This document shows positions 1 through 64,000 of a stretch of DNA of 64,000 nucleotides, piece by piece. The position numbers were made by a program, and so were the translations under genes. Source of the stretch: Pseudonocardia parietis (GTDB lineage: Bacteria; Actinomycetota; Actinomycetes; Mycobacteriales; Pseudonocardiaceae); the NCBI RefSeq assembly GCF_017876315.1, contig NZ_JAGINU010000001.1, positions 868,001-932,000 on the forward strand, given 5' to 3'. The notes under the pieces are model-generated. The model was not told the origin of the DNA and made no database searches. It saw only the letters and a program-made list of their open reading frames with translations. Positions within the stretch are counted from its first letter, which is position 1; each line of letters begins with the position of its first letter.

Positions 1-1383
1 CCGCCAACGACGGAACGCCGTCGCTCGGGCCAGCGCGTCGAGCAGAGCCTGTTCGCCGTGAGCCTGGCCGAGTGCGAGGAGCTCGCCGAGCTCGGTGCCC
101 AGGCGGGCCGATCCGGCTGCGACAGCACCGGTCAGGAACGCCTGCGCGGCGGGCCCGAGTGCGCAGAACGTCTTCTCGTCAGCGGTCTTCGGGCGGGCCG
201 CCCGAACCGGAGTCGTGGGGCGCGGCCCGCCGTAGTGGGCGTCGATCACCGACGCCTCGCCCGGCCCGACCAGGCGGTGCTCGGCCAACACCACCCCGGC
301 CCCGGCAACTGCGCCGACCCTGCCGCCGGGTGTGGCGGTGGACAGGATGGTGAGGCGGTCGGCGTGGGTGCGGACCTCGACCCGGGTGCCGATCGCGGTG
401 GTGGGGACCGAGTAGCGGGCCGACCCGAACCTCACGCAGGACAACCGGTCGACTTTGCGGATCACCGCCGGGCCGGTGATCCGAGGGCGCAGCGACGGGA
501 GCCCGCCCAAGACGTCGAGCTCGTGTTCGGCCAGCCGCTCAGCGGGGATCGCCGCGATCTCCGAGTGCGTCACCGCGTTGACCTCCGCGCACCACTGCTG
601 CGCTGCGGCGTTGGCCGCGGCCAGGTCGGGGCGTCCCGGCCCCCCGGTGTCCCCGGTGTCGAGGTCGACCAGGTCGCAGCCGATGATCAGGTCGGCTTTG
701 GCGTAGCCGACGAGGTTCTCCACGATGCCCTTGGACTCCGGATCGTTGCCGTGGCAGAAGTCCGGGCGGAACCGGTAGTGGCTGGCGAAGCGCACGTAGT
801 CCGGTGTCGGGACCACGAGGTCGGCGACCACGGCGGCCTTCAGACACCCCATCCGGTCGGCGAGCACGACCTTCGGGACCCCGCCGATGGTCTCGAAGCA
901 CTCGGCCAGCATGTTCAGGGTGGTCTCGGCGCGTTCGTCGACGGCGAAGCGGACGAACCGCACCCTCGACCAGGCCAGCACGGCGCAGAACACGTGCAGC
1001 CCGGCGATCACGCCCCAGTCGATGACCAGGTGCTCGCCCGGGGACCACACCGCCGGACGCCGCCCGCGGTGATGATCGCGGCGCCAGTCGGCCTTCGCTT
1101 GCGCGACGAGGCGGCGGAAGTTGCGCGCCGAGCCCTCGTAGCCCGCGGCGCGAGCATCGGGCAGCAGCCGCTTCGCCGAGATCCTGCCCTTGGTCTTCTC
1201 CACTCGCCCGGCGACCAGCTCGGCGACCGACTCATAGTTCCGGGAGCGTGGTTTGCGTTGCGGGACAACACCCCCCGCGTCATGACGCTCGATGACCCGA
1301 CGCACGGTCTTCGGTGTCGTGGCGCAGATCGCGGCCGCGCCGCGATAACTGCCGACATCCCGATAGGCCGAAATGATGTCCAT
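1..1383 (-). CDS. IS21-type transposase (IstA-like), 3' end beyond window
   Basis: 461 codons are open from an ATG at 1383 leftwards to the window edge with no stop, so the C-terminus lies outside. The N-terminus is a helix-turn-helix (MDIISAYRDVGSYRGAAAIC). It is followed by a DDE integrase core: VIDWGVIAG supplies the first Asp, VLADRMG the second and ESKGIVENLVGYAK the Glu. This order and spacing are those of IS21-family IstA, which cuts and joins transposon ends together with the IstB ATPase; IstB would lie further left, outside the window. A family of direct repeats sits just upstream of the start (1512-1576), as expected for an IS21 end. The reading frame is intact as far as visible. 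Confidence 0.85.
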   Translation of the reverse strand, partial: MDIISAYRDVGSYRGAAAICATTPKTVRRVIERHDAGGVVPQRKPRSRNYESVAELVAGRVEKTKGRISAKRLLPDARAAGYEGSARNFRRLVAQAKADWRRDHHRGRRPAVWSPGEHLVIDWGVIAGLHVFCAVLAWSRVRFVRFAVDERAETTLNMLAECFETIGGVPKVVLADRMGCLKAAVVADLVVPTPDYVRFASHYRFRPDFCHGNDPESKGIVENLVGYAKADLIIGCDLVDLDTGDTGGPGRPDLAAANAAAQQWCAEVNAVTHSEIAAIPAERLAEHELDVLGGLPSLRPRITGPAVIRKVDRLSCVRFGSARYSVPTTAIGTRVEVRTHADRLTILSTATPGGRVGAVAGAGVVLAEHRLVGPGEASVIDAHYGGPRPTTPVRAARPKTADEKTFCALGPAAQAFLTGAVAAGSARLGTELGELLALGQAHGEQALLDALARATAFRRWR

Positions 1384-1511
1384 CCGTTCCCTCGCAGACT
1401 TCAATGGGAGACCCCTGGGTGGTGCGGCGGCTGGCTTCGACAACCACCACCGTCACCGCCCAGGGCCTCAACCCGGCGTACGACACGACGAGGGACCGGG
1501 GACTTCTATCT

Positions 1512-1576
1512 GGCCACCAGCGGGGACCTCACAAGGCCACCCGCGGGGACCTGAACCTGGCCACCAGCGGGGACTT
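1512..1576. repeat. IS21-type terminal direct repeats
   Basis: Three copies of GGCCACCAGCGGGGACCT (one or two changes between copies) begin at 1512, 1535 and 1559, a spacing of 23-24 bp. A partial fourth copy starts near 1583. IS21 elements carry such multiple transposase-binding repeats near their ends, so the element probably ends shortly after this array. The exact terminus and target duplication are not evident. Confidence 0.6.
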
Positions 1577-1668
1577 TTTCATGGCCACGGACACTCGGCC
1601 GGCGGTTGTGCCGGCGACGGACCGAGGCACCATCATGATGGCAGTGCTGCCAGAAGAGCGGAGTTTGT

Positions 1669-2634
1669 GTGGACACCCGGGAGATATCAACGGAGGAACG
1701 CCTGGCACCGGGCGACCTCATCGCGACTCTTGCTGCCCAGACGCCGAACGTCGGGCTCAATCCGACGGAGTGGCCGGGGCTTACCCTCTACCGCTTCACC
1801 TCGACTTCGGCCCGGCAGTGGGACGATGTCGGTGCGCTCTCGATCTGCATGGTCGCGCAGGGGTGCAAAGTCGTCACGGTGGACGGCGTGCAGCACCGCT
1901 ACGACCCTTTTCACTACTTCGTGCTGCGGCGCCGGCTCCGTTTCGAGGTCGAGATCGTCTCAGCGAGCATCGAGAAGCCTTTCCTGTCTTTCGTGCTGCA
2001 GGTGGACCCGTCGATGGTCCGGCGGATCAGCGGCGACATGTTGGATCGGGCGGCCACCACGTTCCACCGCCCGCTGCCCGAGGACCAGCGCGACGCGTAC
2101 GTCTCACCGCTGGACCTCGACCTGCTCGGAGCCGCGTTGCGGTTCATCAAAGCCGTGGCCCACGGCTCGGATCGGCGGGTGCTGGCCCCGATCTACCTGC
2201 AGGAGATCGTCTACCGGGTGTTGCAGTCGCAGCAGTGCGACCGGTTGGTGGAGGCGGCCGCGCAGGACAGCGCCCGCAACCCGGTAGCTGACGTGATCCT
2301 CTTCGTCAGGGAGCGGATCGCCGAACCGCTCACGATCGCCGATCTGGCCGAGCACGTGAGCATGAGCCCCTCGACGTTCGCGCACCTGTTCCGCGACGTC
2401 ACCGGGATGTCGCCGTACCAGTTCGTGAAGCGGATGCGCCTCGACTACGCGCGGGGACTGCTGCTCGACGGCTCGCTTAACGCCAGCGAGGTGGCCAAGA
2501 GCGTGGGCTACTCGAGCCTGTCGGCCTTCATCACCGAGTTCAAGCGGCACTTCGGGGTGACGCCACGCGCCTACGCCGACGCCCAGCACGGCGCCGTGCC
2601 GTTCCGGGTCGACCGGGCGACCGCCCCCATCTGA
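1669..2634 (+). CDS. AraC-family transcriptional regulator with AraC_N-type domain
   Basis: 321 residues from a GTG preceded by GGAG at 1660-1663. The N-terminal two thirds resembles the cupin-like AraC_N domain. The C-terminal 100 residues hold two helix-turn-helices: LTIADLAEHVSMSPSTFAHL and NASEVAKSVGYSSLSAFITE, followed by the conserved GVTPRAY end. It is a predicted DNA-binding activator or repressor. It stands alone between the IS21 end and an empty 350-bp stretch, so its target is unclear; the leftward meta-pathway operon that ends at 2981 is convergent with it. A perfect 10-bp palindrome (CATCATGATG, 1631-1640) lies 29 bp before the start. Confidence 0.9.
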   Translation: MDTREISTEERLAPGDLIATLAAQTPNVGLNPTEWPGLTLYRFTSTSARQWDDVGALSICMVAQGCKVVTVDGVQHRYDPFHYFVLRRRLRFEVEIVSASIEKPFLSFVLQVDPSMVRRISGDMLDRAATTFHRPLPEDQRDAYVSPLDLDLLGAALRFIKAVAHGSDRRVLAPIYLQEIVYRVLQSQQCDRLVEAAAQDSARNPVADVILFVRERIAEPLTIADLAEHVSMSPSTFAHLFRDVTGMSPYQFVKRMRLDYARGLLLDGSLNASEVAKSVGYSSLSAFITEFKRHFGVTPRAYADAQHGAVPFRVDRATAPI

Positions 2635-2980
2635 CGGCTCGTCGGGCTGCCGGTCACGCCGGGGCCCGTGCCATGAAGATCCTCGAAGCCGTGCTCCGTC
2701 ACCATGCCTGTCAGGCGTGGAGCCTGAGGTCGGAATCGAACCGCCGTCCACAGGGATCACCGCGGTCTCGGTGGGGGCGGTCGACTACCTCTTGAAGGGC
2801 AGTGGCTGCGCTGAGCACGCGCACGCGCCCTCCCGGGCGGAGCAGAGCCTCGAACCTGGTCTGGGCAGCGGGTCAAGTACGAGCGGCGCGGGCTACCTCC
2901 TGGCGGCCGCCGAGCACGAACCACCGGGTGTCTGCTTCAGCGCGCAGCGTCGTCGTAGGTCATACAGGCCGGCTTGGGCG
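2635..2980. other. Intergenic stretch without a supported gene
   Basis: 346 bp between the AraC gene and the hydratase gene. A short hairpin-capable sequence (CAGGC-GTGGA-GCCTG, about 2712-2726) could be a terminator for the AraC gene but has no T-run. I see no coding region or RNA gene that can be defended. Confidence 0.5.
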
Positions 2981-3778
2981 CTAGGTTGACTCGTCGGTTG
3001 ACACGCGGATGGTGACTGCTCCGAGCCGGTCGAACTCGGCGCGGAAGACGTCGCCGGCAGCCAGCGGGACGGCGGCGTGCAGGGCACCGGTCATGACCAG
3101 GTGACCCGGTTCGAGGGCGATGCCGTGCTCACCGAGGACGTTGGCCAGCCAGGCGACGACGGCGACGGGGTCCCCGAGAGCGGCGGCACCGGCACCGGTG
3201 GCGATGAGCTCGCCGTTGCGGGTGAGCACCATGCCGGTCAGGCGGGTGTCGAACCCGTCGATCGGGACGGCGCGGCCCGAGGTGACCATCGCGCCGTTGG
3301 AGGCCAGGTCGGCGACGGTGTCGGCGAGCTTGATCCGCCAGTCGGCGATGCGGGAGTCGACGATCTCCATCGACGCCATCGCGCCGCTGATGGCCCGGCG
3401 GGCCCCGTCGAGGCTCACCCCGGGGCCCTGCAGCCGTTCGCCGAGCACGAAGACGATCTCGGCCTCCATCTTCGGGGAGATGAACCGATCGAGCGGGATG
3501 ACGTCCCCGTCGTCGTAGACGGTGGAGGCCAGAACGGGGCCGTAGTCAGGTGAGTCCACGCCGATCAGCTGCTGCATCGCCACCGAGGTCAGCCCGACCT
3601 TGTACCCGATGACGCGGTCGCCGTCGGCGAGCAGCAGGGGAACCAGCTCCCGCTGCACGGCGTAGCCGTCGGCCATCGTCAGGTCCGGCTCGGCATCGGT
3701 GAAGGCGGCGATCGGCTGCCGGGTGCGCCGGGCCTCGTACAGCGCCTTCGCCTTCATCCGGGCATCGGTCACGTGCAT
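2981..3778 (-). CDS. mhpD: 2-hydroxypenta-2,4-dienoate (2-keto-4-pentenoate) hydratase
   Basis: 265 residues, the usual length for the MhpD/HsaE/BphH hydratase branch of the fumarylacetoacetate-hydrolase-like superfamily. It adds water to 2-hydroxypenta-2,4-dienoate to give 4-hydroxy-2-oxovalerate, the substrate of the aldolase encoded next. PKMEAEIVFVLGERL carries the acidic metal ligands; IGYKVGLTS and the C-terminal GALHAAVPLAAGDVF are family hallmarks. The ATG is preceded by AGGAG. It is the last gene of a leftward operon, separated from the aldolase by 82 bp that contain three 12-bp repeats. Cytosolic. No frameshift or missing residue is seen. Confidence 0.93.
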   Translation of the reverse strand: MHVTDARMKAKALYEARRTRQPIAAFTDAEPDLTMADGYAVQRELVPLLLADGDRVIGYKVGLTSVAMQQLIGVDSPDYGPVLASTVYDDGDVIPLDRFISPKMEAEIVFVLGERLQGPGVSLDGARRAISGAMASMEIVDSRIADWRIKLADTVADLASNGAMVTSGRAVPIDGFDTRLTGMVLTRNGELIATGAGAAALGDPVAVVAWLANVLGEHGIALEPGHLVMTGALHAAVPLAAGDVFRAEFDRLGAVTIRVSTDEST

Positions 3779-3797
3779 GTGCGATGAGCTCCTGATC

Positions 3798-3833
3798 GTG
3801 TCGAGGGCCGTGCCGAGGGCCGTGTCGAGGGCT
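3798..3833. repeat. Three tandem 12-bp repeats
   Basis: GTGTCGAGGGCC is present three times head to tail (3798, 3810, 3822), with one change in each of the second and third copies. It fills much of the gap between the aldolase and hydratase genes. No function is evident. Confidence 0.7.
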
Positions 3834-3860
3834 GTGGCTGCACCCGGACGCCGGTGGGCG

Positions 3861-4910
3861 TCACGAGACGGCCGCGCCCGCCCGGTCCCGTTCGGCGGCG
3901 AGCCCGATGGCCACGTCGATGATCATGTCCTCCTGCCCGCCGACGTAGCCGAGCTCACCACAGCGACGGAGGATCTCGTGCGGCGGGACCTTGTACCGCT
4001 CCCCCGCCCGCTCCGCGTGCAGCAGGAACGACGAGTACACGCCTGCCCAGCCCTGCACGATCGCGTTGCGGTCCATCTTCGGCCAGCGGTGCAGGTACGG
4101 CCGGACGACGTCCTCGGCCGCGTCGAGCAGCGCCGACACGTCCAGCCCGGTCTCGATGCCGAGCCGGTCGAACACGGCTCCGAGCACCTCGGTCGGCGAG
4201 TTGCCCGACCCCGCTCCCAGCGCGCACAGCGACCCGTCGATGTACCGCACACCGGACTCGTAGGCGATCACCGAGTTCGCGACGCCGAGGCTGACGTTCT
4301 GGTGCCCGTGATAGCCGACCCAGGCCTCGTCGCCGACCTCGGCCACCAGCGCCTCGAACCGCGCCCGCGCCTCGTGCATCATCAACGCGCCCGCCGAGTC
4401 GGTCACGTACGGCGTCTGGCAGCCGGCGTCGACCATGATCCGGGCCTGCTTCGCCAGGTTCTCCGGCGAGGTCCGGTGCGCCATCATCAGGAAACCGACC
4501 GTCTCCATGCCCAGCTCCCGGGCCACCCCGAAGTGCTGCGGCGACACGTCGGCCTCGGTGCAGTGCGTCGCCACCCGCACCATCTCCGCGCCGGCGTCGT
4601 GGGCCCGGCGCAGGTCGTCGGCGGTGCCGATGCCGGGGACCAGCAGGACGGCGATCTTCGCCTGCCGGGCCTCCTCCCGCGCCGCCGCGATCAACGTCAT
4701 CTCGTCGGTCAGCGAGAACCCGTAGTTGAACGACGACCCGCCGACCCCGTCGCCGTGCGAGACCTCGACGACCTCCACCCCGGCCCGGTCCAGCGCCCGC
4801 ACGGTGTCCCGCACCTGCTGCTCGGTGAACTGGTGGGCCATCGCGTGGCTGCCGTCGCGCAGCGTCGTGTCGGTGATGCGGACGTCGTGCGTGATCTCCG
4901 GGCGGGTCAT
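3861..4910 (-). CDS. dmpG: 4-hydroxy-2-oxovalerate aldolase
   Basis: 349 residues from ATG at 4910. This is the DmpG/HsaF-type aldolase of the HMGL-like TIM-barrel family, which splits 4-hydroxy-2-oxovalerate into pyruvate and acetaldehyde. [12 protein letters not shown] near the N-terminus gives the catalytic Arg-Asp pair, and [11 protein letters not shown] the metal-binding His residues. The C-terminal part (about residues 290-349) matches the communication domain that channels acetaldehyde to the dehydrogenase. The start overlaps the acetaldehyde dehydrogenase stop in an ATGA, so translation is probably coupled, fitting the known aldolase-dehydrogenase complex. The frame stays open upstream, but homology and the overlap fix the start. 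Confidence 0.95.
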
Positions 4911-5821
4911 GCCGCTGCTCCCTGCTTCGCCTGTGCCATCAGCTCGCCCACCCGGGCGGCGGCCGCCGTCATGATGTCGAGGTTGCCGGCGTACTCCGGC
5001 AGGTAGTCGCCGTTGCCCTTGACCTCGAGGAAGATCGCGACACGGCCGTTGCCGCCCCACGCGTCCTGCGGGTCGTCGAACTGCGGCTCCGCCCGCAGCG
5101 TGTAGCCGGGCACGTACTCCTGCACGTCGGCGACCATCTCGTGGATCGACCGCGTGATCGCCGCCTGGTCGGCATCGGCCCCGATCGCGCAGAACACCGT
5201 GTCCCGCATGATCATCGGCGGCTCGACGGGGTTCAGGATGATGATCGCCTTGCCCCTGGCCGCGCCGCCGACCTCCTCGACGGCACGCGCCGTGGTCTCG
5301 GTGAACTCGTCGATGTTCGCCCTGGTCCCGGGCCCCGCACCGCGCGAGGCCACCGACGCGACGATCTCGGCGTAGGGCACCGGGGTCACCCGCGACACCG
5401 CGTGGACCATCGGGATCGTCGCCTGCCCGCCGCACGTGATCATCGAGACGTTCGGGGCGGCGATGTGCTGCGCCCCGTTCACCGGGGGCGACACCATCGG
5501 CCCCAGATGCGCCGGCGTGAGGTCGACGGCCTGGATGCCGGCCTCCGCGTAGCGCGGCGCGTTCGCGATGTGCGCCTTCGCCGATGTCGCCTCGAACACG
5601 ATCTGCGGCAGCCGGTCCTGGCGCAGCAGCCAGTCGACGCCCTCGGCGGACGCGGTGACGCCGAGCGTGCGAGCGCGCGCGAGGCCGTCGGACTCCACCA
5701 CCCCGACCATGTACTCGACCTCGATCGCCGCGCTGCGCTGCAGCTTTGCCAGCAGGTCGGTACCGATGTTGCCCGGTCCGACGATCGCGGCCGTCACCTT
5801 CCGCACGATTCCGTTGGCCAT
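4907..5821 (-). CDS. dmpF: Acetaldehyde dehydrogenase (acylating)
   Basis: 304 residues, standard length for the DmpF/MhpF/HsaG family. It oxidises acetaldehyde to acetyl-CoA with NAD and CoA, completing the lower meta-cleavage route. [13 protein letters not shown] is the nucleotide-binding loop and [12 protein letters not shown] holds the catalytic cysteine. First gene of the leftward operon dehydrogenase-aldolase-hydratase. Only 38 bp separate its ATG from the ATG of the divergent IclR gene, so promoter and operator elements must be packed into or overlap the two coding starts. No extradiol dioxygenase is in this operon; ring cleavage must come from another module. Confidence 0.95.
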
Positions 5822-5859
5822 GGATGGACTCTGGCAGCGCGTGGCGCGACGATGAAGGA

Positions 5860-6636
5860 ATGCGTTCCACTCACCGAGACGATGGGCCGAACACGGTCAT
5901 TGGCCGCGCGTTCACCCTGCTCACGGCCTTTCGGGCCGGAGATCAGGAGCTGACGCTCGCGGAGCTGTGCCGGCGAACCGGCATCAACAAACCCACAGCG
6001 CATCGGTTGCTGCGCGAGCTCGCCCAGTGGAACGTCATCGAGCAGACCCCGGGCGGCATCCGGCTCGGCATGGCGCTGTTCGAGCTCGGGCAGCTCGCTC
6101 CGCGCCAGCGCGGGCTTCGTGAGGCGGCAGCGCCCTTCCTCGCCGATCTCTTCGAAGCCACCCGCGAGACCGTGCACTTGGCCGTCCCGGAAGACATCGA
6201 GGTGGTCTATGTTCAGAAACTCGAAGGACGCGGCAGCCCGACGGTCGGCTCCCGCATCGGCGGCCGTATGCCGGCCTACTGCACCGGTGTCGGTAAGGCG
6301 ATGCTCGCGTACGCCCCTCCGGGGCGGCTTGCCGCCGTGGTCGAGGCCGGTCTGCGCCGGCGAACACCCCGGACCGTGATCGCCCCCGGCCTGCTCGAGC
6401 GAGAACTCGCCAGGATCCGCGAGCTGGGCGTTGCCGTGGAGCACGAGGAATCCACCCTTGGCATCGCGTGCGTGGCAGCTCCAGTCCTCGACGCTGGCGG
6501 CATCGCCGTCGCTGGGGTGTCCATCACCGGGCGAGCGCACCTCGACACCGCACGCCTCGCCCCCGCCGTTCGCACCGCCGCACTCGGCATATCGCGTGCA
6601 CTCGGCAACGGCTACTTGTCGAGCCCGCACCCGTAG
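5860..6636 (+). CDS. IclR-family regulator of the meta-pathway operon
   Basis: 258 residues from the ATG at 5860, preceded by AAGGA; an upstream in-frame extension would run into the divergent gene and adds no family sequence. The N-terminal winged helix is [20 protein letters not shown]. The C-terminal effector domain shows the usual IclR features: [16 protein letters not shown], and [19 protein letters not shown] near the end. Divergent placement 38 bp from the acetaldehyde dehydrogenase gene makes it the likely local regulator of the hydratase/aldolase/dehydrogenase operon, probably responding to a pathway intermediate (inference). Confidence 0.92.
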
Positions 6637-6864
6637 CGCGCCACTGAGGCTGCCGGTCGCCCACCCAGCGCTGACGGAGATGAGGCTCCGGCCTAGTACG
6701 GGTGGATCATCGGTGGCCGGCAGGGCGCTGTCGGGTCACCACCGCGATCGGGGCCAAGACCTGGCCAGCCATATCGCCATCGCCCCGAGTAGTCCGTCTC
6801 GCCGCGTTCTCAGGCACGCCGTGCAGCCCGGGCAGCAGGACACGTAGGGGTGCTTTCGGCCTAG
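6637..6864. other. Intergenic stretch without a supported gene
   Basis: Spacer between the IclR gene and the transposase remnant. Reading frames on both strands show no recognisable family and no good ribosome-binding site. It probably belongs to the degraded end of the following element. Confidence 0.4.
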
Positions 6865-7314
6865 TTGCTGCAACGGCCGTTCGGCGGTCTCTGCGATGAT
6901 CACGGTCGTGGTGGTGGATCGCGGCTCACCCTCGTTGCCACCACCTGCTTCCCGCTCGCTGTGCGGCTGCATGACCGGGTGGCGGGCGTTTGGCTGGCGG
7001 AACCACGGGTGCGGATGCGCCGGTACGTGTCCGGGTTGGTCGCGGGGCTGGAGCGCAAGAACGGCTGGACACTGGCCGAACACGTTGGTGAGGGCTCGCC
7101 GGACGGGATGCAGCGGCTTCTGCGCTGGGGGGACTGAGACGTCGATGGGCTGCGCGACGACGTGCGCGATCACGTCGTGGACCAGCTCGGAGATCCGGGC
7201 GCGGTGTTGATCCTGGATGACACCGGGTTCGTGAAGAAGGGCGCCCGAAAGGCCAGCAGTTGGCATGTCGCCGCTCCCAGACCCGGGCGGGCCGTTCACA
7301 CACCACCACTTTGA
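6865..7314 (+). pseudogene. IS701-type transposase remnant with in-frame stop
   Basis: The frame reads an N-terminal region typical of IS701-family DDE transposases: RMRRYVSGLVAGLERKNGWT, AEHVGEGSPDGMQRLL, then after a TGA at 7135-7137 HVVDQLGDPGAVLILDDTGF and VKKG. The family normally has Trp where the TGA stands (TGG to TGA), so this is a nonsense mutation. Similarity stops soon after the first catalytic Asp (LDDTG), and the remaining two thirds of the protein is missing. It is therefore dead both by a stop and by truncation. The neighbouring 7315-7630 stretch shows no gene. Confidence 0.75.
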
Positions 7315-7630
7315 TCCACGCGCCGGGACGTCGCAGGTCCTGGCGGGAGAGGCCGAGTCATGGATTGCCCACCAGTCACCTGCACCGGTAACGGACGTCC
7401 CGATCCGCCCCCGCCGCCGCAACCACCGAGGCCGGGCGTGACCCCCGGGCTGATCTAGCGCACACCCACCGACCAGCGACGACATCGGACGCGTGCCCTT
7501 CGGTCCGGTGCCGCGGCCCGACGGCGGCGGCGCTGCGAGTCGACCAGCGCCGCCGCCGACAACGACACCGACGACATGTGATTGATCAGGAATCGGAGCA
7601 GCCGCTCCCAGGCGTACTCGGGGGTACGCA

Positions 7631-8098
7631 ATGCCAGCACAGGTACCACGGCCGCGCCCGCTGCGACCGGCCCAGACCGGGGATGCAGACCCGGTCGCCG
7701 GTCCCCGACGAACACGACCAGAGCGCACCGCGCCGGCTGCGCTGCCGGATCTGGATGTGCGGTTGCACGCGCCGCTGGCCGAGGTCGTGATCGTGCGGGT
7801 CGCGGGCACGCTCGACGAGCACAGCACCGCGTTGCTGGCCCAACGGGTCGGTCCACAGTTCGAACGCGCCGCCCATGTTGTGCTCGACCTCAGCGAGGTG
7901 AACCTGCGACGGTGCGGGGTGCGGCTCCTGCTCGATCTGCACCGCCACGCGATCACCCGCGGCGCGCGCCTGCACATCGCCGACGATGAGTGCGGCGCGG
8001 CGGCTGCCTTACTGTGCGCGGCCGGGCTGGATCGGGTGCTCGACCTGGTCTCGTCCGTGGACGCGCTCGTCGCGCTGATCGCGCCGCGGCCCTGCTGA
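7631..8098 (+). CDS. STAS-domain protein (anti-sigma factor antagonist-like), atypical
   Basis: 155 residues from an ATG at 7631. About 45 basic, low-complexity residues precede a STAS domain (from LDVRLHAPLAEVVIVRVAGT onwards). STAS anti-anti-sigma factors bind anti-sigma kinases and are switched by phosphorylation of a Ser/Thr after the hallmark DLS motif. Here the hallmark region reads VVLDLSEVNLRRCGVRLLL: the usual Asp-Ser-Ser is replaced by Arg-Arg-Cys, so the canonical phosphorylation site is absent. No anti-sigma partner is adjacent. The flanks are degraded mobile DNA, so the true start is uncertain and the gene may be a captured fragment. Confidence 0.65.
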   Translation: MPAQVPRPRPLRPAQTGDADPVAGPRRTRPERTAPAALPDLDVRLHAPLAEVVIVRVAGTLDEHSTALLAQRVGPQFERAAHVVLDLSEVNLRRCGVRLLLDLHRHAITRGARLHIADDECGAAAALLCAAGLDRVLDLVSSVDALVALIAPRPC

Positions 8099-8389
8099 CC
8101 GACAGGCGCAGCGCCGCGGCAGCTTGAACTCCGTCCCCGATTTGATCAGCAGGATCGAGTGGCGGTCAAAGAGACAGGTCACCAGGAACGACGCCTGTCG
8201 ACGATCCCCAATCGGAGTACCCCCGCTTCCCCGCGGGCAAGGCCGTTGGTCGTGCCGTTCCTCGGATGTCGAGAAGCGACCGTCTGTCGACGATCATGAC
8301 CCGCACCGAGGACCCGCAGGTGGCGAGTGTCGGTAACTCGCGTCGCGAATCAACGACGACAAACCTCACCGCGGCGCTATTGTCGACCG
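8099..8389. other. Intergenic region, possible left flank of the transposon
   Basis: 291 bp with no gene. CTGTCGACGATC occurs twice (8195-8206 and 8284-8295) and TGTCGAGAAGCG begins at 8259. These start with TGTCGA, as does the reverse complement of the last bases of the right-end array near 13510, but I could not find the 16-bp right-end repeat here. The left boundary of the element is unproven. Confidence 0.35.
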
Positions 8390-8995
8390 ATGTTGATCGG
8401 GTACGCGCGGGTGTCGACCGCGGAGCAGAACCCCGCGCACCAGGTCGACGCGCTGCACCGCGCCGGCGTCGCGGCCGACGACGTGCACCTCGACCACGCC
8501 TCGGGGGCGAAGGCGTCGCGCCCGCAGCTGGACCTGGTGCTGCGGCTGCTCCGGGCCGGGGACTCCCTGGTGATCACACGGCTGGACCGGCTGGGCCGCT
8601 CGGTGCTGCACCTGGTCACCCTCGGCGCGCAGCTGCGCGAGCGCGGGATCGGGCTGCGCGTCATCGAGCAGGGCATCGACACCTCGACCGCGGAGGGCCG
8701 GGCGATGTTCGGGATGCTGTCGGTGCTCGCCGAGCTGCAGCGCGAGCTGATCGTGGCCAACACCCGCGACGGACTGGCCGCCGCCCGCGCCCGCGGGCGC
8801 AACGGTGGGCGCCGCCCGAAGCTCACTGCGGCGCAGGCCGCGCACGCCCAGCAGCTCTACGACGGCGGCGAGCACACCGTCGCGCAGATCGCGGCGCTGC
8901 TGGGAGTAGCGCGCACGACGGTGTACGGGCACCTCAACCGCGCCGCGCCGCAGCCTGGGGCCGGGCCGGTGGCCCGGATAGGCTCACCGTCGTGA
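8390..8995 (+). CDS. Serine recombinase (resolvase/invertase family)
   Basis: 201 residues from ATG at 8390. The N-terminal catalytic domain starts MLIGYARVSTAEQN, with the nucleophilic Ser in YARVS, and continues with DSLVITRLDRLGRS and the AMFGMLSVLAELQRELI helix. A C-terminal helix-turn-helix (HTVAQIAALLGVARTTVYGH) binds the res site. Length and layout are those of transposon resolvases (TnpR/TniR), which resolve cointegrates. It overlaps the next gene by GTGA. It lies 0.8 kb upstream of the TniA/TniB-like pair, as tniR accompanies tniABQ in Tn5053/Tn402-type transposons, although gene order differs here. Confidence 0.9.
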   Translation: MLIGYARVSTAEQNPAHQVDALHRAGVAADDVHLDHASGAKASRPQLDLVLRLLRAGDSLVITRLDRLGRSVLHLVTLGAQLRERGIGLRVIEQGIDTSTAEGRAMFGMLSVLAELQRELIVANTRDGLAAARARGRNGGRRPKLTAAQAAHAQQLYDGGEHTVAQIAALLGVARTTVYGHLNRAAPQPGAGPVARIGSPS

Positions 8996-9321
8996 GCGCG
9001 ACCTACGCCTACGACGAGCGCCCTGCCGGCGGGCACCCGCTGGCGCCCGGGGCGGCGCCGGCGGCGATCCGGGCCGCGCTGCTGCCCACCGACCAGGACG
9101 CCTTCGACGCCGCCTACGCCGCGGCGCTGGCCGCGTCGCGGGAGAGTCTCGACCTGGGCGAGTTGTTCCAGACGCTGGAGCACTGGCGGCGGCTGGCGCT
9201 GCTGCAGCGCGACCCGGAGAACTTCGCGCGGATGGTGCGGCGGGTGGCCGAGACGCTGTCCGGGGAGCCGGTGCCCGACGGTGAGCCGTTCGAGCTCACC
9301 CGGGCCAAGGCCGGTCTGTAG
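8992..9321 (+). CDS. DUF6247-like small protein, possible antitoxin
   Basis: 109 residues from a GTG overlapping the resolvase stop. The core (AAIRAALLPTDQDAFDAAYA, then LFQTLEHWRRLALL and a C-terminal helix) resembles the actinobacterial DUF6247 family, which is often followed by a small RelE-like gene. The next gene begins directly after its stop (TAG then GTG), so the two are co-translated. The arrangement suggests a toxin-antitoxin pair with this protein as antitoxin; that role is inferred from gene pairing only, and no DNA-binding motif is evident. Confidence 0.6.
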   Translation: MSATYAYDERPAGGHPLAPGAAPAAIRAALLPTDQDAFDAAYAAALAASRESLDLGELFQTLEHWRRLALLQRDPENFARMVRRVAETLSGEPVPDGEPFELTRAKAGL

Positions 9322-9576
9322 GTGTACCGCGTCGTCACCGACGACCACATCCAGCACCAGCTCGACGCGCTGCCCGTCGCGGCGCTGGCCGCGTTCGCCG
9401 AGCTGCGGGTGCTGCTGGAGCTCGACCCGTGGGCCGGCGGCCCGGTCAACCCGGCCAACCCGCACGGCCCGGTGCGGACGATGGTGTTCGGTCCCGGCCA
9501 CGAGGGCGTTGCGGCCTACCTCATCCTGGAATCTGAGCGCAGGGTCGATCTCGTGCAGATCGCCTGGCTGGCCTGA
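9322..9576 (+). CDS. Small protein, possible RelE/ParE-like toxin
   Basis: 84 residues from a GTG immediately after the preceding stop codon. It starts MYRVVTDDHIQHQLDALP and ends in a beta-rich part (VRTMVFGPGHEGVAAYLI, then RRVDLVQIAWLA), a short alpha-then-beta layout reminiscent of the RelE/ParE fold. No catalytic residues can be assigned with confidence. Context as second gene of a DUF6247-like pair inside a transposon supports an addiction-module idea; it remains an inference. Confidence 0.5.
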   Translation: MYRVVTDDHIQHQLDALPVAALAAFAELRVLLELDPWAGGPVNPANPHGPVRTMVFGPGHEGVAAYLILESERRVDLVQIAWLA

Positions 9577-9760
9577 CGTGGGTCCGGAACGGACTTGGCG
9601 ACCCTCGGCGGGTCGACGGGCCTGTGCACCGCGAGAGGTGAATCATCTGGGCCGTGACGATCCGGGCGGATCGGCTGGTCGTTCGTCTACGGCCGCGGCG
9701 GCGCACACCGAGCAGCGCCGCCGCACCGACGTGCCCGCGTTGCCGGGAAGCTGACTTCCG

Positions 9761-11353
9761 GTGACTCGCCTTGATCCGCAGTTGCGCGCCGCCGCGGTGG
9801 ATCGGCTGGTCGCCGCGCGGGATGCCGGGACGTTGACCAGCGCGGAGGTGCAGCGCACCGCGGACGGGCTCGGCGTCGATCAGCGCACGGTGTGGCGGTG
9901 GCTCGCACACGCGGCGACCGGGCGCCCGGCGCGGCAGCGCTACCAGCTCACCGAGCAGGACATCGCCGCGTTCTACGACTGGCGAGGCAACGTCGCGGCG
10001 GCACGGCGGGCGCTGGTCAAGGCGGGTGCGGTCGGATTGCCGTCGCTGGCGACCTTGCAGCGGGCGTTCGCCGAGCAGTTGACACCGGCCGCGCGGGCCG
10101 CCGCGGTCGACGGCGTGGAGGGCCGGCGCCGGCACGAGGTGTACCTGCGGTGGGCGCCGAACCGGCGCAACGCGTTGTGGGAGGGCGACCACACCGAGCT
10201 GCCGGTGCTGGTGCTCGCCCCGCGGGCGCAGCGGCCGCGGAAGCCGTGGGCGACGCTGTTCATCGACGGCTTCTCACGGCTGATCATGGCGTGGGCGTTG
10301 TCGCTGTACCCGACCTCGGCGGTCGTGCTGGCCGCGCTACGCCAGGGCATCGTCGTCGACGCGGCGCGAGGCCCGTTCGGTGGAGTGCCGGAGGCGCTGC
10401 GCCCGGACCGCGGGCTGGAGTTCATGGCGACCGCGATGGCGCGCTCGTGCGCGGCCCTGGGGGTGGAGCTGTTGCCGACCCCGCCCTACACCCCGCACCG
10501 CAAGGGCAAGATCGAGCGAGTCAACCGGACCCTGGACCAGGAGTTCCTGTCCGGGTTGCCGTTCTACACTCACGGCCCGCGCGGCGCGGACGGGCGGTTG
10601 TTCGGCCCGGACGCCGACCCGATGAGCCTGGAGTTGTTCAGCCACCATTTCGCGGACTGGGTCGCCGACTACAACCTGCGGCGGGTGCACAGCGAGCTGG
10701 CCGGGCAGACCCCGCTCGGGCGCTGGCGGGAGGACGCGACCCCGCTGCGTGAGGTGCCCGCCGAGCAGCTGCGGTGGATGTTGATGGCCGACATCGAGCG
10801 GACGATCAACAAGGACGGGGTGCACTTCCAGCGGGTGCGGTTCATCGCCCCGGAGCTCAACGGGCTGGTCGGCGACCGGGTCCAGGTCCGCTACACCCCG
10901 CACGACCTGCGGCAGATCGAGATCTTCCGCGGCGACACCTGGTTGTGCACCGCCTACCCGCAGGACGAGCTGACCGCCGAGCAGCGCACCGCGGTGCTGG
11001 CCCGCCGCCACGCCGACGCCACCGAGCTGGGCCGACGGCAACGCCGGGCCAGCCGGCGGGCACGCGCCCGGCTGGCCCCGCTGACCGCACCCGGCCCGGG
11101 CGAGGACACCACGGTGATCACCGCCGAGCAGGACCGCCAGGAACGGCGCGAGCGTCGCCGTGACGACGACGGGCGCGAGATGCGCCGGCTGGGCCGTACC
11201 GACCTGCTGGGGCTGCACCGCGACTTCGAGTACTGGAACCCGCCGCGTGACCCGAAGCCGGCGGCAGCACCCGAGGCCGGGCCGGCGACCGGCGCAGACG
11301 ACAAGCCCGGCGAGGCCGGGGCCGAGGGCACGGTGAAGGACGGGAAGGGATAG
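9761..11353 (+). CDS. TniA/TnsB-like DDE transposase with Mu-C-type domain
   Basis: 530 residues from GTG at 9761. An N-terminal winged-helix/HTH region (GLGVDQRTVWRWLAH) is followed by an rve-type integrase core: Asp143 in WEGDHTEL, Asp216 in LRPDRGLEF, Glu252 in HRKGKIERVNRTL. A beta-barrel Mu transposase C-terminal-like domain covers roughly residues 340-400 (VRFIAPELNGLVGDRVQVRY), then a basic, Pro/Ala-rich tail that could contact the ATPase. This is the organisation of TnsB/TniA/MuA, which bind multiple end repeats and carry out strand transfer. It is followed within 2 bp by an AAA ATPase gene, as in tniAB and tnsBC pairs. All catalytic residues are present, so it may be active. Confidence 0.88.
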   Translation: MTRLDPQLRAAAVDRLVAARDAGTLTSAEVQRTADGLGVDQRTVWRWLAHAATGRPARQRYQLTEQDIAAFYDWRGNVAAARRALVKAGAVGLPSLATLQRAFAEQLTPAARAAAVDGVEGRRRHEVYLRWAPNRRNALWEGDHTELPVLVLAPRAQRPRKPWATLFIDGFSRLIMAWALSLYPTSAVVLAALRQGIVVDAARGPFGGVPEALRPDRGLEFMATAMARSCAALGVELLPTPPYTPHRKGKIERVNRTLDQEFLSGLPFYTHGPRGADGRLFGPDADPMSLELFSHHFADWVADYNLRRVHSELAGQTPLGRWREDATPLREVPAEQLRWMLMADIERTINKDGVHFQRVRFIAPELNGLVGDRVQVRYTPHDLRQIEIFRGDTWLCTAYPQDELTAEQRTAVLARRHADATELGRRQRRASRRARARLAPLTAPGPGEDTTVITAEQDRQERRERRRDDDGREMRRLGRTDLLGLHRDFEYWNPPRDPKPAAAPEAGPATGADDKPGEAGAEGTVKDGKG

Positions 11354-11355
11354 GG

Positions 11356-12129
11356 ATGGTGCGGCATTTCCTGGATGTCGAGGGCGCGGCCACGCTGCCC
11401 ACCGACTCGTTGCTGATGGTCGAACGGGCGGTGACCGACCTGCTCACCGTGCAGGCGATGGGCACGGTGCACGGCCCGGCCGGGCTGGGCAAGACCTACG
11501 CGGTCGAGCAGGCCCTGACCCGCGCGGTGGCCGACGGGCGGGCCGGGCGGGCGCCGTGCTGGGTGAAGTTCCCCAGCCGTCCCACGATGCGCCTGGTCGC
11601 GGCCGACCTGCTCGCCGAACTCACGAGGGTGCCGACCGGGCGCGGGAACCGGTTCGTGCTCACCGAGCAGCTGGTCGAGGAACTCGCCCCACCGCCGGGC
11701 GGCGGCGGGCACGTGGTGGTGGTCGACGAGGCGCAGAGCCTCAACACCGAGTGCATCGAGTACCTGCGCTACCTGCACGACCACCGGGCGACGCGGTTCG
11801 CGTTGCTGCTGGTCGGCGGGGACGGCACCTGGAAGGTGCTCTCGCGGGAACCGATGCTGCGCTCGCGGATCTACCGCCGGGTCAGCGTGGAACCGCTCAC
11901 CCCGGCCGAGGTGTGCGCGCTGATCCCGACCTATCACCCGCTGTATGAGGGCGTCGACGCCGAGCTGCTGCTGTTGATCGATGACCACTTCGCGCACGGC
12001 AACCTGCGGCACTGGGCGGCGTTCACCCGGACCGCGGCCGCGCTGTGCGCGGCCACCGGCGCCGACCGGGTCGATGAGACCGTGGCCCGCAACGCGTTCA
12101 CCCTGCACGGCGGCGGCGTGAGCGCGTGA
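11356..12129 (+). CDS. TniB/TnsC-like AAA ATPase
   Basis: 257 residues from ATG at 11356, with AAGGGA just upstream. Walker A is GPAGLGKT (residues 40-47), Walker B VVVVDEAQ (120-127), followed by a sensor-1-like LLLVGGDGTW and an Arg-rich SRIYRRVSVEPL that fits an Arg finger region. TniB/TnsC/IstB-type ATPases select the target and activate the DDE transposase. It sits between the transposase and an unknown third protein with which it overlaps (GTGA at 12126-12129), so all three are probably made together. Confidence 0.85.
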   Translation: MVRHFLDVEGAATLPTDSLLMVERAVTDLLTVQAMGTVHGPAGLGKTYAVEQALTRAVADGRAGRAPCWVKFPSRPTMRLVAADLLAELTRVPTGRGNRFVLTEQLVEELAPPPGGGGHVVVVDEAQSLNTECIEYLRYLHDHRATRFALLLVGGDGTWKVLSREPMLRSRIYRRVSVEPLTPAEVCALIPTYHPLYEGVDAELLLLIDDHFAHGNLRHWAAFTRTAAALCAATGADRVDETVARNAFTLHGGGVSA

Positions 12130-13403
12130 CCGGCTCCGCCCCGGCGCTGGGCGGCCGCGTGGGCGCGACGCCGGCGGCGTCGGCCGGGGCGGGGCTGCGG
12201 TGGGTGCACGATCCCGATGACGACCACGCCTGCATGCGGCAGCTGACCGCGTTGCACGATCTGCCCGGCGGGCGGGCGGTGTGTCATCCCACGCCCGGCG
12301 CGACGTGGCCGGTGCTGATCCGGGACCTGCTCGAGGCCCTGGGCAAGCCGCGCGACGCGCTCGCCCGGGAACGGCGCCTGCGCGATGGCGGGCGCCTGGT
12401 GCAGGTCTGGATGTGCGCCGAGCGCGTCGAGCACTTGGTGGTGCTGCGTGCGCACCTGCTGCGGCCGGCGCTGCTCGACCGGTCCGCCGAGCTGGCCGCC
12501 GCGACCGGCACGACGATCTGGCTGGTCTGGCACCACAGCGACCCACCCGGCCCGGCCGGGATCGGTGAGGTGTGGTCCTGGCCCGCGGCGGTCGACACCC
12601 TCCGGCGTGGCCGCGTCCGACCGTTGTCGTCGGAGCAGGTCCGGCTGCGGTCGGTGGACGCGATCCACCGCGACGCGGTCGCCGAGGCTCGGCGCGAGGC
12701 CCGGCTGTGGCGGGTTGCCCCGCCCCGGCAGCGCCGCTACACCCAGCCCGGTTGCGAGCTCGGGGCGTTGCTGCAGCGGCTGAGCATTGACGCCGCCACC
12801 TGGGCCGAGCTGGACCTGCGCCTGGACGCCGCGCGCGCCGGGTTCGCCATCGAGGGGCTCACCCTCGTGCTGCCCGACGCGCAACATCTCCGGGACCTGA
12901 TCGGTCCACGCCTACCCGCACCGGTCGTGACCCGGCTGCGCCGGATCGCGTGCCCGACCAGCGCCGTCGCGCTGCTGCTCGCGTGGGCCACCGACGCCCG
13001 ACCCGGCCGCATCTCAGGGTGCATGCAGCGCAGCGTCAGCCCCGACGGCGGACACGTGAACCTGTTGCCGGGCCGCTACCGCATCCCCGGATCGGTCCAG
13101 GTCATCCTGCGGGCCGCCCTGATCGAGCACCGCATGCGCGGGCTCCCGACCTACACGTTCCTCGCGCGACCCGACGACACGTCGTACTGCGCCCAGGCCA
13201 TGGCCAACCTCATCACCCGCGTCGCCGGCCGCGCCGAGGTGCTCCTGCCTCCCTCGTTCGAGCGCAACGACTTCGGCCCCGAACGGCCCTTCGTCGCCGA
13301 ACTGGTCAACACCGGACGGGTCCGACTCGAAGGAGCCCCGCCCCGACCGCGACTCCAGCCCGACCACGACTCGCTACCTCGTCGCCGCCGCTGGAGACCC
13401 TGA
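12126..13403 (+). CDS. Unknown third protein of the TniA/TniB-like transposon
   Basis: 425 residues from a GTG overlapping the ATPase stop. I do not recognise the family. The position is that of TniQ/TnsD target-selection proteins, but I see no TniQ start motif and no zinc ribbon. Visible features: an N-terminal part around WVHDPDDDHACMRQLTALHD and LPGGRAVCHPTPGATWPVL, a middle region with VHLVVLRAHLL-like and TIWLVWHH strands, a linker rich in Arg, and a C-terminal half with GALLQRLSIDAATWAEL and PTSAVALLLAWATDARPGRI. The tail (from about 395) is Pro/Arg-rich. It ends 39 bp before the right-end repeats, so it is the last gene of the element and a candidate target-site or host-factor adaptor (inference). 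Confidence 0.7.
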   Translation: MTGSAPALGGRVGATPAASAGAGLRWVHDPDDDHACMRQLTALHDLPGGRAVCHPTPGATWPVLIRDLLEALGKPRDALARERRLRDGGRLVQVWMCAERVEHLVVLRAHLLRPALLDRSAELAAATGTTIWLVWHHSDPPGPAGIGEVWSWPAAVDTLRRGRVRPLSSEQVRLRSVDAIHRDAVAEARREARLWRVAPPRQRRYTQPGCELGALLQRLSIDAATWAELDLRLDAARAGFAIEGLTLVLPDAQHLRDLIGPRLPAPVVTRLRRIACPTSAVALLLAWATDARPGRISGCMQRSVSPDGGHVNLLPGRYRIPGSVQVILRAALIEHRMRGLPTYTFLARPDDTSYCAQAMANLITRVAGRAEVLLPPSFERNDFGPERPFVAELVNTGRVRLEGAPPRPRLQPDHDSLPRRRRWRP

Positions 13404-13441
13404 GCCTGCCTGCTCCACGCCGCTCCCCGTCGTGCCGAACG

Positions 13442-13504
13442 CTGACATCTCATGCGGCAACGTACTGACATCTCATGCGGTTTCCCACTGACACATCCAT
13501 GCGG
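13442..13504. repeat. Right-end array of a Tn5053/Tn7-like transposon
   Basis: CTGACATCTCATGCGG occurs at 13442-13457 and 13465-13480, and a variant (CTGACACATCCATGCGG) at 13488-13504. The starts are exactly 23 bp apart. Such regularly spaced repeats are the binding sites of TnsB/TniA-type transposases. The coding sequence of a truncated aldolase gene resumes at once (about 13510), so the array marks the element boundary. Confidence 0.7.
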
Positions 13505-13514
13505 CTCGACAGGC

Positions 13515-13952
13515 ATGTTCGGCGAGCTGTTCGCCACGCAGTTGGCCGTCCGCGGCGTGCTCGGGCTGGTCATCGACGCCGGCGTGCGCGACGTCGCCGA
13601 CCTGACCGCGCTGGGCTTCCCGGCCTGGTCCCGCGCGGTCTCCGCGCAGGGCACGGTCAAGGCGACGCCCGGCTCGGTCAACGTGCCGGTCGTGGTCGCC
13701 GGCGCCTGCGTGCGCCCGGGCGACGTGGTCGTCGCCGACGACGACGGCGTGCTGATCGTCCCCCGCGAGGAGGCGCCCGCGGTGGCCGCTGCGTCGCTGA
13801 CCCGCGAGGCCGGCGAGCAGGAGAAGCGGGAGAGGTTCCAGGCCGGCGTGCTCGGCCTGGACGTCTACGGCATGCGCCCGACCCTCGAGCGTCTCGGCGT
13901 CACCTACGTCGACGAACCGGCCGACGACGCCGTTCCCGCCCCCTCCGCCTGA
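13515..13952 (+). pseudogene. N-terminally truncated RraA/LigK-type 4-hydroxy-2-oxoadipate aldolase
   Basis: The 145 residues from an in-frame ATG at 13515 match the C-terminal part of the RraA-like/LigK aldolase family: [28 protein letters not shown] (Arg and Asp of the active site), [20 protein letters not shown] and a long helical tail. LigK-type enzymes are about 220-230 residues and cleave 4-carboxy-4-hydroxy-2-oxoadipate to pyruvate and oxaloacetate. About 90 N-terminal residues are missing and are replaced by transposon end repeats, which even provide an alternative start at 13452. Loss of the N-terminal half of the fold makes activity unlikely. It heads the rightward Rieske/LigAB operon, whose last step it would have served. 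Confidence 0.8.
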
Positions 13953-13980
13953 ACCCCTTTCCTTCCCCCCAGGAGATCCC

Positions 13981-15063
13981 GTGGCGAACAACCCGATTGT
14001 CAAGAACGGCTGGTACATGGGCGCCTGGTCCGACGAGGTCGGCCGGACCCTGCTGCAGCGGTGGATCGTGAGCCGGCCGGTGTGCTTCTACCGGCTGCAG
14101 GACGGCAGCGTCACCGCGATCGAGGACCGCTGCCCGCACCGCAGGTACCCGCTGTCGCTGGGCCGGCTCGACGGCGACGTCATCGAGTGCAACTACCACG
14201 GCTACCGGATCGACGCCGGTGGCGTCTGCGTCGGTGTGGCCGAGCAGCCCGACACCCCCAAGGCGTCGGTGCACCGGTTCCCGCTGGTGGAGCGCGACGG
14301 CGTGGTCTGGATCTGGACCGGTGACGCCGAGGCGGCGGACCCGGCGCTGATCCCGGACACGCCGTGGCTGTCGGACCCGGGCTGGACGCACGTGAAGGGC
14401 CTGGTGCCGCTCAAGGCGCGCCAGGTGCTGCTGGCCGAGAACCTGCTCGACCTGACGCACGAGACGTTCCTGCACCCCGGCAGCATCGGCAACGCGGCGG
14501 TCGCGGGCACGCCGATCGACGTGACCAGCGAGGGCGACCGGGTGTCGTTCGTCCGGCACATGGTCGGCATCGAGGCGCCGCCGTTCTACGAGAAGTCGAT
14601 GGGGCTCACCTCGCCCATCGACCGGTGGCAGGACGGCGACTTCCACGCGCCGGGCGTGTTCATCCTCAACATCCGGCTCGCCCCGACCGGCACCGAGGAG
14701 CCCGAGGGCTTCCACATGAAGGTGATGTACGGGCTGACCCCGGCGACGGAGACCGAGACCCACGACTTCTTCGCCCTGGGCCGCGACTACCGCATCGACG
14801 ACGCGGAGCTGTCGACGTTCCAGCTCGAACAGCAGCTCGCGGTGATGCAGGAGGACGTCGACGCCCTCGAGATCCAGGAGGTCATGGTCGCCACCGAGCC
14901 GCCCGGCGTCCGGGAGTCCAGCATCCGGTCCGACGTCGCGGGCATCCGCGGCCGCCGGCTGCTCGAGAAGCTGGCAGCCAAGGAGGCCGCCGCGGCCGGG
15001 GAGGCCCCGGCCCCCCGGCGTCCGCGTGCGGCGGCGTCGTCGGTGTCGGGGGCCGGGGCATGA
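13981..15063 (+). CDS. Rieske non-haem iron oxygenase, VanA-like
   Basis: 360 residues from the GTG at 13981, preceded by AGGAG. The Rieske [2Fe-2S] ligands are Cys51, His53, Cys70 and His73 (CPH, then CNYH). The mononuclear iron ligands His160 and His165 lie in NLLDLTHETFLHPG. Length and sequence fit vanillate O-demethylase oxygenase (VanA) and related aryl-ether or aromatic-acid oxygenases, which open a pathway by demethylation or dihydroxylation. No reductase gene is next to it; a phthalate-dioxygenase-reductase-type protein occurs far away at 52381. The operon continues with hydrolase, isomerase-like and LigAB genes. The C-terminal 35 residues are Ala/Pro-rich. Confidence 0.9.
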   Translation: MANNPIVKNGWYMGAWSDEVGRTLLQRWIVSRPVCFYRLQDGSVTAIEDRCPHRRYPLSLGRLDGDVIECNYHGYRIDAGGVCVGVAEQPDTPKASVHRFPLVERDGVVWIWTGDAEAADPALIPDTPWLSDPGWTHVKGLVPLKARQVLLAENLLDLTHETFLHPGSIGNAAVAGTPIDVTSEGDRVSFVRHMVGIEAPPFYEKSMGLTSPIDRWQDGDFHAPGVFILNIRLAPTGTEEPEGFHMKVMYGLTPATETETHDFFALGRDYRIDDAELSTFQLEQQLAVMQEDVDALEIQEVMVATEPPGVRESSIRSDVAGIRGRRLLEKLAAKEAAAAGEAPAPRRPRAAASSVSGAGA

Positions 15064-15764
15064 GCGCCTTCGTCCTCGTCCACGGTGCCTGGCACGGCGG
15101 ATGGTGCTGGGACCGCGTCGCCCCGCTGCTGCGCGACGCGGGGCACGAGGTGCACGCGCCGACGCTGACCGGGCTGTCGGAGCGCGCCCACCTGCTCTCC
15201 CCGCAGGTGGGGCTGGACACCCACGCCGAGGACGTCGTCCGGCTGATCGACACCCTCGGGCTGAGCGACGTCGTCCTGGTCGGGCACAGCTACGCCGGCC
15301 AGGTCGTGACGGCGGTGGCCGACCGGCGACCCGCGGCGATCGCCAAGCGCGTGTACCTCGACGCCTTCGTCGGCGCCGACGGCGAGGCCGCCCGCGACCT
15401 GCTGCCCGAGACGGTCGAGCACCACTGGGCGGAGTCCGCGGCGGAGGCCGGGTTCGGCTGGCTCGTCCCGGTGCGGAAGCTGTCGGTGCTCGGCGTGACC
15501 GATCAGGCCGACGTCGACTGGCTGACCCCGAAGCTGACGCCGCACCCGTGGAAGACCTACACCGACCGGCTGCACCTCACCGGCGCGGTCGACGACGTCG
15601 CAGCCGCGTTCGTCGAGTGCGTGAGCTGGATGCGGGTGTTCCAGGCGCAGGCCGAGCGGGCGCGCGAGCGCGGCTGGCCGGTGCACGAGCTCGACACCGG
15701 GCACGAGGCCATGGTCACGGCGCCCAAGGCGCTGGCCGACGTCCTGCTCGACCTGGCCCGCTGA
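15060..15764 (+). CDS. Alpha/beta hydrolase (esterase / hydroxynitrile-lyase-like)
   Basis: 234 residues; the ATG overlaps the Rieske gene stop (ATGA). The fold starts FVLVHGAWHGGWCWDRVAPL. The nucleophile is Ser in VLVGHSYAG, and DTGHEAM near the C-terminus gives the catalytic His. This small AB-hydrolase group includes salicylate-ester and other plant-type esterases. In this operon it may hydrolyse an ester or lactone formed during ring degradation, such as the 2-pyrone dicarboxylate step (inference from context only). Confidence 0.85.
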   Translation: MSAFVLVHGAWHGGWCWDRVAPLLRDAGHEVHAPTLTGLSERAHLLSPQVGLDTHAEDVVRLIDTLGLSDVVLVGHSYAGQVVTAVADRRPAAIAKRVYLDAFVGADGEAARDLLPETVEHHWAESAAEAGFGWLVPVRKLSVLGVTDQADVDWLTPKLTPHPWKTYTDRLHLTGAVDDVAAAFVECVSWMRVFQAQAERARERGWPVHELDTGHEAMVTAPKALADVLLDLAR

Positions 15765-15792
15765 CCCCCATCTGAGAAACCAGGAGTGACCC

Positions 15793-16071
15793 GTGGAGTT
15801 CCTCGTCCGGTCCGAGAACCGACTGCCCGCCGACACCCCGACGGAGCGCCGCGAGGAGCTGCGGGCCGGGGAGCGCGCCCGGGCCATGGAGCTGCGCGCG
15901 GCCGGCGTGCTGAAGCGGCTCTGGCGCGTGCCCGGGCGCAACGCCACCATCGGGCTGTACGAGGCCGCCGACCCGGCCGAGCTGCACGACGCCCTCGTGT
16001 CGCTGCCCATGGCGCCCTGGCTGAACGTCCACGTCGAGGCGCTGGCCACCCATCCCCAGGAGCGGTCATGA
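15793..16071 (+). CDS. Muconolactone Delta-isomerase-like protein
   Basis: 92 residues from GTG at 15793 with AGGAG upstream. MEFLVRSENRLP at the start and the MAPWLNVHVEALATHP end are typical of muconolactone isomerase (CatC) and its relatives, ferredoxin-like proteins that assemble as decamers. Classical CatC belongs to the ortho pathway; here it lies in an operon with a LigAB meta-cleavage dioxygenase, so it may isomerise another lactone or hydroxymuconate intermediate. The position of the usual acidic active-site residue is occupied by Arg/Glu-rich sequence and I cannot assign the catalytic residue. Confidence 0.8.
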   Translation: MEFLVRSENRLPADTPTERREELRAGERARAMELRAAGVLKRLWRVPGRNATIGLYEAADPAELHDALVSLPMAPWLNVHVEALATHPQERS

Positions 16072-16259
16072 CGGACACCGTCGGACGGGAGCTGCGGATC
16101 TCCTTCCGTCAGTTCGACGGCGCGATGCTCGGCCGGTGCTGGTGCGGGCGGACCTACTCCAGCTCCGACCCGAGGGACATGTGGGCATGGCTGGACGACC
16201 ACGCGCACGCGGGACTCCCGAGCGACAGTGGTGCGCCGGGAGGTCCTCATGACAGCTGA
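16068..16259 (+). CDS. 63-residue protein with a CxC motif
   Basis: Starts at an ATG overlapping the isomerase stop (ATGA) and overlaps the LigA-like gene by 11 bp. The core reads LRISFRQFDGAMLGRCWCGR and then TYSSSDPRDMWAWLDDH. The two cysteines in RCWCG are the only ones, so a metal site would need a partner or dimer. I do not recognise the family. Tight coupling on both sides argues that it is a real gene, perhaps a small adaptor or stability factor for the neighbouring oxygenases. Confidence 0.6.
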   Translation: MTDTVGRELRISFRQFDGAMLGRCWCGRTYSSSDPRDMWAWLDDHAHAGLPSDSGAPGGPHDS

Positions 16260-16608
16260 GGGACGGTTCGACCTGCCGGGGACCTACGTCTTCGACGGGC
16301 AGGCCAGTCGGCGTGGCTACCGCATGAACAAGATGTTCATGACCCTGCGCGATCCCCACAGCCGGACCCGTTTCCAGTCCGACGAACCCGCCTACTGCGA
16401 CGAGTTCGGCCTGTCCCCGGAGCAGAAGCGGGCGGTCCTCGACCGCGACTGGCAGGCGATGCTCGACCTGGGCGGCAACATCTTCTACGTGTTCAAGTTG
16501 GCGATGGTCGACCAGAAGTCCATGCAGTACCTCGGTGGGGTCTTCACCGGGATGACCGAGGAGGAGTTCGTGGCAGTCATGCGCGCAGGCGGTCGCATCG
16601 ATGGCTGA
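16249..16608 (+). CDS. ligA: Protocatechuate 4,5-dioxygenase alpha chain-like (LigA)
   Basis: 119 residues from ATG at 16249, chosen because GGAGG lies just upstream and because it gives the LigA-type length; a GTG at 16228 is in frame but less well placed. Family features: FDLPGTYVFDGQASRRGYRM near the start and LGGNIFYVFKLAMVDQKS in the middle. LigA is the helical small subunit that caps the active site of the LigB catalytic subunit in class III extradiol dioxygenases. It overlaps ligB by 8 bp, so the subunits are co-translated. Confidence 0.9.
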   Translation: MTAEGRFDLPGTYVFDGQASRRGYRMNKMFMTLRDPHSRTRFQSDEPAYCDEFGLSPEQKRAVLDRDWQAMLDLGGNIFYVFKLAMVDQKSMQYLGGVFTGMTEEEFVAVMRAGGRIDG

Positions 16609-17476
16609 GGTGATCTGGGGTCTGGCGACCTCGCACGTCCCGTCGATCGGGGCCGCGATGGACCGTGAGAAGACCGAGGACCCGCAGTGGAAGCCGCTGT
16701 TCGACGGCTATCAGCCGGCCCGTGAGTGGATGGCCCGGCACCGTCCCGACGTGGCGATCGTGGTCTACAACGACCACGCCAACGGCGTCGACCTCGACGT
16801 CGTCCCGACGTTCGGCATCGGCACCGCCGAGCGGTACCGGGTCGCGGACGAGGGCTTCGGCCGGCGTCCGGTGCCCGACGTCGTGGGTCATCCGGAGCTG
16901 TCGCTGCACCTGCTCGAGTCGCTCATGGACGACGGCTTCGACCTGACCGTCTTCCAGGAGCTCGACGTCGACCACGGTCTCACCGTGCCGCTGTCGGTCT
17001 ACTGCCCCGACCCGGGGGAGGCCTGGCCGTGCCCCGTCGTCCCGCTGATGGTCAACGTCATACAGTACCCGCAGCCCACGGCCGCGCGCTGCCTCGCGCT
17101 GGGGCGGTCGATCGGCCGGGCCCTGGCGACCTTCGACCCGGACACCACGGTGGCGATCTTCGGTACCGGCGGGATGTCCCACCAGCTCGCCGGCGCCCGG
17201 GCGGGCTTCATCAACCCCGACTTCGACGCCATGTTCCTCGAGGTGATCGAGACCGACCCGGAGAAGCTGGCCGCGCTGTCCCGTGAGGACTACATCCGGG
17301 AGGCCGGCTCGGAGGGCATCGAGCTGATCATGTGGCTCATCATGCGCGGCGCGATGAACGAGCAGGTCCGACGGGTGCACTCCACCTATTTCGTCCCGGC
17401 GTCGAACACGGCGGCGGCGCTGGCACTGTTCGACAACCGGATGCCCGGACGAGTCTCACGAGGCCGGGCGGGCTGA
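16601..17476 (+). CDS. ligB: Protocatechuate 4,5-dioxygenase beta chain-like (LigB)
   Basis: 291 residues. The non-haem iron ligands of LigB correspond here to His12 (ATSHVPSIG), His59 (YNDHANG) and Glu241 (AGSEGIELIMW); His124 (DVDHGL) and the catalytic base His194 (GGMSHQLAG) are also in place. The enzyme would open a catecholic acid such as protocatechuate between C4 and C5 using Fe(II) and O2. All key residues are present, so it is probably active. Last gene of the rightward operon that begins with the truncated LigK-like gene; no hydroxymuconate-semialdehyde dehydrogenase or pyrone hydrolase of the classical LigC/LigI type is in this operon. Confidence 0.92.
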   Translation: MAEVIWGLATSHVPSIGAAMDREKTEDPQWKPLFDGYQPAREWMARHRPDVAIVVYNDHANGVDLDVVPTFGIGTAERYRVADEGFGRRPVPDVVGHPELSLHLLESLMDDGFDLTVFQELDVDHGLTVPLSVYCPDPGEAWPCPVVPLMVNVIQYPQPTAARCLALGRSIGRALATFDPDTTVAIFGTGGMSHQLAGARAGFINPDFDAMFLEVIETDPEKLAALSREDYIREAGSEGIELIMWLIMRGAMNEQVRRVHSTYFVPASNTAAALALFDNRMPGRVSRGRAG

Positions 17477-17662
17477 CCCCACAGCCCACGCCTCACCCCG
17501 GGCCCGGCGAACTCCGTCGAGCAGCCGGCTGCGGCCGGCGGCCGCTCGCTCCCCAGACTGCACCCGTCCGGGGCCCGCACCCTGTGCAGGCTGGGGCGCG
17601 ACGCCGACGCGCCGCTGGACCACCCCGTGGGGCCGAGCTCAGGTGGTCACGACCTCTGTTGG

Positions 17663-17700
17663 GTTCCCCACCCACATCGGCGTTCCCCACCCACATCAGC
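17663..17700. repeat. Tandem 19-bp repeat
   Basis: GTTCCCCACCCACATCGGC at 17663-17681 is followed directly by GTTCCCCACCCACATCAGC at 17682-17700 (one difference). It lies between the convergent ligB and flavin reductase genes, 4 bp from the latter's stop codon. It may be a recent slippage duplication. No terminator hairpin is formed. Confidence 0.75.
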
Positions 17701-17704
17701 ATCG

Positions 17705-18208
17705 TCAGACCGTGTTGAGCAGGTGGAAGTTGCGGCGGAAGTAGACCGCAGGGAGGTCCTCGCCGAGGTGGGTACTGTCCACTCGGCCCAGCAGGATGGT
17801 GTGATCCCCGCCGGGGTGCTTGGCGTACGCCGAGCAGTGCAGCGTGACGCACGACCGGGGCAGCACCGGCAGCCCGCGCTCGTCGGCGACGAATCCGGCG
17901 TCGGCGAACTTGTCCGTGCCGCGGGTGGCGAACCGCAGGGCCAGGTCGGCGTGTTCGGGGTGGATGACGTGGACGATCCAGCGCTGCGCGGTCAGGAACA
18001 CCGGGTGGCACTCCGCGGTCTCGGCCAGGCACACCAGCACCAGCGGTGGGTCCATCGACGCCGAGCAGAACGAGGTGGCAGTGAACCCCCACCAGCGCCC
18101 TTCGGCGTCAGTGGTGGTGACGATCGTGACCCCACTGGGGAACGACGCCATCGCCTCGCGGAACAACCGGGCTTGGTCCGGGGCCGACTCCGCGGGCTGT
18201 GCGCTCAC
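17705..18208 (-). CDS. Flavin reductase (HsaB/HpaC-type)
   Basis: 167 residues. The flavin-reductase-like FMN-binding split barrel is recognisable by AMASFPSGVTIVTTTDAEGR, GFTATSFCSASMDPPLVLVC and GGDHTILLGRV. Such proteins reduce FMN or FAD with NAD(P)H and pass it to a partner monooxygenase. The acyl-CoA-dehydrogenase-fold oxygenase at 19707 is in the same leftward operon and is the likely partner. Its ATG overlaps the stop of the RibB-like mini-gene (ATGA). Confidence 0.9.
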   Translation of the reverse strand: MSAQPAESAPDQARLFREAMASFPSGVTIVTTTDAEGRWWGFTATSFCSASMDPPLVLVCLAETAECHPVFLTAQRWIVHVIHPEHADLALRFATRGTDKFADAGFVADERGLPVLPRSCVTLHCSAYAKHPGGDHTILLGRVDSTHLGEDLPAVYFRRNFHLLNTV

Positions 18209-18486
18209 GAGACCTCCTCGACCGTGGTGACCGGCGCCGTCGGGGGCCCGTCCGCGGGGAGGCCACCGCCGAGCTGGTGATCCATCCGGGTGCGTGTGGT
18301 GGTCAGGTAGCTGATGTCGTCCGGGTCGGGCGCGATGCCGCGGCCCTCGCGCCCGGCCCCGATCAGACCGCCCTCGTTCTCCCGATCCTCGTCGACGACC
18401 AGCACCATCCGCCCCCGACGCAACTCCGCCAGGGCGGCCTCCACCTCGTCCCGGGCCGCGTCGTCGAGGCAGTTCGCTCCTGGCAC
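18205..18486 (-). CDS. RibB-like mini-protein (truncated dihydroxybutanone-phosphate synthase)
   Basis: 93 residues from a GTG preceded by a strong AAGGAG. The first half matches the N-terminus of 3,4-dihydroxy-2-butanone 4-phosphate synthase: ALAELRRGRMVLVVDEDREN and EGGLI resemble the substrate and metal loop VVDDEDRENEGDLI, but one Asp is deleted and the final Asp is Gly. After that the sequence (GREGRGIAPDPDDISYL) leaves the family; RibB is normally about 200 residues or more. It is therefore a relic or a neofunctionalised fragment. Good ribosome-binding site and overlap with the flavin reductase gene suggest that it is still translated. Confidence 0.65.
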   Translation of the reverse strand: MPGANCLDDAARDEVEAALAELRRGRMVLVVDEDRENEGGLIGAGREGRGIAPDPDDISYLTTTRTRMDHQLGGGLPADGPPTAPVTTVEEVS

Positions 18487-18643
18487 GAAGAACTCCTTCC
18501 GCTGTACTGCGTCACGTGGGGTGGACGATGTGGCGGCCTCTCGGAGCAGGGTCCTGCGACGCTCCGGACGAGATGAGCGCGATCGCCGGGCCGCCCGCCT
18601 TCCGCGCGCCGAACCGGGGCTGACCCGCGAGGTCGGAGCCCGC

Positions 18644-19693
18644 TCAGCCCTGCGTCGCCGGAACGCGCGCCTCGAGCCAGCGCAGGATCGGCTGGAGCGC
18701 CTCGGCGGAGTTGCGCTCGAACATCATCGCGTGACCGTTGCCCTCGACGCCGTGGTCGGGGAGGTGGAGGCGCTCCGCGGGGACGCCGGCCTGCCGCAGG
18801 AACGCGAGAGTGCCCTCGTTGAAGTGCTCGAACAGCGAGGCGCCCGCGCTGACGACAACGATCGGCACGCCGGCGAGGTTGGGCAGCCGGCGGACGGGCT
18901 CCGCCTGCACGGTCGTCGGCGGCAGTCCCTCCAGCACCGCCGGCGTCCGCACGAGACGGAAGTCGTCCGGGGAGGACACCGGCGGGTCGTAGGTGAGCGG
19001 CGCTCCGGCGACCCCGTAGACCAGCGCCGGCCCCATCGCCGGGGAGAACGCCGGCCCGACGGGCTCCACCGCGACCAACGCCCGCACCGCCTCCGGCCGG
19101 GCGTCGGCGAGCAGCCACCCCGCCGGGCCGCCCATCGAGTGCGTCATCACGACCGCGGGCCCGATGATGTCCAGCAGGCGGCCCAGCCGCTCCGCGTCGA
19201 GCACCTGGGCGGCCCCGAGGTCTGCTGACATCGGGCCGGTCGCCGACAGCACCTGGTCCAGGACCGGGTCCCCGATCTCCCGCCTGCCCGGCCAGTGCGG
19301 CCGTTCCTCGTCGCCGACGAACAGGTTCTGCGCGGTCTCGTACGTGAACGGGGCGCCCATCGGGCCGAGCACGTCCGGATGGTGTGGTGACCGCCCGTGC
19401 CCGACCCGGTCGACGACGTACACGGCATAGCCTGCCGCCACGAGCAGGTCCGTCCAGCCCGGCCGGCCGTCCGGCGTGCCCATCCAGTCGGTGCCCTGTC
19501 CGCCGCCGCCGTGGACCAGCACGATCGGGTAGGGCCGGGTGACCTCGACGGGCGCCTCCCACTGCACGAACATCGGTCCGCTGGGCACCGTGCCCTCGGG
19601 CGTCCCCACCCGCTCGCCGGGGATCCAGAACATGCCCCGGCGGGATGTGACCGGCTCGCGGTCGGCCAGGTGGGGCGGGGTGGTGGACGTCAT
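18644..19693 (-). CDS. Alpha/beta hydrolase, large
   Basis: 349 residues. PIVLVHGGGGQGTDWMGTPD gives the oxyanion-hole region, VVMTHSMGGPAGW the nucleophile Ser, and GVEGNGHAMMFERN the catalytic His. It resembles a group of secondary-metabolite and catabolic esterases with a Trp-rich N-terminal part. It lies 13 bp downstream of the oxygenase gene in the leftward operon and 157 bp before the RibB-like gene. Likely an esterase for an oxygenated (Baeyer-Villiger-like or ring-opened) product; substrate unknown. Confidence 0.82.
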   Translation of the reverse strand: MTSTTPPHLADREPVTSRRGMFWIPGERVGTPEGTVPSGPMFVQWEAPVEVTRPYPIVLVHGGGGQGTDWMGTPDGRPGWTDLLVAAGYAVYVVDRVGHGRSPHHPDVLGPMGAPFTYETAQNLFVGDEERPHWPGRREIGDPVLDQVLSATGPMSADLGAAQVLDAERLGRLLDIIGPAVVMTHSMGGPAGWLLADARPEAVRALVAVEPVGPAFSPAMGPALVYGVAGAPLTYDPPVSSPDDFRLVRTPAVLEGLPPTTVQAEPVRRLPNLAGVPIVVVSAGASLFEHFNEGTLAFLRQAGVPAERLHLPDHGVEGNGHAMMFERNSAEALQPILRWLEARVPATQG

Positions 19694-19706
19694 GGCGAAC
19701 CTCGAC

Positions 19707-20960
19707 TCAGTAGGGGCTCTTGCGCAGGCCGAAATGGATCTGCGCGAGCTTCATCGCTGTCCAGGCGTACTGGGACGAGGCGTGACCACGGGCCATGGCC
19801 ACGTCCCGGTAGTAGCGCTGCATCGGGTGTCCGGCCATGGCGGCGGACGAGCCGGCGGAGCGGAAGAGGATCCCGACGGCGTCGCTGGCCATCTCCGCGG
19901 CGCGCTGGGACATGCCGTACAGCCGGGCGTCCTTCTTCATGGTGAACGGGACACCCCGCTCGACCGCGTCCGTGCAGTGCTCCATGTACATGTCGGCGAC
20001 CCGCAGAACGATGGCCTCCGCGGCGTCGGTCATGGTCATGGCCATGCCGAGGTCGGCCTGGTGCAGCGGGTCCTCGCTGCGCGGCATGAACGGCGGGAAC
20101 GGTGTCGTCCGGGTCGTGATGATCCGCTCGTACTCGTCCAGCGCAGCCCTGGCCGCGCCCACCAGCGGGCTGGCCAGCGCCATGTGGAAGAACCCGGCGA
20201 CGGGACCGAGGTACAGGGGGTTGCCGTGCAACTCGGTGCCGGGCGAGTGGTCGTAGTCGTGGTTCATCCAGTCGAACCGGGAGGTGCGGTGCTCGGGGAC
20301 GAGGACGTCGTCGACGACCACGGTGTTCGACCCGCTTCCGCGCAGGCCGAGGACCCGGTCACCGCCCCAGTCGTCGAGCACCCGCACCTGCTCCCGGGGG
20401 ATGATGGCGGCGATCATCTCCGGCGCGCCGTTCTCGTCGGCGCTGCCCTCGACGATCGCGTTGATCGTCGAGTGCGTCGAGTAGGGCACCCCGGATTGGT
20501 AGGGAGAGGTCCCGGTCACCCGGAAGCCGCCGTCGACGCGGACGGCCCTGCTCGCGCCGGCGACGCTGTGCGAGGAGCGGAAGTACCCGCCCGGTTGGTC
20601 GAACACCTCGTCCTGCGCCTCGGCCGACCAGTGCGAGGCCGTGGTGAGGTTGTGGTTGTGGCCGAGGCTGTAGCACCACCCGGTGGACGGGTCGCCCCGG
20701 GAGATCTCGATGACCACGCGGGCGTAGGTGGTCAGGTCGTACTCGAGGCCGCCGTACCGCTTCGGGGTCAGGATCCGGTACAGGTCGGCCGCGACCAGGG
20801 CCTCGTGGACGTTCCGGCCGTAGTGGCCCACCTCCTCGGCGTCGTCCTGTTGCGCGCGCAGTACGGGTCGCAGCGCCGCCGCCCGCTCGACCAGAACCTG
20901 TGCCGTCGGTCGGCTGCCGGCCTCTTCTACGTCCTGTACCGATGATTGAGTCACGGTCAC
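19707..20960 (-). CDS. Acyl-CoA-dehydrogenase-fold flavin monooxygenase (group D, HsaA-like)
   Basis: 417 residues from a GTG overlapping the upstream gene's stop (GTGA), with GGAGGAG before it. The fold is that of acyl-CoA dehydrogenases, but the sequence (YGGLEYDLTTYARVVIEISR, GDPSTGWCYSLGHNHNL, C-terminal AAMAGHPMQRYYRDVAMARG) is that of two-component hydroxylases such as HsaA and 4-hydroxyphenylacetate hydroxylase C2. These enzymes use reduced flavin from a separate reductase to hydroxylate phenols or similar rings. The flavin reductase at 17705 in the same operon is the likely partner. A TTCCTGCA-N12-TTCCTGCA element 86-113 bp upstream may give this gene its own promoter. Confidence 0.9.
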   Translation of the reverse strand: MTVTQSSVQDVEEAGSRPTAQVLVERAAALRPVLRAQQDDAEEVGHYGRNVHEALVAADLYRILTPKRYGGLEYDLTTYARVVIEISRGDPSTGWCYSLGHNHNLTTASHWSAEAQDEVFDQPGGYFRSSHSVAGASRAVRVDGGFRVTGTSPYQSGVPYSTHSTINAIVEGSADENGAPEMIAAIIPREQVRVLDDWGGDRVLGLRGSGSNTVVVDDVLVPEHRTSRFDWMNHDYDHSPGTELHGNPLYLGPVAGFFHMALASPLVGAARAALDEYERIITTRTTPFPPFMPRSEDPLHQADLGMAMTMTDAAEAIVLRVADMYMEHCTDAVERGVPFTMKKDARLYGMSQRAAEMASDAVGILFRSAGSSAAMAGHPMQRYYRDVAMARGHASSQYAWTAMKLAQIHFGLRKSPY

Positions 20961-22219
20961 GCTGATTTCTCCTCCGGTCCTTCGGTGCTCACCTGATCTC
21001 CGGACAACGCGACACTGGGGCGGGGTATCGCCTGCCCGCGAGCCGCTTCCTGCAGCCCTCCGCCGGTTCCTGCACTCGATTCCTCGGGCCGGAAGTGGGG
21101 CATGACCTCGGTCGCGAAGATCTCGGTGTTGCGGCGGGTCATCTCGGCCGGCATGTCGCCGATGGCGAGCATCGTCATCATCTGCCCGAAGCCGAGCTCG
21201 TCACGCAGTTCACCGATGCGGTTGCGGACGGACTCGGGCCCGCCGACGATGACGTACCCCAGCTCGACCAGCTCGGAGAAGCTCAGTTCGGGGTAGGGCT
21301 TCATGCCCGCCTTGAGCAGACCGCGCATCGCCGGGGCCGACATGTACCCGGGCGGGAAGACGATCTCGCTGCCCTGCCGGAGTCCCTTGTGGAACAGCCA
21401 CTCCACGTGCTGCTTGGCCTCGCGCATCGCGGAACGGTCCGACTCTCCGATGAAGACCGGGGTCGCGAGCGCGATGTTGTCGGGGTCGGGTTCGTAGCCC
21501 AGGTCGGCGGCCGCCTTCCGATAGCCGTCGAACCACGTCTTGACGACCTTGGTGGGGGCGTACACCGACACGTACATGTAGTGGTTCTCGGCCACCCACC
21601 GCATGGTCTCCGGGCTCCCGGCGCCGGGCACCGCGATCGGCGGGTGCGGGGACTGCAGCGGCCTGGGCCACACGTTCACGTAGCGGTACTCGTAGTGCTC
21701 GCCGATCCACTGGAAGGGGCCGTCGGTCGTCCAGGCCTTCTTGATCAGGTCGTGCGCCTCGTTGAACCGGGACCGGGAGTCGGCGGGGCTGACACCGTGG
21801 GCGTAGTGCTCCCAGCCGATGCCACGGACGAATCCGGAGACCAGGCGGCCCCTCGTCAGGTGGTCGAGCATGGCGATCTCCTCGGCGACCCGCAGCGGGT
21901 TGCCCCGGATCGGGATGGCGTTGCCGAGCACCATGATCGTCGAGCGGGAGGTGCGCCGGGCCAGGGCCGCGGCCATCACGTTCGGCGAGGGCATCATCCC
22001 GTAGCCGGACTGGTGGTGCTCGTTCACGACGATGCCGTCGAAGCCCAGCTCGTCGGCGTACTCGAGTTCGTCGAGGTAGCGGTGGTACAGGTCGACGCCC
22101 TTGGCCGGGTCGAAGTTCCCGTTGGAGAACGTCAGCGACATCGACGGGTACTTCTCCACGTCGTCGAAGTCCTCGGGCAGGTAGGGGTAGGGCATGAGGT
22201 GGAAGAAGTTGAACTTCAT
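20957..22219 (-). CDS. Luciferase-like (LLM) flavin-dependent oxidoreductase with unusual C-terminal tail
   Basis: 420 residues. TIM-barrel luciferase-like monooxygenase features: GFDGIVVNEHHQSGYGMMPS, RTSRSTIMVLGNAIPIRGNP, LVSGFVRGIGWEHYAHGVSP and PHPPIAVPGAGSPETMRW. It would use reduced FMN to oxygenate or desulfurise a substrate, or act as an F420 or FMN oxidoreductase. The family usually ends near MPHFRPEE; here about 40 extra low-complexity residues follow, partly encoded by a 40-bp operator-like repeat (21035-21074). Starts 2 bp after the hydrolase stop and overlaps the oxygenase gene by GTGA, so all are one transcript. Confidence 0.88.
   Translation of the reverse strand: MKFNFFHLMPYPYLPEDFDDVEKYPSMSLTFSNGNFDPAKGVDLYHRYLDELEYADELGFDGIVVNEHHQSGYGMMPSPNVMAAALARRTSRSTIMVLGNAIPIRGNPLRVAEEIAMLDHLTRGRLVSGFVRGIGWEHYAHGVSPADSRSRFNEAHDLIKKAWTTDGPFQWIGEHYEYRYVNVWPRPLQSPHPPIAVPGAGSPETMRWVAENHYMYVSVYAPTKVVKTWFDGYRKAAADLGYEPDPDNIALATPVFIGESDRSAMREAKQHVEWLFHKGLRQGSEIVFPPGYMSAPAMRGLLKAGMKPYPELSFSELVELGYVIVGGPESVRNRIGELRDELGFGQMMTMLAIGDMPAEMTRRNTEIFATEVMPHFRPEESSAGTGGGLQEAARGQAIPRPSVALSGDQVSTEGPEEKSA
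21035..21074. promoter_or_regulatory. Operator-like 40-bp element, copy A
   Basis: Identical in 39 of 40 positions to 23214-23253. It contains TTCCTGCA twice (21047-21054 and 21067-21074), 20 bp apart on the same face of the helix, the layout of an AraC-family binding site. It lies inside the 3' end of the luciferase-like gene, 75 bp before the GTG of the oxygenase gene. The neighbouring AraC regulator (23345) is the obvious candidate to bind. Confidence 0.6.
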
Positions 22220-22221
22220 GG

Positions 22222-23019
22222 TCAGCTCTCCAGGAAGTCGGTCACGGCGGCGGTGACGGCGTCCGGGCGCTCGCCGTAGAGGGCGTGCCCGCAGTCGTCG
22301 ACGACGACGAGCTCGGCGTTCGGGATGGCGGCGGCGTAGCGCTCGCAGTGGGCCCGCGGGATGATCCGGTCGTGCTCCGCGGCCACGACCCGGGTGGGCG
22401 CCGAGATGCGGCGGAGCCGGCCTTCCAGCTTCGGGTTGCTCAGGTACGGCTTCCAGGCGAATCGGGCCAGCGCGCCGAGATCCCGGTAGGACCGCAGGAT
22501 GTCCTCGACGCCGGGCTCGACCGCGAGCGCGCTCTGGACGAGCCCCGGATCGTGGAACAGCGCCCCGACCAGCTGCGGGGGTGTCATGATGAACAGGTCG
22601 GCGACCGGGTGCTCGGGGATGCGCAGGCCGGCCGGGCCGAGCAGGACCAGCTTGCGCACTCGTTCCGGCGAGTGCACGGCGAGCTCGGCGGCGATCCAGC
22701 CGCCGAACGACGCGCCGACGAGGTCGACCTGGTCGAGCCCCAGCCGGTCCAGGACGTCGAGGTAGTGGTAGACGAGATCATCGATCCCCCGTACCTCGGG
22801 GAGGTCGTCCGACGATCCGAAGCCCGGGTGGTCCGGGGCGATGAGGTCGTACTGCTCGCTGATGCGCTGGTGGTGCGGGCCCCACTCGCCGGCCCCGCCG
22901 GCGGCGTGCAGGAACAGCACGGGGCGGCCGGATCCTGCGCGGAAGTAGCTGATGGAGCCGCTCCCGATCTCCAGACGCCGTGCCGCGACGGCGGCCGGCT
23001 CTTCGAGGGTGCTGGTCAC
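22222..23019 (-). CDS. Alpha/beta hydrolase, meta-cleavage-product-hydrolase-like
   Basis: 265 residues. VLFLHAAGGAGEW is the oxyanion loop, VDLVGASFGGWIAAELA the nucleophile elbow (Ser), VVAAEHDRIIPRAHCERYAA the catalytic Asp region and DDCGHALYGERPD the His. Length and motifs fit C-C bond hydrolases of meta pathways (MhpC/BphD type) and related esterases. First gene of the leftward operon; its promoter lies in the 325-bp gap shared with the divergent AraC gene. Confidence 0.87.
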   Translation of the reverse strand: MTSTLEEPAAVAARRLEIGSGSISYFRAGSGRPVLFLHAAGGAGEWGPHHQRISEQYDLIAPDHPGFGSSDDLPEVRGIDDLVYHYLDVLDRLGLDQVDLVGASFGGWIAAELAVHSPERVRKLVLLGPAGLRIPEHPVADLFIMTPPQLVGALFHDPGLVQSALAVEPGVEDILRSYRDLGALARFAWKPYLSNPKLEGRLRRISAPTRVVAAEHDRIIPRAHCERYAAAIPNAELVVVDDCGHALYGERPDAVTAAVTDFLES

Positions 23020-23213
23020 AAGTCCTCCTGTTCGACCGGTGAGCCGCAGGGCGCCGCGGTCGGACCGGCCCGGAGCCGGGCGGACCGAGGCGGGACGACG
23101 CGGCTCGGATCGGGCTCGCGGTCACACCACACCGTCGGCTCGACGTGAGCGGGACGACGGATGTGAGGTGCGCAACCCCTGGTGCGGCAGACGTTAAGGC
23201 GCGAACTCGCGAT

Positions 23214-23253
23214 CCCGCGAGCCGCTTCCTGCAGCCCTCGGCCGGTTCCTGCA
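23214..23253. promoter_or_regulatory. Operator-like 40-bp element, copy B
   Basis: Partner of 21035-21074 with one mismatch. TTCCTGCA occurs at 23226-23233 and 23246-23253. It stands in the divergent promoter region, 195 bp from the hydrolase ATG and 92 bp from the preferred AraC ATG, which is what an AraC-type activator site would be expected to do. Confidence 0.6.
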
Positions 23254-23313
23254 TCGACATCGCGGTGAACGTGCGCTTGACTTCGAGGTGAACGCCGAGA
23301 AATCTGACGGCAT

Positions 23314-23329
23314 ACGGACAAATGTCCGC
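23314..23329. promoter_or_regulatory. Palindrome ACGGAC-N4-GTCCGC
   Basis: A 6-4-6 dyad 16 bp before the preferred AraC start codon. The same RCGGAC-N4-GTCCGY pattern occurs at 28978, 31991 and 32326, each ahead of a catabolic gene. Its presence here argues for the ATG at 23345 rather than the in-frame GTG at 23288 as the true start. Confidence 0.55.
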
Positions 23330-23344
23330 CGCATGGAGGCGAGC

Positions 23345-24370
23345 ATGGGCAGATTTCCGGAGCCGGGGACGTCGACGGAGCTCCCTGACGGCATCGGCGC
23401 ACGCCCCGGTCGTGGCACGGGGTTCTCCACCCGGGATCCGCACGAGGCGAAGAACCGTATCGAGAAGTTGCTGAACTGCGGGCACAGGATGGTGGTGCTC
23501 GATCGTGCCAGCCCGTTCCGGGCGCGGGTGAGCCACGCGTCGATGGACGGCTTCGGGCTGATGTCGTCGACGTACGGGCCGCCGGTCGAGATCGTCTGCG
23601 CCCCGCCGATCCCGTGGGTGACGGTGAGCTTCATCGCCGGTGGCACGGCGGCCTTCGCGCAGCCCGGCGCCGACACCACGTTGGTCGGTTCCTCGCGCGC
23701 GGCGGTGCTGGCCTACGACCGGGGCGTGGCGATGCGGTGGCCGGCCGGGGTCGAGCAGCTCATGGTGACGATCGCGAAGTCCCGCATCGAGAGGTTCCTC
23801 CGGCGGTTGCTGAACGAGCCGTTGCGCGAACCGGTGCGGTTCGAGACCGCGCTCGACCTCGACGGCGCCGGGCGCGGTGTCGTCGCGGCGGTGTCGACCC
23901 TGCGCCGCGCGGTGGCCGCGTGCGGTCCGGGCGGGCCGTCGCCCGTGCTGGCCGCGGAGGTCGAGCACAGCGTGGTGTCGGCCCTGCTGTTCGGGCAGCG
24001 CCACAACTACACCGATGCGGTCTTCGCCCCGCCCGCTCTCCCGTCGTCGCGGGTCGTCGGCCGGGTTGTCGAGCTCATCGAGTCGTCGACGGATACCGCC
24101 TTCACGGTCGCGGATCTGGCCGAGTTCGCCGGGGTGAGCGAGCGTTCGCTGCATGCCGCGTTCCGTCGCCAGCTCGGCGCGTCGCCGATGGCGTACGTGC
24201 GGCGCCTGCGTCTGGAGCGGGTGCAGGAGGAGCTGATGCGGCTCGAACCGAACGGGACGCACACCGTCACCGAGATCGCTCTCCGTCACGGGTTCGCCCA
24301 CGGTGGCCGGTTCGCGGCGGCGTACCGGGCGCGCTTCGGCGAGTCACCGTCGGACACGCTCCGCCGTTAG
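23345..24370 (+). CDS. AraC-family regulator of the two-component monooxygenase operon
   Basis: 341 residues from ATG 23345, which has GGAGG five bases upstream; a longer version starting at GTG 23288 would swallow a palindromic operator. The N-terminal region (VLDRASPFRARVSHASMDGF, VSFIAGGTAAFAQPG) is of the AraC_binding_2 type found in XylS/FeaR-like activators of aromatic catabolism. The C-terminal HTH pair is FTVADLAEFAGVSERSLHAA and HTVTEIALRHGFAHGGRFAA. Divergent from the monooxygenase operon and convergent with the FAD hydroxylase gene, with which its 3' end overlaps by 4 bp. Likely an effector-dependent activator of that operon, binding the two 40-bp elements (inference). Confidence 0.9.
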   Translation: MGRFPEPGTSTELPDGIGARPGRGTGFSTRDPHEAKNRIEKLLNCGHRMVVLDRASPFRARVSHASMDGFGLMSSTYGPPVEIVCAPPIPWVTVSFIAGGTAAFAQPGADTTLVGSSRAAVLAYDRGVAMRWPAGVEQLMVTIAKSRIERFLRRLLNEPLREPVRFETALDLDGAGRGVVAAVSTLRRAVAACGPGGPSPVLAAEVEHSVVSALLFGQRHNYTDAVFAPPALPSSRVVGRVVELIESSTDTAFTVADLAEFAGVSERSLHAAFRRQLGASPMAYVRRLRLERVQEELMRLEPNGTHTVTEIALRHGFAHGGRFAAAYRARFGESPSDTLRR

Positions 24371-26142
24371 CGCTCGGGGTCCGCGGTGAGCAGGCCCCGC
24401 ACCGCGGTGTCGAGGGCCTGTGCCGGCTCGGCGGGGAGCTCGGTGCAGCGCCAGGCGATGATGCTGTCCGGCCGGACCAGCAGCGCACCGCTGCCGTCGA
24501 CCTCCCGGAGCGCCTCCCATCGCCCGTCGACCGGGCGGATCGGATGGTCGGCCCCGACGGCGACGACGTCGACGAGGGCGGCCAGCGGGTGGCGCACCCG
24601 GGCGACCGCGTCCCGCCATCGCGGGGCGTGCTCGTCGACGACGAGCAGCAAGCGGCCCGGAGCCGGCAGGTCCAGTGTGGACCTGCGCCGGTCCGGTGTG
24701 GTCAGCCAGGTGTGCGGGAGGTGATGGCCGGGAGCGGTCGTGGGGTGGTGGACGAGGGTGTCGGCCGGAAGGGGCCCACGCCCGTTCGCCGCTTCCGGGG
24801 CGGGCGCGCCGGCCGGGTAGCGGAAGCCGTTCTCGGCCCCGTGGGCGTGGAACTCCTTGTCCAGCACCGTGACCGCCCGGTTCAGCGCGGCCCGCTTCCG
24901 GTCACCTGCCGGCCCGTCGGACCACAGCTCGGCGAGTGCCGCCCAGCCCTGCTCGGGAGGCGTCGCAGGACCCAGGCCGAGCGCGGTGTCGACGACGCCG
25001 CCGTGGTTGCGGAAGTTGGCCAGCGAGTTCTCGGCGACGGCGAGGGCGACCGGACGGCGTTCGACCTCGAAGCTGTGCAGCAGCGGCTCGAGCTCGGGGG
25101 AGCGCACCGCTGCGGCCAGCTTCCAGGCGAGGTTGTGCACGTCCTGGATACCGGTGTTGAGGCCGAGCGCGCCCCACGGCGGGATGCTGTGCGCGGCGTC
25201 GCCGACGAGGAAACAGCGGTCCTGACGGAACCTTTCGGCCACGACCGACCGGATGTACCAGTGGCTGATCGAGTGCAGGTCGATCTGCAGATCGGGCAGC
25301 CCGAGCGAGCGGTGGATCCGGGCGACCATGCCCCGCTCGTCGAACCGCTCCGGGTCGTCCGGGCCGAAGGCGCAGGCGAACACCCACTCCTTCGACACGC
25401 CGCGGGCGTCCCACGGGCCGAGGTGGTAGAGGTAGCCGCTGCCGATGGAACCGCCGAAGTCGGGGTTGACGAACCAGTTGATCAGGCAGCCGTCGTCGGG
25501 GAGGTAGGGGCTCAGGTCGGCGGTGAAGTGCGCGCTGACCATGTCGAGCAGGTCGGTCGGCCCGGCCATCGCGACGCCCAGCTGGTCGGCCACCGTCCGG
25601 CCGCCGTCGGCGCCGATGAGGTAGTCGGCGCGCACCTTCCGCCGGCCGGCGACGGTGACGTCGACGTGATCAGCGCGTGAGGAGACCGCGGTGACCGGGC
25701 TGTCGAAGCAGATCTCGGCCAGCGGGGACGTCTCGGCGTGACGACGCAGGATGGGTTCCAGCCGGATCTGCGGGAGCATCGTGTAGCGGCACGGGCTGAC
25801 CCGGGCGTACTCCTCTGCGTAGCGGCCGCCACCCCACGCGTCCCGCACCGCGATCCGCCTGCCGTGCAGTTCGGTGGGGCCGGCGAAGGAGGTGTACCAG
25901 GCGGTGCGCTCGTAGGTCCGCGGCGGTGCGGCGGCCTGCCGCACGTCGTCCTCGATGCCGAGACTGCGGAAGACCTCGATGGTCCGCTGGTTGAGCCCGA
26001 TGGCCTTGGGATGGATCGACGTGCCGGGATGCCGCTCGAACAGCGCGTGCCGCACTCCGAGCCGGCTGAGCATGATCGACGCGGTCAGGCCGACCGGCCC
26101 GCCGCCGACGATGACGACTCCGAACTCCTCGATGTCGGTCAC
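24367..26142 (-). CDS. FAD-dependent aromatic hydroxylase (MhpA/PheA-like)
   Basis: 591 residues from a GTG preceded by ACGGAGA. FAD-binding GXGXXG is VVIVGGGPVGLTAS near residue 10; the second FAD motif is CFLVGDAAHSIPPWGALGLN. An NAD(P)H-linked DG motif (YLIGADGGRTVADQLG) lies between, and a thioredoxin-like C-terminal domain spans about 430-591, as in phenol 2-monooxygenase and MhpA. It should hydroxylate a phenolic ring to give the catechol for the VOC protein encoded two genes upstream. Last gene of the leftward operon amidohydrolase, VOC, hydrolase, hydroxylase. Confidence 0.9.
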   Translation of the reverse strand: MTDIEEFGVVIVGGGPVGLTASIMLSRLGVRHALFERHPGTSIHPKAIGLNQRTIEVFRSLGIEDDVRQAAAPPRTYERTAWYTSFAGPTELHGRRIAVRDAWGGGRYAEEYARVSPCRYTMLPQIRLEPILRRHAETSPLAEICFDSPVTAVSSRADHVDVTVAGRRKVRADYLIGADGGRTVADQLGVAMAGPTDLLDMVSAHFTADLSPYLPDDGCLINWFVNPDFGGSIGSGYLYHLGPWDARGVSKEWVFACAFGPDDPERFDERGMVARIHRSLGLPDLQIDLHSISHWYIRSVVAERFRQDRCFLVGDAAHSIPPWGALGLNTGIQDVHNLAWKLAAAVRSPELEPLLHSFEVERRPVALAVAENSLANFRNHGGVVDTALGLGPATPPEQGWAALAELWSDGPAGDRKRAALNRAVTVLDKEFHAHGAENGFRYPAGAPAPEAANGRGPLPADTLVHHPTTAPGHHLPHTWLTTPDRRRSTLDLPAPGRLLLVVDEHAPRWRDAVARVRHPLAALVDVVAVGADHPIRPVDGRWEALREVDGSGALLVRPDSIIAWRCTELPAEPAQALDTAVRGLLTADPER

Positions 26143-26185
26143 GACGATCTCCGTTGGTCGCGGCCGGCACGTCGCCGGCGGGCGG

Positions 26186-26872
26186 TCAGGCAGGCACGGT
26201 TGACGCGGCGCGGGCCTGCGCGGTGAGTACCTCGGTCAGGGTGTCCGGTGCGGAGAAGAACGGTGAGTGGTCGCAGTCGAGCTCGATCGACTCGTCGGCC
26301 TGCGCGGCGCACGCCCGCTGCGCGTCGACCCGGACCGTGCGGTCGCCGGTGCAGACCACGTACGCGGTGGGCAGCCGGGTCCAGGCCGGGGCGGTGATCG
26401 GCTCCTGCGGCACCCGGCTCCACATCGGTCGCCACCGCGTCGCGGCGAGCGTGGTGAGGTTGCGCGGCGACCCGCTGTAGAGCACGTCGGTGGCGGCCGG
26501 GGTGAGGGTGACCGCGCCGTCGTCGCGGACGGTCCAGGCCGCCCGGAACTCCGGGTGTCCCCACCGTGGGGTGAGCGCGGCGGGGGACTCCCCGGGGGCC
26601 GGCATCCGGGCGGCCACGAACACCAGCCGGCTCGCCCCGTGACCGCCCGCGGCCACCGGGAGCCCGCCGTAGCTGTGCGCGACGAGGACGACCGGATCGG
26701 CTCCGATCGCCCGCACCGCCTCGCGCACGGCGTCGGTGTCGTCGGCGAACGAGGTCAACGGCAGGTCCAGGGCCGTCGCCCGGATCCCGGCCCGGTCGAG
26801 CCGTTCCAGGACCGGGGCCCAGCACCAGCCGTCGTGGTTGGCGCCGTGGACCAGTAGTACGTGCCCGCTCAA
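26186..26872 (-). CDS. Alpha/beta hydrolase with TTG start
   Basis: 228 residues. HVLLVHGANHDGWCWAPVLE opens the fold, VLVAHSYGGLPVAA holds the nucleophile Ser and ELDCDHSPFFSAPD the catalytic His. It resembles the small esterase encoded at 15060. The start is a TTG at 26872 that overlaps the VOC gene stop (TTGA); no other start occurs before the conserved HVLLVHG, so the rare codon seems real and implies translational coupling. Probable role: hydrolysis of the ring-cleavage product made by the VOC protein. Confidence 0.82.
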   Translation of the reverse strand: MSGHVLLVHGANHDGWCWAPVLERLDRAGIRATALDLPLTSFADDTDAVREAVRAIGADPVVLVAHSYGGLPVAAGGHGASRLVFVAARMPAPGESPAALTPRWGHPEFRAAWTVRDDGAVTLTPAATDVLYSGSPRNLTTLAATRWRPMWSRVPQEPITAPAWTRLPTAYVVCTGDRTVRVDAQRACAAQADESIELDCDHSPFFSAPDTLTEVLTAQARAASTVPA

Positions 26873-27414
26873 CGCCAGGTGTTGTTGCTGGTGTGGTCGC
26901 CCTCCAGCCAGGCCTTCAGCTCGGCGCGGGCGGACGTGCGGCGTTGGGCGTCGGAGTCCTCGACCCCGGGGGCGTCGGCGGTGAACTCGAGCAGCAGGCC
27001 GTTGGGGTCGGAGGTGTAGAGCGAGCGGCAGTAGCCGTGTTCGAGGACGTAGGTCTCCTCGGGCTTCCAGCCGGCGTCGGTGAGGCGTGTGGCGATGGCG
27101 TTCTGTACCTGGTCGGTGACCTTGAGGGCGATGTGCTGGAACGGGGAGAAGGGCATCTGTGGGCCGAACTGTTGTTGGTCGCCCGCGTCGGCGAACTGGA
27201 AGAAGGCCAGTGCGCTGCCGTCGCCGAGGCCGTAGAAGGTGTGGCAGTAGGTGCGGACGGCGCCGAAGAGTTCGTCGGCTTCCTTCCAGGTGGCGATCAG
27301 GGGCAGGCCGACGAGGTCCTCGTAGAAGGCGCGGGTGGCCTCCTGGTCGTGGGTGACGTAGGCGTTGTGGTGCAGCCGCGACGGCAACGTCGAGACGGCC
27401 GGGGTGCTGGTCAT
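26869..27414 (-). CDS. VOC-family metalloenzyme (extradiol-dioxygenase/glyoxalase-like)
   Basis: 181 residues from ATG 27414 with GAGGAG upstream. Two beta-alpha-beta-beta-beta modules: the first begins LHHNAYVTHDQEATRAFYED with a candidate metal His, the second has PFQHIALKVTD with His and ends DPNGLLLEFTADAP with Glu. His-His-Glu is the metal triad of type I extradiol dioxygenases and glyoxalases. A single small VOC protein between a ring hydroxylase and a hydrolase suggests ring or C-C cleavage of a hydroxylated substrate. Isomerase or lyase activity is the main alternative. Confidence 0.82.
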   Translation of the reverse strand: MTSTPAVSTLPSRLHHNAYVTHDQEATRAFYEDLVGLPLIATWKEADELFGAVRTYCHTFYGLGDGSALAFFQFADAGDQQQFGPQMPFSPFQHIALKVTDQVQNAIATRLTDAGWKPEETYVLEHGYCRSLYTSDPNGLLLEFTADAPGVEDSDAQRRTSARAELKAWLEGDHTSNNTWR

Positions 27415-27496
27415 GACATGACTCCTCGTGCAGGGCGGGCCCGGCGACAGCCGGGCAGACGTGATGCAGCGCGCGCTGAACAGTGAGCGGTGCGAT

Positions 27497-28945
27497 TCAG
27501 CTGCCGTGGGTGCCGGCGCTGTGGTAGTCGGTGTAGGTGTAGGGGTTGTCGAGGATCGTGGTCTCGGGGACGTCGGGGTTCATGCCCTTCTCCCACGCCT
27601 CCTCGCCCAGGGTCGAGCGCAGGTGCTCGACGGTCTGCTCGACCGTCCGCCGCGCGGCCGCGAGGTCGACGCCGAGGAGGCGGTGGTCGTGCTTGACCAC
27701 GCGGCCGTTGACCAGCACGGTGTGCACGTCGCCGCGCTGGGCCTGGAAGGCCACGTGCCCGTAGGGGTTGAGCAGCGGGAACATCACCGGCGAGTGGTCG
27801 TTCTTGATCAGCACGAGGTCGGCCTTCTTGCCCACCTCGACGCTGCCGAGGTCGAGGTCGCGGCCCAGGGCGCGGGCCCCGCCGCGGGTCGCCCACCCGA
27901 CGACCTGCTCGGCGCGCAGCGCGGCGTGCGTGACCGTCTCGCCCTTGGCGTGGGCCTCGAGGTGCTCGCGGGAGCGGTCGGCGCCCAGCGTGGTGCGCAT
28001 GGCGGAGAACAGGTCCCCGCTCCACCAGACGCTGGTGTCCATCGACAGCGACACCGGGATGCCGTGCGCCCGCAGCGCCCAGGTGGGCGGGTAGCCCTGG
28101 CCGGCGCTCTGCTCGCTCTCGGTGGACACCGACACCGATCCGCCGGTGGCGGCGATGCGGTGGTAGGAGTCCGCGGACAGCGTGGCGGCGTGCACGTAGA
28201 CGGTCTCGGGGGCCATGAAGCCGTGGTCGTGCATGAGCCGGATGCCGTCGTCGTTCGTGGCGCCCCACACCCCGGCGTGCGTGGTGACCGCGACGCCCAG
28301 GCCCCGGGCCACCTCGAAGGCGGGCTTCTCCGGGAACGTCGGGTCGCCGGTGACGTCGAAGGCGAGCTGGAAGCCCAGCATGTCGTCGCCGGTGATCCGC
28401 CTGCCGACGAAGTCGCGGAACTCCGGGGCGGTGGTCCACGCGGCGGGGGCCTGCGCGATGTTGCCGTAGGCCAGCACGAACCGGCCGGGCACGGCCTGCA
28501 GCGCGTCGACGGCCGCATCGGCGTGCTGGGTGGTCTGGAGTCCGTGGGACCAGTCCACCGTGGTGGTGACACCGGCGTCGATCGCCTCGATCGCGGCGAG
28601 CAGGTTGCCCGCGTAGATGTCCTCGGGGCGGAAGTGCCGGCCCGACTCCAGGTAGTACCAGACGAAGTACTGGGTCAGGGTCCAGTCGGCGCCGTAGCCG
28701 CGCATCGCGGTCTGCCACATGTGCCGGTGGGTGTCGATCATGCCCGGCATCACGACGCCGTCGCTCGCGTCGATCTCGACGGTGCCCTCGGGCACGGCCA
28801 GGGCCGGGCCGATCGCGGCGATCCGGTCGTCGACGACCAGGACGTCACCGCGGGGCAGCACCTGCTCGGCGCCGTCCATCGTGAGCACGGTGCCGCCGCG
28901 CAGCACCACCGGACGGCCGGCGGCGAACTCCTTCGGATCGCTCAT
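27497..28945 (-). CDS. Amidohydrolase (TRZ/ATZ or cytosine-deaminase-like)
   Basis: 482 residues from ATG 28945 with GGAAGGAG upstream; a longer in-frame start would extend through the palindrome at 28978. MPGMIDTHRHMWQTAM carries the HxH metal motif, AVTTHAGVWGATND and TVYVHAATLS further His ligands, and SLSMDTSVWW the conserved Asp. The N- and C-terminal beta-sandwich (VVLRGGTVLTMDGAEQ; KADLVLIKND) is typical. Members hydrolyse C-N or C-Cl bonds of ring compounds such as triazines, or deaminate heterocycles. As first gene of an operon with a FAD hydroxylase, VOC enzyme and hydrolase, it may start degradation of an N-containing ring or amide. Confidence 0.88.
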   Translation of the reverse strand: MSDPKEFAAGRPVVLRGGTVLTMDGAEQVLPRGDVLVVDDRIAAIGPALAVPEGTVEIDASDGVVMPGMIDTHRHMWQTAMRGYGADWTLTQYFVWYYLESGRHFRPEDIYAGNLLAAIEAIDAGVTTTVDWSHGLQTTQHADAAVDALQAVPGRFVLAYGNIAQAPAAWTTAPEFRDFVGRRITGDDMLGFQLAFDVTGDPTFPEKPAFEVARGLGVAVTTHAGVWGATNDDGIRLMHDHGFMAPETVYVHAATLSADSYHRIAATGGSVSVSTESEQSAGQGYPPTWALRAHGIPVSLSMDTSVWWSGDLFSAMRTTLGADRSREHLEAHAKGETVTHAALRAEQVVGWATRGGARALGRDLDLGSVEVGKKADLVLIKNDHSPVMFPLLNPYGHVAFQAQRGDVHTVLVNGRVVKHDHRLLGVDLAAARRTVEQTVEHLRSTLGEEAWEKGMNPDVPETTILDNPYTYTDYHSAGTHGS

Positions 28946-28977
28946 CGCTCTCGCTCCTTCCGGCGACGTCGCTAGGG

Positions 28978-28993
28978 ACGGACGTTCGTCCGT
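28978..28993. promoter_or_regulatory. Palindrome ACGGAC-GTTC-GTCCGT
   Basis: Perfect 6-4-6 inverted repeat 32 bp upstream of the amidohydrolase ATG, in the divergent gap with the IclR gene. Same consensus as sites at 23314, 31991 and 32326. Confidence 0.6.
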
Positions 28994-29091
28994 AGTACGG
29001 TCAGTGGGAGGTCGGATCACTGTCGCCGACCCGGCGTCCCGCTGTCAATCCGCTTCCTGCGCCGCGGCGGCTGCGGATTCCGGCCCGTGAC

Positions 29092-29106
29092 GTCCGCTGA
29101 GCGGAC
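29092..29106. promoter_or_regulatory. Palindrome GTCCGC-TGA-GCGGAC (IclR-type)
   Basis: Perfect 6-3-6 inverted repeat 50 bp before the preferred ATG of the IclR gene. The half-site is the same GCGGAC as in the N4 palindromes but in the opposite arrangement. Its spacing matches the IclR-type palindromes near 63.2 kb. Likely an autoregulatory operator. Confidence 0.55.
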
Positions 29107-29156
29107 AGCAGGTGGCTACTCTGCGGGAACGCGCTGTCGAGCTGAGGAGTCGCGTC

Positions 29157-29963
29157 ATGCCACGCGAGGGGACCGGACCGGATTTCATTGAGGCGCTGGC
29201 CCGTGGCCTGGAGGTCATCGCCGCCTTCGGACCCGGCCGGCCGGCGATGTCGCTGACCGAGGTGGCCACGGCGACCGGGCTGGCCAGGCCGACGGCCCGG
29301 CGCATCCTGCTCACCCTGGAGGAGTTGGGGTACGTGCGCTCGGGGGAGCGCGGGTTCGCGCTGACCCCGCGGGTGCTGGAGCTGGGTGTGGCCTACGTGC
29401 GGTCGATGGGGCTGTGGGACGTGGCCCGCCCGCACATGGAACGCCTGGTGGCCCGGACGAACGAGTCGTGCTCGATCGCTCAGCTCGACGGCTCGGACAT
29501 CGTCTACGTCGCCCGGGTCGCGGTACCGAAGATCGTGTCCTTGGCGGTGCAGATCGGCACCCGGTTCCCAGCGCTGCAGACGTCGCTGGGCAAGGTGCAG
29601 CTGGCGGCGTTGCCTGCCGACGAGCTGGACCGGGTGCTGGCCGAGCCGAGCCGGTCGGGACTGGTGCCGCGCTGGCAGCCCGACCTCGCCGAGCGGGACG
29701 CCGAGCTGCGCGAGGTGCGGGCCCGGGGCTGGGCGCTGACCGACGAGCAGCTCACCCGCGGCATCCGGTCGGTCGCCGCGCCGCTGCGCGACGGCTCGGG
29801 CCGGGTGATCGCGGGCATCAACGTCAACACCCACGCCGCGGAGACGCCGGTCGAGCGGCTGCTCGAGCACCACCTGCCGCAGCTGCTGCAGACCGCGGGG
29901 GACATCAGCGCGGACTTCGCGCGCCTGGAGACGGTGCCGCACGTGGCGGTGAGCGCACCGTAG
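29157..29963 (+). CDS. IclR-family regulator (PcaR/PobR-like)
   Basis: 268 residues from ATG 29157 with GAGGAG upstream; a GTG at 29112 is in frame but lies only 5 bp from the palindrome. The winged helix is MSLTEVATATGLARPTARRI. The effector domain shows SIAQLDGSDIVYVARV, ALQTSLGKVQLAA and the end RSVAAPLRDGSGRVIAGINV. PcaR/PobR-type members control aromatic acid pathways. Divergent from the amidohydrolase operon. Shared palindromes suggest it may also act on the modules at 23, 30 and 32 kb. Confidence 0.9.
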   Translation: MPREGTGPDFIEALARGLEVIAAFGPGRPAMSLTEVATATGLARPTARRILLTLEELGYVRSGERGFALTPRVLELGVAYVRSMGLWDVARPHMERLVARTNESCSIAQLDGSDIVYVARVAVPKIVSLAVQIGTRFPALQTSLGKVQLAALPADELDRVLAEPSRSGLVPRWQPDLAERDAELREVRARGWALTDEQLTRGIRSVAAPLRDGSGRVIAGINVNTHAAETPVERLLEHHLPQLLQTAGDISADFARLETVPHVAVSAP

Positions 29964-30131
29964 CCGCCGGGAGGGTCTCGACGCGCCCTTCCGCCGCGAT
30001 CGATCCGGCTTTCGGACTGATGTACGTCAGGCGGTCAACGGTGTCTCGAACGGCGGACAGCGCAGCTGGGAACGAGCCCGGTTCGGGCGGACCGCCGCGG
30101 AGCCCGGCCCCTTTCCGCGACGGCGACGAGC

Positions 30132-31784
30132 CTACCGCCGCCCTCGGGGATCGGCGTCTGCGCGGAACAGGAGACGGTGCATGGCGTCCTCGACCAGGCC
30201 GCGATGGCCATTCGCCACGGTCGTGGACCGCCAGGCGATGACACCGTCGGGCCGCACGATGACCGCGCCGTCGGGGCCGATGCCGAACGCCGCGGTGAAC
30301 CGGTCGTCGCTGTCGATCAGTTCGCCGTCGCCGCCCACCTGGTGGGCGTCGAGCGGGAGCCGCCCGGAGCCTGCCACCTGCCGGGCGGCGTCACACCACT
30401 GCTGGCCGCTCGCGCCGGTGAGCAGGACGAATCGGCGTTCGAACAGGTCGTGGACCGACATCGGCCGGCCGTGTCGTTCCAGCGGGACGTGTGGTGCACG
30501 GGTGCCGGGGCGCCCCGTGGGAGTGCGCGGATCGTCCAGCGGGGGCGGCTGTTGCGCTGCCGACTGCTCGGCGAGGATCGCGGCCGACCGGTAGACGGGG
30601 CCCAGTTCGATGGCGGCGTCGTCGAGCGGGGCCGCGAGGTCGTCGGTGGCCAGCGAGGGGTCGACCCGGCCGACGTAGCGGGTGTAGGCCTGCTCGACGA
30701 TCATCTGGCCGACCGGGCGACGTTCGGTGTCGTAGGTGTCCAACAGCTCGGGTCCCGCTGTGCCGCCCAGAACCGCGGCGAGCTTCCAGGCGAGGTTGTG
30801 GGCGTCGCCGACGCCGGTGTTGCCCCCGAATCCGCCGGTCGGCGGCATCAGGTGCGCCGCGTCGCCGGCGAGCAGGATCCGCCGGTCCCGGAACCGGGCG
30901 GCCCACGCCGCCGTGGCTTGCCACGCCTGCACGTCGGCGATGTCGATCGGCTCGTCCGGGCCGCAGCCGAGCGCCTTCCGGACGAGCTCCGCGCAGTGCT
31001 CGACGCTCATGTCCGGCCCGACGCGGCTGTCGCGGCTGCCGTCCGGGTTCTTCGTGGAGAACACCGCGAGGAAACCGGAGTCCGCGGTGATCGAGAACCG
31101 GAAGAAGCCGAGCAGGTCGGGCTGGTTGACGTAGACGACGCTCAGATTGCGGTCGCCGATCATCTGCCGCAGGTCGGACTTGAAGTAGATGGTGACGCAG
31201 TCGGCGAAGCTGCCGCGGCCGAGCATGTCGATGCCCAGTTGCTCGCGGATGCCGCTGTGCGCGCCATCGGCCGCGACGAGGTAGTCCGCGTGCACGGTGT
31301 GTTCCGGTCCGCCGTCGCGCGGACGGAGGACGGCCGTCACGCTGTCGTCGTGCTGTTCGACGCCGACGAGCTCGGTGGAGTAGCGCAGGTCGGCGCCGAG
31401 TTCCTGTGCCCGGACGCGCAGCAGCGGTTCGAGGCCGACCTGGGTGACGAACAGTCGGGAGGTCGGGCTCAGTCCCTCGACCCCGTCGTTGAACGAGCGG
31501 TAGAAGAACTTGAGCTCCTCGCCGGTGAGGCTCTCCACCGAGGTGATCGCGCCGTTCTGGACGAACTCCTGCGCCGCGGCGGTCTCCACGGCGTCCTGCA
31601 GGCCGACGCTGCGGTAGATCTCCATCGTGCGCTGATGGAACGAGGCGGCGCGGGGGTGGATCGCAGTGCCGCTGTGTCGTTCGACGAGCAGGCTGGGCAC
31701 GCCGTGGTGGGCGAGCAGGAGTGAGGTCGACAACCCGACGAGACTGCCGCCGACGATGAGAACCGGGACGTGCTGATCGGGCAT
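30132..31784 (-). CDS. FAD-dependent aromatic hydroxylase
   Basis: 550 residues from ATG 31784, preceded by AGAAGGCGAG; the frame is open further but without family sequence. LIVGGSLVGLSTSLLLAHHG is the FAD loop with an unusual Ser-Leu in GGSLVG, VAADGAHSGIREQLG the DG motif and ILLAGDAAHLMPPTGGFGGN the second FAD motif. A C-terminal thioredoxin-like part follows, as in the hydroxylase at 24367. It likely hydroxylates the substrate of the CoA-transferase/LigBA operon that starts 584 bp away on the other strand. The divergent gap contains two RCGGAC-N4-GTCCGY palindromes. Confidence 0.9.
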   Translation of the reverse strand: MPDQHVPVLIVGGSLVGLSTSLLLAHHGVPSLLVERHSGTAIHPRAASFHQRTMEIYRSVGLQDAVETAAAQEFVQNGAITSVESLTGEELKFFYRSFNDGVEGLSPTSRLFVTQVGLEPLLRVRAQELGADLRYSTELVGVEQHDDSVTAVLRPRDGGPEHTVHADYLVAADGAHSGIREQLGIDMLGRGSFADCVTIYFKSDLRQMIGDRNLSVVYVNQPDLLGFFRFSITADSGFLAVFSTKNPDGSRDSRVGPDMSVEHCAELVRKALGCGPDEPIDIADVQAWQATAAWAARFRDRRILLAGDAAHLMPPTGGFGGNTGVGDAHNLAWKLAAVLGGTAGPELLDTYDTERRPVGQMIVEQAYTRYVGRVDPSLATDDLAAPLDDAAIELGPVYRSAAILAEQSAAQQPPPLDDPRTPTGRPGTRAPHVPLERHGRPMSVHDLFERRFVLLTGASGQQWCDAARQVAGSGRLPLDAHQVGGDGELIDSDDRFTAAFGIGPDGAVIVRPDGVIAWRSTTVANGHRGLVEDAMHRLLFRADADPRGRR

Positions 31785-32367
31785 CGGGTGCTCGCCTTCT
31801 CTGGGCGGTGGTGCGACGAGTGGGGGGATTCGGGATGTCGGGCATCCGATCGGTGGGCACGAGCCGGGCCCGACGAGGGGTCTGGACCGAGGGTTCTCGA
31901 GCGCCGCGGCGCGCGGTCCGCCCCGACCGGTGGCATCGCCGGGCGGGTCTCGGCGGCACCCATCGCCTCCACTCCTCGGACCGACATGTGACGGACATCC
32001 GTCCGCTTCACGGCCACGTCGCTCGTGAGCGGTACTTTCGGTGGTGCCGTGGGCCGTGTCAAGCATCCGTTGCTCCCCGGATGGTCGCTGGGAGCGGAGC
32101 GTGCTGTCCGCGCCACGGAGCCGGACCGGACGTCATCGAGGCGCCGGGTGTGGGCGCGGGGCCGGCGCCGGCCGACGAGCATTACACCCGCGGCACCCGC
32201 CCGGTCGCGGCACCGCTGCGCGCCGGGTCGGACCGGATGGGATCGTGCCACGGGTGGCGGTGGACACCGCCGGCTGAGCGTTCGGCGCCCTTGACGTCGC
32301 TCCGGCAGATGGCAGAATGACCGACGCGGACAGTCGTCCGCTATGCGGCCAAGGAGGCGACGTCGGA
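31785..32367. promoter_or_regulatory. Divergent control region with two palindromes
   Basis: 583 bp with no supported gene between the leftward hydroxylase and the rightward CoA-transferase operon. It contains ACGGAC-ATCC-GTCCGC at 31991-32006 and GCGGAC-AGTC-GTCCGC at 32326-32341. The second is 26 bp before the CoA-transferase ATG, a place where a bound repressor would block transcription or initiation. Confidence 0.6.
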
Positions 32368-33558
32368 ATGTCAGAGAGCGCAGGGCCACGAACTCGGGCG
32401 GGGGGAGGGCCGCTGTCGGGGCTTCTCGTCGCGGACTTCTCCCGGGTGCTGGCGGGTCCCTACGCGACGATGCTGCTGGCCGACCTGGGCGCCGAGGTGA
32501 TCAAGGTCGAGGGTCCGCAGGGCGACGAGACGCGCACCTGGACACCCCCGACGCGCGGCGAGGTGTCCACCTACTACCTGGGCGTCAACCGCGGCAAGCG
32601 TTCGATCGCGCTGGACCTGCGCGAGTCCGCGGACGCCGAGGTGGCCCGCGAGCTCGCCCACCGGGCCGGCGTGCTGATCGAGAACTTCAAGCCGGGCGGC
32701 CTGGCCAAGTACGGGCTGGACTACGACAGCGTGCGCGCCCGCAACGCGAGTGTCGTCTACGCCTCGATCAGCGGTTTCGGTTCGGGTGCGGGTGCGCATG
32801 TGCCGGGCTATGACCTGATGGTGCAGGCGATCTCGGGGCTGATGAGCCTGACCGGGGACCCGGACGGGCCGCCGTACCGGGCCGGCATCTCGGTGTTCGA
32901 CGTGATGGCCGGCAACCACGCCGTGATCGGCATCCTGGCCGCGCTGCGGCACCGCGACGCGACAGGCCAGGGGCAGCACGTCGAGGTGAACCTGCTGTCC
33001 TCTGCGCTGACCGGCCTGGTCAACCACAGCTCGGCCTACGTCGCAGGCGGGGTGGTGCCCAACCGGATGGGCAACGCGCACCCGAGCGTATTCCCCTACG
33101 AGCCGCTGCCCACCGCGGACAACGACCTGATCGTCGCCGCGGCCAACGACGGTCAGTTCCGCAGGCTGTGCGAGGTCCTCGGCATCCCCGCCGTCGCCGA
33201 CGACCCGCGCTTCGCCCGCAATGCCGACCGCACCGCCAACCGGGAGGAGCTGCGCCCGATCCTTGTCGGGCGGCTCGCCACCCGTGGGGCGACCGACTGG
33301 TTCGAGGCCCTCGTCGCGGTCGGGGTGCCCTGCGGGCCGATCAACACCATCGACGGCGGGTTCGCCATGGCCGAGCGCTTCGAGCTCGACCCGATCGTCG
33401 AGGTGGGTGAGGGCGAGCGCGCCGTCCCGACCGCCCGGCACCCGATCCGCTTCTCGGCCACCCCGGCCGCCTACCGGCTGCCGCCGCCGGAGCTCGACGA
33501 GCACGGCGTGGAGCTGCGCAAGTGGCTCACCACCCCGCAGGAGGACGACCGTGGCTGA
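32368..33558 (+). CDS. CaiB/BaiF-type (class III) CoA-transferase
   Basis: 396 residues from ATG 32368 with AAGGAGG upstream; an earlier in-frame ATG at 32317 would put the 32326 palindrome inside the gene. LSGLLVADFSRVLAGPYATM, LADLGAEVIKVEGPQGDETR and NRGKRSIALDLRE are class III hallmarks, and PGYDLMVQAISGLMSLTGDP contains the catalytic Asp position. It moves CoA to a carboxylic acid. Overlaps the lyase-like gene by 8 bp, so the product CoA-thioester is probably the substrate of that enzyme. Confidence 0.92.
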   Translation: MSESAGPRTRAGGGPLSGLLVADFSRVLAGPYATMLLADLGAEVIKVEGPQGDETRTWTPPTRGEVSTYYLGVNRGKRSIALDLRESADAEVARELAHRAGVLIENFKPGGLAKYGLDYDSVRARNASVVYASISGFGSGAGAHVPGYDLMVQAISGLMSLTGDPDGPPYRAGISVFDVMAGNHAVIGILAALRHRDATGQGQHVEVNLLSSALTGLVNHSSAYVAGGVVPNRMGNAHPSVFPYEPLPTADNDLIVAAANDGQFRRLCEVLGIPAVADDPRFARNADRTANREELRPILVGRLATRGATDWFEALVAVGVPCGPINTIDGGFAMAERFELDPIVEVGEGERAVPTARHPIRFSATPAAYRLPPPELDEHGVELRKWLTTPQEDDRG

Positions 33559-34393
33559 ACAGATCGACCGGCCCCAGATCGATCGGCCCGAGTACCCGAC
33601 CGCGCTGGGCGCGTCGTCGCTGAAGGCGATCACCCTGCTCGGCCAGGATCTCGCCGAGGACGTCATGGGCACCGTCGGGTTCGGGGAGCTCGCGTTCTGG
33701 CTGGCCACCCAGCGGCGGCCCGCGCCCGGAGAGGTGCGGGTGTTCGAGGCGGTGCTCGCCGCGCTCGCCGATCACGGCTTCACCCCGACCGCGATCGTCA
33801 CCCGGCTGACCTATCTGTCCGCACCGGACTCGATCCAGGGGGCGTTGGCCGCCGGGCTGCTCGGCGGTGGCTCGCGGTTCCTCGGAGTCACCGAGGATAC
33901 CGGGAAGTTCCTGAACGACGTGCTCTCCTCGGTCGACGGCGAGCTGCCGGATGACGAGGCGGGCTGGGACGCCCTCGCACTGGCGACGGTGACAGCGCAG
34001 CGGGAGGCGAAGAGGTTCGTCCCCGGGCTCGGCCACCACGTGCACAAGGAAGGCGACCCGCGCACCCCCCGGCTGATGCAGATCGCGCGCGAGGAGGACC
34101 TGTTCGGGTCGCACCTGTCGCTGTTCGCCGCGATCGGCCGGGTGCACCCGCAGGTGCTGGGCAAGACGTTGCCGCTCAACGGTGCCGGGGTCTGCGGGGC
34201 CGCGCTGGCCGACCTGGGTCTGCCGTTGGAGCTGCTGCGCGGGTTCGCGCTGCTGGCTCGCACCGCCGGGTTGATCGGACAGCTCGCCGAGGAGCTGCGC
34301 CGACCGGTGGGCAACGAGATCTTTCTGTCGGTGGACCTGAACAACCGGTCCGTCGCTCCGGGGCCGTACACCGATGGAGGTCAGCGTGGCTGA
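33551..34393 (+). CDS. Citryl-CoA-lyase-like (citrate synthase superfamily) protein
   Basis: 280 residues from GTG 33551 with AGGAGG upstream, overlapping the CoA-transferase by GTGGCTGA. It is a shortened citrate-synthase-fold protein: VMGTVGFGELAFWLATQRRP, LGHHVHKEGDPRTPRLMQIA (an active-site His region) and RPVGNEIFLSVDLNNRSVAP at the end. Stand-alone proteins of this type act as citryl-CoA lyases, splitting a 3-hydroxy-3-carboxy CoA-thioester to acetyl-CoA and a 2-oxo acid. Together with the CoA-transferase it could replace a LigK-type aldolase at the end of the ring-cleavage route (inference). Overlaps ligB-like by another GTGGCTGA. Confidence 0.8.
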   Translation: MAEQIDRPQIDRPEYPTALGASSLKAITLLGQDLAEDVMGTVGFGELAFWLATQRRPAPGEVRVFEAVLAALADHGFTPTAIVTRLTYLSAPDSIQGALAAGLLGGGSRFLGVTEDTGKFLNDVLSSVDGELPDDEAGWDALALATVTAQREAKRFVPGLGHHVHKEGDPRTPRLMQIAREEDLFGSHLSLFAAIGRVHPQVLGKTLPLNGAGVCGAALADLGLPLELLRGFALLARTAGLIGQLAEELRRPVGNEIFLSVDLNNRSVAPGPYTDGGQRG

Positions 34394-35252
34394 GCTTGTC
34401 GCGGTGATCGCGTCTACCCACCACCCCTTCTACTACCGCGCCAGCACGTCGACCGGTGAGGACCGCCCGCCCTTCGCCGACGAGTGGGTGCGCAAGGTGG
34501 AGGCGTTCCGGGAGACGCTGACGCGGGCCCGCCCGGACGTCCTGGTGATGGTCGGCTCCGACCACTTCCACCAGCTGTGGCTGGACAACATGCCGCAGTT
34601 CCTGGTGGGCAAGGCCCCGTTCTACGACGCGAACTTCTACAACGAGGAGCGCGAGTTCGGGCTGCCGAGGATGTTGCTCAGGGGCCAGGAGGACCTCTCG
34701 GCGTACGTGCTACGCGAGGGTCTGGACGCCGGGTTCGACCTGGCGTTCTCCAACGAGCTGCGGATCGACCACTCGATCACCTGCCCGATCATCACGTTGC
34801 GCCCGCAGAACGATCTGCCGATCGTGCCGATCTACACCAACATCTTCGCTCCGCCGCTGCCGCAGCCCAAGCGGTTCGTCCAGTTGGGACGGACGATCCG
34901 GCAGCTGATCGAGTCCTGGCCGGCGGACCAGCGGGTCGCGGTGATCGGTACCGGGCACCTGTCGCTGGAGCTGGGCGGGCCGCGGCAGTTCGGACCGCAC
35001 GGCCCGGACCCCCAGTTCGACCAGAAGGCCGTGGGCTGGATCGCCGGCGGCGACATCGAGGAGTGCCTGGCCGAGGTGAGCCTGGACAGCCTGCACCTGC
35101 CGGGGAACGCCACCCACGGGTTCATGGACTTCATGCTGATGATGGGCGTGGCCGGGGAGGGGCAGAAGGCCGACTACGTCGACACCTACGACCTGTTCCA
35201 CACGATGGAGGCCTACTTCACCTGGTACCCGAACGGTGGTGTCCTCCGATGA
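34386..35252 (+). CDS. LigB-family extradiol dioxygenase catalytic subunit
   Basis: 288 residues from GTG 34386 (GGAGG upstream, 8-bp overlap with the lyase gene). Iron-ligand candidates are His12/13 in ASTHHPFYY and His60 in GSDHFHQLW; IDHSITCPI and GTGHLSLELGG match the further active-site His positions. The Glu that completes the iron site in LigB is not obvious: the equivalent stretch reads GNATHGFMDFM, with Gly where Glu is expected and an Asp nearby. So it is either a divergent dioxygenase using another ligand or a related LigB-fold enzyme. It is followed by its LigA-type partner. Confidence 0.82.
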   Translation: MAELVAVIASTHHPFYYRASTSTGEDRPPFADEWVRKVEAFRETLTRARPDVLVMVGSDHFHQLWLDNMPQFLVGKAPFYDANFYNEEREFGLPRMLLRGQEDLSAYVLREGLDAGFDLAFSNELRIDHSITCPIITLRPQNDLPIVPIYTNIFAPPLPQPKRFVQLGRTIRQLIESWPADQRVAVIGTGHLSLELGGPRQFGPHGPDPQFDQKAVGWIAGGDIEECLAEVSLDSLHLPGNATHGFMDFMLMMGVAGEGQKADYVDTYDLFHTMEAYFTWYPNGGVLR

Positions 35253-35608
35253 GCAGGTACCTGCTGAACAAGTTCCTCTACACCGTCGACCGCGACCCCG
35301 GCCTCGTCGAACGCTATCGCGACGACCCGGAGGGCACCGTGGCGTGGTGGGAAGCCGAACAGGCGGGCCGCATCCTCAACTGCCACGACGGTGAGTCGAG
35401 TACCTGGTTGGCGTTCGACGACACCGAGCGCGCCGCGCTCGCCGGGCACGACTACCCGAAGCTGTTCGAGCTCGGCGCGCACCCGTTCCTCACGCTGACA
35501 CTGTTCATCGCCATGTTCGAACGCGACCACGAGCCGATGGGCTTCCAGACCGAGTACGCGCAGCGACTGGCTCACGTGGCGATGCCCTACCCGGACATCG
35601 CCACGTGA
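35249..35608 (+). CDS. LigA-like small subunit
   Basis: 119 residues; ATG overlaps the LigB-like stop (ATGA). SRYLLNKFLYTVDRDPGLVE and FELGAHPFLTLTLFIAMFER resemble the helical LigA/small-subunit family of class III extradiol dioxygenases. Here the order is catalytic then small subunit, opposite to the operon at 16249. Its stop overlaps the next gene by GTGA. Confidence 0.82.
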   Translation: MSRYLLNKFLYTVDRDPGLVERYRDDPEGTVAWWEAEQAGRILNCHDGESSTWLAFDDTERAALAGHDYPKLFELGAHPFLTLTLFIAMFERDHEPMGFQTEYAQRLAHVAMPYPDIAT

Positions 35609-36564
35609 CCATGCGCGCCGCCGTCATCGAGGTCCCCGGCCGGCCACCGCTGGTGGTCGACCGGGGACCACCCGCGCCCGGGACCGGCGAGGTGCTGGTC
35701 GAGGTCGCCGCCGCCCCGATCACGCCGTTGGACGTGTTGTGCGCGACCGGGACGTCCTACTTCGGTGTCCCGCAGACGCCGTACGTCCCCGGGGTACAGG
35801 GCGTCGGCACCGTGGACGGCAGGCTGGTGTGGTTTCCCACCACGGCCGGGATGCGGCCCGGGGACGGCAGCATGGCCGCCGTCGCCGCGGTCCCGCGAGA
35901 CGATGTTGTCGAGCTGCCCGCCGGCGCCGACCCGGTGCTCGTCGCGGCGCTCGGGCTTTCCGCGGTCGCTGCGCACATGGCCCTGACCTGGCGCGGCGGG
36001 CTGACGGCGGGGGAGCAGGTGCTCGTGCTGGGCGCCGGCGGTGTGGTCGGGCAGGCCGCCGTCCAGCTCGCCCGCACCGCCGGCGCCCGCCGTGTGATCG
36101 CCGGCGCGCGGTCGGCCGCCGCCCGGAACCGGGCGAAGCAGGCCGGCGCCGACGCCGTCGTCGCCCTCGACACCGACGACGTCGCGGAACTGGCCGCCCG
36201 GTTCGAGACGGTGTCCGACGGCCCTGTGGACCTGGTGCTCGACCCACTGTTCGGTGTGCCGGCCGCCGCCGCGGCCCGCACCTTGCGCCCCGGCGGACGA
36301 CTGGTCAACCTCGGCGGCTCCGCCGCCGAGACCTGCCCGATCGACTCCTCCACGCTGCGCAGCCGGTCGCTGCGGCTGCTCGGCTACACCAACAACGAGC
36401 TGACACCCGAGCAGCGCAGCGCGGCCCTGACCACCGTCGCCGAGCAGGCCGTCCGCGGCGTGCTCGGCGTCGCCCGTGAGATCGTGCCGCTCACCGGCGT
36501 CGCCGCGGCCTGGCAGCGCCAGGTCTGCGGGGCCGCCGCCGGACGGATCGTGCTGACCCCCTGA
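35605..36564 (+). CDS. Quinone-oxidoreductase-like MDR protein
   Basis: 319 residues from a GTG overlapping the LigA-like stop (an ATG two codons on is equally possible). Medium-chain dehydrogenase/reductase fold: GTGEVLVEVAAAPITPLDVL, then the nucleotide loop VLVLGAGGVVGQAAVQLA and GGRLVNLGGSAAE. The zinc-binding cysteines of alcohol dehydrogenases are absent, so it is of the NADPH:quinone reductase type. It may reduce a quinonoid or unsaturated intermediate of the pathway. Confidence 0.85.
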   Translation: MTMRAAVIEVPGRPPLVVDRGPPAPGTGEVLVEVAAAPITPLDVLCATGTSYFGVPQTPYVPGVQGVGTVDGRLVWFPTTAGMRPGDGSMAAVAAVPRDDVVELPAGADPVLVAALGLSAVAAHMALTWRGGLTAGEQVLVLGAGGVVGQAAVQLARTAGARRVIAGARSAAARNRAKQAGADAVVALDTDDVAELAARFETVSDGPVDLVLDPLFGVPAAAAARTLRPGGRLVNLGGSAAETCPIDSSTLRSRSLRLLGYTNNELTPEQRSAALTTVAEQAVRGVLGVAREIVPLTGVAAAWQRQVCGAAAGRIVLTP

Positions 36565-36587
36565 CCGCCCATCACCGAGGAGTCCTC

Positions 36588-37640
36588 GTGCCATCATCGC
36601 CGCTGCTGTCGACGTCCCTGGTCGGCAGCTACGCCCAGCCCGACTGGCTGATCGACCGCCCCAAGCTCGCCGGCCGGTTCCCGCCCCGGGTGCGGGCCAA
36701 GGAGCTGTGGCGCGTCGACCCCGAGTACCTCGCCCAGGCCCAGGACGACGCCACCCTGCTCGCGATCCGGGCCCAGGAGGACGCGGGGCTGGACATCATC
36801 ACCGACGGGGAGATCCGTCGGGAGAGCTACTCCAACCATTTCGCCACCGCGCTCGAGGGCATAGACGTCGACAACCCCGGTACCGCGCTGGACCGCAGCG
36901 GCCATCCGAACCCGGTCCCGCGGATCACCGGCCCGATCCGGCGTCCGCATCCGGTCGAGGTCGAGGATCTGCGGTTCCTGCGCGAGCACACCAACCGCAC
37001 GATCAAGATGACCGTGCCGGGGCCCTTCACGATGTCTCAGCAGGCGCAGAACGACCACTACCCCGACGCGGAGGCCGCGGCGATGGCCTACGCGACGGCG
37101 ATCAACGCCGAGATCCGCGACCTGTTCGCCGCCGGGGCGGACATCGTGCAGATCGACGAGCCGTACATGCAGGCCCGCCCCGACGCCGCCCGCGCCTACG
37201 GACTGGCCGCTCTCGGCGCCGCGCTCGACGGCGTCACCGGGACCACCGCGGTGCACATCTGCTTCGGCTACGCCGCGATCATCCACGAGCGCCCCGAGGG
37301 CTACTCGTTCCTGCCCGAGCTGGCCGGCTGCCCCGTCGAGCAGATCTCCATCGAGACCGCCCAGTCCGGACTGGACCTCGGAGTGCTATCAGACCTCACC
37401 GACAAGACGATCATCCTCGGGGTCATCGACCTGTCCACCCCGGACGTCGAGACTCCCGAAGTGGTGGCCGAGCGGACCCGTCGGGCGTTCGACCGGATCC
37501 CACCGGAGCAGGTCGTCATCGCCACCGACTGCGGGATGAAGTACCTGCCCCGGGCCAGCGCCGAGGGCAAGATGCGCGCCATGGCGGGCGCGGCCCGCCT
37601 GTTGCGGGCGGAACTCGGCACGCCGGCCCGCCGCGGGTAG
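36588..37640 (+). CDS. MetE C-terminal-domain-like methyl/alkyl transferase
   Basis: 350 residues from GTG 36588. It equals the catalytic C-terminal half of cobalamin-independent methionine synthase: VGSYAQPDWLIDR, DGEIRRESYSNHF, ADIVQIDEPYMQARPD, and zinc ligands His and Cys in AVHICFGYA and Cys in IATDCGMKYLPR. Free-standing forms include epoxyalkane:coenzyme M transferases and uncharacterised catabolic methyltransferases, besides core MetE enzymes. Position at the end of an aromatic operon argues for transfer of a methyl or alkyl group in that pathway rather than methionine synthesis. Confidence 0.82.
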   Translation: MPSSPLLSTSLVGSYAQPDWLIDRPKLAGRFPPRVRAKELWRVDPEYLAQAQDDATLLAIRAQEDAGLDIITDGEIRRESYSNHFATALEGIDVDNPGTALDRSGHPNPVPRITGPIRRPHPVEVEDLRFLREHTNRTIKMTVPGPFTMSQQAQNDHYPDAEAAAMAYATAINAEIRDLFAAGADIVQIDEPYMQARPDAARAYGLAALGAALDGVTGTTAVHICFGYAAIIHERPEGYSFLPELAGCPVEQISIETAQSGLDLGVLSDLTDKTIILGVIDLSTPDVETPEVVAERTRRAFDRIPPEQVVIATDCGMKYLPRASAEGKMRAMAGAARLLRAELGTPARRG

Positions 37641-38161
37641 ACGCCCCGTTCTCACAGATCACGGCCTATCGGACGGCGGCCACGTGGCCACGTCGATCAT
37701 CGGGAACGGGCGCGTTCCCCCGGAAGTGAGGGCGCTTCCGCACCACGGCCGATGCGAGGCACCGTACTCCGGGCACCCACCGGATCCGCGGTCGTCTCGC
37801 CACTGCGATCTCGTTCCATCCGGGGCATCCCATCTCCGCGCCATGGAACGCCACGGCGCATGAGGGCACAGGCGCGTCTCGGGCTCAGGCTGAAATCGAG
37901 TCCTACCGAGGCGCACGAGGCAGGCGGATCGGGAGGCCGGCGACGTTTCCCCCGGGGTCGGGCCGGGTGCCGTCCGGGCCCATGAACCCTCCGGTCCGAA
38001 CCCCGCAGCGTCGAGTCGGGCCAGCACGGCGTCGACGATCCCGAGTGCCGCCGTCAGCTGCGGTTCGTTGACCTCACGTGGGTCCATGAACCGGCCCGGG
38101 TACCAGGATCCACCTGGGGCCGCCGGGGCGATCCAAGCGACCTCGGGCTGTCCGACCCGGG
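37641..38161. other. Intergenic stretch without a supported gene
   Basis: About 520 bp between the MetE-like gene and an AraC remnant. A leftward reading frame begins MDPREVNEPQLTAALGIVDA near 38087 and could be the decayed N-terminus of some protein, but the rest shows no family and codon use degenerates. I would not annotate a gene here. Confidence 0.4.
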
Positions 38162-38224
38162 CAGGTGTTCAAGCGCGAGACCGGGGTGACGCCGGCCGAG
38201 TTCCGGCGGGAGTCGGTGAAGGGG
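38162..38224 (+). pseudogene. C-terminal fragment of an AraC-family regulator
   Basis: The frame starting at 38162 reads QVFKRETGVTPAEFRRES, the typical last helix and GVTPAEFR end of AraC/XylS proteins. Nothing upstream continues the family. It is a remnant of a lost regulator placed just ahead of the acyl-CoA dehydrogenase gene, which it may once have controlled. Confidence 0.6.
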
Positions 38225-38292
38225 TTCCCTCCGTACCCGATACAGGGTGCTGGTACACGGTGGGATCTCCACGGACAACTGGAGAGCGCCCG

Positions 38293-39381
38293 ATGAACGA
38301 GCATGCCCTACTGCACTCCACTGTCTCCGCAATCCTTGACGAGCACATCGCCTCCGCCCGCGACGAGGCTGCCCGCGATGGCTGGAGCTCTCGGCTCTGG
38401 CAGCTACTTGAGGAAGCCGGTTTCACTCTTCTCTCGGTACCCGAGGCTGCTGGCGGTACAGGTGGCGGCCTGCGGGATCTGGCCGTGGTCGCGCAAGCCT
38501 GCGGCTACCTTGCCGCCCCGGTTCCGCTGACCGAGAACGTGTTGGCCGGGTGGGCGCTGGCTGCTGCGGGCCTGGCGGTGCCACGCGGGCCCCTCACGTT
38601 CGTCTCGACCCCATCGGCAGCCTCTGCCCCGCCTGCCTCCAACGGTGCCCAGAGCCACCGCGTGACCGGCCAGCTCGATACCGTTCCTTGGGCGCGAGCC
38701 GCCCGCAGCGTCGTATTGATCACTGCGGTTCCCGGTACGCCGGAGCGGACAGCACTAGCAGTGATCGACCCGAACGACTGTGTGGTGTTGCCTGACGCCA
38801 ATCTCGCCGACGAGCCCCGCGACACACTGCTACTGCCACCCAGCGGAGTGGAGCTCACGCCCCTACCTGCCGACGGGCTGATCCCTTCGTCGGCGCGCCT
38901 ACGAGGCGCACTCGCCCGAACGCTGCTCATGACGGGCGCCCTGCGCCGGGTCCTGGACCTGACGGTGCGCTACGCCGGTGAGCGTGAGCAGTTTGGCCGA
39001 CCGATCGGTCAGTTCCAGGCGGTGCAGCAGCAACTCGCTGCCCTAGCGGGCGCTGTGGAGCAGGCACAAGCCATCACCGACCTCGCCGTCGAGGCACTCG
39101 AACAGGGTGAGCGGGCGAACGAAGCGATCATGGCTGCTAAGACGTGCGCTGGACAGGCCGCTGCGGTAGCGATCGCGGTCGGTCACCAGGTGCACGGTGC
39201 GATCGGCTTCACCACTGAGCACGAGCTGCACCTCCACACCCGCAGGCTTATGGCCTGGCGTGATGAGGACGGTTCCGATTCCGACTGGTCTGCGCAGCTG
39301 GGCGTCTGGGCCGGCGGGGCCGGCCCAGACGGGTTGTGGGAGCTGCTGACCAGCCACCCACCGGTCGGGGTGGCCCGATGA
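38293..39381 (+). CDS. Acyl-CoA dehydrogenase
   Basis: 362 residues from ATG 38293. It has the helical N-terminal domain (WQLLEEAGFTLLSVPEAAGG), a short beta domain and the C-terminal helical domain (TVRYAGEREQFGRPIGQFQA, HQVHGAIGFTTEHELHLHTR). The YAGEREQFGRPIGQFQ stretch is diagnostic. Such members oxidise branched or ring-derived acyl-CoAs with FAD. The beta domain is shorter than usual and no catalytic Glu can be placed with certainty. Overlaps the next CoA-transferase gene (ATGA), so the pair probably activates and dehydrogenates one substrate. GC and codon use are slightly lower than in the neighbouring modules. Confidence 0.85.
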   Translation: MNEHALLHSTVSAILDEHIASARDEAARDGWSSRLWQLLEEAGFTLLSVPEAAGGTGGGLRDLAVVAQACGYLAAPVPLTENVLAGWALAAAGLAVPRGPLTFVSTPSAASAPPASNGAQSHRVTGQLDTVPWARAARSVVLITAVPGTPERTALAVIDPNDCVVLPDANLADEPRDTLLLPPSGVELTPLPADGLIPSSARLRGALARTLLMTGALRRVLDLTVRYAGEREQFGRPIGQFQAVQQQLAALAGAVEQAQAITDLAVEALEQGERANEAIMAAKTCAGQAAAVAIAVGHQVHGAIGFTTEHELHLHTRRLMAWRDEDGSDSDWSAQLGVWAGGAGPDGLWELLTSHPPVGVAR

Positions 39382-40751
39382 GCATGAGCCGCTCCGCCGC
39401 TCCCGGCCCTCTGACCGGAGTGCAGGTACTCGACCTCAGTCCGTTCCTGCCCGGCCCGTTCTGCACCCAGATGCTGGCCGACCTCGGTGCCAGTGTGATC
39501 AAGGTGGAGTCGCCGCGCGGCGATCCTGCCCGCACACTGCCCGGTGATCTTCATGACGTAGCCAACCGCGGCAAGCGTAGCGTTGTACTCGATCTGAAAG
39601 CGCCCGATGGCCAGGCGCTTGGTCGGCAACTCGCTGGCGAGTCCGACGTGCTGGTCGAGGGATTCCGCCCTGGTGTCGCCGATCGGCTGGGCATGTCCTA
39701 CTCGGCGGTGCAGGCGGTCAACCCAGGGATCGTCTACTGCTCGGTATCGGGATTCGGGCAGACCGGTCCATTGCGCGACAGCCCAGGCCACGACATCACC
39801 TACCTCGCAGCCAGCGGTGTGTTGCCCCTGCCGGGGGAGTGGGGAGCGCGCGAACCACGGCGGCCCGGGGTGCCGTTGAGCGACCTTGCGGCTTCCTCAT
39901 ATGCGGCCGTGGCGATCCTCGCGGCGCTGTATCGGCGGAAAGAAACGGGTGAGGGAGTCCACCTGGACCTTGCCATCACTGACGCAGCTCTCGCCTTCGC
40001 CACCGTGCGCGCGGACTGCTGCCTCGCCGCTTCCGTGCTCGACGAGCACCTACATCCGACCAACGAGCTGTTCAAGACCGCCGACGGTGCCACGATCGCG
40101 CTCGGCGCGATCGAAGAGCACTTTTGGCAGCGACTGGCCGCCTTGCTCGCGCCGGAGTTCCCCACAATCGCCGAGCCCCGATTCGCCACGGCCACGGATC
40201 GCCGCACACACGGTGACGAACTCTCCGCGCTGTTACGCAAGGCGATCCGCACGCGATCCGCCCCGCAGTGGCTGGCCGCATTCGAAGAAGCAGACGTGCC
40301 GGCGCACCGTGTTCTGTCGGTGCCCGAGGCGGCGCGCTCCCCGCACGCACAAGCACGCGGCATCGTCGCGGAGAACCCCTTGGGCCACCACGTCACGTTC
40401 CCGGTGCTCTACAACGGTGCGCCGCTCGGGCGCTCCAGCGGTCCGGCGCCGGCACTGGGCGCAGACACCGAGCACGTGCTGGCCGGCGACCAGGTGCAGC
40501 GGGATCCCGTTCCCGTCGCCGGCCACCGAGCGTTTGGTGCCCTGTTTGCCCCGGTCAACCGGGCTGCGCCCGGATACCTCACCGCCGCACGGGGACTTGG
40601 TGATCGACCCGTCCACGGACAGGTCATCGAGGTCGAGTCCGATCATCTGGTCGTAGCCGGCCAGGGCCTGGCGCAGCGTTTCTCGACCGACGCCGGCCCG
40701 GGCCCAGTCGTCAAGGCGGCGGCGGATGGTGCGGTCCGAGCAGCCCGGTGA
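39378..40751 (+). CDS. CaiB-type CoA-transferase with chimeric 3' end
   Basis: 457 codons open. The first 370 or so are a normal class III CoA-transferase: GVQVLDLSPFLPGPFCTQML, LADLGASVIKVESPRGDPAR, ANRGKRSVVLDLKAPDG, and GHDITYLAASGVLPLPGEWG with the catalytic Asp. Family sequence ends at about 40485 (ALGADTEHVLAG). From there the frame runs for nearly 90 codons through an IS transposase fragment lying on the opposite strand. The original C-terminus, usually only a short helix after this point, was replaced by insertion and deletion; the enzyme may or may not survive this. Confidence 0.8.
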   Translation: MSMSRSAAPGPLTGVQVLDLSPFLPGPFCTQMLADLGASVIKVESPRGDPARTLPGDLHDVANRGKRSVVLDLKAPDGQALGRQLAGESDVLVEGFRPGVADRLGMSYSAVQAVNPGIVYCSVSGFGQTGPLRDSPGHDITYLAASGVLPLPGEWGAREPRRPGVPLSDLAASSYAAVAILAALYRRKETGEGVHLDLAITDAALAFATVRADCCLAASVLDEHLHPTNELFKTADGATIALGAIEEHFWQRLAALLAPEFPTIAEPRFATATDRRTHGDELSALLRKAIRTRSAPQWLAAFEEADVPAHRVLSVPEAARSPHAQARGIVAENPLGHHVTFPVLYNGAPLGRSSGPAPALGADTEHVLAGDQVQRDPVPVAGHRAFGALFAPVNRAAPGYLTAARGLGDRPVHGQVIEVESDHLVVAGQGLAQRFSTDAGPGPVVKAAADGAVRAAR

Positions 40752-40943
40752 GGCGAGGCGTTCGTAGCCGCTGCCGTGCACCAGCGCGGCGAGCACGTGT
40801 TCGAACACGACCCGGTCCGGGATCCGGCGACGATGACAGCCCCACGGATGGGTCGGGGAGAACTCGGGCCGTCGTTCGGACCCGATCAGGTCAGCGAACT
40901 CGACCCACAGCGGCTCGATCAGGGATGCTGGCAACAGAGGCAC
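40486..40943 (-). pseudogene. IS5-family transposase, 5' fragment
   Basis: From a GTG at 40943 the frame reads MPLLPASLIEPLWVEFADLI, GCHRRRIPDRVVFEHVLAAL, GCSDRTIRRRLDDWARAG, DLDDLSVDGSITKSPCGGE and VDRGKQGTKRSVAGDGNGIP. This is the N-terminal half of an IS5-family transposase with the first catalytic Asp (SVDGS). Similarity stops at about 40486, where it joins the CoA-transferase gene. The second half, including the remaining catalytic residues, is gone. Confidence 0.8.
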
Positions 40944-41005
40944 GGACCCTCCAGGCGATCACAGGACTTCAGCAATCCCATGATCACTTCTGGGTCCGTG
41001 CCTCT
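40936..41005. repeat. 14-bp inverted repeat masking the IS start codon
   Basis: AGAGGCACGGACCC (40936-40949) and GGGTCCGTGCCTCT (40992-41005) are perfect inverted copies 42 bp apart. One arm includes the GTG start of the transposase fragment. In a transcript running in from outside, the arms would pair and hide the start codon, a known way by which IS elements avoid activation by read-through. Confidence 0.6.
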
Positions 41006-41048
41006 ACCTGCAACGACACGCGGCGACCTCATTTGCCGGACGCTCTAA

Positions 41049-41971
41049 GAGCGTGTTTGAGAAGATCAACTTGTTTGGGTGAAGGTGCGTCGCTGCTGTC
41101 GGGTGGCAGGTCCGCCGCGGGCGAGGCGGCGGGTCATGGTGTTGATCGCGGCCCAACGGATCATCGCCTCGGAGGTCGCCCGGTGACGTTCGTAGTCGCG
41201 AGCCAAGCGACGGTGGGCGGTCAACCAGGCCAGGCTGCGTTCGACCGCCCAGCGTCGTGGGATGACGACGAAACCGCGCTGACCGGCGGGTTTGCGCACG
41301 ATCTCGATCGTGGTGCCCACGATGGTCTGCGCCCAGTCGACCAGGCGTCCGGCGAACCCGGCGTCGGCGAACACGAATCGCACCGTGGTGGCCAAGTAGG
41401 CGCCGAGCAGGGCGGTCTTGGCGCCGTCGCGGTCCTGACGCCCGGCAGAGCAGACCATCACCGTGAGCAGCAGCCCGAGGGTGTCGGTGACGATGAATCG
41501 TTTGCGACCGTTGACCTTCTTCCCGGCGTCGTAGCCGCGGGAGTCGCGGCCGACGGTATCGGCGCCACGCACGCTCTGGGAGTCGATGATCCCCGCGCTC
41601 GGCTCAGGGTCACGCCCCTCGGCTGCTCGGAGCTGTCTACGCACGATCGGGAGGATCTTCTCGGTGACCCGCTGCTGCTCCCACCGGTTGAAGTACCAGT
41701 ACACGGTCTGCCACGGCGGGAAATCAGCTGGTAGGGCGCGCCAGGAGCAGCCAGCGCGTACCACGTAGAGGATCGCGTCGACCACGTCCCGGCGCGGGTG
41801 CTTCTCCGGCCGCCCGCCCGACCCAGGCGCGGGCAGCAGGGTCTCGATCAGCGCCCACTGCTCATCGCTGGTGTCCGAGGGATACCGCTTCCTCCGTCGA
41901 GCCACCCATCCACCGTGGACTCAATCCACCCTCGCGTCCCGCAGACACGCCGACGCTTCTCAAACACGCTC
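41049..41971. mobile_element. Intact IS5-family insertion sequence, 923 bp
   Basis: Perfect 16-bp terminal inverted repeats GAGCGTGTTTGAGAAG (41049-41064) and its complement (41956-41971). It is flanked by the direct repeat TAA (41046-41048 and 41972-41974), a TNA-type target duplication as made by the IS427 group. It holds one complete transposase gene. The matching duplication shows simple transposition without later rearrangement at the ends. Confidence 0.88.
41066..41905 (-). CDS. IS5-family transposase
   Basis: 279 residues in a single frame. N-terminal DUF4096-like region (PSDTSDEQWALIETLLP, CSWRALPADFPPWQTVYWYF), then DDE residues: Asp in AGIIDSQSVRGAD, Asp in FVFADAGFAGRLVD and Glu in PRRWAVERSLAWLTAHRRLA. 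Full length with all catalytic residues, so the element is potentially active. Cuts and joins the 16-bp ends described for this element. Confidence 0.93.
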   Translation of the reverse strand: MARRRKRYPSDTSDEQWALIETLLPAPGSGGRPEKHPRRDVVDAILYVVRAGCSWRALPADFPPWQTVYWYFNRWEQQRVTEKILPIVRRQLRAAEGRDPEPSAGIIDSQSVRGADTVGRDSRGYDAGKKVNGRKRFIVTDTLGLLLTVMVCSAGRQDRDGAKTALLGAYLATTVRFVFADAGFAGRLVDWAQTIVGTTIEIVRKPAGQRGFVVIPRRWAVERSLAWLTAHRRLARDYERHRATSEAMIRWAAINTMTRRLARGGPATRQQRRTFTQTS

Positions 41972-41974
41972 TAA

Positions 41975-42419
41975 GGGAGTCAACCGCACTATCCGTCAAC
42001 TCATGCGGGACGCGCTGATCCCTCAGCGCTGGGAAGACCCTAAGCGCGGGGAGTTCGTCGAGACGATCGATCTCACCGCTCGGGCGAAGCTGCACGAGTA
42101 CGAGCGCGGGATGGCCGGTCGAAAGGTCCTGACGTGGTCCACCGGCCGCCACGATCTCCGGAAGGCCGCTGGGTTGGACGCTGAGCGCTCTGACGAGGAG
42201 ATCGCCGAGGATGACGACCTGGACGGCGAGGACGTCGCTGTCCTGCCTCGGGAGACCTGGGCCGCCATCGAGCGCGTTGCTACTGAGCTGCTGACCGTGA
42301 CGGAGCAGCAGGGCCCGGCCGGGGCCCGTGAGTGGCTGGACGCCCGTGGGCTGGAGTGGTGGCTACCCACACGGCTCACACGGCAGTCGAGGCGCGAGCA
42401 GGCCCCGGGGCATGGCTGA
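41975..42419 (+). pseudogene. C-terminal fragment of a replication-initiator-like protein
   Basis: Immediately right of the IS the frame reads VNRTIRQLMRDALIPQRWED, VETIDLTARAKLHEYERGM, LTWSTGRHDLRKAAGLDAE and AAIERVATELLTVTEQQGP, ending at TGA 42419. The TWSTGRHDLRK and DEEIAEDD-type sequence is reminiscent of the C-terminus of RepSA-like replication initiators of actinomycete integrative plasmids. The N-terminus is absent: the IS end interrupts it and the sequence left of the IS does not continue it. Identification is from memory of the family and moderate. Confidence 0.5.
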
Positions 42420-42520
42420 CACGACGTCAGCCGTGCCGATGCTAGGAACGCACTATGCGCTATGATCACGGCTGTCCGAGGGTGTTTCCCCTGGTCAGCG
42501 GCTGATGATCTACGTAGAGT

Positions 42521-42565
42521 CTCGTAATGCGTAGGTCGGGAGTTCGACTCTCCCAGGCGGCTCCA
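42521..42565 (+). pseudogene. 3' half of tRNA-Thr(CGT), attachment-site footprint
   Basis: The 45 bases from the anticodon loop CTCGTAA to the terminal CCA (42563-42565) look like a genuine tRNA: T-arm GGGAG-TTCGACT-CTCCC pairs perfectly and AGGCGGC is an acceptor 3' strand. The 5' half does not fit; no GCCGCCT acceptor strand or D-arm lies upstream. Integrases of actinomycete elements recombine in the anticodon-to-3' part of tRNA genes, leaving such a half at one junction. The functional gene should be at the other junction. Confidence 0.65.
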
Positions 42566-42570
42566 TTGCT

Positions 42571-42587
42571 ACAGGTGAAAGACCTGT
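42571..42587 (+). terminator. Hairpin after the tRNA 3' half
   Basis: ACAGGT-GAAAG-ACCTGT, a perfect 6-bp stem 5 nt after the tRNA CCA. It probably is the old tRNA terminator, which suggests that the DNA to the right of 42566 is the original chromosomal side. The following 42588-42911 shows no gene. Confidence 0.45.
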
Positions 42588-42911
42588 CGACGCTCATGGG
42601 CGATGGGCTCGTGGCCGCTGCGTGCGTAGCTCACCGAGACCCTGTCCTGCAGGAACTGGCGTGACGCTGGCCAGGAACGGGAGCGCGGCACCCGCTCGCG
42701 CACTTGAAGTTTCTAGCCTGCGTAATCTACAACGATCAGTCGTAGGTGCCGATCCGTGGGGGTTTCGGCTGCTGCGGTGCGTGGGCTGAAGGCACTCGTC
42801 TGTCGGTGCTGTGTGTCACCCTCGGCGCAGAGGGATCCAAGGAGGTCTGGATGACGGTGGTGGCCGATGCCCGCTGGCGTCCCTCACGAGGTGGGAGGCC
42901 GAATTCCCGAC

Positions 42912-43142
42912 CTACGCATCCGCGAGCATCCACGACTTGAGCACCCCGGTCTGCTCGCCGGTGGACTTGCCAGACCCGTTCACCCCGCGAAGCAGCAGAC
43001 GGCCACCGGCGAAGTGCAGCGTCTCGTCCTCGTACTGGTAGACGCTCAGGATCCCGGCGCGGAAACGCTGTTTCGGCTCCTGAAGAGATCCGTCGATGTC
43101 GTGGCGGTCGAGCCTGCCCGTAGCCTCGGTGAGGTGACGAAC
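42912..43142 (-). pseudogene. Remnant of a Wadjet-type (TIGR02680-like) SMC-family ATPase
   Basis: Read leftwards the frame gives KQRFRAGILSVYQYEDETLH and FAGGRLLLRGVNGSGKST, the N-terminus and Walker A of TIGR02680-family ATPases, the JetC-like SMC proteins of Wadjet anti-plasmid systems. Right after GSGKST the sequence diverges and a TAG at 42912-42914 ends it; the real protein is well over 1,000 residues. There is no ATG, GTG or TTG ahead of the conserved start in this frame, so it cannot be expressed as is. No jetA, jetB or jetD gene is nearby. Confidence 0.65.
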
Positions 43143-43219
43143 GGTGACGTCGACCTGGCTGCTCTGATCGAGGAGGCGACCGTCGACGCCTATCGCGCGT
43201 GGGCCGCCGGGGGCTCGGC

Positions 43220-44425
43220 GTGAGCGAGTACCAGTACTACGAGTTCCTCGCCGTGGACCGGCCGCTCGATGCGCGTCAGCAGGCCGCGGTCCGCGCGCTG
43301 TCGACGCGCGCGCAGATCAGTGCGACGAGCTTCACCAATGAGTATCACTGGGGCGACTTCAGCGGTGACCCGTGCCGGCTGATGGAGCGCTACTACGACG
43401 CTCATCTCTACTTCGCCAACTGGGGCAGCCGGACGTTGATGGTCCGGTTGCCTCTCGCAGTCCTCGACATCGAGTCGGTCGCGCCGTACCTGGTCGATCC
43501 GCTCGTCGTCGCGTGGACCACCGCCGAGCACCTGGTCCTGAGCTTGCACAGCGATGACGAGGCTGCGGACTTCTTCGGCGAGGACGACCTGTACACGCTG
43601 GCAGGACTCGTCGGGGTGCGGGCCGAGCTCGCGGCCGGTGACCTGCGCCCGCTGCATCTCGCTTGGCTGGCGGCCCAGGGCACGTGGGACCGCGACGAGG
43701 GCGCGTTCGACGAGGACCACGAGGACGATCGTGAGCCACCTGTGCCGCCCGGCCTGTCGGAGCTCACCGCCTCGCAGCACGCGCTCGCGGACTTCCTCCG
43801 TCTCGACCCGGACTTGCTCGATATCGCTGCCGAAACGAGTGCGCCGTCGGCGGACACCCAGATCGGGAACGCCGAACTGGACGCGCGAGTTGCGCAGCTC
43901 CCGGCGGGGGAGAAAGACCGGCTGCTCCTGCTCGTCGCACGAGGCGAGGGCCTTGTCGCCCAGGCGGAGCTGCGCCGCCGGCTCCGACCCGGGTCGGGGG
44001 ACACGCGCGCCGAGCATCCGGGCCGGACGGTCGCTGAGCTGCTGGATGCCGCGCACGTCCTCCGCCAGGAGAACCACCATCGTGCCGAGGCTGTGCGTGT
44101 CGCGCGGGAGGCCCAGGCGGCTCGGGAGCGCGCCGAACGGGAGGCGGTCCGGGAACGGGAGCGCGCGGCGGCCAGGGAGCGGCGCCTTGCTGGTCTCACC
44201 GCGGATGTGGAGGTCGGCTGGTCTCGCGTCGAGGCGATGATCGCCACCCGTAAGCCGGCCGAGTACGACGCCGCGGTCACCCTGCTCGAAGACCTGAAGG
44301 TCGTCGCCGAACGCACGGACCAGGCGAGTGAGTTCGAGGCTCGGTTCTCTGCGGTGCGCGCTCGCCACCAGCGCAAGTCCAACCTCATGGAGCGCATCGA
44401 CCAGGCCGGACTCGAATCGGCGTAG
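43220..44425 (+). CDS. Conserved hypothetical protein with coiled-coil region
   Basis: 401 residues from GTG 43220; in-frame GTG 43199 lacks family sequence. It begins VSEYQYYEFLAVDRPLDARQ and continues ISATSFTNEYHWGDFSGDP, RLMERYYDAHLYFANWGSRT, a conserved opening that I associate with actinobacterial proteins found beside SWIM zinc-finger proteins; no SWIM gene is present here. The middle has acidic helices, and residues about 295-330 are a charged coiled coil (repeated RERAEREAVRERERAAARER). Function unknown. The upstream 80 bp read as a short decayed frame end (DVDLAALIEEATVDAY), so an upstream partner may have been lost. Confidence 0.7.
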   Translation: MSEYQYYEFLAVDRPLDARQQAAVRALSTRAQISATSFTNEYHWGDFSGDPCRLMERYYDAHLYFANWGSRTLMVRLPLAVLDIESVAPYLVDPLVVAWTTAEHLVLSLHSDDEAADFFGEDDLYTLAGLVGVRAELAAGDLRPLHLAWLAAQGTWDRDEGAFDEDHEDDREPPVPPGLSELTASQHALADFLRLDPDLLDIAAETSAPSADTQIGNAELDARVAQLPAGEKDRLLLLVARGEGLVAQAELRRRLRPGSGDTRAEHPGRTVAELLDAAHVLRQENHHRAEAVRVAREAQAARERAEREAVRERERAAARERRLAGLTADVEVGWSRVEAMIATRKPAEYDAAVTLLEDLKVVAERTDQASEFEARFSAVRARHQRKSNLMERIDQAGLESA

Positions 44426-44478
44426 GCCGCGCGCCTGCTCCGGCCTGGCTTTCGCTCGGCCCGGGCGCAGGCCGGTGC

Positions 44479-45522
44479 TCATTTCAGGTCGGACATGTCG
44501 AGCACGAAGCGGTAGCGGACGTCGTTGCGCCGGAGCCGGTCGAGGGCTTCGTCCACGCGCGCCGAGGGGAGGAGCTCGATGTCGGCGGTGACGCCGTGCT
44601 CGGCGCAGAACTCCAGCAGAGCGACGGTCGCAGCCCGGCCGCCGCTGCCTGCAGAGCTGAGCTTCTTGCGGCCGATGAGCAGGTCGAGGGTCTGCACGGT
44701 GATCGGCCCGAGGTGCCCGACCTGACTCAGTGTCCCGTCCATGGCGACCAGCCGCAGGTAGGGGCCGGGGTCGTGCGGGACGGAGACGGTGTCGATGATG
44801 ACGTCGAACCGGTCCCGCGCGTCGGCCATCTGCTCCGGGTCCGTGGAAACGATGAGGTCGTGGGCGCCGAGCCGACGGGCGTCGTCGGCCTTGTCCGCTG
44901 ATCGGCTGATGACCGAGGTTTCGGCGCCGAGCGCTACGGAGAGCTTGACCGCGAGATGGCCCAGCCCGCCCAGCCCGGCCACGGCGACCCGGGAGTGCGG
45001 TCCCACGCCGAGGGCGTGCAGCGGTTCCCAGACGGTGATCCCGGCGCAGAGCAGAGGGGCCGCGGCGGCGGGGTCGAGGTTGGCGGGGAGGAGATAGGCG
45101 AACCGGTCGCGGACCACGTACTCCCGGGAGTAGGCCCCCGCGGTGATCGACCCGTCGTGACGGTCGGTGCCGCCGTAGGTCAGGGTCGGGAACTCTCGGC
45201 AGAAGTTCTCCTGGCCGGCCCGGCACATGACGCAGGTGTCGCACGAGTCGACGATGTTGCCGACCGCGACCTGGTCACCGACGCGGAACCGGGTCACGTC
45301 CCGCCCCACACTCGTGACCACACCGGTGAACTCGTGGCCCGGCACGAGCACGGTGCCTCCGTCGCCGGAACGGTCCTGCACGGCCTGCAGGTCGGTATGG
45401 CAGACCCCGCAGTAGTCCACCCGGACGGCGACGTCGTCAGGGCGCAGGTCGCGCCGCTCGAGGTGCACCCGCCGAAGCCCCGCGGCGGCACCGGCCGCGC
45501 CCCAACCCACCGTGGCCCGCAT
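44479..45522 (-). CDS. Zinc-dependent alcohol dehydrogenase
   Basis: 347 residues. Catalytic zinc ligands are in VDYCGVCHTDLQAV and VPGHEFTG; the structural zinc lobe is CDTCVMCRAGQENFC with four cysteines. The nucleotide loop is VAGLGGLGHLAVKL. It belongs to the cinnamyl/aryl-alcohol dehydrogenase-like group that interconverts alcohols and aldehydes with NAD(P)H. Divergent from a TetR gene with two operator-like palindromes between, so its expression is probably induced by relief of repression. Confidence 0.92.
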   Translation of the reverse strand: MRATVGWGAAGAAAGLRRVHLERRDLRPDDVAVRVDYCGVCHTDLQAVQDRSGDGGTVLVPGHEFTGVVTSVGRDVTRFRVGDQVAVGNIVDSCDTCVMCRAGQENFCREFPTLTYGGTDRHDGSITAGAYSREYVVRDRFAYLLPANLDPAAAAPLLCAGITVWEPLHALGVGPHSRVAVAGLGGLGHLAVKLSVALGAETSVISRSADKADDARRLGAHDLIVSTDPEQMADARDRFDVIIDTVSVPHDPGPYLRLVAMDGTLSQVGHLGPITVQTLDLLIGRKKLSSAGSGGRAATVALLEFCAEHGVTADIELLPSARVDEALDRLRRNDVRYRFVLDMSDLK

Positions 45523-45537
45523 AGTGCCTCCTTAAAC

Positions 45538-45603
45538 AGACTGTTCGGTCTATTAGAGACTAGCGGACTCGCGTCGACCAGCAAACCGACCGTTCTGTTG
45601 GTT
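45538..45603. promoter_or_regulatory. TetR-type operator pair
   Basis: In the 93-bp divergent gap AGAC-N6-GTCT occurs at 45538-45551 within a wider imperfect dyad, and AACCGAC-N6-GTTGGTT at 45584-45603 (one mismatch). The first sits 15 bp before the dehydrogenase ATG, the second 12 bp before the TetR ATG. Both genes could thus be repressed together. Confidence 0.55.
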
Positions 45604-45615
45604 AGTCTGTGGGAC

Positions 45616-46203
45616 ATGGTCGACCAGTCCCTCACCGCCCGTGGTGCCGCGACCCGCGACCGCATCGTCGAGGTGGCGACCCGGGAGTTCGCTGAGCACG
45701 GGATCGCCGGAGCCCGCATCGAGCGGATCGTGGACGCGGCACGCACCAACAAGGCGCAGCTCTACGCCTACTTCGGCAGCAAGGAGGGGCTGTTCGACGC
45801 CATCTTCTCCGGCTCGCTGGAGCGGATCGTGAACGTCGTCCCGATCGACGCCACCGACCTCGCGGACTGGGCCGTGCGCCTCTACGACGAGTACCTGCGC
45901 CGCCCGGACCTCATCCGGCTGGCCACGTGGGCACGCCTGGAGCGCCGCCCGGCCGGCCACCTCGTCGAGGATGCCGACCGCCTCGACGACCACAAGCTGA
46001 ACGCCATCGCCGAAGCGCAGGCGGCCGGTACCGTGCGGCCGGGCGACCCGTTCGACGTGATGGCCATGGTCATCGCGATGTCCATGGCCTGGTCACCGGT
46101 CAGCAACGTCTACGCCGCGACCGCCGAGGAGCCCCCGGAACTGCACGGCCGGCGCCGTGACCTGCTCCGCGAGAGCGTGCGGAGCGCAGTGATGACCAGG
46201 TGA
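45616..46203 (+). CDS. TetR-family repressor
   Basis: 195 residues from ATG 45616. The N-terminal HTH is EFAEHGIAGARIERIVDAAR, followed by TNKAQLYAYFGSKEGLFDAI. The C-terminal half is a TetR ligand-binding domain with the DLIRLATWARLERRP feature of one common subgroup. It likely represses the divergent alcohol dehydrogenase gene and itself, with an alcohol, aldehyde or related compound as inducer. Confidence 0.92.
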   Translation: MVDQSLTARGAATRDRIVEVATREFAEHGIAGARIERIVDAARTNKAQLYAYFGSKEGLFDAIFSGSLERIVNVVPIDATDLADWAVRLYDEYLRRPDLIRLATWARLERRPAGHLVEDADRLDDHKLNAIAEAQAAGTVRPGDPFDVMAMVIAMSMAWSPVSNVYAATAEEPPELHGRRRDLLRESVRSAVMTR

Positions 46204-46791
46204 CCGCCTGACGGGGACGTCCGTCGGTGGAACGACGTCGAATTCAGGAACATCAGCCACGACCAGTCGCTGAGGATCGCGACGTCACCGGTGCTCTAGT
46301 GCCCCGTCAAGCAACGTTCGGCACGGAACTCGTCGGCCCAGGCGCCCGCCGGCGGCGTTGCCGACCGAGCCGAGTACCTCCGTACTGGGCCCGGCCGGCG
46401 CGTGATCGCGAACGTGGGCGGGGGCCGGTTCGTCGGCGACCGGCTGAAGGAACATGGGTGAGGTCCTCGTCCGGATCGCCGACCCGGTATGAGCAGCGGG
46501 CTCGGGGCGGGCACCCCGGACGGCGGGCTCGAGATCGCGTTCTCGGCCGAGCTGCCGGTGGGTCACCCCACGCGGGTTCCGGTTCGCGGCCCGCCAGCGC
46601 GGTCGCCCGGACCTGGACAACCACCGTGGGATCCGCCCGTCCGGGGCCGGGGCGAGATTGGTCGGGGTGCCCCGGATGCGGCCACGGGCCGGGCTCGTCG
46701 GTGCACTCGACCGGATGCAGCTGCGCGTTCTGAAGCGAGTGTTCGACGGGGCGATGGGCGCGTTGCCCGGGGCCGTGTACTGCGCAGGGAA
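46204..46791. other. 588-bp stretch without a supported gene
   Basis: Frames on both strands are short, Arg/Pro-rich and lack starts with good ribosome-binding sites. I see no tRNA, repeat array or recognisable remnant. Possibly degraded mobile DNA. Confidence 0.45.
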
Positions 46792-46902
46792 TCAGTCGAG
46801 CAGGCCCACCGCGTAGGCGATCGCCGTCAGCACAATGAAGATCACCAGAGCGAGCAGCATGGTGAGCCAGAGCCTGCGGAGCGTTCCCGGCACCGTCGTC
46901 AA
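46792..46902 (-). CDS. 36-residue single-span membrane protein
   Basis: Read leftwards from a TTG at 46902 (AGGAGG directly upstream) or a GTG three codons later at 46893 (better spacing). The protein starts TTVPGTLRRLWLTMLLAL and continues VIFIVLTAIAYAVGLLD: two Arg residues then about 20 hydrophobic ones, an N-in single helix. It begins 24 bp after the stop of the Nramp-related transporter gene, so it is probably co-transcribed and may be an accessory subunit, as known for several small membrane proteins beside transporters. Family not recognised. Confidence 0.6.
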   Translation of the reverse strand: MTTVPGTLRRLWLTMLLALVIFIVLTAIAYAVGLLD

Positions 46903-46926
46903 CTCCTCCTGTGTGAACCGCGTTGC

Positions 46927-48396
46927 CTACGCCACGGACGTCGGGCCTGCGCTGACCATCTGGTAGATCAGGAACACCGAGAAGGCGACGTAGAACGCGG
47001 CGACGAAGATCATCACCGGCAACCGCCAGCCCGAGAGTTTGGCGAACGGTGGCAGGAGCCTCCGGTTGATCATGATGAGCAGCACGGAGTAGAAGGCCAT
47101 CACGAAACCGCCGCCGGCCGACGAGATGACCAGGAGGACGACGGGCTCGATGCCGGCCCAGATGATCCCGGAGCCCGTCACGATCAGGATCCAGACGACC
47201 GTGATGTAGATCTTGCTCTCGCTCCAGAACGTGCTGTCCCTCAGGAACGTGACCTTCAGGGAGTCCCCGGCGAGCCGGCTGACGTAGTCGACCACGCCGA
47301 TGTTCGTGGAGAACAGCATGAGAAAGCCGGCCACGTAGAAGGCCGTCGCGAACCACGGGGCGATCAGCTCGCCCAATGCCTGCCCCTCGACCTGGAGAAA
47401 CGTCAGTTCGGAGTCCAGGCCGGGCCTCACGCCGACGGTCGAGAACACCAGTACGGACAGGGCGACCAGCAGCAGCGCGCCGATGAACCAGAACGTGATG
47501 AGCTGTTCCTGGTTCGCGATGCGCCACCACTGTCGCCAGCGACGCTCGTTCTCCTCGGTCGGGCGGACCATGTAACCCAGTGACGGTGCTGCCGCTTCCT
47601 GCCCAGTGATCGGGGAGACGATGTTGGGGATCCGCGCCCCCATTCCCATTCCCTTGTCCCGGATGTAGTTGCTCTGCACCAGGTTGTTGGCCCCGCCGGC
47701 GCCCGCGAAGACGATGGCGCCGAACAGCGATGCCGCGCCGATCTGGCCGACGATGTCGGGGAGGTTCGCCACCCCCTGCGGGATCTCGGTGACGGTGGCG
47801 GCCCAGGCGCTCCCCTCTGTGGCCACCACGATCGCCACCACGACGAAGGCCAGGACCAGCGCGACCATCAGACCCTCGATCTTCTCGAGCGTCTGGTAGA
47901 CGACGGGCGACATCGTGATCGCCAGGCCGATCGATATGAGGAAGATCGTCGCAACGATGGGGACGGCCGACTCGCCGAGATCGAAGATGAAGGTGAACAC
48001 GGTGGCCCCGCTGGACGCCCAGCCCGGCCAGATGTTCGGCAGGATGGCGCCCAGGACGAAGATGACGCCCCACGGCAGCCACAGGCGGGAGAACCCGGTC
48101 ACCGCGGTCTCGCCCGTGACCAACGTGTAGCGCTCGATCTCCATGTTCAGGAAGTACTGCATCGTGACGCCGACGACGGCGAGCCAGATGATCCCCAGGC
48201 CGACCTGCGTGGTGACGTAGGGCCAGAGAACCAGTTCCCCCGAACCGAGTGCGGTGGCCGTGAGGATGACGCTCGCCCCGAGGTAGCGGCGCAGGCCCTG
48301 TGGTTCCGGGAGATCGGCGTACGGCACCGCCGGGAGATAACGGCTGGGGAGCTCGGTCGCCGTCGCGGTACTTTCCGACTCGCCGTGTTCAGCCAT
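46927..48396 (-). CDS. Nramp-related membrane transporter lacking the DPGN motif
   Basis: 489 residues from ATG 48396, about 11-12 membrane segments. The first helix reads ASVILTATALGSGELVLWPY; true Nramp metal transporters have DPGN here. The sixth-helix region is AASLFGAIVFAGAGGANNLV, without the MPH signature of metal binding. It belongs to the Nramp-like branch with GSGE-type motifs, whose substrates are mostly unknown, so manganese or iron transport should not be assumed. A 36-residue membrane protein follows. Confidence 0.82.
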   Translation of the reverse strand: MAEHGESESTATATELPSRYLPAVPYADLPEPQGLRRYLGASVILTATALGSGELVLWPYVTTQVGLGIIWLAVVGVTMQYFLNMEIERYTLVTGETAVTGFSRLWLPWGVIFVLGAILPNIWPGWASSGATVFTFIFDLGESAVPIVATIFLISIGLAITMSPVVYQTLEKIEGLMVALVLAFVVVAIVVATEGSAWAATVTEIPQGVANLPDIVGQIGAASLFGAIVFAGAGGANNLVQSNYIRDKGMGMGARIPNIVSPITGQEAAAPSLGYMVRPTEENERRWRQWWRIANQEQLITFWFIGALLLVALSVLVFSTVGVRPGLDSELTFLQVEGQALGELIAPWFATAFYVAGFLMLFSTNIGVVDYVSRLAGDSLKVTFLRDSTFWSESKIYITVVWILIVTGSGIIWAGIEPVVLLVISSAGGGFVMAFYSVLLIMINRRLLPPFAKLSGWRLPVMIFVAAFYVAFSVFLIYQMVSAGPTSVA

Positions 48397-48476
48397 CACG
48401 TACTCCCGGCGTCGTTGCTCGGTGTCGTCGCTCGGCAAAGGTGCGAAGGAGTCTACAGCCGATCCGCCGAACGTGA

Positions 48477-48642
48477 GCGGCATCACTCATTGTTCTCTGG
48501 CCGAGATGCTCGGCGGCAACCTGCTCACCGTGGACGGCGACGGGCACACCATCGCCGCCGCCGGCGCGAACTCCTGTGTCAACCAGGCTGTCGCGACTAC
48601 CTGACGAACCTGGTGGGCACAGTGGGAGTCGTCAGCCGGTGA
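48477..48642 (+). pseudogene. C-terminal remnant of a TAP-type alpha/beta hydrolase
   Basis: LAEMLGGNLLTVDGDGHTIA and AGANSCVNQAV match the TAP-like C-terminal domain of secreted actinomycete peptidases/hydrolases, with the catalytic His in GDGHT. The frame then stops at TGA 48602-48604, but in another frame the next bases read DYLTNLVGT to a TGA at 48640-48642, the expected family end. So it is a frameshifted fragment, and the catalytic Ser domain is missing altogether. Confidence 0.55.
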
Positions 48643-49924
48643 GGATGCGCCACGAGTGTGCGGGCACTTGGAGCGGATCGTCCGCGAGGTCGGCCGACTC
48701 GACGACCTCGCCGGCGAGCTCGTCCGGGAAGCGTTGCGGCTCGTCGTCGACCGAGAGCAGCAGGACGAGGCCGGCGCCGCCGTCGCGGGGGACCGAGCGC
48801 AGCGCGAGCGTGGTGTTCGTGACGTGCTCGACGGTCGTGCGTGCGTGGACCAGCCACGGGTGCCGCCTGCGCAGGCCGATCAGCCGCTCGTGCACCTCAC
48901 GGGTGGGGGCGCCGAAGGAGGCCAGGTCGGCGGGGGTGTCGGGGAACGGCGGCCGGACGGCGTCGTCGCCGTGTTCGCGTTCCTCCTTCACCCCGGTGAA
49001 CGCCTGCTCGTCGCCCGCGTAGATCGACGGGACCCCGCCCACGGTCATCAGGACGGCGACGGCGTGGCCGAGATGGGCCGGGTCGGTGAGCCTGCTGGCG
49101 ATCCGGGTGACGTCGTGGTTGCCCACGAAGGTGAGTGGCGCGAACGCCTCGAGCAGCTCGTCGTGGCGCCCGAGGTTCCAGGCCAGCTCGTGCAGGTTGG
49201 CGTCGTTGAGGGCGCTCCAGATCGACTTCCACAGCTCGTACTGGGTGACGGAGTCCAGTCCGGACTCGGCGACGAACTCCGCGTAGTCGCCGTGGATGAC
49301 CTCGCCGACGAACCAGGCGCCGGGATGGCGTTCCCGCACCCGGGGCAGCACGGCGGCCCAGAAGGACGGCGGCACCTGGTAGGCGGCATCGAGGCGCCAG
49401 CCGTCCACACCGCGGTCGAGCCAGTGGTTCATCACCGCCACGACGTGGTCGCGTACCGCAGGCGCGTCGTGGCGCAGCGAGACGAGCAGGTCGTGCCCTT
49501 CGAACACCTCGGGATGCCCGTCGTGCCAGCGGAACCACTGCCCGGCCGGCGAGTCCGGGCCCTGCGCCTCGGCCTCCCGGAACCGGGGGAAGTCGCGCCC
49601 GACGTGGTTGAACACGCCGTCGAGCAGCAGCCGCACGCCGCGGGTGCGGCACGCCTGCACCAGCCGGCCGAACGCGGCGTCGTCGCCCAGGCGGGGATCG
49701 ATGCGCAGGTAATCGACGGTGTCGTAGCCGTGGCTTCCGGAGGCGAACACGGGGCCCAGCGCGAGCCCGTTGCAGCCGAGCTCGACGAGGTAGTCCAGCC
49801 ATGGCTCGAGCCGGTCCAGGCGGGGGATCGGCGTGGCGCCGGCGGGGAGCGCCTGCTGTTCGGCGCCGACGAACCCGAGCGGGTAGACGTGCCACCAGAC
49901 GGCGTGGTCGGTCCAACGATCCAT
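48632..49924 (-). CDS. GH13-family glycosidase (alpha-amylase-like)
   Basis: 430 residues from ATG 49924; the frame is open upstream but homology begins DHAVWWHVYPLGFVGAEQQA. GH13 regions: RLLLDGVFNHVGRDF, DGWRLDAAYQVP (nucleophile Asp), WFVGEVIHGDYAEF (acid/base Glu) and TFVGNHDVTRIAS (Asp). No signal peptide, so it acts in the cytosol on maltodextrin- or trehalose-type oligosaccharides. Divergent from the erythromycin-esterase-like gene across about 100 bp. Confidence 0.9.
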   Translation of the reverse strand: MDRWTDHAVWWHVYPLGFVGAEQQALPAGATPIPRLDRLEPWLDYLVELGCNGLALGPVFASGSHGYDTVDYLRIDPRLGDDAAFGRLVQACRTRGVRLLLDGVFNHVGRDFPRFREAEAQGPDSPAGQWFRWHDGHPEVFEGHDLLVSLRHDAPAVRDHVVAVMNHWLDRGVDGWRLDAAYQVPPSFWAAVLPRVRERHPGAWFVGEVIHGDYAEFVAESGLDSVTQYELWKSIWSALNDANLHELAWNLGRHDELLEAFAPLTFVGNHDVTRIASRLTDPAHLGHAVAVLMTVGGVPSIYAGDEQAFTGVKEEREHGDDAVRPPFPDTPADLASFGAPTREVHERLIGLRRRHPWLVHARTTVEHVTNTTLALRSVPRDGGAGLVLLLSVDDEPQRFPDELAGEVVESADLADDPLQVPAHSWRILTG

Positions 49925-50028
49925 GGGGCCATCCTTCCGGACGTGGAGCTCACCGGCAGCGTGTCCGACCGGGCGTGACACGGCCGGCCGCGGGTAGTCG
50001 GGCCGGACCCGACGACCGAGAAGGAACG

Positions 50029-51327
50029 ATGGGGCAGGAGGCGGTCCGCGCGCCGGCCGATCCGCTGCGCACCGACGCCGACCTGGACACCCTCGTCGAG
50101 CGCGTCGGCAACGCGCGCCTGGTGCTGATCGGCGAGGCCTCGCACGGAACCCACGAGTTCTACGCCTGGCGGGACCGGTTGACCCGGCGGCTGGTCGCCG
50201 AACACGGATTCGGGTTCGTCGCTGTGGAGGGTGACTGGCCGGACTGCCGCCGCGTGCACCGCTACGCGACCGGTGATCCGGACATGCCCGCGGACCCCGA
50301 GGCGGTGCTGCGCGGCTACGGGCGCTGGCCGACCTGGATGTGGGCCAACACCGCGGTGCGCGACGCCGTGCGCTGGCTGCGCGAGCACAACGCCGGCCTG
50401 TCGGCCGCCGAACAGGTGGGGTTCCACGGGCTCGACGTGTACAGCCTGTACCGGTCGATGGACGCCGTGCTGGAGTGGCTCGCCGAGCACGAGCCGGAGC
50501 TGGCCGACGCCGCGCGGGCCGCCTACGCCTGTTTCGAACCGTTCGGGTCCGATCCGTTCGAGTACGCCCGGGCGACCCGATGGGTGCCGGAGAACTGCGA
50601 GGCGCCCGTCGTCGACGTGCTGACCGCGCTGTGCGAGCAGCACGCGCACGAATCCGGCGACGTGGGCGAGGGGCGGTTCGCCGCCGAGCAGAACGCCGCC
50701 GTGGTGGCCGGGGCCGAGCGCTACTACCGCACCGCGGTCCGGGGTGGCGCCGCGTCCTGGAACGTGCGCGACGAGCACATGGCCGACACCCTCGACCGGC
50801 TGCTCGAGCACGCGGGCCCGGGCGCCAAGGGCGTGGTGTGGGCGCACAACACCCACATCGGTGACGCCGCGGCCACCGACATGGCCGCGCACGGCATGAC
50901 CAACCTGGGCCGGCTGGCCCGCGAGCGCCACGGCGACGACGGCGTCGTGCTGGTGGGGCAGGCCGGGCACCGTGGCGAGGTGATGGCCGGCGACCACTGG
51001 GGTGCGCCCGCGCGCCGGATGACCGTGCCCGCCGGCCGTGCGGACAGCGCGGAGGACCTGCTGCACGACGCGCTCGGTGACCAGGCGTCGGTGCTGACGT
51101 TCCCGCCGGCGTCCGAGCAGCCCCGCTGGCTGCGGGACTCGCTGGACCACCGTGCGATCGGCGTCGTGTACCACCCGGAGCGGGAACGCCGGGGCAACTA
51201 CGTGCCCTCGACGCTCGGTGACCGCTACGACGCGCTGCTCTGGTTCGGCGCCACCACGGCCCTGCAGCCGTTGCGCCCCGAGCCGGGTGACGATCCGGAG
51301 CCGGAGACCTCACCGTCCGGTGTGTGA
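50029..51327 (+). CDS. Erythromycin esterase-like protein
   Basis: 432 residues from ATG 50029 with AAGGAA upstream. Family motifs: LVLIGEASHGTHEFYAWRDR (His and Glu of the active centre), FVAVEGDWPDCRRVHRYATG, VVWAHNTHIGDAAATDM and GVVYHPERERRGNYV. Ere-type enzymes hydrolyse macrolide lactones, but most actinobacterial homologues have unknown roles in hydrolysis of other substrates. No resistance genes accompany it. Followed by a stem-loop and palindromes that probably belong to the next regulator gene. Confidence 0.85.
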   Translation: MGQEAVRAPADPLRTDADLDTLVERVGNARLVLIGEASHGTHEFYAWRDRLTRRLVAEHGFGFVAVEGDWPDCRRVHRYATGDPDMPADPEAVLRGYGRWPTWMWANTAVRDAVRWLREHNAGLSAAEQVGFHGLDVYSLYRSMDAVLEWLAEHEPELADAARAAYACFEPFGSDPFEYARATRWVPENCEAPVVDVLTALCEQHAHESGDVGEGRFAAEQNAAVVAGAERYYRTAVRGGAASWNVRDEHMADTLDRLLEHAGPGAKGVVWAHNTHIGDAAATDMAAHGMTNLGRLARERHGDDGVVLVGQAGHRGEVMAGDHWGAPARRMTVPAGRADSAEDLLHDALGDQASVLTFPPASEQPRWLRDSLDHRAIGVVYHPERERRGNYVPSTLGDRYDALLWFGATTALQPLRPEPGDDPEPETSPSGV

Positions 51328-51338
51328 CCGGATCCGGG

Positions 51339-51418
51339 CCGGTGATCACCGGTCGTGGAGTGGAGCGTACGTGCGCCGTACGCCGCACTCCATAACCGTC
51401 GATCACCGGCCGGTGATC
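51339..51418. promoter_or_regulatory. Symmetric palindrome array before an IclR gene
   Basis: Two perfect palindromes, CCGGTGATCACCGG (51339-51352) and GATCACCGGCCGGTGATC (51401-51418), flank a stem-loop with arms GGAGTG/CACTCC (51357-51362, 51386-51391) and GCGTACG/CGTACGC (51365-51371, 51377-51383). The two outer sites share the half CCGGTGATC. The stem-loop may terminate the preceding gene, and the outer palindromes are good operator candidates for the IclR regulator starting at 51460. Confidence 0.65.
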
Positions 51419-51459
51419 AGCGCTGGTGCGCCCGGGCGCCCGACGGCGACCATGACCAC

Positions 51460-52245
51460 ATGGCACGGGTGGCGACAGGGGAGTCGGTGATCGCCCGGGT
51501 CGTGCGCGTGCTGGACGCGTTCGGCCCCGACGAGCGGGTGCTGCGGGTCTCCGAGATCGCGGCGCGGTCCGGGCTGCACGTGGCGACGGCCTCCCGCCTG
51601 GTCGCCGAGCTCGTCGCGCACGGCCTGCTCGCCCGCGACGACCACGGCGGCGTCCGGGTCGGCCTGCGGATGTGGGAGCTGAGCTCGCGCGCGTCGCCGA
51701 CGGCGTTCCTGCGGGACGCCGCGATGCCGGTGCTGGAGGAGGTGCACGCCGCGGTCGGCCAGCACGTCCAACTCGGCGTGCTCGACGGCACCGAGGTGCT
51801 CTTCCTGGAACGGCTCACCGCACCCGGAGCGGTGGTCAACTACACCAGGATCGCCGGGCGGCTGTCGCTGGTCGCGTCGTCGTCCGGGCTGGTCCTGCTC
51901 GCGCACGCGCCGGCCAGGGTCCGGGACGCCGTCGCGGCCGGCCCGTTCGAGCGCTTCACCGCGGCCTCGATCGACTCGGCCGAGCGGCTGCGCCGGGTGC
52001 TCGCCGACGTCCGGCGGGACGGCCACGTGATCTGTCCCGGCTACATCCATCCCGACGCGACGGGTGTCGCCGTGCCGGTCTGGGACCCGGGCCGTCAGGT
52101 CGTGGCGGCGGCGCTGGGGGCGGTCGTCCCGAACACGGCGGGCGTCAGCGCGAGCGTGGTGCCGGTGCTGTCGGCGGCCGCACGCGGGATCACCCGCCGC
52201 CTCGCGTCGGCCGACCCGGGCAGGACCCGCCCTCTCACTGATTGA
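51460..52245 (+). CDS. IclR-family regulator
   Basis: 261 residues from ATG 51460; an ATG 8 bases earlier is out of frame. HTH: LRVSEIAARSGLHVATASRL. Effector domain: VGQHVQLGVLDGTEVLFLER, RLSLVASSSGLVLLAHAP, and an end with DATGVAVPVWDPGRQVVAAA. It precedes the oxidoreductase and P450 genes in the same direction, with 135 bp of repeat-containing leader between, so it likely controls this monooxygenase pair. Confidence 0.9.
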   Translation: MARVATGESVIARVVRVLDAFGPDERVLRVSEIAARSGLHVATASRLVAELVAHGLLARDDHGGVRVGLRMWELSSRASPTAFLRDAAMPVLEEVHAAVGQHVQLGVLDGTEVLFLERLTAPGAVVNYTRIAGRLSLVASSSGLVLLAHAPARVRDAVAAGPFERFTAASIDSAERLRRVLADVRRDGHVICPGYIHPDATGVAVPVWDPGRQVVAAALGAVVPNTAGVSASVVPVLSAAARGITRRLASADPGRTRPLTD

Positions 52246-52291
52246 GACAAGCCTTCGGTCCCGCCGGCCGGCCTCGCATGCTCGGCACATC

Positions 52292-52363
52292 GGGGCAGGG
52301 AGGCCCTCGGGGGCCGGGACACCCTCGGGGGCAGAGACGCCCTCGGGGGCAGGGACGCCCTCG
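52292..52363. repeat. Four tandem 18-bp repeats in a 5' leader
   Basis: Units of GGGGCAGGGACGCCCTCG start at 52292, 52310, 52328 and 52346, each differing by a few bases. A fifth, decayed unit carries the AGGGAGGA ribosome-binding site of the oxidoreductase gene. The array probably arose by slippage of the ribosome-binding region, and each unit offers a weak purine-rich anti-Shine-Dalgarno match. Confidence 0.7.
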
Positions 52364-52380
52364 AGAACAGGGAGGACACA

Positions 52381-53349
52381 GTGGTCGGAACCCGCAGTCG
52401 TAGGACGGACGCCGTGGCGTCGGTCGTGGTGGTCTCCCGCTCGGCGGCGGCCGACGGGGTCGTGACGCTGGAACTGGCGGCCCCCGACGGGCGCCGGCTC
52501 CCGGACTGGGCTCCCGGCGCGCACATCGACCTGGTCCTGCCGAACGGCGTGACCCGCCAGTACTCGCTGTGCGGCGACCGGTGGGACGCGCACACCTACC
52601 GGATCGGGGTGCTGCGCGAACCCGACGGCCGCGGCGGCTCCGCCTACGTGCACGACCGGCTCGAGGTCGGCGACGTGATCGGGCTCGGTGGACCGCGCAA
52701 CAACTTCCCGCTGGTCCCCGCGCAGCGCTACCTGTTCGTGGCCGGCGGAATCGGGATCACCCCGCTGCTCCCGATGATCCACCAGGCCGAGCTGCTGGAC
52801 GTCGACTGGCAGCTGCTCTACGGGGGCCGGACCCGCTCGTCGATGGCGTTCCGCGACGAGCTCGCCCGCTACGGCGACCGGGTCCACGTCGTCCCGCAGG
52901 ACGAGCACGGTCTGCTGGACCTGGCCGGGTTCCTCGGCGAGCCGCGCACGGACACCCGGGTCCTCGCCTGCGGCCCGGCGCCGCTGCTCGCGGCGCTGGC
53001 CGAGGTCACCGCCGACCGACCGGCGCACACGGTCCGCACCGAGCGGTTCGTCGCCGCCGACGCGGGCGCACCCGCCCGGGACACGCCCTTCGAGGTGGAG
53101 CTGGCCCGGCGCGGGGTGACCGTCACCGTCGGCCCGGAACGGACCGTGCTGGCGGCCGTCGCCGGGGCCGGGGCCGACGTGCTGTCGTCCTGCCGCCAAG
53201 GCACCTGCGGCACCTGCGAGACGGCCGTCCTCGCGGGCGACCCGGACCACCGCGACTCGGTCCTCGACGACGACGGGCGCTCGGCGGGCGACTGCATGCT
53301 CATCTGCGTGTCGCGCTCCCGCGGCGACCGGCTCACCCTCGACCTGTAG
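52381..53349 (+). CDS. Phthalate-dioxygenase-reductase-type flavo-iron-sulfur reductase
   Basis: 322 residues from GTG 52381. Domain order: flavin domain with RQYSLCGDRWDAHTYRI, NAD domain with FVAGGIGITPLLPMIHQAEL, then a C-terminal plant-type [2Fe-2S] domain with cysteines in SSCRQGTCGTCETAVLAG. This order (flavin, NAD, ferredoxin) is that of PDR and VanB. It passes electrons from NADH to an oxygenase, most likely the P450 encoded 34 bp downstream. It could also serve the VanA-like Rieske oxygenase at 13981, which lacks its own reductase. Confidence 0.92.
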   Translation: MVGTRSRRTDAVASVVVVSRSAAADGVVTLELAAPDGRRLPDWAPGAHIDLVLPNGVTRQYSLCGDRWDAHTYRIGVLREPDGRGGSAYVHDRLEVGDVIGLGGPRNNFPLVPAQRYLFVAGGIGITPLLPMIHQAELLDVDWQLLYGGRTRSSMAFRDELARYGDRVHVVPQDEHGLLDLAGFLGEPRTDTRVLACGPAPLLAALAEVTADRPAHTVRTERFVAADAGAPARDTPFEVELARRGVTVTVGPERTVLAAVAGAGADVLSSCRQGTCGTCETAVLAGDPDHRDSVLDDDGRSAGDCMLICVSRSRGDRLTLDL

Positions 53350-53383
53350 CCCTGGCGAACCCCGCCACCGACGGAGGCCCACC

Positions 53384-54607
53384 GTGACGCTCGCCGAGCA
53401 CCCCGCCACCGATGTCCCCACCAGCGACGCCGACCCGTTCGGGCACGAGATCCTCGAGGACCCGACCCCCTTCCACACCGCGCTGCGCGAGGCCGGCCCC
53501 GTCTCGTACCTGAGCCGGTACGGCGTGTTCGCGTTCGGTCGCTATGCCGAGGTGCACGCGGCGCTCGTGGACTGGCAGGGGTTCCAGTCCGCGGCCGGGG
53601 TCGGGCTGTCCAACTTCCGGACCGAGGAGCCGTGGCGGCCGCCGTCGCTGCTGCTGGAGGCCGACCCGCCGCGGCACGACGCGCCCCGCCGCGTCCTGTC
53701 GGCCGTGCTCGGCCCGCGCGCGCTGCGCCGGCTGCGGGAGGGCTGGGCGGCCGACGCCGAGGCGCTCGTCGACGAGGTGCTGGCCCGCGGGCCCGAGTTC
53801 GACGCCGTCGCGAGCCTGGCCGAGGCGTTCCCGCTGCGGGTCTTCCCGGACGCCGTCGGTATCGGCGAAGCGGGCCGCGAACACCTGCTCCCCTACGGTG
53901 ACCTGCTGTTCAACGCGTTCGGACCGCACAACGACCTCGTGGCGACGGGCCTGCCCCGGATGGGCGAGCTCGCGGGCTGGGTCGATGCGCAGTGCCGGCG
54001 GGACGCGCTGGCCCCCGGAGGGTTCGGTGCCGCCATCTGGGCCGCGGCCGACCGCGGCGACATCACCCACGACCAGGCTCCGCTGGTCGTGCGGTCGCTG
54101 CTCTCGGCCGGGGTGGACACCACGGTGCACGGGCTCTCCGCAGTGCTGCACGCCTTCGCCACCCACCCGGATCAGTGGGCACGGTTGCGCGAGCGGCCCG
54201 AGCTGGTCCGGGTCGCGTTCGACGAGGCGGTCCGCTGGGCGTCGCCGGTGCAGACGTTCTTCCGCACCGCGACCCGCGACATCGAGATCGCCGGTACCTC
54301 CGTCCCGGACGGCCGGAAGATCCTCATGTTCCTGGGCGCGGCCAACCGCGACCCCCGCCGCTGGGGTGCCGACGCCGACCGGTTCGACCTCGGGCGCGAC
54401 CCCTCCGGGCACGTCGGCTTCGGCATGGGCATCCACCAGTGCGTCGGGCAGCACGTGGCCCGGCTGGAGGCCGAGTCGGTGCTGCGGGCCCTGCTGCGGC
54501 GGGTGGAGACGATCGAGCTCACGGGGCCGGCCCGCCGCCATCACAACAACACCCTGCGCGCCTGGGAGTCGATCCCGGTCCGGGTCCGCCCGGCCACCGG
54601 TCGCTGA
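53384..54607 (+). CDS. Cytochrome P450
   Basis: 407 residues from GTG 53384. I-helix LLSAGVDTTVHGL (oxygen activation), ExxR in FDEAVRWASPV and the haem-ligand loop FGMGIHQCVGQHVARLEAE are all present. The sequence is similar in style to CYP199/CYP116-type soluble bacterial P450s that demethylate or hydroxylate aromatic acids. The adjacent PDR-type reductase makes a two-protein system similar to the fused CYP116B reductase arrangement. Substrate unknown. Confidence 0.92.
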   Translation: MTLAEHPATDVPTSDADPFGHEILEDPTPFHTALREAGPVSYLSRYGVFAFGRYAEVHAALVDWQGFQSAAGVGLSNFRTEEPWRPPSLLLEADPPRHDAPRRVLSAVLGPRALRRLREGWAADAEALVDEVLARGPEFDAVASLAEAFPLRVFPDAVGIGEAGREHLLPYGDLLFNAFGPHNDLVATGLPRMGELAGWVDAQCRRDALAPGGFGAAIWAAADRGDITHDQAPLVVRSLLSAGVDTTVHGLSAVLHAFATHPDQWARLRERPELVRVAFDEAVRWASPVQTFFRTATRDIEIAGTSVPDGRKILMFLGAANRDPRRWGADADRFDLGRDPSGHVGFGMGIHQCVGQHVARLEAESVLRALLRRVETIELTGPARRHHNNTLRAWESIPVRVRPATGR

Positions 54608-54688
54608 GCAGGAGACACCGGGAACACACCGTCCGGCGCACCGCGCGCGCACATTCGGCGAACGGCACCGAAAAGATGAACACCCACA

Positions 54689-54712
54689 CGGAAAGTAATG
54701 TCGCCGCACGAT
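54689..54712. promoter_or_regulatory. Conserved upstream element of secreted gene 1
   Basis: CGGAAAGTA followed by T-TCG and CGAT spans 54689-54712 and recurs at 55356-55379 ahead of the tandem paralogue, 131 and 143 bp before the two start codons. A second shared block, GGGCTCCCCCG then CAGCGTG-CGGCAGGTATC, lies nearer the genes (about 54768-54810 and 55439-55480). Candidate promoter and leader elements. Confidence 0.45.
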
Positions 54713-54842
54713 GGGGTTGTCGGGTTTGAACCTGCCGATTCGCGTCGTTACGTTGTTCCCAGCCGACACGGGCTCCCCCGCCTTTGTCAGCGTGTCGGCA
54801 GGTATCGAGGCCCCTGTCTCGAAACTCGTCAGGAGAAGAACT

Positions 54843-55199
54843 GTGCTGAAGAAGAAGGCCGGCATCATCGCCGCGACGTCCGTCGCGGGCCTGCTCGCGC
54901 TCTCCCCGCTCGCGTTCGCCGGCAACGACGACGGTGGCGCCATCGACAAGGACGCCAAGGGCGTCGTCGCGGGTGCGAACGGCAACAACGGCCAGGTGCC
55001 GGTCGAGGTCTGCAACAACAACGTTCCGGTCAACGTGCTGGGCGTCCAGGTTCCGGTCGAGGACGGGGCGGCGGGCAACGGCCTGACCGGCGGCGCCGGC
55101 ATCGCGGGCGAGGGCAAGGCGAAGTCGGGCGACTCGGTCACCGACCAGTCCGACAACTGCGCCCAGGAGGCCGGCACCGGCGACGCGGTCGGCGGCTGA
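54843..55199 (+). CDS. Small secreted protein 1 (chaplin-like)
   Basis: 118 residues from GTG 54843, which has AGGAGAAGAACT upstream. Signal peptide LKKKAGIIAATSVAGLLALS with an AFA cleavage site (PLAFAGNDD). The mature part has VPVEVCNNNVPVNVLGVQVP, a short hydrophobic strand pattern like that of chaplins, one further cysteine near the end (DNCAQE) and Gly/Asn-rich sequence. Probably a cell-surface or aerial-structure protein with one disulfide. Its paralogue follows at 55522 with a similar leader. Confidence 0.75.
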   Translation: MLKKKAGIIAATSVAGLLALSPLAFAGNDDGGAIDKDAKGVVAGANGNNGQVPVEVCNNNVPVNVLGVQVPVEDGAAGNGLTGGAGIAGEGKAKSGDSVTDQSDNCAQEAGTGDAVGG

Positions 55200-55217
55200 T
55201 CTTCCTCGCATCATCGG

Positions 55218-55250
55218 CGTGCCCCGGGACCGCTTCGGTCCCGGGGCACG
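55218..55250 (+). terminator. Strong hairpin terminator
   Basis: A perfect 14-bp stem (CGTGCCCCGGGACC with its complement) around a 5-base loop GCTTC, 18 bp after the secreted gene 1 stop. No long T-run, as usual in actinobacteria. It separates the two paralogous genes into independent transcripts. Confidence 0.8.
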
Positions 55251-55355
55251 TTCGTGTTCGCGGCGGTTCCCGCCGGTCACCCGGCGTCGATCGCGGACCG
55301 GTGTCCCGGCAGATCTGCCGGAGAACAGATGAACCCGATCGTGTGAATAACGGAA

Positions 55356-55379
55356 CGGAAAGTAGTTTCGGCACTCGAT
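55356..55379. promoter_or_regulatory. Conserved upstream element of secreted gene 2
   Basis: CGGAAAGTAGTTTCGGCACT and CGAT, the counterpart of 54689-54712. It lies in the 322-bp gap between the two secreted-protein genes, which otherwise holds only the terminator and the shared leader block. Confidence 0.45.
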
Positions 55380-55521
55380 AGTGGTAGAGAAATTGTTTTC
55401 GGTGCTCCGCGGCGGATAGATTGCGGGGTAGTCGGCGCGGGCTCCCCCGTTTTTTGCCAGCGTGCCGGCAGGTATCCGGGGCCCTCCATGGGCGGGCTCG
55501 CGACTCACCAGGAGAAGAACT

Positions 55522-55923
55522 GTGCTGAAGAAGGCCGGAATCATCGTCGCGGCGTCCGCCGCCTCCCTGCTCGCCGTCTCCCCGCTCGCGTTCGCCGGCG
55601 ACTACGCCGCCGAGAAGACCGACGACGGTGGCAAGCACCAGGGCGGCCACGACGGCAGCCAGATCGACAAGAGCGCCGAGGGTGGCCTGCTCGGCGGCCT
55701 GAGCGGCAACAACGTCAACGTGCCGATCCAGGTCTGCAACAACAACATCCCGGTCAACGTCCTGGGCGCGCAGGCGCCGATCGAGGACCTGGGCCTGCTG
55801 AACGGCCTCACCGGTGCCCTCGGCATCGCGGGCAGCGCCGAGACCAAGTCCGGCGACTCGACCACCGACCAGTCCGACAGCTGCGGCCAGGTCTCCGGCT
55901 CGGGCGACTCGATCAGCGACTGA
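55522..55923 (+). CDS. Small secreted protein 2 (chaplin-like)
   Basis: 133 residues from GTG 55522 with AGGAGAAGAACT upstream. Signal peptide LKKAGIIVAASAASLLAVSP ending AFAGDY. The core VPIQVCNNNIPVNVLGAQAP parallels the first protein; after it LLNGLTGALGIAG and a Ser/Asp-rich tail with one cysteine (DSCGQVSG). A His/Gly/Asp-rich insert (KHQGGHDGSQ) after the signal peptide is absent from protein 1. Tandem duplicate with divergence in the insert. Confidence 0.75.
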   Translation: MLKKAGIIVAASAASLLAVSPLAFAGDYAAEKTDDGGKHQGGHDGSQIDKSAEGGLLGGLSGNNVNVPIQVCNNNIPVNVLGAQAPIEDLGLLNGLTGALGIAGSAETKSGDSTTDQSDSCGQVSGSGDSISD

Positions 55924-55937
55924 TCACAGCCCCGCCA

Positions 55938-55973
55938 CCGTGCCCCCGTCGACCCCGGTCGGCGGGGGCACGG
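55938..55973. terminator. Bidirectional hairpin terminator
   Basis: CCGTGCCCCCG (55938-55948) pairs with CGGGGGCACGG (55963-55973), and the loop itself forms CGACC/GGTCG. It stands between the convergent secreted gene 2 and the leftward hydrolase gene and can serve both. Confidence 0.75.
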
Positions 55974-55985
55974 TCGTCTCCGGGG

Positions 55986-56699
55986 TCAGCCGGCCCCGGT
56001 GATCTCCGCGACGACCACGGGCCACGCCCCGGACAGCGGGTCCACGACGCCGAAGTGGTCGACCCCGGCCGGCGTCACCAGCCGGGTGGACGGGTGGCGT
56101 TCCACGTAGGACAGCGAGTTGGCGAGCGGGACGCGGTCGTCGGCGTCGCCGTGCACGATCGTCACCGGCCCGGGCGGCGTCGCCAGCAGTGCCGGGTCGA
56201 GCTCTGGGTGCCCGGCCGCCGGCCCACCGAGGTAGGCGCGCACCGCACCGTCGCCGAGGTTCTCGCGATCGCCGAGGCCGAGATCGCCGACCGGCGCCAG
56301 CGCGACCGTCCGGCGGACCAGGTCCGGCTCGGTCACCGCGGCGTGCAGCACCAGGTGCCCGCCCGCGGAGTGCCCGACCGTGACGACGGGGCCGGCGAGC
56401 TCGTACGCCGCGCGTAACCCGGCGCGGACGTCGGTCACCGCCGCGGCCGGGTCGCCCGGGATGCGGCGGTACTCCAGCGAGGCGACCGGCAGGCCGAGGC
56501 GGTTCAGCTCCGTCGCCATCGGACGCAGATGGGTGCGGTCGATGTGCGGCCGCCAGAACCCGCCGTGCACCAGCACGACCAGCGGGTGCCCGGGCTCGCC
56601 GTCGGGCCAGAGCTCCAGCACCTGGTCGGCGTGCTCGCCGACGGAGACCGTGCGCGGCGGCTCGGGGGCCGGCCGGCTCAGGATCGAGGGTGTGTCCAC
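55986..56699 (-). CDS. Alpha/beta hydrolase (kynurenine-formamidase-like)
   Basis: 237 residues from GTG 56699, with AAGGTGG somewhat distant upstream. VVLVHGGFWRPHIDRTHLRP is the HGGFW oxyanion motif of the esterase-lipase group, VVTVGHSAGGHLVLHAA the nucleophile Ser, IVHGDADDRVPLANS the Asp, and AGVDHFGVVDP the His. Cytosolic esterase or amidase; substrate unknown. It starts 32 bp after the P-type ATPase gene on the same strand. Confidence 0.85.
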   Translation of the reverse strand: MDTPSILSRPAPEPPRTVSVGEHADQVLELWPDGEPGHPLVVLVHGGFWRPHIDRTHLRPMATELNRLGLPVASLEYRRIPGDPAAAVTDVRAGLRAAYELAGPVVTVGHSAGGHLVLHAAVTEPDLVRRTVALAPVGDLGLGDRENLGDGAVRAYLGGPAAGHPELDPALLATPPGPVTIVHGDADDRVPLANSLSYVERHPSTRLVTPAGVDHFGVVDPLSGAWPVVVAEITGAG

Positions 56700-56731
56700 G
56701 GCCAGTGGTCTACCACCTTCCGGCGCGGTGA

Positions 56732-59236
56732 TCAGAGGTGCGCAGGAGGAGGGGCCTGGCGCGCGCGGACGACCTTGCGCAGCTCGATCCACGACACGGC
56801 GACGATCGGGACCAGCACCGCGGCCGCCCACTCCTGCCCGCTCAGCGGTACCAGCCGCAGGGTGTCCCGCAGGACCGGCACCGTCATGATCGCGACGGTC
56901 GCCAGCGCGGTGACCACCGTCCAGGCCGGGAGGAACCGGTTGGACAGCAGGCCCGCCCGCAACAGTGGCGTGCGCTCGGTCCGCATCACCCAGGCCAGTG
57001 CCAGGTAGCCGGAGAGCCAGCTGACGAACGCCACCGTCTGCGAGGCCGTGACCAGGTACAACCCGCCGACGGCGACGAGCAGCGACGCGCCGCCGGCCAG
57101 CATGTCGGTCACCAGCGGCCGGTCCAGGAAGCGCGCCGCCGGGTCCCGGGGCCTGCGGTCCATCGCGTCGCGCTCGGCGGGCTCCGCGGCGAACGTCGCA
57201 CTGCCTGCGATGTCCATGAACATCTCGAGAACGACGATCTGGATCGGTGCGAACGGGATCGCCAGGCCCGCGAGGACGCCGGTCGCGGCGGTCGCCACCA
57301 GGCCGATCTTGCAGGCCAGGTAGTACCCGACGCCCTTGCGCAGGTTGTCGTGCAGGGTGCGGCCCTCGTGCAGCGCGCGGGTGAGGGTGGAGACGTCGTC
57401 GTCGGCGAGGATCAGGTCGGCGGCGTCGCGCGCGACGTCGGTACCGAAGGACCCCATCGCCACGCCGACGTCGGCGCGCGCCAGCGCCGGGGCGTCGTTG
57501 ACGCCGTCGCCGGTCACCGCGACGATCTCCCCACCGGCCTGCAACGCCTCGACCAGCCGCAGCTTGTGCTCGGGCGCCACCCGGGCGAACAGCGACGTCC
57601 GGGCGACGGCGTCGGCCAGCGCGGCGTCGTCGAGCCGGTCCAGGTCCCGGCCGGTCAGCAGGTGCTCGTCCTCGATCCCGACCCGGGCGGCGATCGCCCG
57701 CGCGCACGCCGGGTGGTCGCCGGTCACCATCAGCACCCGGATCCCGGCCCGCCGGACCGTCGCGACGGCCTCCGCGGCACCGGCTCGCGGCGGATCGGAG
57801 AGCCCCACGAGACCGGCGGGGAGCAGGTCGCGTTCGGCGTCGTCGATGGTCTCCGGGATCCCGGACGCGTGACCGGTCGCCACCGCGATCACCCGCAGCC
57901 CGTGCTCCGCCATCCGCTCCGCGCGGTCGAGCAGCGGCCGGTCCGCCACCCGACACCGGCGCAGGACCGACTCCGGTGAACCGGTCGTGATCACCAGCCC
58001 GTCGGCCAGCACCACCGTCATCGTCTCGCGCACCGGGTCGAAGGCGAAGCGCTGCACCGGCTCACCCGGCAGGACGAGCCCGCGCTCGCGCGCCGCCACC
58101 AGGAAGGCGACGTCGGTCGGGTCGCCGGACCAGCCGCCGTCCGGATCCGGGGTGGCCTCGGTACAGACCGCGCCGAGAGCGACCAGCTCGTCGGAGCCGA
58201 CGCCGACCGGGACGGTCCGCGCGACCGCCATCCGGTTCTCGGTCAGCGTCCCGGTCTTGTCGGTCGCGAGCACCGTGACCGTCCCCAGCGTCTCGGCCGC
58301 CCGCAGCCGCCGGACCAGGCCGCGGCGCCGCGACAGCCGGTAGGCACCCAGTCCGAGGACCAGGCTGATGATGATCGGCAGCTCCTCCGGGACCGTCGCG
58401 AACGCCAGGGTCAGGCCGGTCAGGACCATCTCCCGCCACGGTTCGCCGGTGAGCACCCCGATCAGCGGCACGAGCACGCTGAACCCGATCGCCAGCGTCG
58501 CCAGGCCCTTCGAGAGATCGCGCATCGCCTGCTGCAGCGCGGTGCGGGGCGGCTTCGCGGCGAGGACGAGCCCGGTGATCCGGCCGAGTTCGGTGGCCGT
58601 CGCGGTGGCGACGACGACCCCGCGGCCCCGCCCGGCGACGACCGTGGTCCCGGCGAAGGCGAGGTTCGCCCGGTCGCCGAGATCGGTGTGGTCGTCGAGG
58701 ACCCGGCGGGCGTCCTTCGGCGCGGCGACGGACTCACCGGTCAGCGCGGCCTCGTCGACCCGCAGGCCCCACGTCTCGGTCAGTCGCACGTCGGCGGGGA
58801 CGCGTGCCCCGGCGGCGAGCGGGACGACGTCGCCCGGAACGAGGTCGTCGGCCGGAACGGACACCACCCGGCCGTCGCGCAGCACCGGTGTCGTCGGAGC
58901 GGTCAACCGGCCGAGCGCGGCGATGACCGACTTCGCCCGGAACTCCGCGAACACCTCGACCAGCACCACCGCGGCGATGATCACGACGATGGCGACCGTG
59001 TCGCCCGGGCGGCCCCAGATGCCGTAGAGCACCGCCACCGCGGCCAGCAGCAGCATCATCGGCTCGGTGATCTCGTCGGCGAGTACCCGCCAGAACGTCA
59101 CCCGGCGCGGCTCGATCCGGCGGTTCGGGCCGAACCGGGCGAGCCGATCCGCCGCCTCCGCGGTGCTCAGTCCGTGCGCGGCGTCGGTGCCGTGGTGCTC
59201 CGCAACCGCGTCGACGGGTACGGAGTGCGCCTTCAT
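56732..59236 (-). CDS. P-type cation ATPase (calcium-type)
   Basis: 834 residues. Actuator TGES loop in VDEAALTGESVAAPKD, membrane motif FATVPEELPIII (PEELP, seen in calcium and related pumps), phosphorylation site LATDKTGTLTENRM, nucleotide domain, hinge AVTGDGVNDAPALARADVGV and C-terminal membrane segments. The N-terminal cation-ATPase domain (GLSTAEAADRLARFGPNRR) is present and there is no heavy-metal domain. Pumps Ca2+ or another divalent cation out of the cell. Its ATG overlaps the ChrB-like stop (ATGA). Confidence 0.93.
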   Translation of the reverse strand: MKAHSVPVDAVAEHHGTDAAHGLSTAEAADRLARFGPNRRIEPRRVTFWRVLADEITEPMMLLLAAVAVLYGIWGRPGDTVAIVVIIAAVVLVEVFAEFRAKSVIAALGRLTAPTTPVLRDGRVVSVPADDLVPGDVVPLAAGARVPADVRLTETWGLRVDEAALTGESVAAPKDARRVLDDHTDLGDRANLAFAGTTVVAGRGRGVVVATATATELGRITGLVLAAKPPRTALQQAMRDLSKGLATLAIGFSVLVPLIGVLTGEPWREMVLTGLTLAFATVPEELPIIISLVLGLGAYRLSRRRGLVRRLRAAETLGTVTVLATDKTGTLTENRMAVARTVPVGVGSDELVALGAVCTEATPDPDGGWSGDPTDVAFLVAARERGLVLPGEPVQRFAFDPVRETMTVVLADGLVITTGSPESVLRRCRVADRPLLDRAERMAEHGLRVIAVATGHASGIPETIDDAERDLLPAGLVGLSDPPRAGAAEAVATVRRAGIRVLMVTGDHPACARAIAARVGIEDEHLLTGRDLDRLDDAALADAVARTSLFARVAPEHKLRLVEALQAGGEIVAVTGDGVNDAPALARADVGVAMGSFGTDVARDAADLILADDDVSTLTRALHEGRTLHDNLRKGVGYYLACKIGLVATAATGVLAGLAIPFAPIQIVVLEMFMDIAGSATFAAEPAERDAMDRRPRDPAARFLDRPLVTDMLAGGASLLVAVGGLYLVTASQTVAFVSWLSGYLALAWVMRTERTPLLRAGLLSNRFLPAWTVVTALATVAIMTVPVLRDTLRLVPLSGQEWAAAVLVPIVAVSWIELRKVVRARQAPPPAHL

Positions 59237-59796
59237 TCCGCGCGCGGCGGGACGTCGGGTGCGACGCCCTCGGCCCGGTAGACGCCCGCGGTGAACGCGT
59301 CGAGCGCCCGGCGGCCACGGTCGAGCAGATCCTCGGCGTCCTTGAGCCGCTCGTCCGGGAAGAAGTCCCGTGCGGAGATCCTGGAGAGCCAGCCGGTGAG
59401 CCGGTCGAGGACCTGCTCGTTCTCCTCCAGCTCGGCGAACGAGAAGTTGTCCCGCGCCGTCTCCTTCTCCAGCTCCGCCAGCAGCGCGTGACCCCGCTCG
59501 GCGAACTCGGCGAACTCCTTGGCCCGTTCGCTACGGAAACGGGCGACGATGTCACCGTCGGTCCGCTCGTCGGCCCGGTCGATCTCGAGGGCGTACGCGG
59601 TTCCGCCGTTCTCGCGCACGTGGCCGACCAGGCCGTCGAAGAACGCGCGGTGCTCCGGGGTGCGGGGCAGCACCCAGGTGCCGTTCTGCAGGCCGACGGC
59701 GCCCGCCGCGCGGGCCCGGCGCCAGAGCGTCACCCGCGGGCTCGACGGCGACGCCGGCAACTGGGCGAGCAGGAGGACCCAGCCTTCGGTTGGCAT
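59233..59796 (-). CDS. ChrB N-terminal-domain-like protein
   Basis: 187 residues from ATG 59796. The start GWVLLLAQLPASPSSPRVTL and WRRARAAGAVGLQNGTWVLP is the ChrB_N type domain found in chromate-resistance regulators. The middle is a charged helical region (RFRSERAKEFAEFAERGHAL). The C-terminal ChrB catalytic-like part is absent, and no chrA transporter is present, so a chromate role is doubtful. Coupling to the P-type ATPase suggests a regulator or accessory of that pump. Confidence 0.8.
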   Translation of the reverse strand: MPTEGWVLLLAQLPASPSSPRVTLWRRARAAGAVGLQNGTWVLPRTPEHRAFFDGLVGHVRENGGTAYALEIDRADERTDGDIVARFRSERAKEFAEFAERGHALLAELEKETARDNFSFAELEENEQVLDRLTGWLSRISARDFFPDERLKDAEDLLDRGRRALDAFTAGVYRAEGVAPDVPPRAE

Positions 59797-59846
59797 GAGG
59801 CGACGCTACACCGATCACGCACGGCTGGTGCAACACATGTTTCACC

Positions 59847-59888
59847 GCCGTGGCGTCACTGCCGTGGTGTCACCGGCGTGGTGTCACT
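59847..59888. repeat. Three tandem 14-bp repeats
   Basis: GCCGTGGCGTCACT, GCCGTGGTGTCACC and GGCGTGGTGTCACT follow head to tail from 59847. The last one covers the stop codon of the racemase-like gene. It lies in the 87-bp gap upstream of the ChrB-like gene. Confidence 0.65.
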
Positions 59889-60528
59889 GCCGGGGAGCGG
59901 CACCGAGTGCGCCGAGCACGCCGAGCCCGGTCCGGATCGGGTCGAGCACCAGCGGCAGCCCGGCCTCGAGAGGGCCGACGTCGACCGCCGAGCATCCGTT
60001 CACCACCGCGGTCACCCCGGCGTCACGGGCGGCCTGCAGAGCGGGGCGCAGCGCGGCTGTCCAGCGCTCGGAGTCCTCGATGTCGGCGAGCTCCAGATCC
60101 AGCACCGTGACCCCGTGGAACGCCCCGGCCCACCCGTAGGCGGTGACCCGGTCCTGCAGCTCCGTGGCGATCGCCGCGTTCCGGGTGACCGCGGCGACCC
60201 GGTGCCCGGCGGCGACCGCGGCGCCGACGGTCAGCCGCAGCAGGCCCAGGGCGGGCCGTTCGCCGAGCCGGCCGCCGACCGGGACCCCGGGATCGAGCAC
60301 GCAGTCCGGCAGCACGGCGTCGCACTCCGGAGCGTGTGTCAGGGCGTGGGCGACGAGCTCCTCCGAGCGGCGCACGTCGGTCGCGTTCTCGAGCGCGCGG
60401 GGGCCGTCGGCGCCCAGGTCGGACAGCACGACCCGCACGCCGGCCGGAGCGAGCGCGTCGTACCGGGCCTGGCGCCGGGCCACCTCGGCGGGCCCGACGG
60501 TGATCGGCGTGACGGCATGGACGAGCAT
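59884..60528 (-). CDS. Asp/Glu/hydantoin racemase-family protein
   Basis: 214 residues from ATG 60528 with GAGGAG upstream. Two-domain racemase-like fold with cysteines at the expected places: DAVLPDCVLDPG and AVVNGCSAVDVGPLEAG. It resembles maleate isomerase, hydantoin racemase and arylmalonate decarboxylase relatives, whose substrates are dicarboxylates or hydantoins. Last gene of the leftward operon PrpD-type, MFS, PrpD-type, racemase, which suggests catabolism of an unusual dicarboxylic acid. Confidence 0.82.
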   Translation of the reverse strand: MLVHAVTPITVGPAEVARRQARYDALAPAGVRVVLSDLGADGPRALENATDVRRSEELVAHALTHAPECDAVLPDCVLDPGVPVGGRLGERPALGLLRLTVGAAVAAGHRVAAVTRNAAIATELQDRVTAYGWAGAFHGVTVLDLELADIEDSERWTAALRPALQAARDAGVTAVVNGCSAVDVGPLEAGLPLVLDPIRTGLGVLGALGAAPRQ

Positions 60529-60539
60529 GCGGTTCTCCT

Positions 60540-61892
60540 CTAGAAGCAGGTCGTGGCACCGAGGGCGCGCAGGTGCGCACCGGCGTCCGGCGCCGTGGGC
60601 AGTGCGACGCACCGGTCCCGCAGCGCGGCGACGACCTCCGGAGCGTCGAGCAGGTCGCCGAGGATGCGAGCACGGTCGTCGGAGTCGAAGGGATGGTGTG
60701 CGGCGTCGCCGACCGGGTTCGGGCGCTCGGCGACGAACCGGCCGGTCGTCGTCGTCACGGTGACCCGGGCCGGGCGCTCGGCCGGCAGCCGGGCGTCCAG
60801 GTCCGCGGCCGCCCGGACGGTCACCCTGCGGGCCAGCTCCGCCGTGACGGGATCGGCCAGCGCCTGCGGGGACAGGTCGGCCGGCACCAGCCGGCCCCGG
60901 CGCAGTGCCCCGGCGACGGCGAACGGCAGCGAGAACATCGCGGCCAGCGGGGTCGGCCAGTCGACGCGGTCGAGCGGTGCGCCGAGCGAGTGGATCTCGA
61001 CGAGCACCTGCTCGATGTCACCGTCGAGCCGGCCGGTCAGGTCCAGGGCGGCGTCCACGGCGGCATGGGTGAACGAGCAGGACGAGTGCTGCTTGAAGTA
61101 GCCCCCGAGGATCTCCCAGCGCTCGCCGAGACCGTCGTCGAGCGCCGCCGGGTCGAAGTCGCCGAGCAGGTCACCGAGCGAACCGGCAGCCACCCCGGTC
61201 GGGTGGCCGGTCCCGGATGCGGCCAGCCGGGCCGCCGCGAGACCGGACTGGTTCGCCGCACCGACCCAGTGGTCGCGGACCGGGTTCCCGTCCAGCGCCG
61301 CGGAGAACGGCCCGGCGACCGGCAGGCCGCTACCCGCGTCGATCGCCGTCGCGGTGGCCCGCGGGTCGAGCCCGAGCACGCGCGCGCAGCCGGCTGCGGC
61401 GCCGGCGACGCCCCAGTTCCCGTGCGGGTGGGTTCCCGGCCGGAGCCGGGTGGCCCGCCCGAACCTGGCGGCGACCTCGTAGGCGGCGAGCAGCGCGCAG
61501 CACAGCTCGTCACCCGGTGTGCCGTGCTTCGCCGCGAGCGCCAGCACGGCCGGGAAGCCGTGCGCGGCCGGGTGGCCGCCGGCGAGCCGGTGTCCGTCGT
61601 CGAGCTCGAGCCGGACGGACGCGGTGGCATTGATCCACGCGGCGGCGTCGACCGCGACCGTGCGGCCCGTCCCGAACAGCGGGGAGGGGCCCGCGGGCGG
61701 GTCCCAGGCCTCGACCAGCGACTGCTGGGCGGGCTCGCGTGAGCCGAGGGTGGTGACCGCGACGGCGTCGACGAGCACGGTCACCACCCGCTCCCGGACC
61801 TCGGCCGGGACGTCGGCCCAGCGCAGGTCCGCGACCCACTCGCCGAGCCGTGCGACCGCTTCCCGGACGGCGTCCTGGTTCCGGTCGGTCAT
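60540..61892 (-). CDS. MmgE/PrpD-family protein
   Basis: 450 residues. Helical N-terminal domain (VVTVLVDAVAVTTLGSREPA, ELDDGHRLAGGHPAAHGFPA) and C-terminal domain (GGYFKQHSSCSFTHAAVDAA) of the 2-methylcitrate dehydratase/cis-aconitate decarboxylase fold. The active-site region GHRLAGGHPAA is present. Starts 2 bp downstream of the MFS gene. Related to the partial gene at the window end; two such genes in one operon suggest successive (de)hydration or decarboxylation of tricarboxylate-like acids. Confidence 0.88.
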   Translation of the reverse strand: MTDRNQDAVREAVARLGEWVADLRWADVPAEVRERVVTVLVDAVAVTTLGSREPAQQSLVEAWDPPAGPSPLFGTGRTVAVDAAAWINATASVRLELDDGHRLAGGHPAAHGFPAVLALAAKHGTPGDELCCALLAAYEVAARFGRATRLRPGTHPHGNWGVAGAAAGCARVLGLDPRATATAIDAGSGLPVAGPFSAALDGNPVRDHWVGAANQSGLAAARLAASGTGHPTGVAAGSLGDLLGDFDPAALDDGLGERWEILGGYFKQHSSCSFTHAAVDAALDLTGRLDGDIEQVLVEIHSLGAPLDRVDWPTPLAAMFSLPFAVAGALRRGRLVPADLSPQALADPVTAELARRVTVRAAADLDARLPAERPARVTVTTTTGRFVAERPNPVGDAAHHPFDSDDRARILGDLLDAPEVVAALRDRCVALPTAPDAGAHLRALGATTCF

Positions 61893-61894
61893 CG

Positions 61895-63181
61895 TCAGGC
61901 CCGGTCGCCTGCGGTCTGTGCCTCGTGCGCCGCCGCGGGGACCGGCTCGCGGGGGACGAGCAGCATGAGCAGCGCGCCGGCCACGGCCAGCCCGGCCATC
62001 ACGACGAACCCGCTGGTGAAGCTGCCCGTGCTGGCCACGATGAAGCCCATCACCGAGGGCGCCACGATGCCGGAGGAGGCGAAGGCGGCATCGGCGAAAC
62101 CGGCCGCGCTACCGGGCTGGTCGGGGGCCGCGTCGATGGCGGCGACCCACCAGATACCGCCGGTGACGAACCCGAAGCCGACGCCGAGCGAGATCGAGAT
62201 CAGCGCGACGGTCAGGCCCGGCGCGATCGCCAGCGGCACCAGCGAGCACCCGGCCAGCAGCAGGGCGACACCCATGACCGCGAACCGGCTGCGGATGCGC
62301 GGGCTGCGGCGGTAGACGCGGTCGACGATGACGCCACCGGCGAGCGCGCCGACGATGCCGCACGCCCACGGCGCGATCGAGAACGAGCCGGCCTCCTTGA
62401 CGCTGAGTCCGTAGGCGTCCGACAGGAACGACGGGAGCCAGTACATGAAGCCCCAGAACATGAAGCCCCAGGCGAAGTAGCCGCCGGAGACCACCCAGAG
62501 GTTGCGGTTGGTCAGCAGCGGACGCCACCGCACCCGGGAACGCCCCGGCCCGCTGTCGGCCTCCTGGCCCGCGCTGATCAGGTCCAGCTCGGCCTTGCTC
62601 ACCCGGGACGACTCCTCGGGCAGGTCGCGCAGCAGGCCGACCGCGAGGAGCGCCCAGACGACACCGAGGATCGCCAGCGTCCAGAACATGCCGCGCCAGC
62701 CGAGCAGATCGATCAGCCAGGTCAGCAGCGGACCGGCGATCAGCAGGCTGCCCGAGACCGCGACCCCGCCGCACAGCGCCAGCGCGACCCCGCGTTCGCG
62801 GATCGGCAGCCAGCGGCTCACGGTCCGGGTCGCGGCCGGGAACGCCGGTGCCTCACCGATCCCGAGCAGCAGCCGGATGATCAGCAGGCCGGCGAACGAA
62901 CCGGCGAGCGGGATCAGCGCCGTGGTGACCGAGAACAGTGCGACGGCGACGAGCAGTACCCGCCGGGTACCGAACCGGTCCACCAGCGGCCCGGACAGGA
63001 ATGCGGCGACCATGTATCCGACCGAGAAGACCGAACTGATGATCCCGTACTGCGCGGTGGTGAGCCCGAACTCCTCCTGGAGCGGCTCGACCGCGTAGGC
63101 GACCGCGCTGCGATCGATGTAGTTGATGAGGATGAGGCCGACGATCAGCCCCAACGTCACGAAGCGGAACCGTGTACTCAT
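61895..63181 (-). CDS. MFS transporter (anion:cation symporter type)
   Basis: 428 residues from ATG 63181; an upstream in-frame start would run through palindromes. Twelve membrane helices. YIDRSAVAYAVEPLQEEFGL in the first loop, GIGEAPAFPAATRTVSRWLP and RERGVALALC are typical of the anion:cation symporter family that imports organic acids such as tartrate, phthalate, galactarate or glucarate. In this operon it likely imports the acid processed by the two PrpD-type proteins and the racemase-like protein. Confidence 0.92.
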   Translation of the reverse strand: MSTRFRFVTLGLIVGLILINYIDRSAVAYAVEPLQEEFGLTTAQYGIISSVFSVGYMVAAFLSGPLVDRFGTRRVLLVAVALFSVTTALIPLAGSFAGLLIIRLLLGIGEAPAFPAATRTVSRWLPIRERGVALALCGGVAVSGSLLIAGPLLTWLIDLLGWRGMFWTLAILGVVWALLAVGLLRDLPEESSRVSKAELDLISAGQEADSGPGRSRVRWRPLLTNRNLWVVSGGYFAWGFMFWGFMYWLPSFLSDAYGLSVKEAGSFSIAPWACGIVGALAGGVIVDRVYRRSPRIRSRFAVMGVALLLAGCSLVPLAIAPGLTVALISISLGVGFGFVTGGIWWVAAIDAAPDQPGSAAGFADAAFASSGIVAPSVMGFIVASTGSFTSGFVVMAGLAVAGALLMLLVPREPVPAAAHEAQTAGDRA

Positions 63182-63201
63182 GATCGCTTCCCTTGAATCG
63201 G

Positions 63202-63360
63202 ATCCGCCTCTCGGGCGGATTCTATGTTCCGCTCCGCGGAACAATTCGGACTCCGTTGTCGAGCAATTCTCGGTTGACTTCGCTGATCAGGTCAATGATC
63301 TCTGTGTGAATTCCGGTTACAGCGCGGATACACAGGCTCAATTGTTCCGCTGAGCGGTAC
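63202..63360. promoter_or_regulatory. IclR-type palindromes upstream of the MFS gene
   Basis: GTTCCGC-TCC-GCGGAAC (63226-63242) is a perfect 7-3-7 dyad; GTTCCGC-TGA-GCGGTAC (63344-63360) has one mismatch and overlaps the 3' end of the preceding PrpD-type gene; ATCCGCC-TCTCG-GGCGGAT (63202-63220) is a third dyad. The 3-base centre and TTCCGC/GCGGAA halves are like IclR-family operators. The regulator is probably outside the window or is one of the IclR proteins described here. Confidence 0.55.
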
Positions 63361-64000
63361 AATTCGTCGCATTCTGCAGTCCGGTCATCACCTCGGCGAC
63401 CGCGCGGTCGTCGCGCAGGTCCCACAGCGACGCGACGATCGCGGTCGCGTCGCCCGGGGACACCGCGCGTTCGGCGTTCCCGGTGAACTTCGCGGCGAGC
63501 TCATCGGCCGACAGCGGCCGCTGCGGGCCGCCACGGTTCGCCGTCACCCGCTCGGTCACCGTGCTGCCGTCGGTGAGCTCGGCGGTCAGTACGGCGGGGA
63601 ACTGGCGGGGGAAGCCCGCCGTCGCCTCGTCGTCGGCGACGACCCGGACCCGGCCTGCCAGATCGAGGCGCCGGGGATCGGCCGCGGCGGCGTCGGTGAA
63701 GTCCTCGTGGAACACACCGAGCCCGCCACCGCCGATCAGCGCCGCGGCCACGGTGTAGGGCCCGGAGAACGCCGCGTGGTACCCGGAGCGGGGCCGGGCC
63801 TTCTCCTCGACGGGCTCGGCGATCGTGCGCATGACCGGCGCGGGCACGCCCAGCACCAGTTCCCGGACCTCGTCGGCGGTCACGCCGCGCTCGCGCAGGC
63901 GCAGCGCCGCGTCCACCCCCGCGTGGGTGAAGTGGTTGCAGGGGTAGGGCTTGAAGAACACCCCGGGGGTCTCCCACTGCTCGCCGAGACCGTCGGTGAC
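63338..64000 (-). CDS. MmgE/PrpD-family protein, C-terminal 220 residues
   Basis: The frame is open from the window edge to a stop at 63338. GLGEQWETPGVFFKPYPCNH and FTHAGVDAALRLRERGVTAD match the C-terminal domain of the 2-methylcitrate dehydratase family, with ARPRSGYHAAFSGPYTVAAA in the later part. The N-terminal domain lies beyond 64000. First visible gene of the leftward operon that continues with the MFS carrier after about 157 bp containing palindromes. Confidence 0.85.
   Translation of the reverse strand, partial: VTDGLGEQWETPGVFFKPYPCNHFTHAGVDAALRLRERGVTADEVRELVLGVPAPVMRTIAEPVEEKARPRSGYHAAFSGPYTVAAALIGGGGLGVFHEDFTDAAAADPRRLDLAGRVRVVADDEATAGFPRQFPAVLTAELTDGSTVTERVTANRGGPQRPLSADELAAKFTGNAERAVSPGDATAIVASLWDLRDDRAVAEVMTGLQNATNCTAQRNN

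Follow-up and report, generated by a model that had tools for sequence, protein, structure and literature searches.

A catabolic transposon of Pseudonocardia parietis and its relatives: a putative Tn7-like lineage without TniQ

In the soil actinobacterium Pseudonocardia parietis, we identified a complete catabolic transposon of 22,248 bp with TG...CA ends, whose transposition end occupies positions 8390-13511 of the window, i.e., the whole 64,000-nucleotide stretch of DNA that was analysed. The transposition genes encode a DDE transposase (A), an AAA+ ATPase (B) and a third protein (C), and we consider it probable (about 0.6) that the element is a Tn7/Mu-type heteromeric transposon working without TniQ, with C taking the place of TniQ. 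In the best reading, the element belongs to a Tn7-like lineage independent of TniQ, whose chimeric adapter/selector has its nearest counterpart in TnsF of Tn6022, a protein that itself needs TniQ. We infer that C is the selector of the target, and a different target-selection design, as supposed in a first-pass annotation of the window, is plausible. The features are as follows.

1..8389 (no strand): transposon cargo, a further part of which reaches left to G000:C1:859264 (border and gene map)
8265..8389 (+): putative res region of R, with dyads such as TGTCG...CGACA, proposed from its conservation upstream of R
8390..8995 (+): R, serine resolvase (Pfam Resolvase, 3.6e-41, and HTH_7; start from the gene finder)
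8992..9321 (+): DUF6247 protein, first of a small gene pair (PF19760, 4.2e-28)
9322..9576 (+): second, small gene of this pair, with no family assigned by Pfam
9761..11353 (+): A, DDE transposase of the TnsB/MuA type, 530 aa (profile matches)
11356..12129 (+): B, AAA+ ATPase of the MuB/TnsC type (AAA_22, 7.4e-14)
12126..13403 (+): C, putative pseudo-AAA+ domain and truncated tyrosine-recombinase-like domain (fold and profiles)
13442..13511 (+): right end, with three sites in a 23-bp register at 13442, 13465 and 13488 and a terminal CGACA
13512..13517 (+): target-site duplication GGCATG, 6 bp, with the other copy at G000:C1:859258-859263
13512..13952 (+): 3' part of the rraA-like gene split by the insertion, beyond the right end of the element (PF03737, 2.9e-24)

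The gene block reported by the first-pass annotation (a resolvase, two small genes, a DDE transposase, an ATPase and C) agrees with the coordinates and the Pfam matches, including the overlap of the genes for B and C by GTGA. The catalytic residues proposed for A were found in recognizable motifs, D143 in GDH, D216 in RPDRG and E252 in GKIER; in Pfam, A matches Mu-transpos_C (4.7e-16) and rve (2e-10), and its best PDB match in a profile search is TnsB. B contains a Walker A motif (GPAGLGKT) and a Walker B motif (VVVVDEAQ), and its sole PDB match is MuB. The genes for A and B are adjacent in one operon; a TnsB-type transposase and a TnsC-type ATPase are encoded together as in Tn7-like elements, whereas TniQ/TnsD and TnsA were not found. 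As the first-pass annotation had stated, no TnsA was found in the window element, either by Pfam scan or in the element gene map, though a PD-(D/E)XK-like gene is present in relatives of another family.

The limits of 8390-13512 given earlier for the block hold to one base at the right, where the element ends at 13511, but not at the left: a start at 8390 was rejected, as the borders put the left end at G000:C1:859264, 8.7 kb upstream of the window. This end was located via the other half of rraA, the PF03737 halves of the split gene flanking the 22,248-bp transposon; a search for left ends by similarity to the right end missed it. The GC content at the rraA insertion site is 0.755, above that of 85% of the GC windows, and the window copy would represent a rarer landing, inside a chromosomal gene. 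The 23-bp-spaced end repeats noted earlier were recovered, with CTGACATCTCATGCGG exact at 13442 and 13465 and the third site degenerate. Three matches to the end repeat with at most three mismatches were found in the window against 0.67 expected, three being reached in one of 100 shuffles, and at no more than two mismatches the two exact sites are the only matches in the 8.1-Mb genome. Tn5053/Tn402 elements have inverted ends of about 25 bp; here the outermost 26 bp of the left and right ends agree at 14 positions. The TG...CA ends, the several sites in a 23-bp register (about 22 bp is typical) and the short duplication are also those of Tn7-like elements.

C is a protein of 425 aa for which no Pfam match was obtained at E up to 1, and a profile search against the PDB returned a single row (E 9.4). 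A fold search with the predicted structure gave the MuB filaments 8xvb and 8xvc at a probability of 1.00, and for the C-terminal half the top three rows were tyrosine recombinases (Foldseek E 0.17 and above). These scores are weak, with no Foldseek E below 0.001 and TM-scores that do not exceed about 0.4 (MuB) and 0.3 (XerA); in a viral fold library the best E was 0.018, again with none below 0.001, and the matches were mostly RFC-type AAA+ proteins and a few integrases. The profile of the C family matched 11 integrases of the same genome at E 9e-5 (0.076 in a first run with only five integrases), against 0.2 for A and 0.29 for resolvases, and matched the B profile at E 0.0012 in the Walker B register. 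Taken by itself, the window branch of C resembled neither integrases (E 0.22) nor B (0.26) at the profile level. The part that would carry the catalytic Tyr is absent. On these comparisons the best description of C is a MuB-like pseudo-AAA+ domain joined to a truncated, Tyr-less tyrosine-recombinase-like domain, where the assignment of the second half rests on weak fold scores and moderate profile scores.

The position of the gene for C is that of tniQ, after tniB, and divergence extreme enough to lie beyond exclusion by sequence search might hide a TniQ/TnsD protein from both sequence and fold searches. We regard this as very improbable. Pfam, NCBIfam and PHROGs gave no match between C and TniQ, and no CxxC pair was seen in C by eye, which bears out the earlier statement that it lacks a TniQ motif and a zinc ribbon; the 12 C family members scanned against Pfam likewise showed no match to TniQ. 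AAA+ proteins and tyrosine recombinases, not TniQ, rank among the 50 rows listed from the fold search. The structural match to TniQ/TnsD that the first-pass annotation had named as counter-evidence thus did not appear, the fold of C being nearest to MuB/ORC-type AAA+ proteins and weakly similar to tyrosine recombinases. TniQ (PF06527) was found nowhere in the whole P. parietis genome, and 19 of the 21 carrier genomes searched, including this one, had none.

C accompanies A and B in Pseudonocardia and beyond, and the distances of A and C correlate (r 0.864 over 19 pairs; none of 2000 permutations as high). Conservation of C with the transposase-ATPase pair, on which the earlier proposal also depended, was thus observed, some A-B pairs excepted. 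An obligatory association of C with this transposase type was rejected, since the maps contain A-B pairs without C (L137, L138, two in L139, L140, L142, L143, L146 and L147; 30-37% identity to A), of which L140 belongs to the P. parietis genome itself. Modules with C, such as L131, are no closer to A (35%), and identity to A therefore fails to separate the two groups. Relatives of another family form X-A-B-C-D modules, in which X, the PD-(D/E)XK-like gene preceding A, is TnsA-like and D is an HTH protein. A PDDEXK_1 match was obtained for one of five X proteins scanned, and by eye the motif is visible in eight of 12 aligned and lost in four. Since such X genes occur in nrdJ-type relatives, the view that the nuclease is foreign to the whole group was rejected, and the absence of TnsA is a feature of the window clade.

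Mapping of insertion sites, as the first-pass annotation had proposed, gave two recurrent targets. In 14 of 16 carrier genomes of the X-A-B-C-D modules, the module faces an end array whose first base is the one that follows the stop codon of nrdJ, a ribonucleotide reductase gene; in 11 of these 14 cases other genes lie between the module and the end array, the module-to-nrdJ distance having a far limit of 14 kb. No far end of an nrdJ element turned up in the stretches that were searched, and for this reason no duplication is recorded for these elements. D is present in the nrdJ elements, where C and D are not separated. In Pseudonocardia, a TrwC relaxase gene follows six of nine right ends at a distance of 106-211 bp, always in the same orientation, and four of these six elements are without D; the window copy and L039 are at other targets. 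Among seven elements with both ends, three showed no target duplication; it was 6 bp in three of four cases and 5 bp in L039.

MuB prefers AT-rich DNA. In five of the six relaxase cases, the GC content of the 200 bp outside the right end ranks in the bottom 1.5% of windows of the fetched DNA, and regions this poor in GC are ones that B alone might prefer. Together with the MuB-like fold of the N-terminal half of C and the HTH protein D of the nrdJ elements, this would fit a C that regulates the B filament as a dead ATPase subunit while targets are chosen elsewhere, by D at nrdJ and by an AT-preferring, MuB-like B before relaxase genes. We consider such a division of labor unlikely: the rraA site is GC-rich, L040, the sixth relaxase site, ranks at 12.6% and so is not extreme, AT preference leaves the single fixed orientation unexplained, and C keeps a second, recombinase-like domain. 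The resemblance to tyrosine recombinases could also mean that C, derived from a recombinase, helps to resolve cointegrates or acts as an immunity factor instead of being a target protein, and Tn7-like elements with tyrosine resolvases do occur (PMC8649781). This is quite improbable, as the region for the catalytic Tyr is missing, the window clade already has a serine resolvase, and C is kept in X-led nrdJ modules with no R-like neighbour in maps for which R was not among the queries.

With C as the preferred target protein, A would make a cointegrate, given that no TnsA-like nuclease is present, and R would resolve it at a res site upstream of the resolvase gene; the sequence upstream of R is kept from window 8265/8267 on in L041 (90%) and L039 (82%). 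The pseudo-AAA+ domain of C may dock on the filament of B in the way open to an inactive subunit with that fold, and the Tyr-less, recombinase-derived domain may bind and bend target DNA. In the related elements, D, encoded after C, would add specificity and lead to homing at the nrdJ stop codon, and the Pseudonocardia branch, which has R instead of the nuclease X, would target mostly the region before plasmid relaxase genes. At roughly even odds, this is an actinobacterial Tn7-like lineage that does entirely without TniQ and aims by a new protein, in which an inactive MuB-type ATPase and an inactive tyrosine recombinase are fused and which acts by itself or together with an HTH partner. One branch would home to the base that follows the nrdJ stop, and the transfer region of conjugative plasmids would be the target of another. 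If a TniQ-free lineage does insert at one exact base, target choice can be built on an ATPase filament without the TniQ hub. Such a lineage would also provide an insertion system that is compact and guided by DNA sequence, the nrdJ end being its natural, harmless site. As a second example, independent of the first, of an inactivated recombinase that became a selector, it would make this evolutionary route testable.

TnsF of Tn6022-type Tn7-like transposons is an inactivated tyrosine recombinase that selects a chromosomal site, comM, works with TniQ and has N-terminal zinc fingers (PMC10293859). The likeness lies in the set of transposase, ATPase and, here putatively, an inactivated tyrosine recombinase as selector, whereas the elements described here have no TniQ, a putative pseudo-AAA+ domain in place of zinc fingers, and targets other than comM. 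With Tn5053/Tn402 (TniA, TniB, TniQ, TniR) they share A, B, a serine resolvase, the lack of TnsA and plasmid insertions near a recombination-related site, but C stands in place of TniQ and the duplication is not the 5 bp of those elements in three of four cases. Tn5053 targets res sites, whereas the targets here are regions before relaxase genes or others. As in Tn7 (TnsABCDE), in the nrdJ branch the transposase gene is preceded by a PD-(D/E)XK-like gene, and insertion takes place, with a fixed orientation, where a conserved gene has its 3' end. TnsD/TniQ is absent, however, the window clade has no nuclease, and the first base of the array directly follows the nrdJ stop codon whereas Tn7 inserts downstream of glmS. 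The top PHROG families of A and B are a Mu-type transposase and transposition protein, a likeness to phage Mu (MuA, MuB), from which the element differs by C, the resolvase and the TnsB match of A. No phage structural genes were seen among 25 mapped element genes (16 scanned against Pfam or NCBIfam, nine by eye), and of 22 stretches of viral contigs that fit a C pattern none was confirmed.

The cargo of the 22,248-bp element includes monooxygenase and meta-cleavage genes. Within 1..8389, we identified genes for a 2-oxopent-4-enoate hydratase-like protein, 4-hydroxy-2-oxovalerate aldolase and acetaldehyde dehydrogenase, as well as IclR- and AraC-like regulators and a STAS protein; four genes were assigned by family search, and the regulators and the IS were named by reading. 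IS21-like remains lie at the left border of the window, inside the element.

The first-pass annotation had described a Tn5053/Tn7-like block in the window, and its gene order was borne out: a serine resolvase, two small genes, a transposase (A), an ATPase (B) and a 425-residue third protein (C), with the genes for B and C overlapping by GTGA. A matched Mu-transpos_C and rve in Pfam and the transposase family phrog_310 (6e-67), with TnsB (7svw, 2.8e-19) as its best PDB match. B matched AAA_22 in Pfam and phrog_296 (2.8e-22), and with an E-value cut-off of 0.01 the sole PDB match for B was MuB (8xvb, 0.0022). In the right end of the element CTGACATCTCATGCGG occurs twice, at 13442 and 13465; a third, weaker copy follows at 13488, and the terminal CGACA is at 13511. 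When the own genome (G000) was searched with PF03737, four places were found, two of which are halves of one rraA-like gene:

G000:C1:859063-859278, first half of the rraA-like gene, PF03737 model positions 3-77
G000:C1:881509-881757, second half of the rraA-like gene, PF03737 model positions 70-152

Where the first half meets the inserted DNA stands TGTGGAGCGACGGTCGAACGACAGTG, a left end of the type seen in related elements. GGCATG flanks both ends, before the left and after the right, and by eye the outer halves of the gene join in frame (T-D-G-M-F-G-E-L). The element spans G000:C1:859264-881511 (22,248 bp), with its right 13,511 bp inside the window.

The gene map and family searches assigned to the cargo two Phenol_Hydrox subunits, TmoB and a ferredoxin-reductase-type protein. 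The 4-hydroxy-2-oxovalerate aldolase and the acetaldehyde dehydrogenase both scored above the NCBIfam cut-off, and the best NCBIfam model for the hydratase scored below its own. An IS21-like pair was named by reading, as were remnants of a further transposase gene between the regulator and STAS genes (window 6896-7450). A DUF6247 gene (PF19760, 4.2e-28) and the small partner gene beside it (window 8992-9576) accompany the resolvase in several elements and look like a putative two-gene addiction-type module; an additional DUF6247-type pair lies beyond the relaxase gene in locus L063 (L063:15745-16417).

The gene order A-B-C was found repeatedly in relatives. C was present in 20 of 199 relatives in a single-sequence search, some rows being fragments; a profile search covering 397 genomes of the order found it in 17, partly as stand-alone proteins. 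Distances of A and C were correlated (r 0.864; 0 of 2000 permutations as high) across 19 pairs selected for carrying both genes. An HTH protein (D) follows C in some modules only; in Pfam, the HTH scored above cut-off in one of the three D proteins scanned and below it in two. By reading, B and C are fused in L132, and C and D in L136. TniQ (PF06527), the usual target selector of Tn7-like transposons, was not found in 19 of the 21 carrier genomes searched; it scored 66 bits in G057, on a contig different from that of the element, and 23.5 bits, below cut-off, in G138, also on another contig. TniQ/TnsD is termed ubiquitous in the Tn7 branch (PMC10293859), and tnsD is reported in 73-97% of transposons per clade (PMC8649781), so that elements with no recognised selector are already counted there. 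The search profiles described in the former include AAA_22, and loci of the A-B-C group may therefore sit unremarked in its data. No description of the group was found among the listed titles and abstract openings, in a search largely outside subscription journals. Because a resolvase is present and a nuclease absent, the window clade would be expected to transpose via a cointegrate, by analogy with other Tn7-like branches for which this route is inferred in PMC8649781.

C itself had no match in Pfam or NCBIfam at E up to 1 and a single row in PHROGs (0.2). In a Pfam scan of 12 C proteins, none matched TniQ and one reached AAA_22 (0.001). An AlphaFold2 model of C (11 sequences; pLDDT 78.5, pTM 0.78) was compared with the PDB by Foldseek, where none of 716 rows fell below E 0.001. 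Rank 1 was ORC (E 0.0089, probability 0.80), ORC/RFC chains being numerous, and the MuB filaments 8xvb/8xvc matched with probability 1.00 (E 0.013/0.027, TM to target 0.40). In profile comparisons with B, the E-value was 0.0012 for all C proteins, 0.0055 for the branch of the second family (f16) and 0.089-0.26 for the remaining subsets; the alignment pairs VVLRAH of C with VVVDEAQ of B, and no GxxGxGK[T/S] motif was seen in C. We are fairly sure that C contains a pseudo-AAA+ domain.

The same Foldseek search also returned the recombinase XerA (5hxy; probability 0.72/0.84, E 0.17/0.18, TM to target 0.32-0.34). With residues 173-425 modelled alone (pLDDT 74.0, pTM 0.67), rows 1-3 were an integron integrase, appearing in two rows, and XerA, all weak (E 0.35-0.41, probability 0.23-0.41), followed by nuclear receptors at similar E and probability below 0.1. 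An integrase profile was built from the 11 of 30 own-genome loci in which the catalytic boxes were found by motif. Against it, 21 C proteins gave E 9e-5 (probability 59), compared with 0.2 against A and 0.29 against resolvases; against a smaller set of five integrases, C gave E 0.076. By subset, the integrase comparison gave 8.8e-5 (Pseudonocardia), 1.7e-4 (D-bearing), 0.0021 (second-family branch), 0.22 (window branch) and 0.24 (L052/L067/L068/L122). Among six C termini of the D-bearing branch, four have HDLRG at or just before the end, one has HDLCG and L039 has neither; in the profile alignment the HDLRG end aligns with the integrase HxxR box. C likely contains a truncated tyrosine-recombinase-like domain, for the window protein via its family only. 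According to PMC10293859, TnsF is an inactivated tyrosine recombinase acting with TniQ at comM. Stand-alone proteins matching only the C-terminal part of C (L123:7111, L124:7609, L125:7123, L126:7289 and L127:7414) are open frames of 375-435 aa from four genomes of one genus; by eye, the N-terminus in L125 and L127 resembles the HTH start of A, and these proteins are possibly a domesticated A-C chimera.

In the Pseudonocardia branch, ten right ends were found, nine of them with flanking sequence (L049 stops at a contig border). Six of the nine lie before a relaxase gene, identified as TrwC by Pfam in three and via similarity in the others. Each of the six has its C/D-side end pointing to the gene start:

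Right ends before relaxase genes (gene starts as placed by the gene finder)
L040, 106 bp before the relaxase gene, CCTATGCAT at +70
L043, 127 bp, CCTATGCAT at +71
L044, 210 bp, CCTATGCAT at +174
L045, 133 bp, CCTATGCAT at +78
L048, 211 bp, CCTATGCAT at +181
L047, 141-147 bp (counted by hand), CCTATGCAT at +107

L043 and L044 are closely similar elements with an identical right end, before relaxases that share 38% identity. For five of the six sites the GC content ranks within the lowest 1.5% of fetched windows, and for that of L040 at 12.6%. Because four of the six elements lack D, A, B and C would suffice for this preference, or B via AT content. The remaining flanked ends are L042, with a relaxase gene 3.7 kb away, the window copy in rraA, and L039 in an istB-like gene (by reading). 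Seven elements had both ends: duplications were GGCATG (window), GCCTCC (L040), CCATCC (L044) and ACGCG (L039), and none was seen in L043, L045 and L047. L039 belongs to a second element of this kind in the own genome (L161, L039; G000:C1:1350399-1363171), which is 12.8 kb long, encodes D and has an RraA-type gene immediately inside its left end; it shares 72% DNA identity with the window element across part of A and B. L040 and L156 (G027, contig 2) are two group elements in line on one plasmid, where the right end of one is truncated by the left-end type of another and the outer ends share the GCCTCC duplication. Between L040 and the window element, the first residues of A (window 9761-9830), the preceding DNA and the end repeats diverge strongly, and the remainder from A to C is 92% identical, as if the ends and the end-binding part of A had been exchanged together.

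In the second family, a local C-branch profile matched 16 of 112 genomes. Modules are convergent with nrdJ, a class II ribonucleotide reductase gene (by Pfam in the two tested, via similarity in the others), at 161 bp (L134) to 14 kb (L233). By eye, a repeat array starts at the first base after the nrdJ TGA in all 13 genomes with extracted sequence; G491, whose nrdJ reads as broken, is a fourteenth with an array after the stop. Exceptions are G489 and G504, where the nrdJ ends are empty and the G504 module is a fragment. As a control, 30 nrdJ loci were fetched out of 93 genomes with an nrdJ match, and 29 were displayed by pattern: the array followed nrdJ in seven of eight C-positive genomes, and of 21 genomes not listed as C-positive 14 had no array and seven had array-like sequence by eye (G218, G452, G293, G398, G375, G432 and G162), perhaps remnants of lost elements. 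D directly adjoins the array in three loci only, L221, L231 and L134; in the other loci genes intervene, so there we infer that the module and the end belong to a single element. Far ends were not found in the stretches searched. The choice of nrdJ as target may lie with C or D. By eye, the TnsA-like gene before A lacks a PD-(D/E)XK-like motif in the modules near nrdJ of L136, L225, L226 and L227, and G467 carries a second module copy located away from nrdJ.
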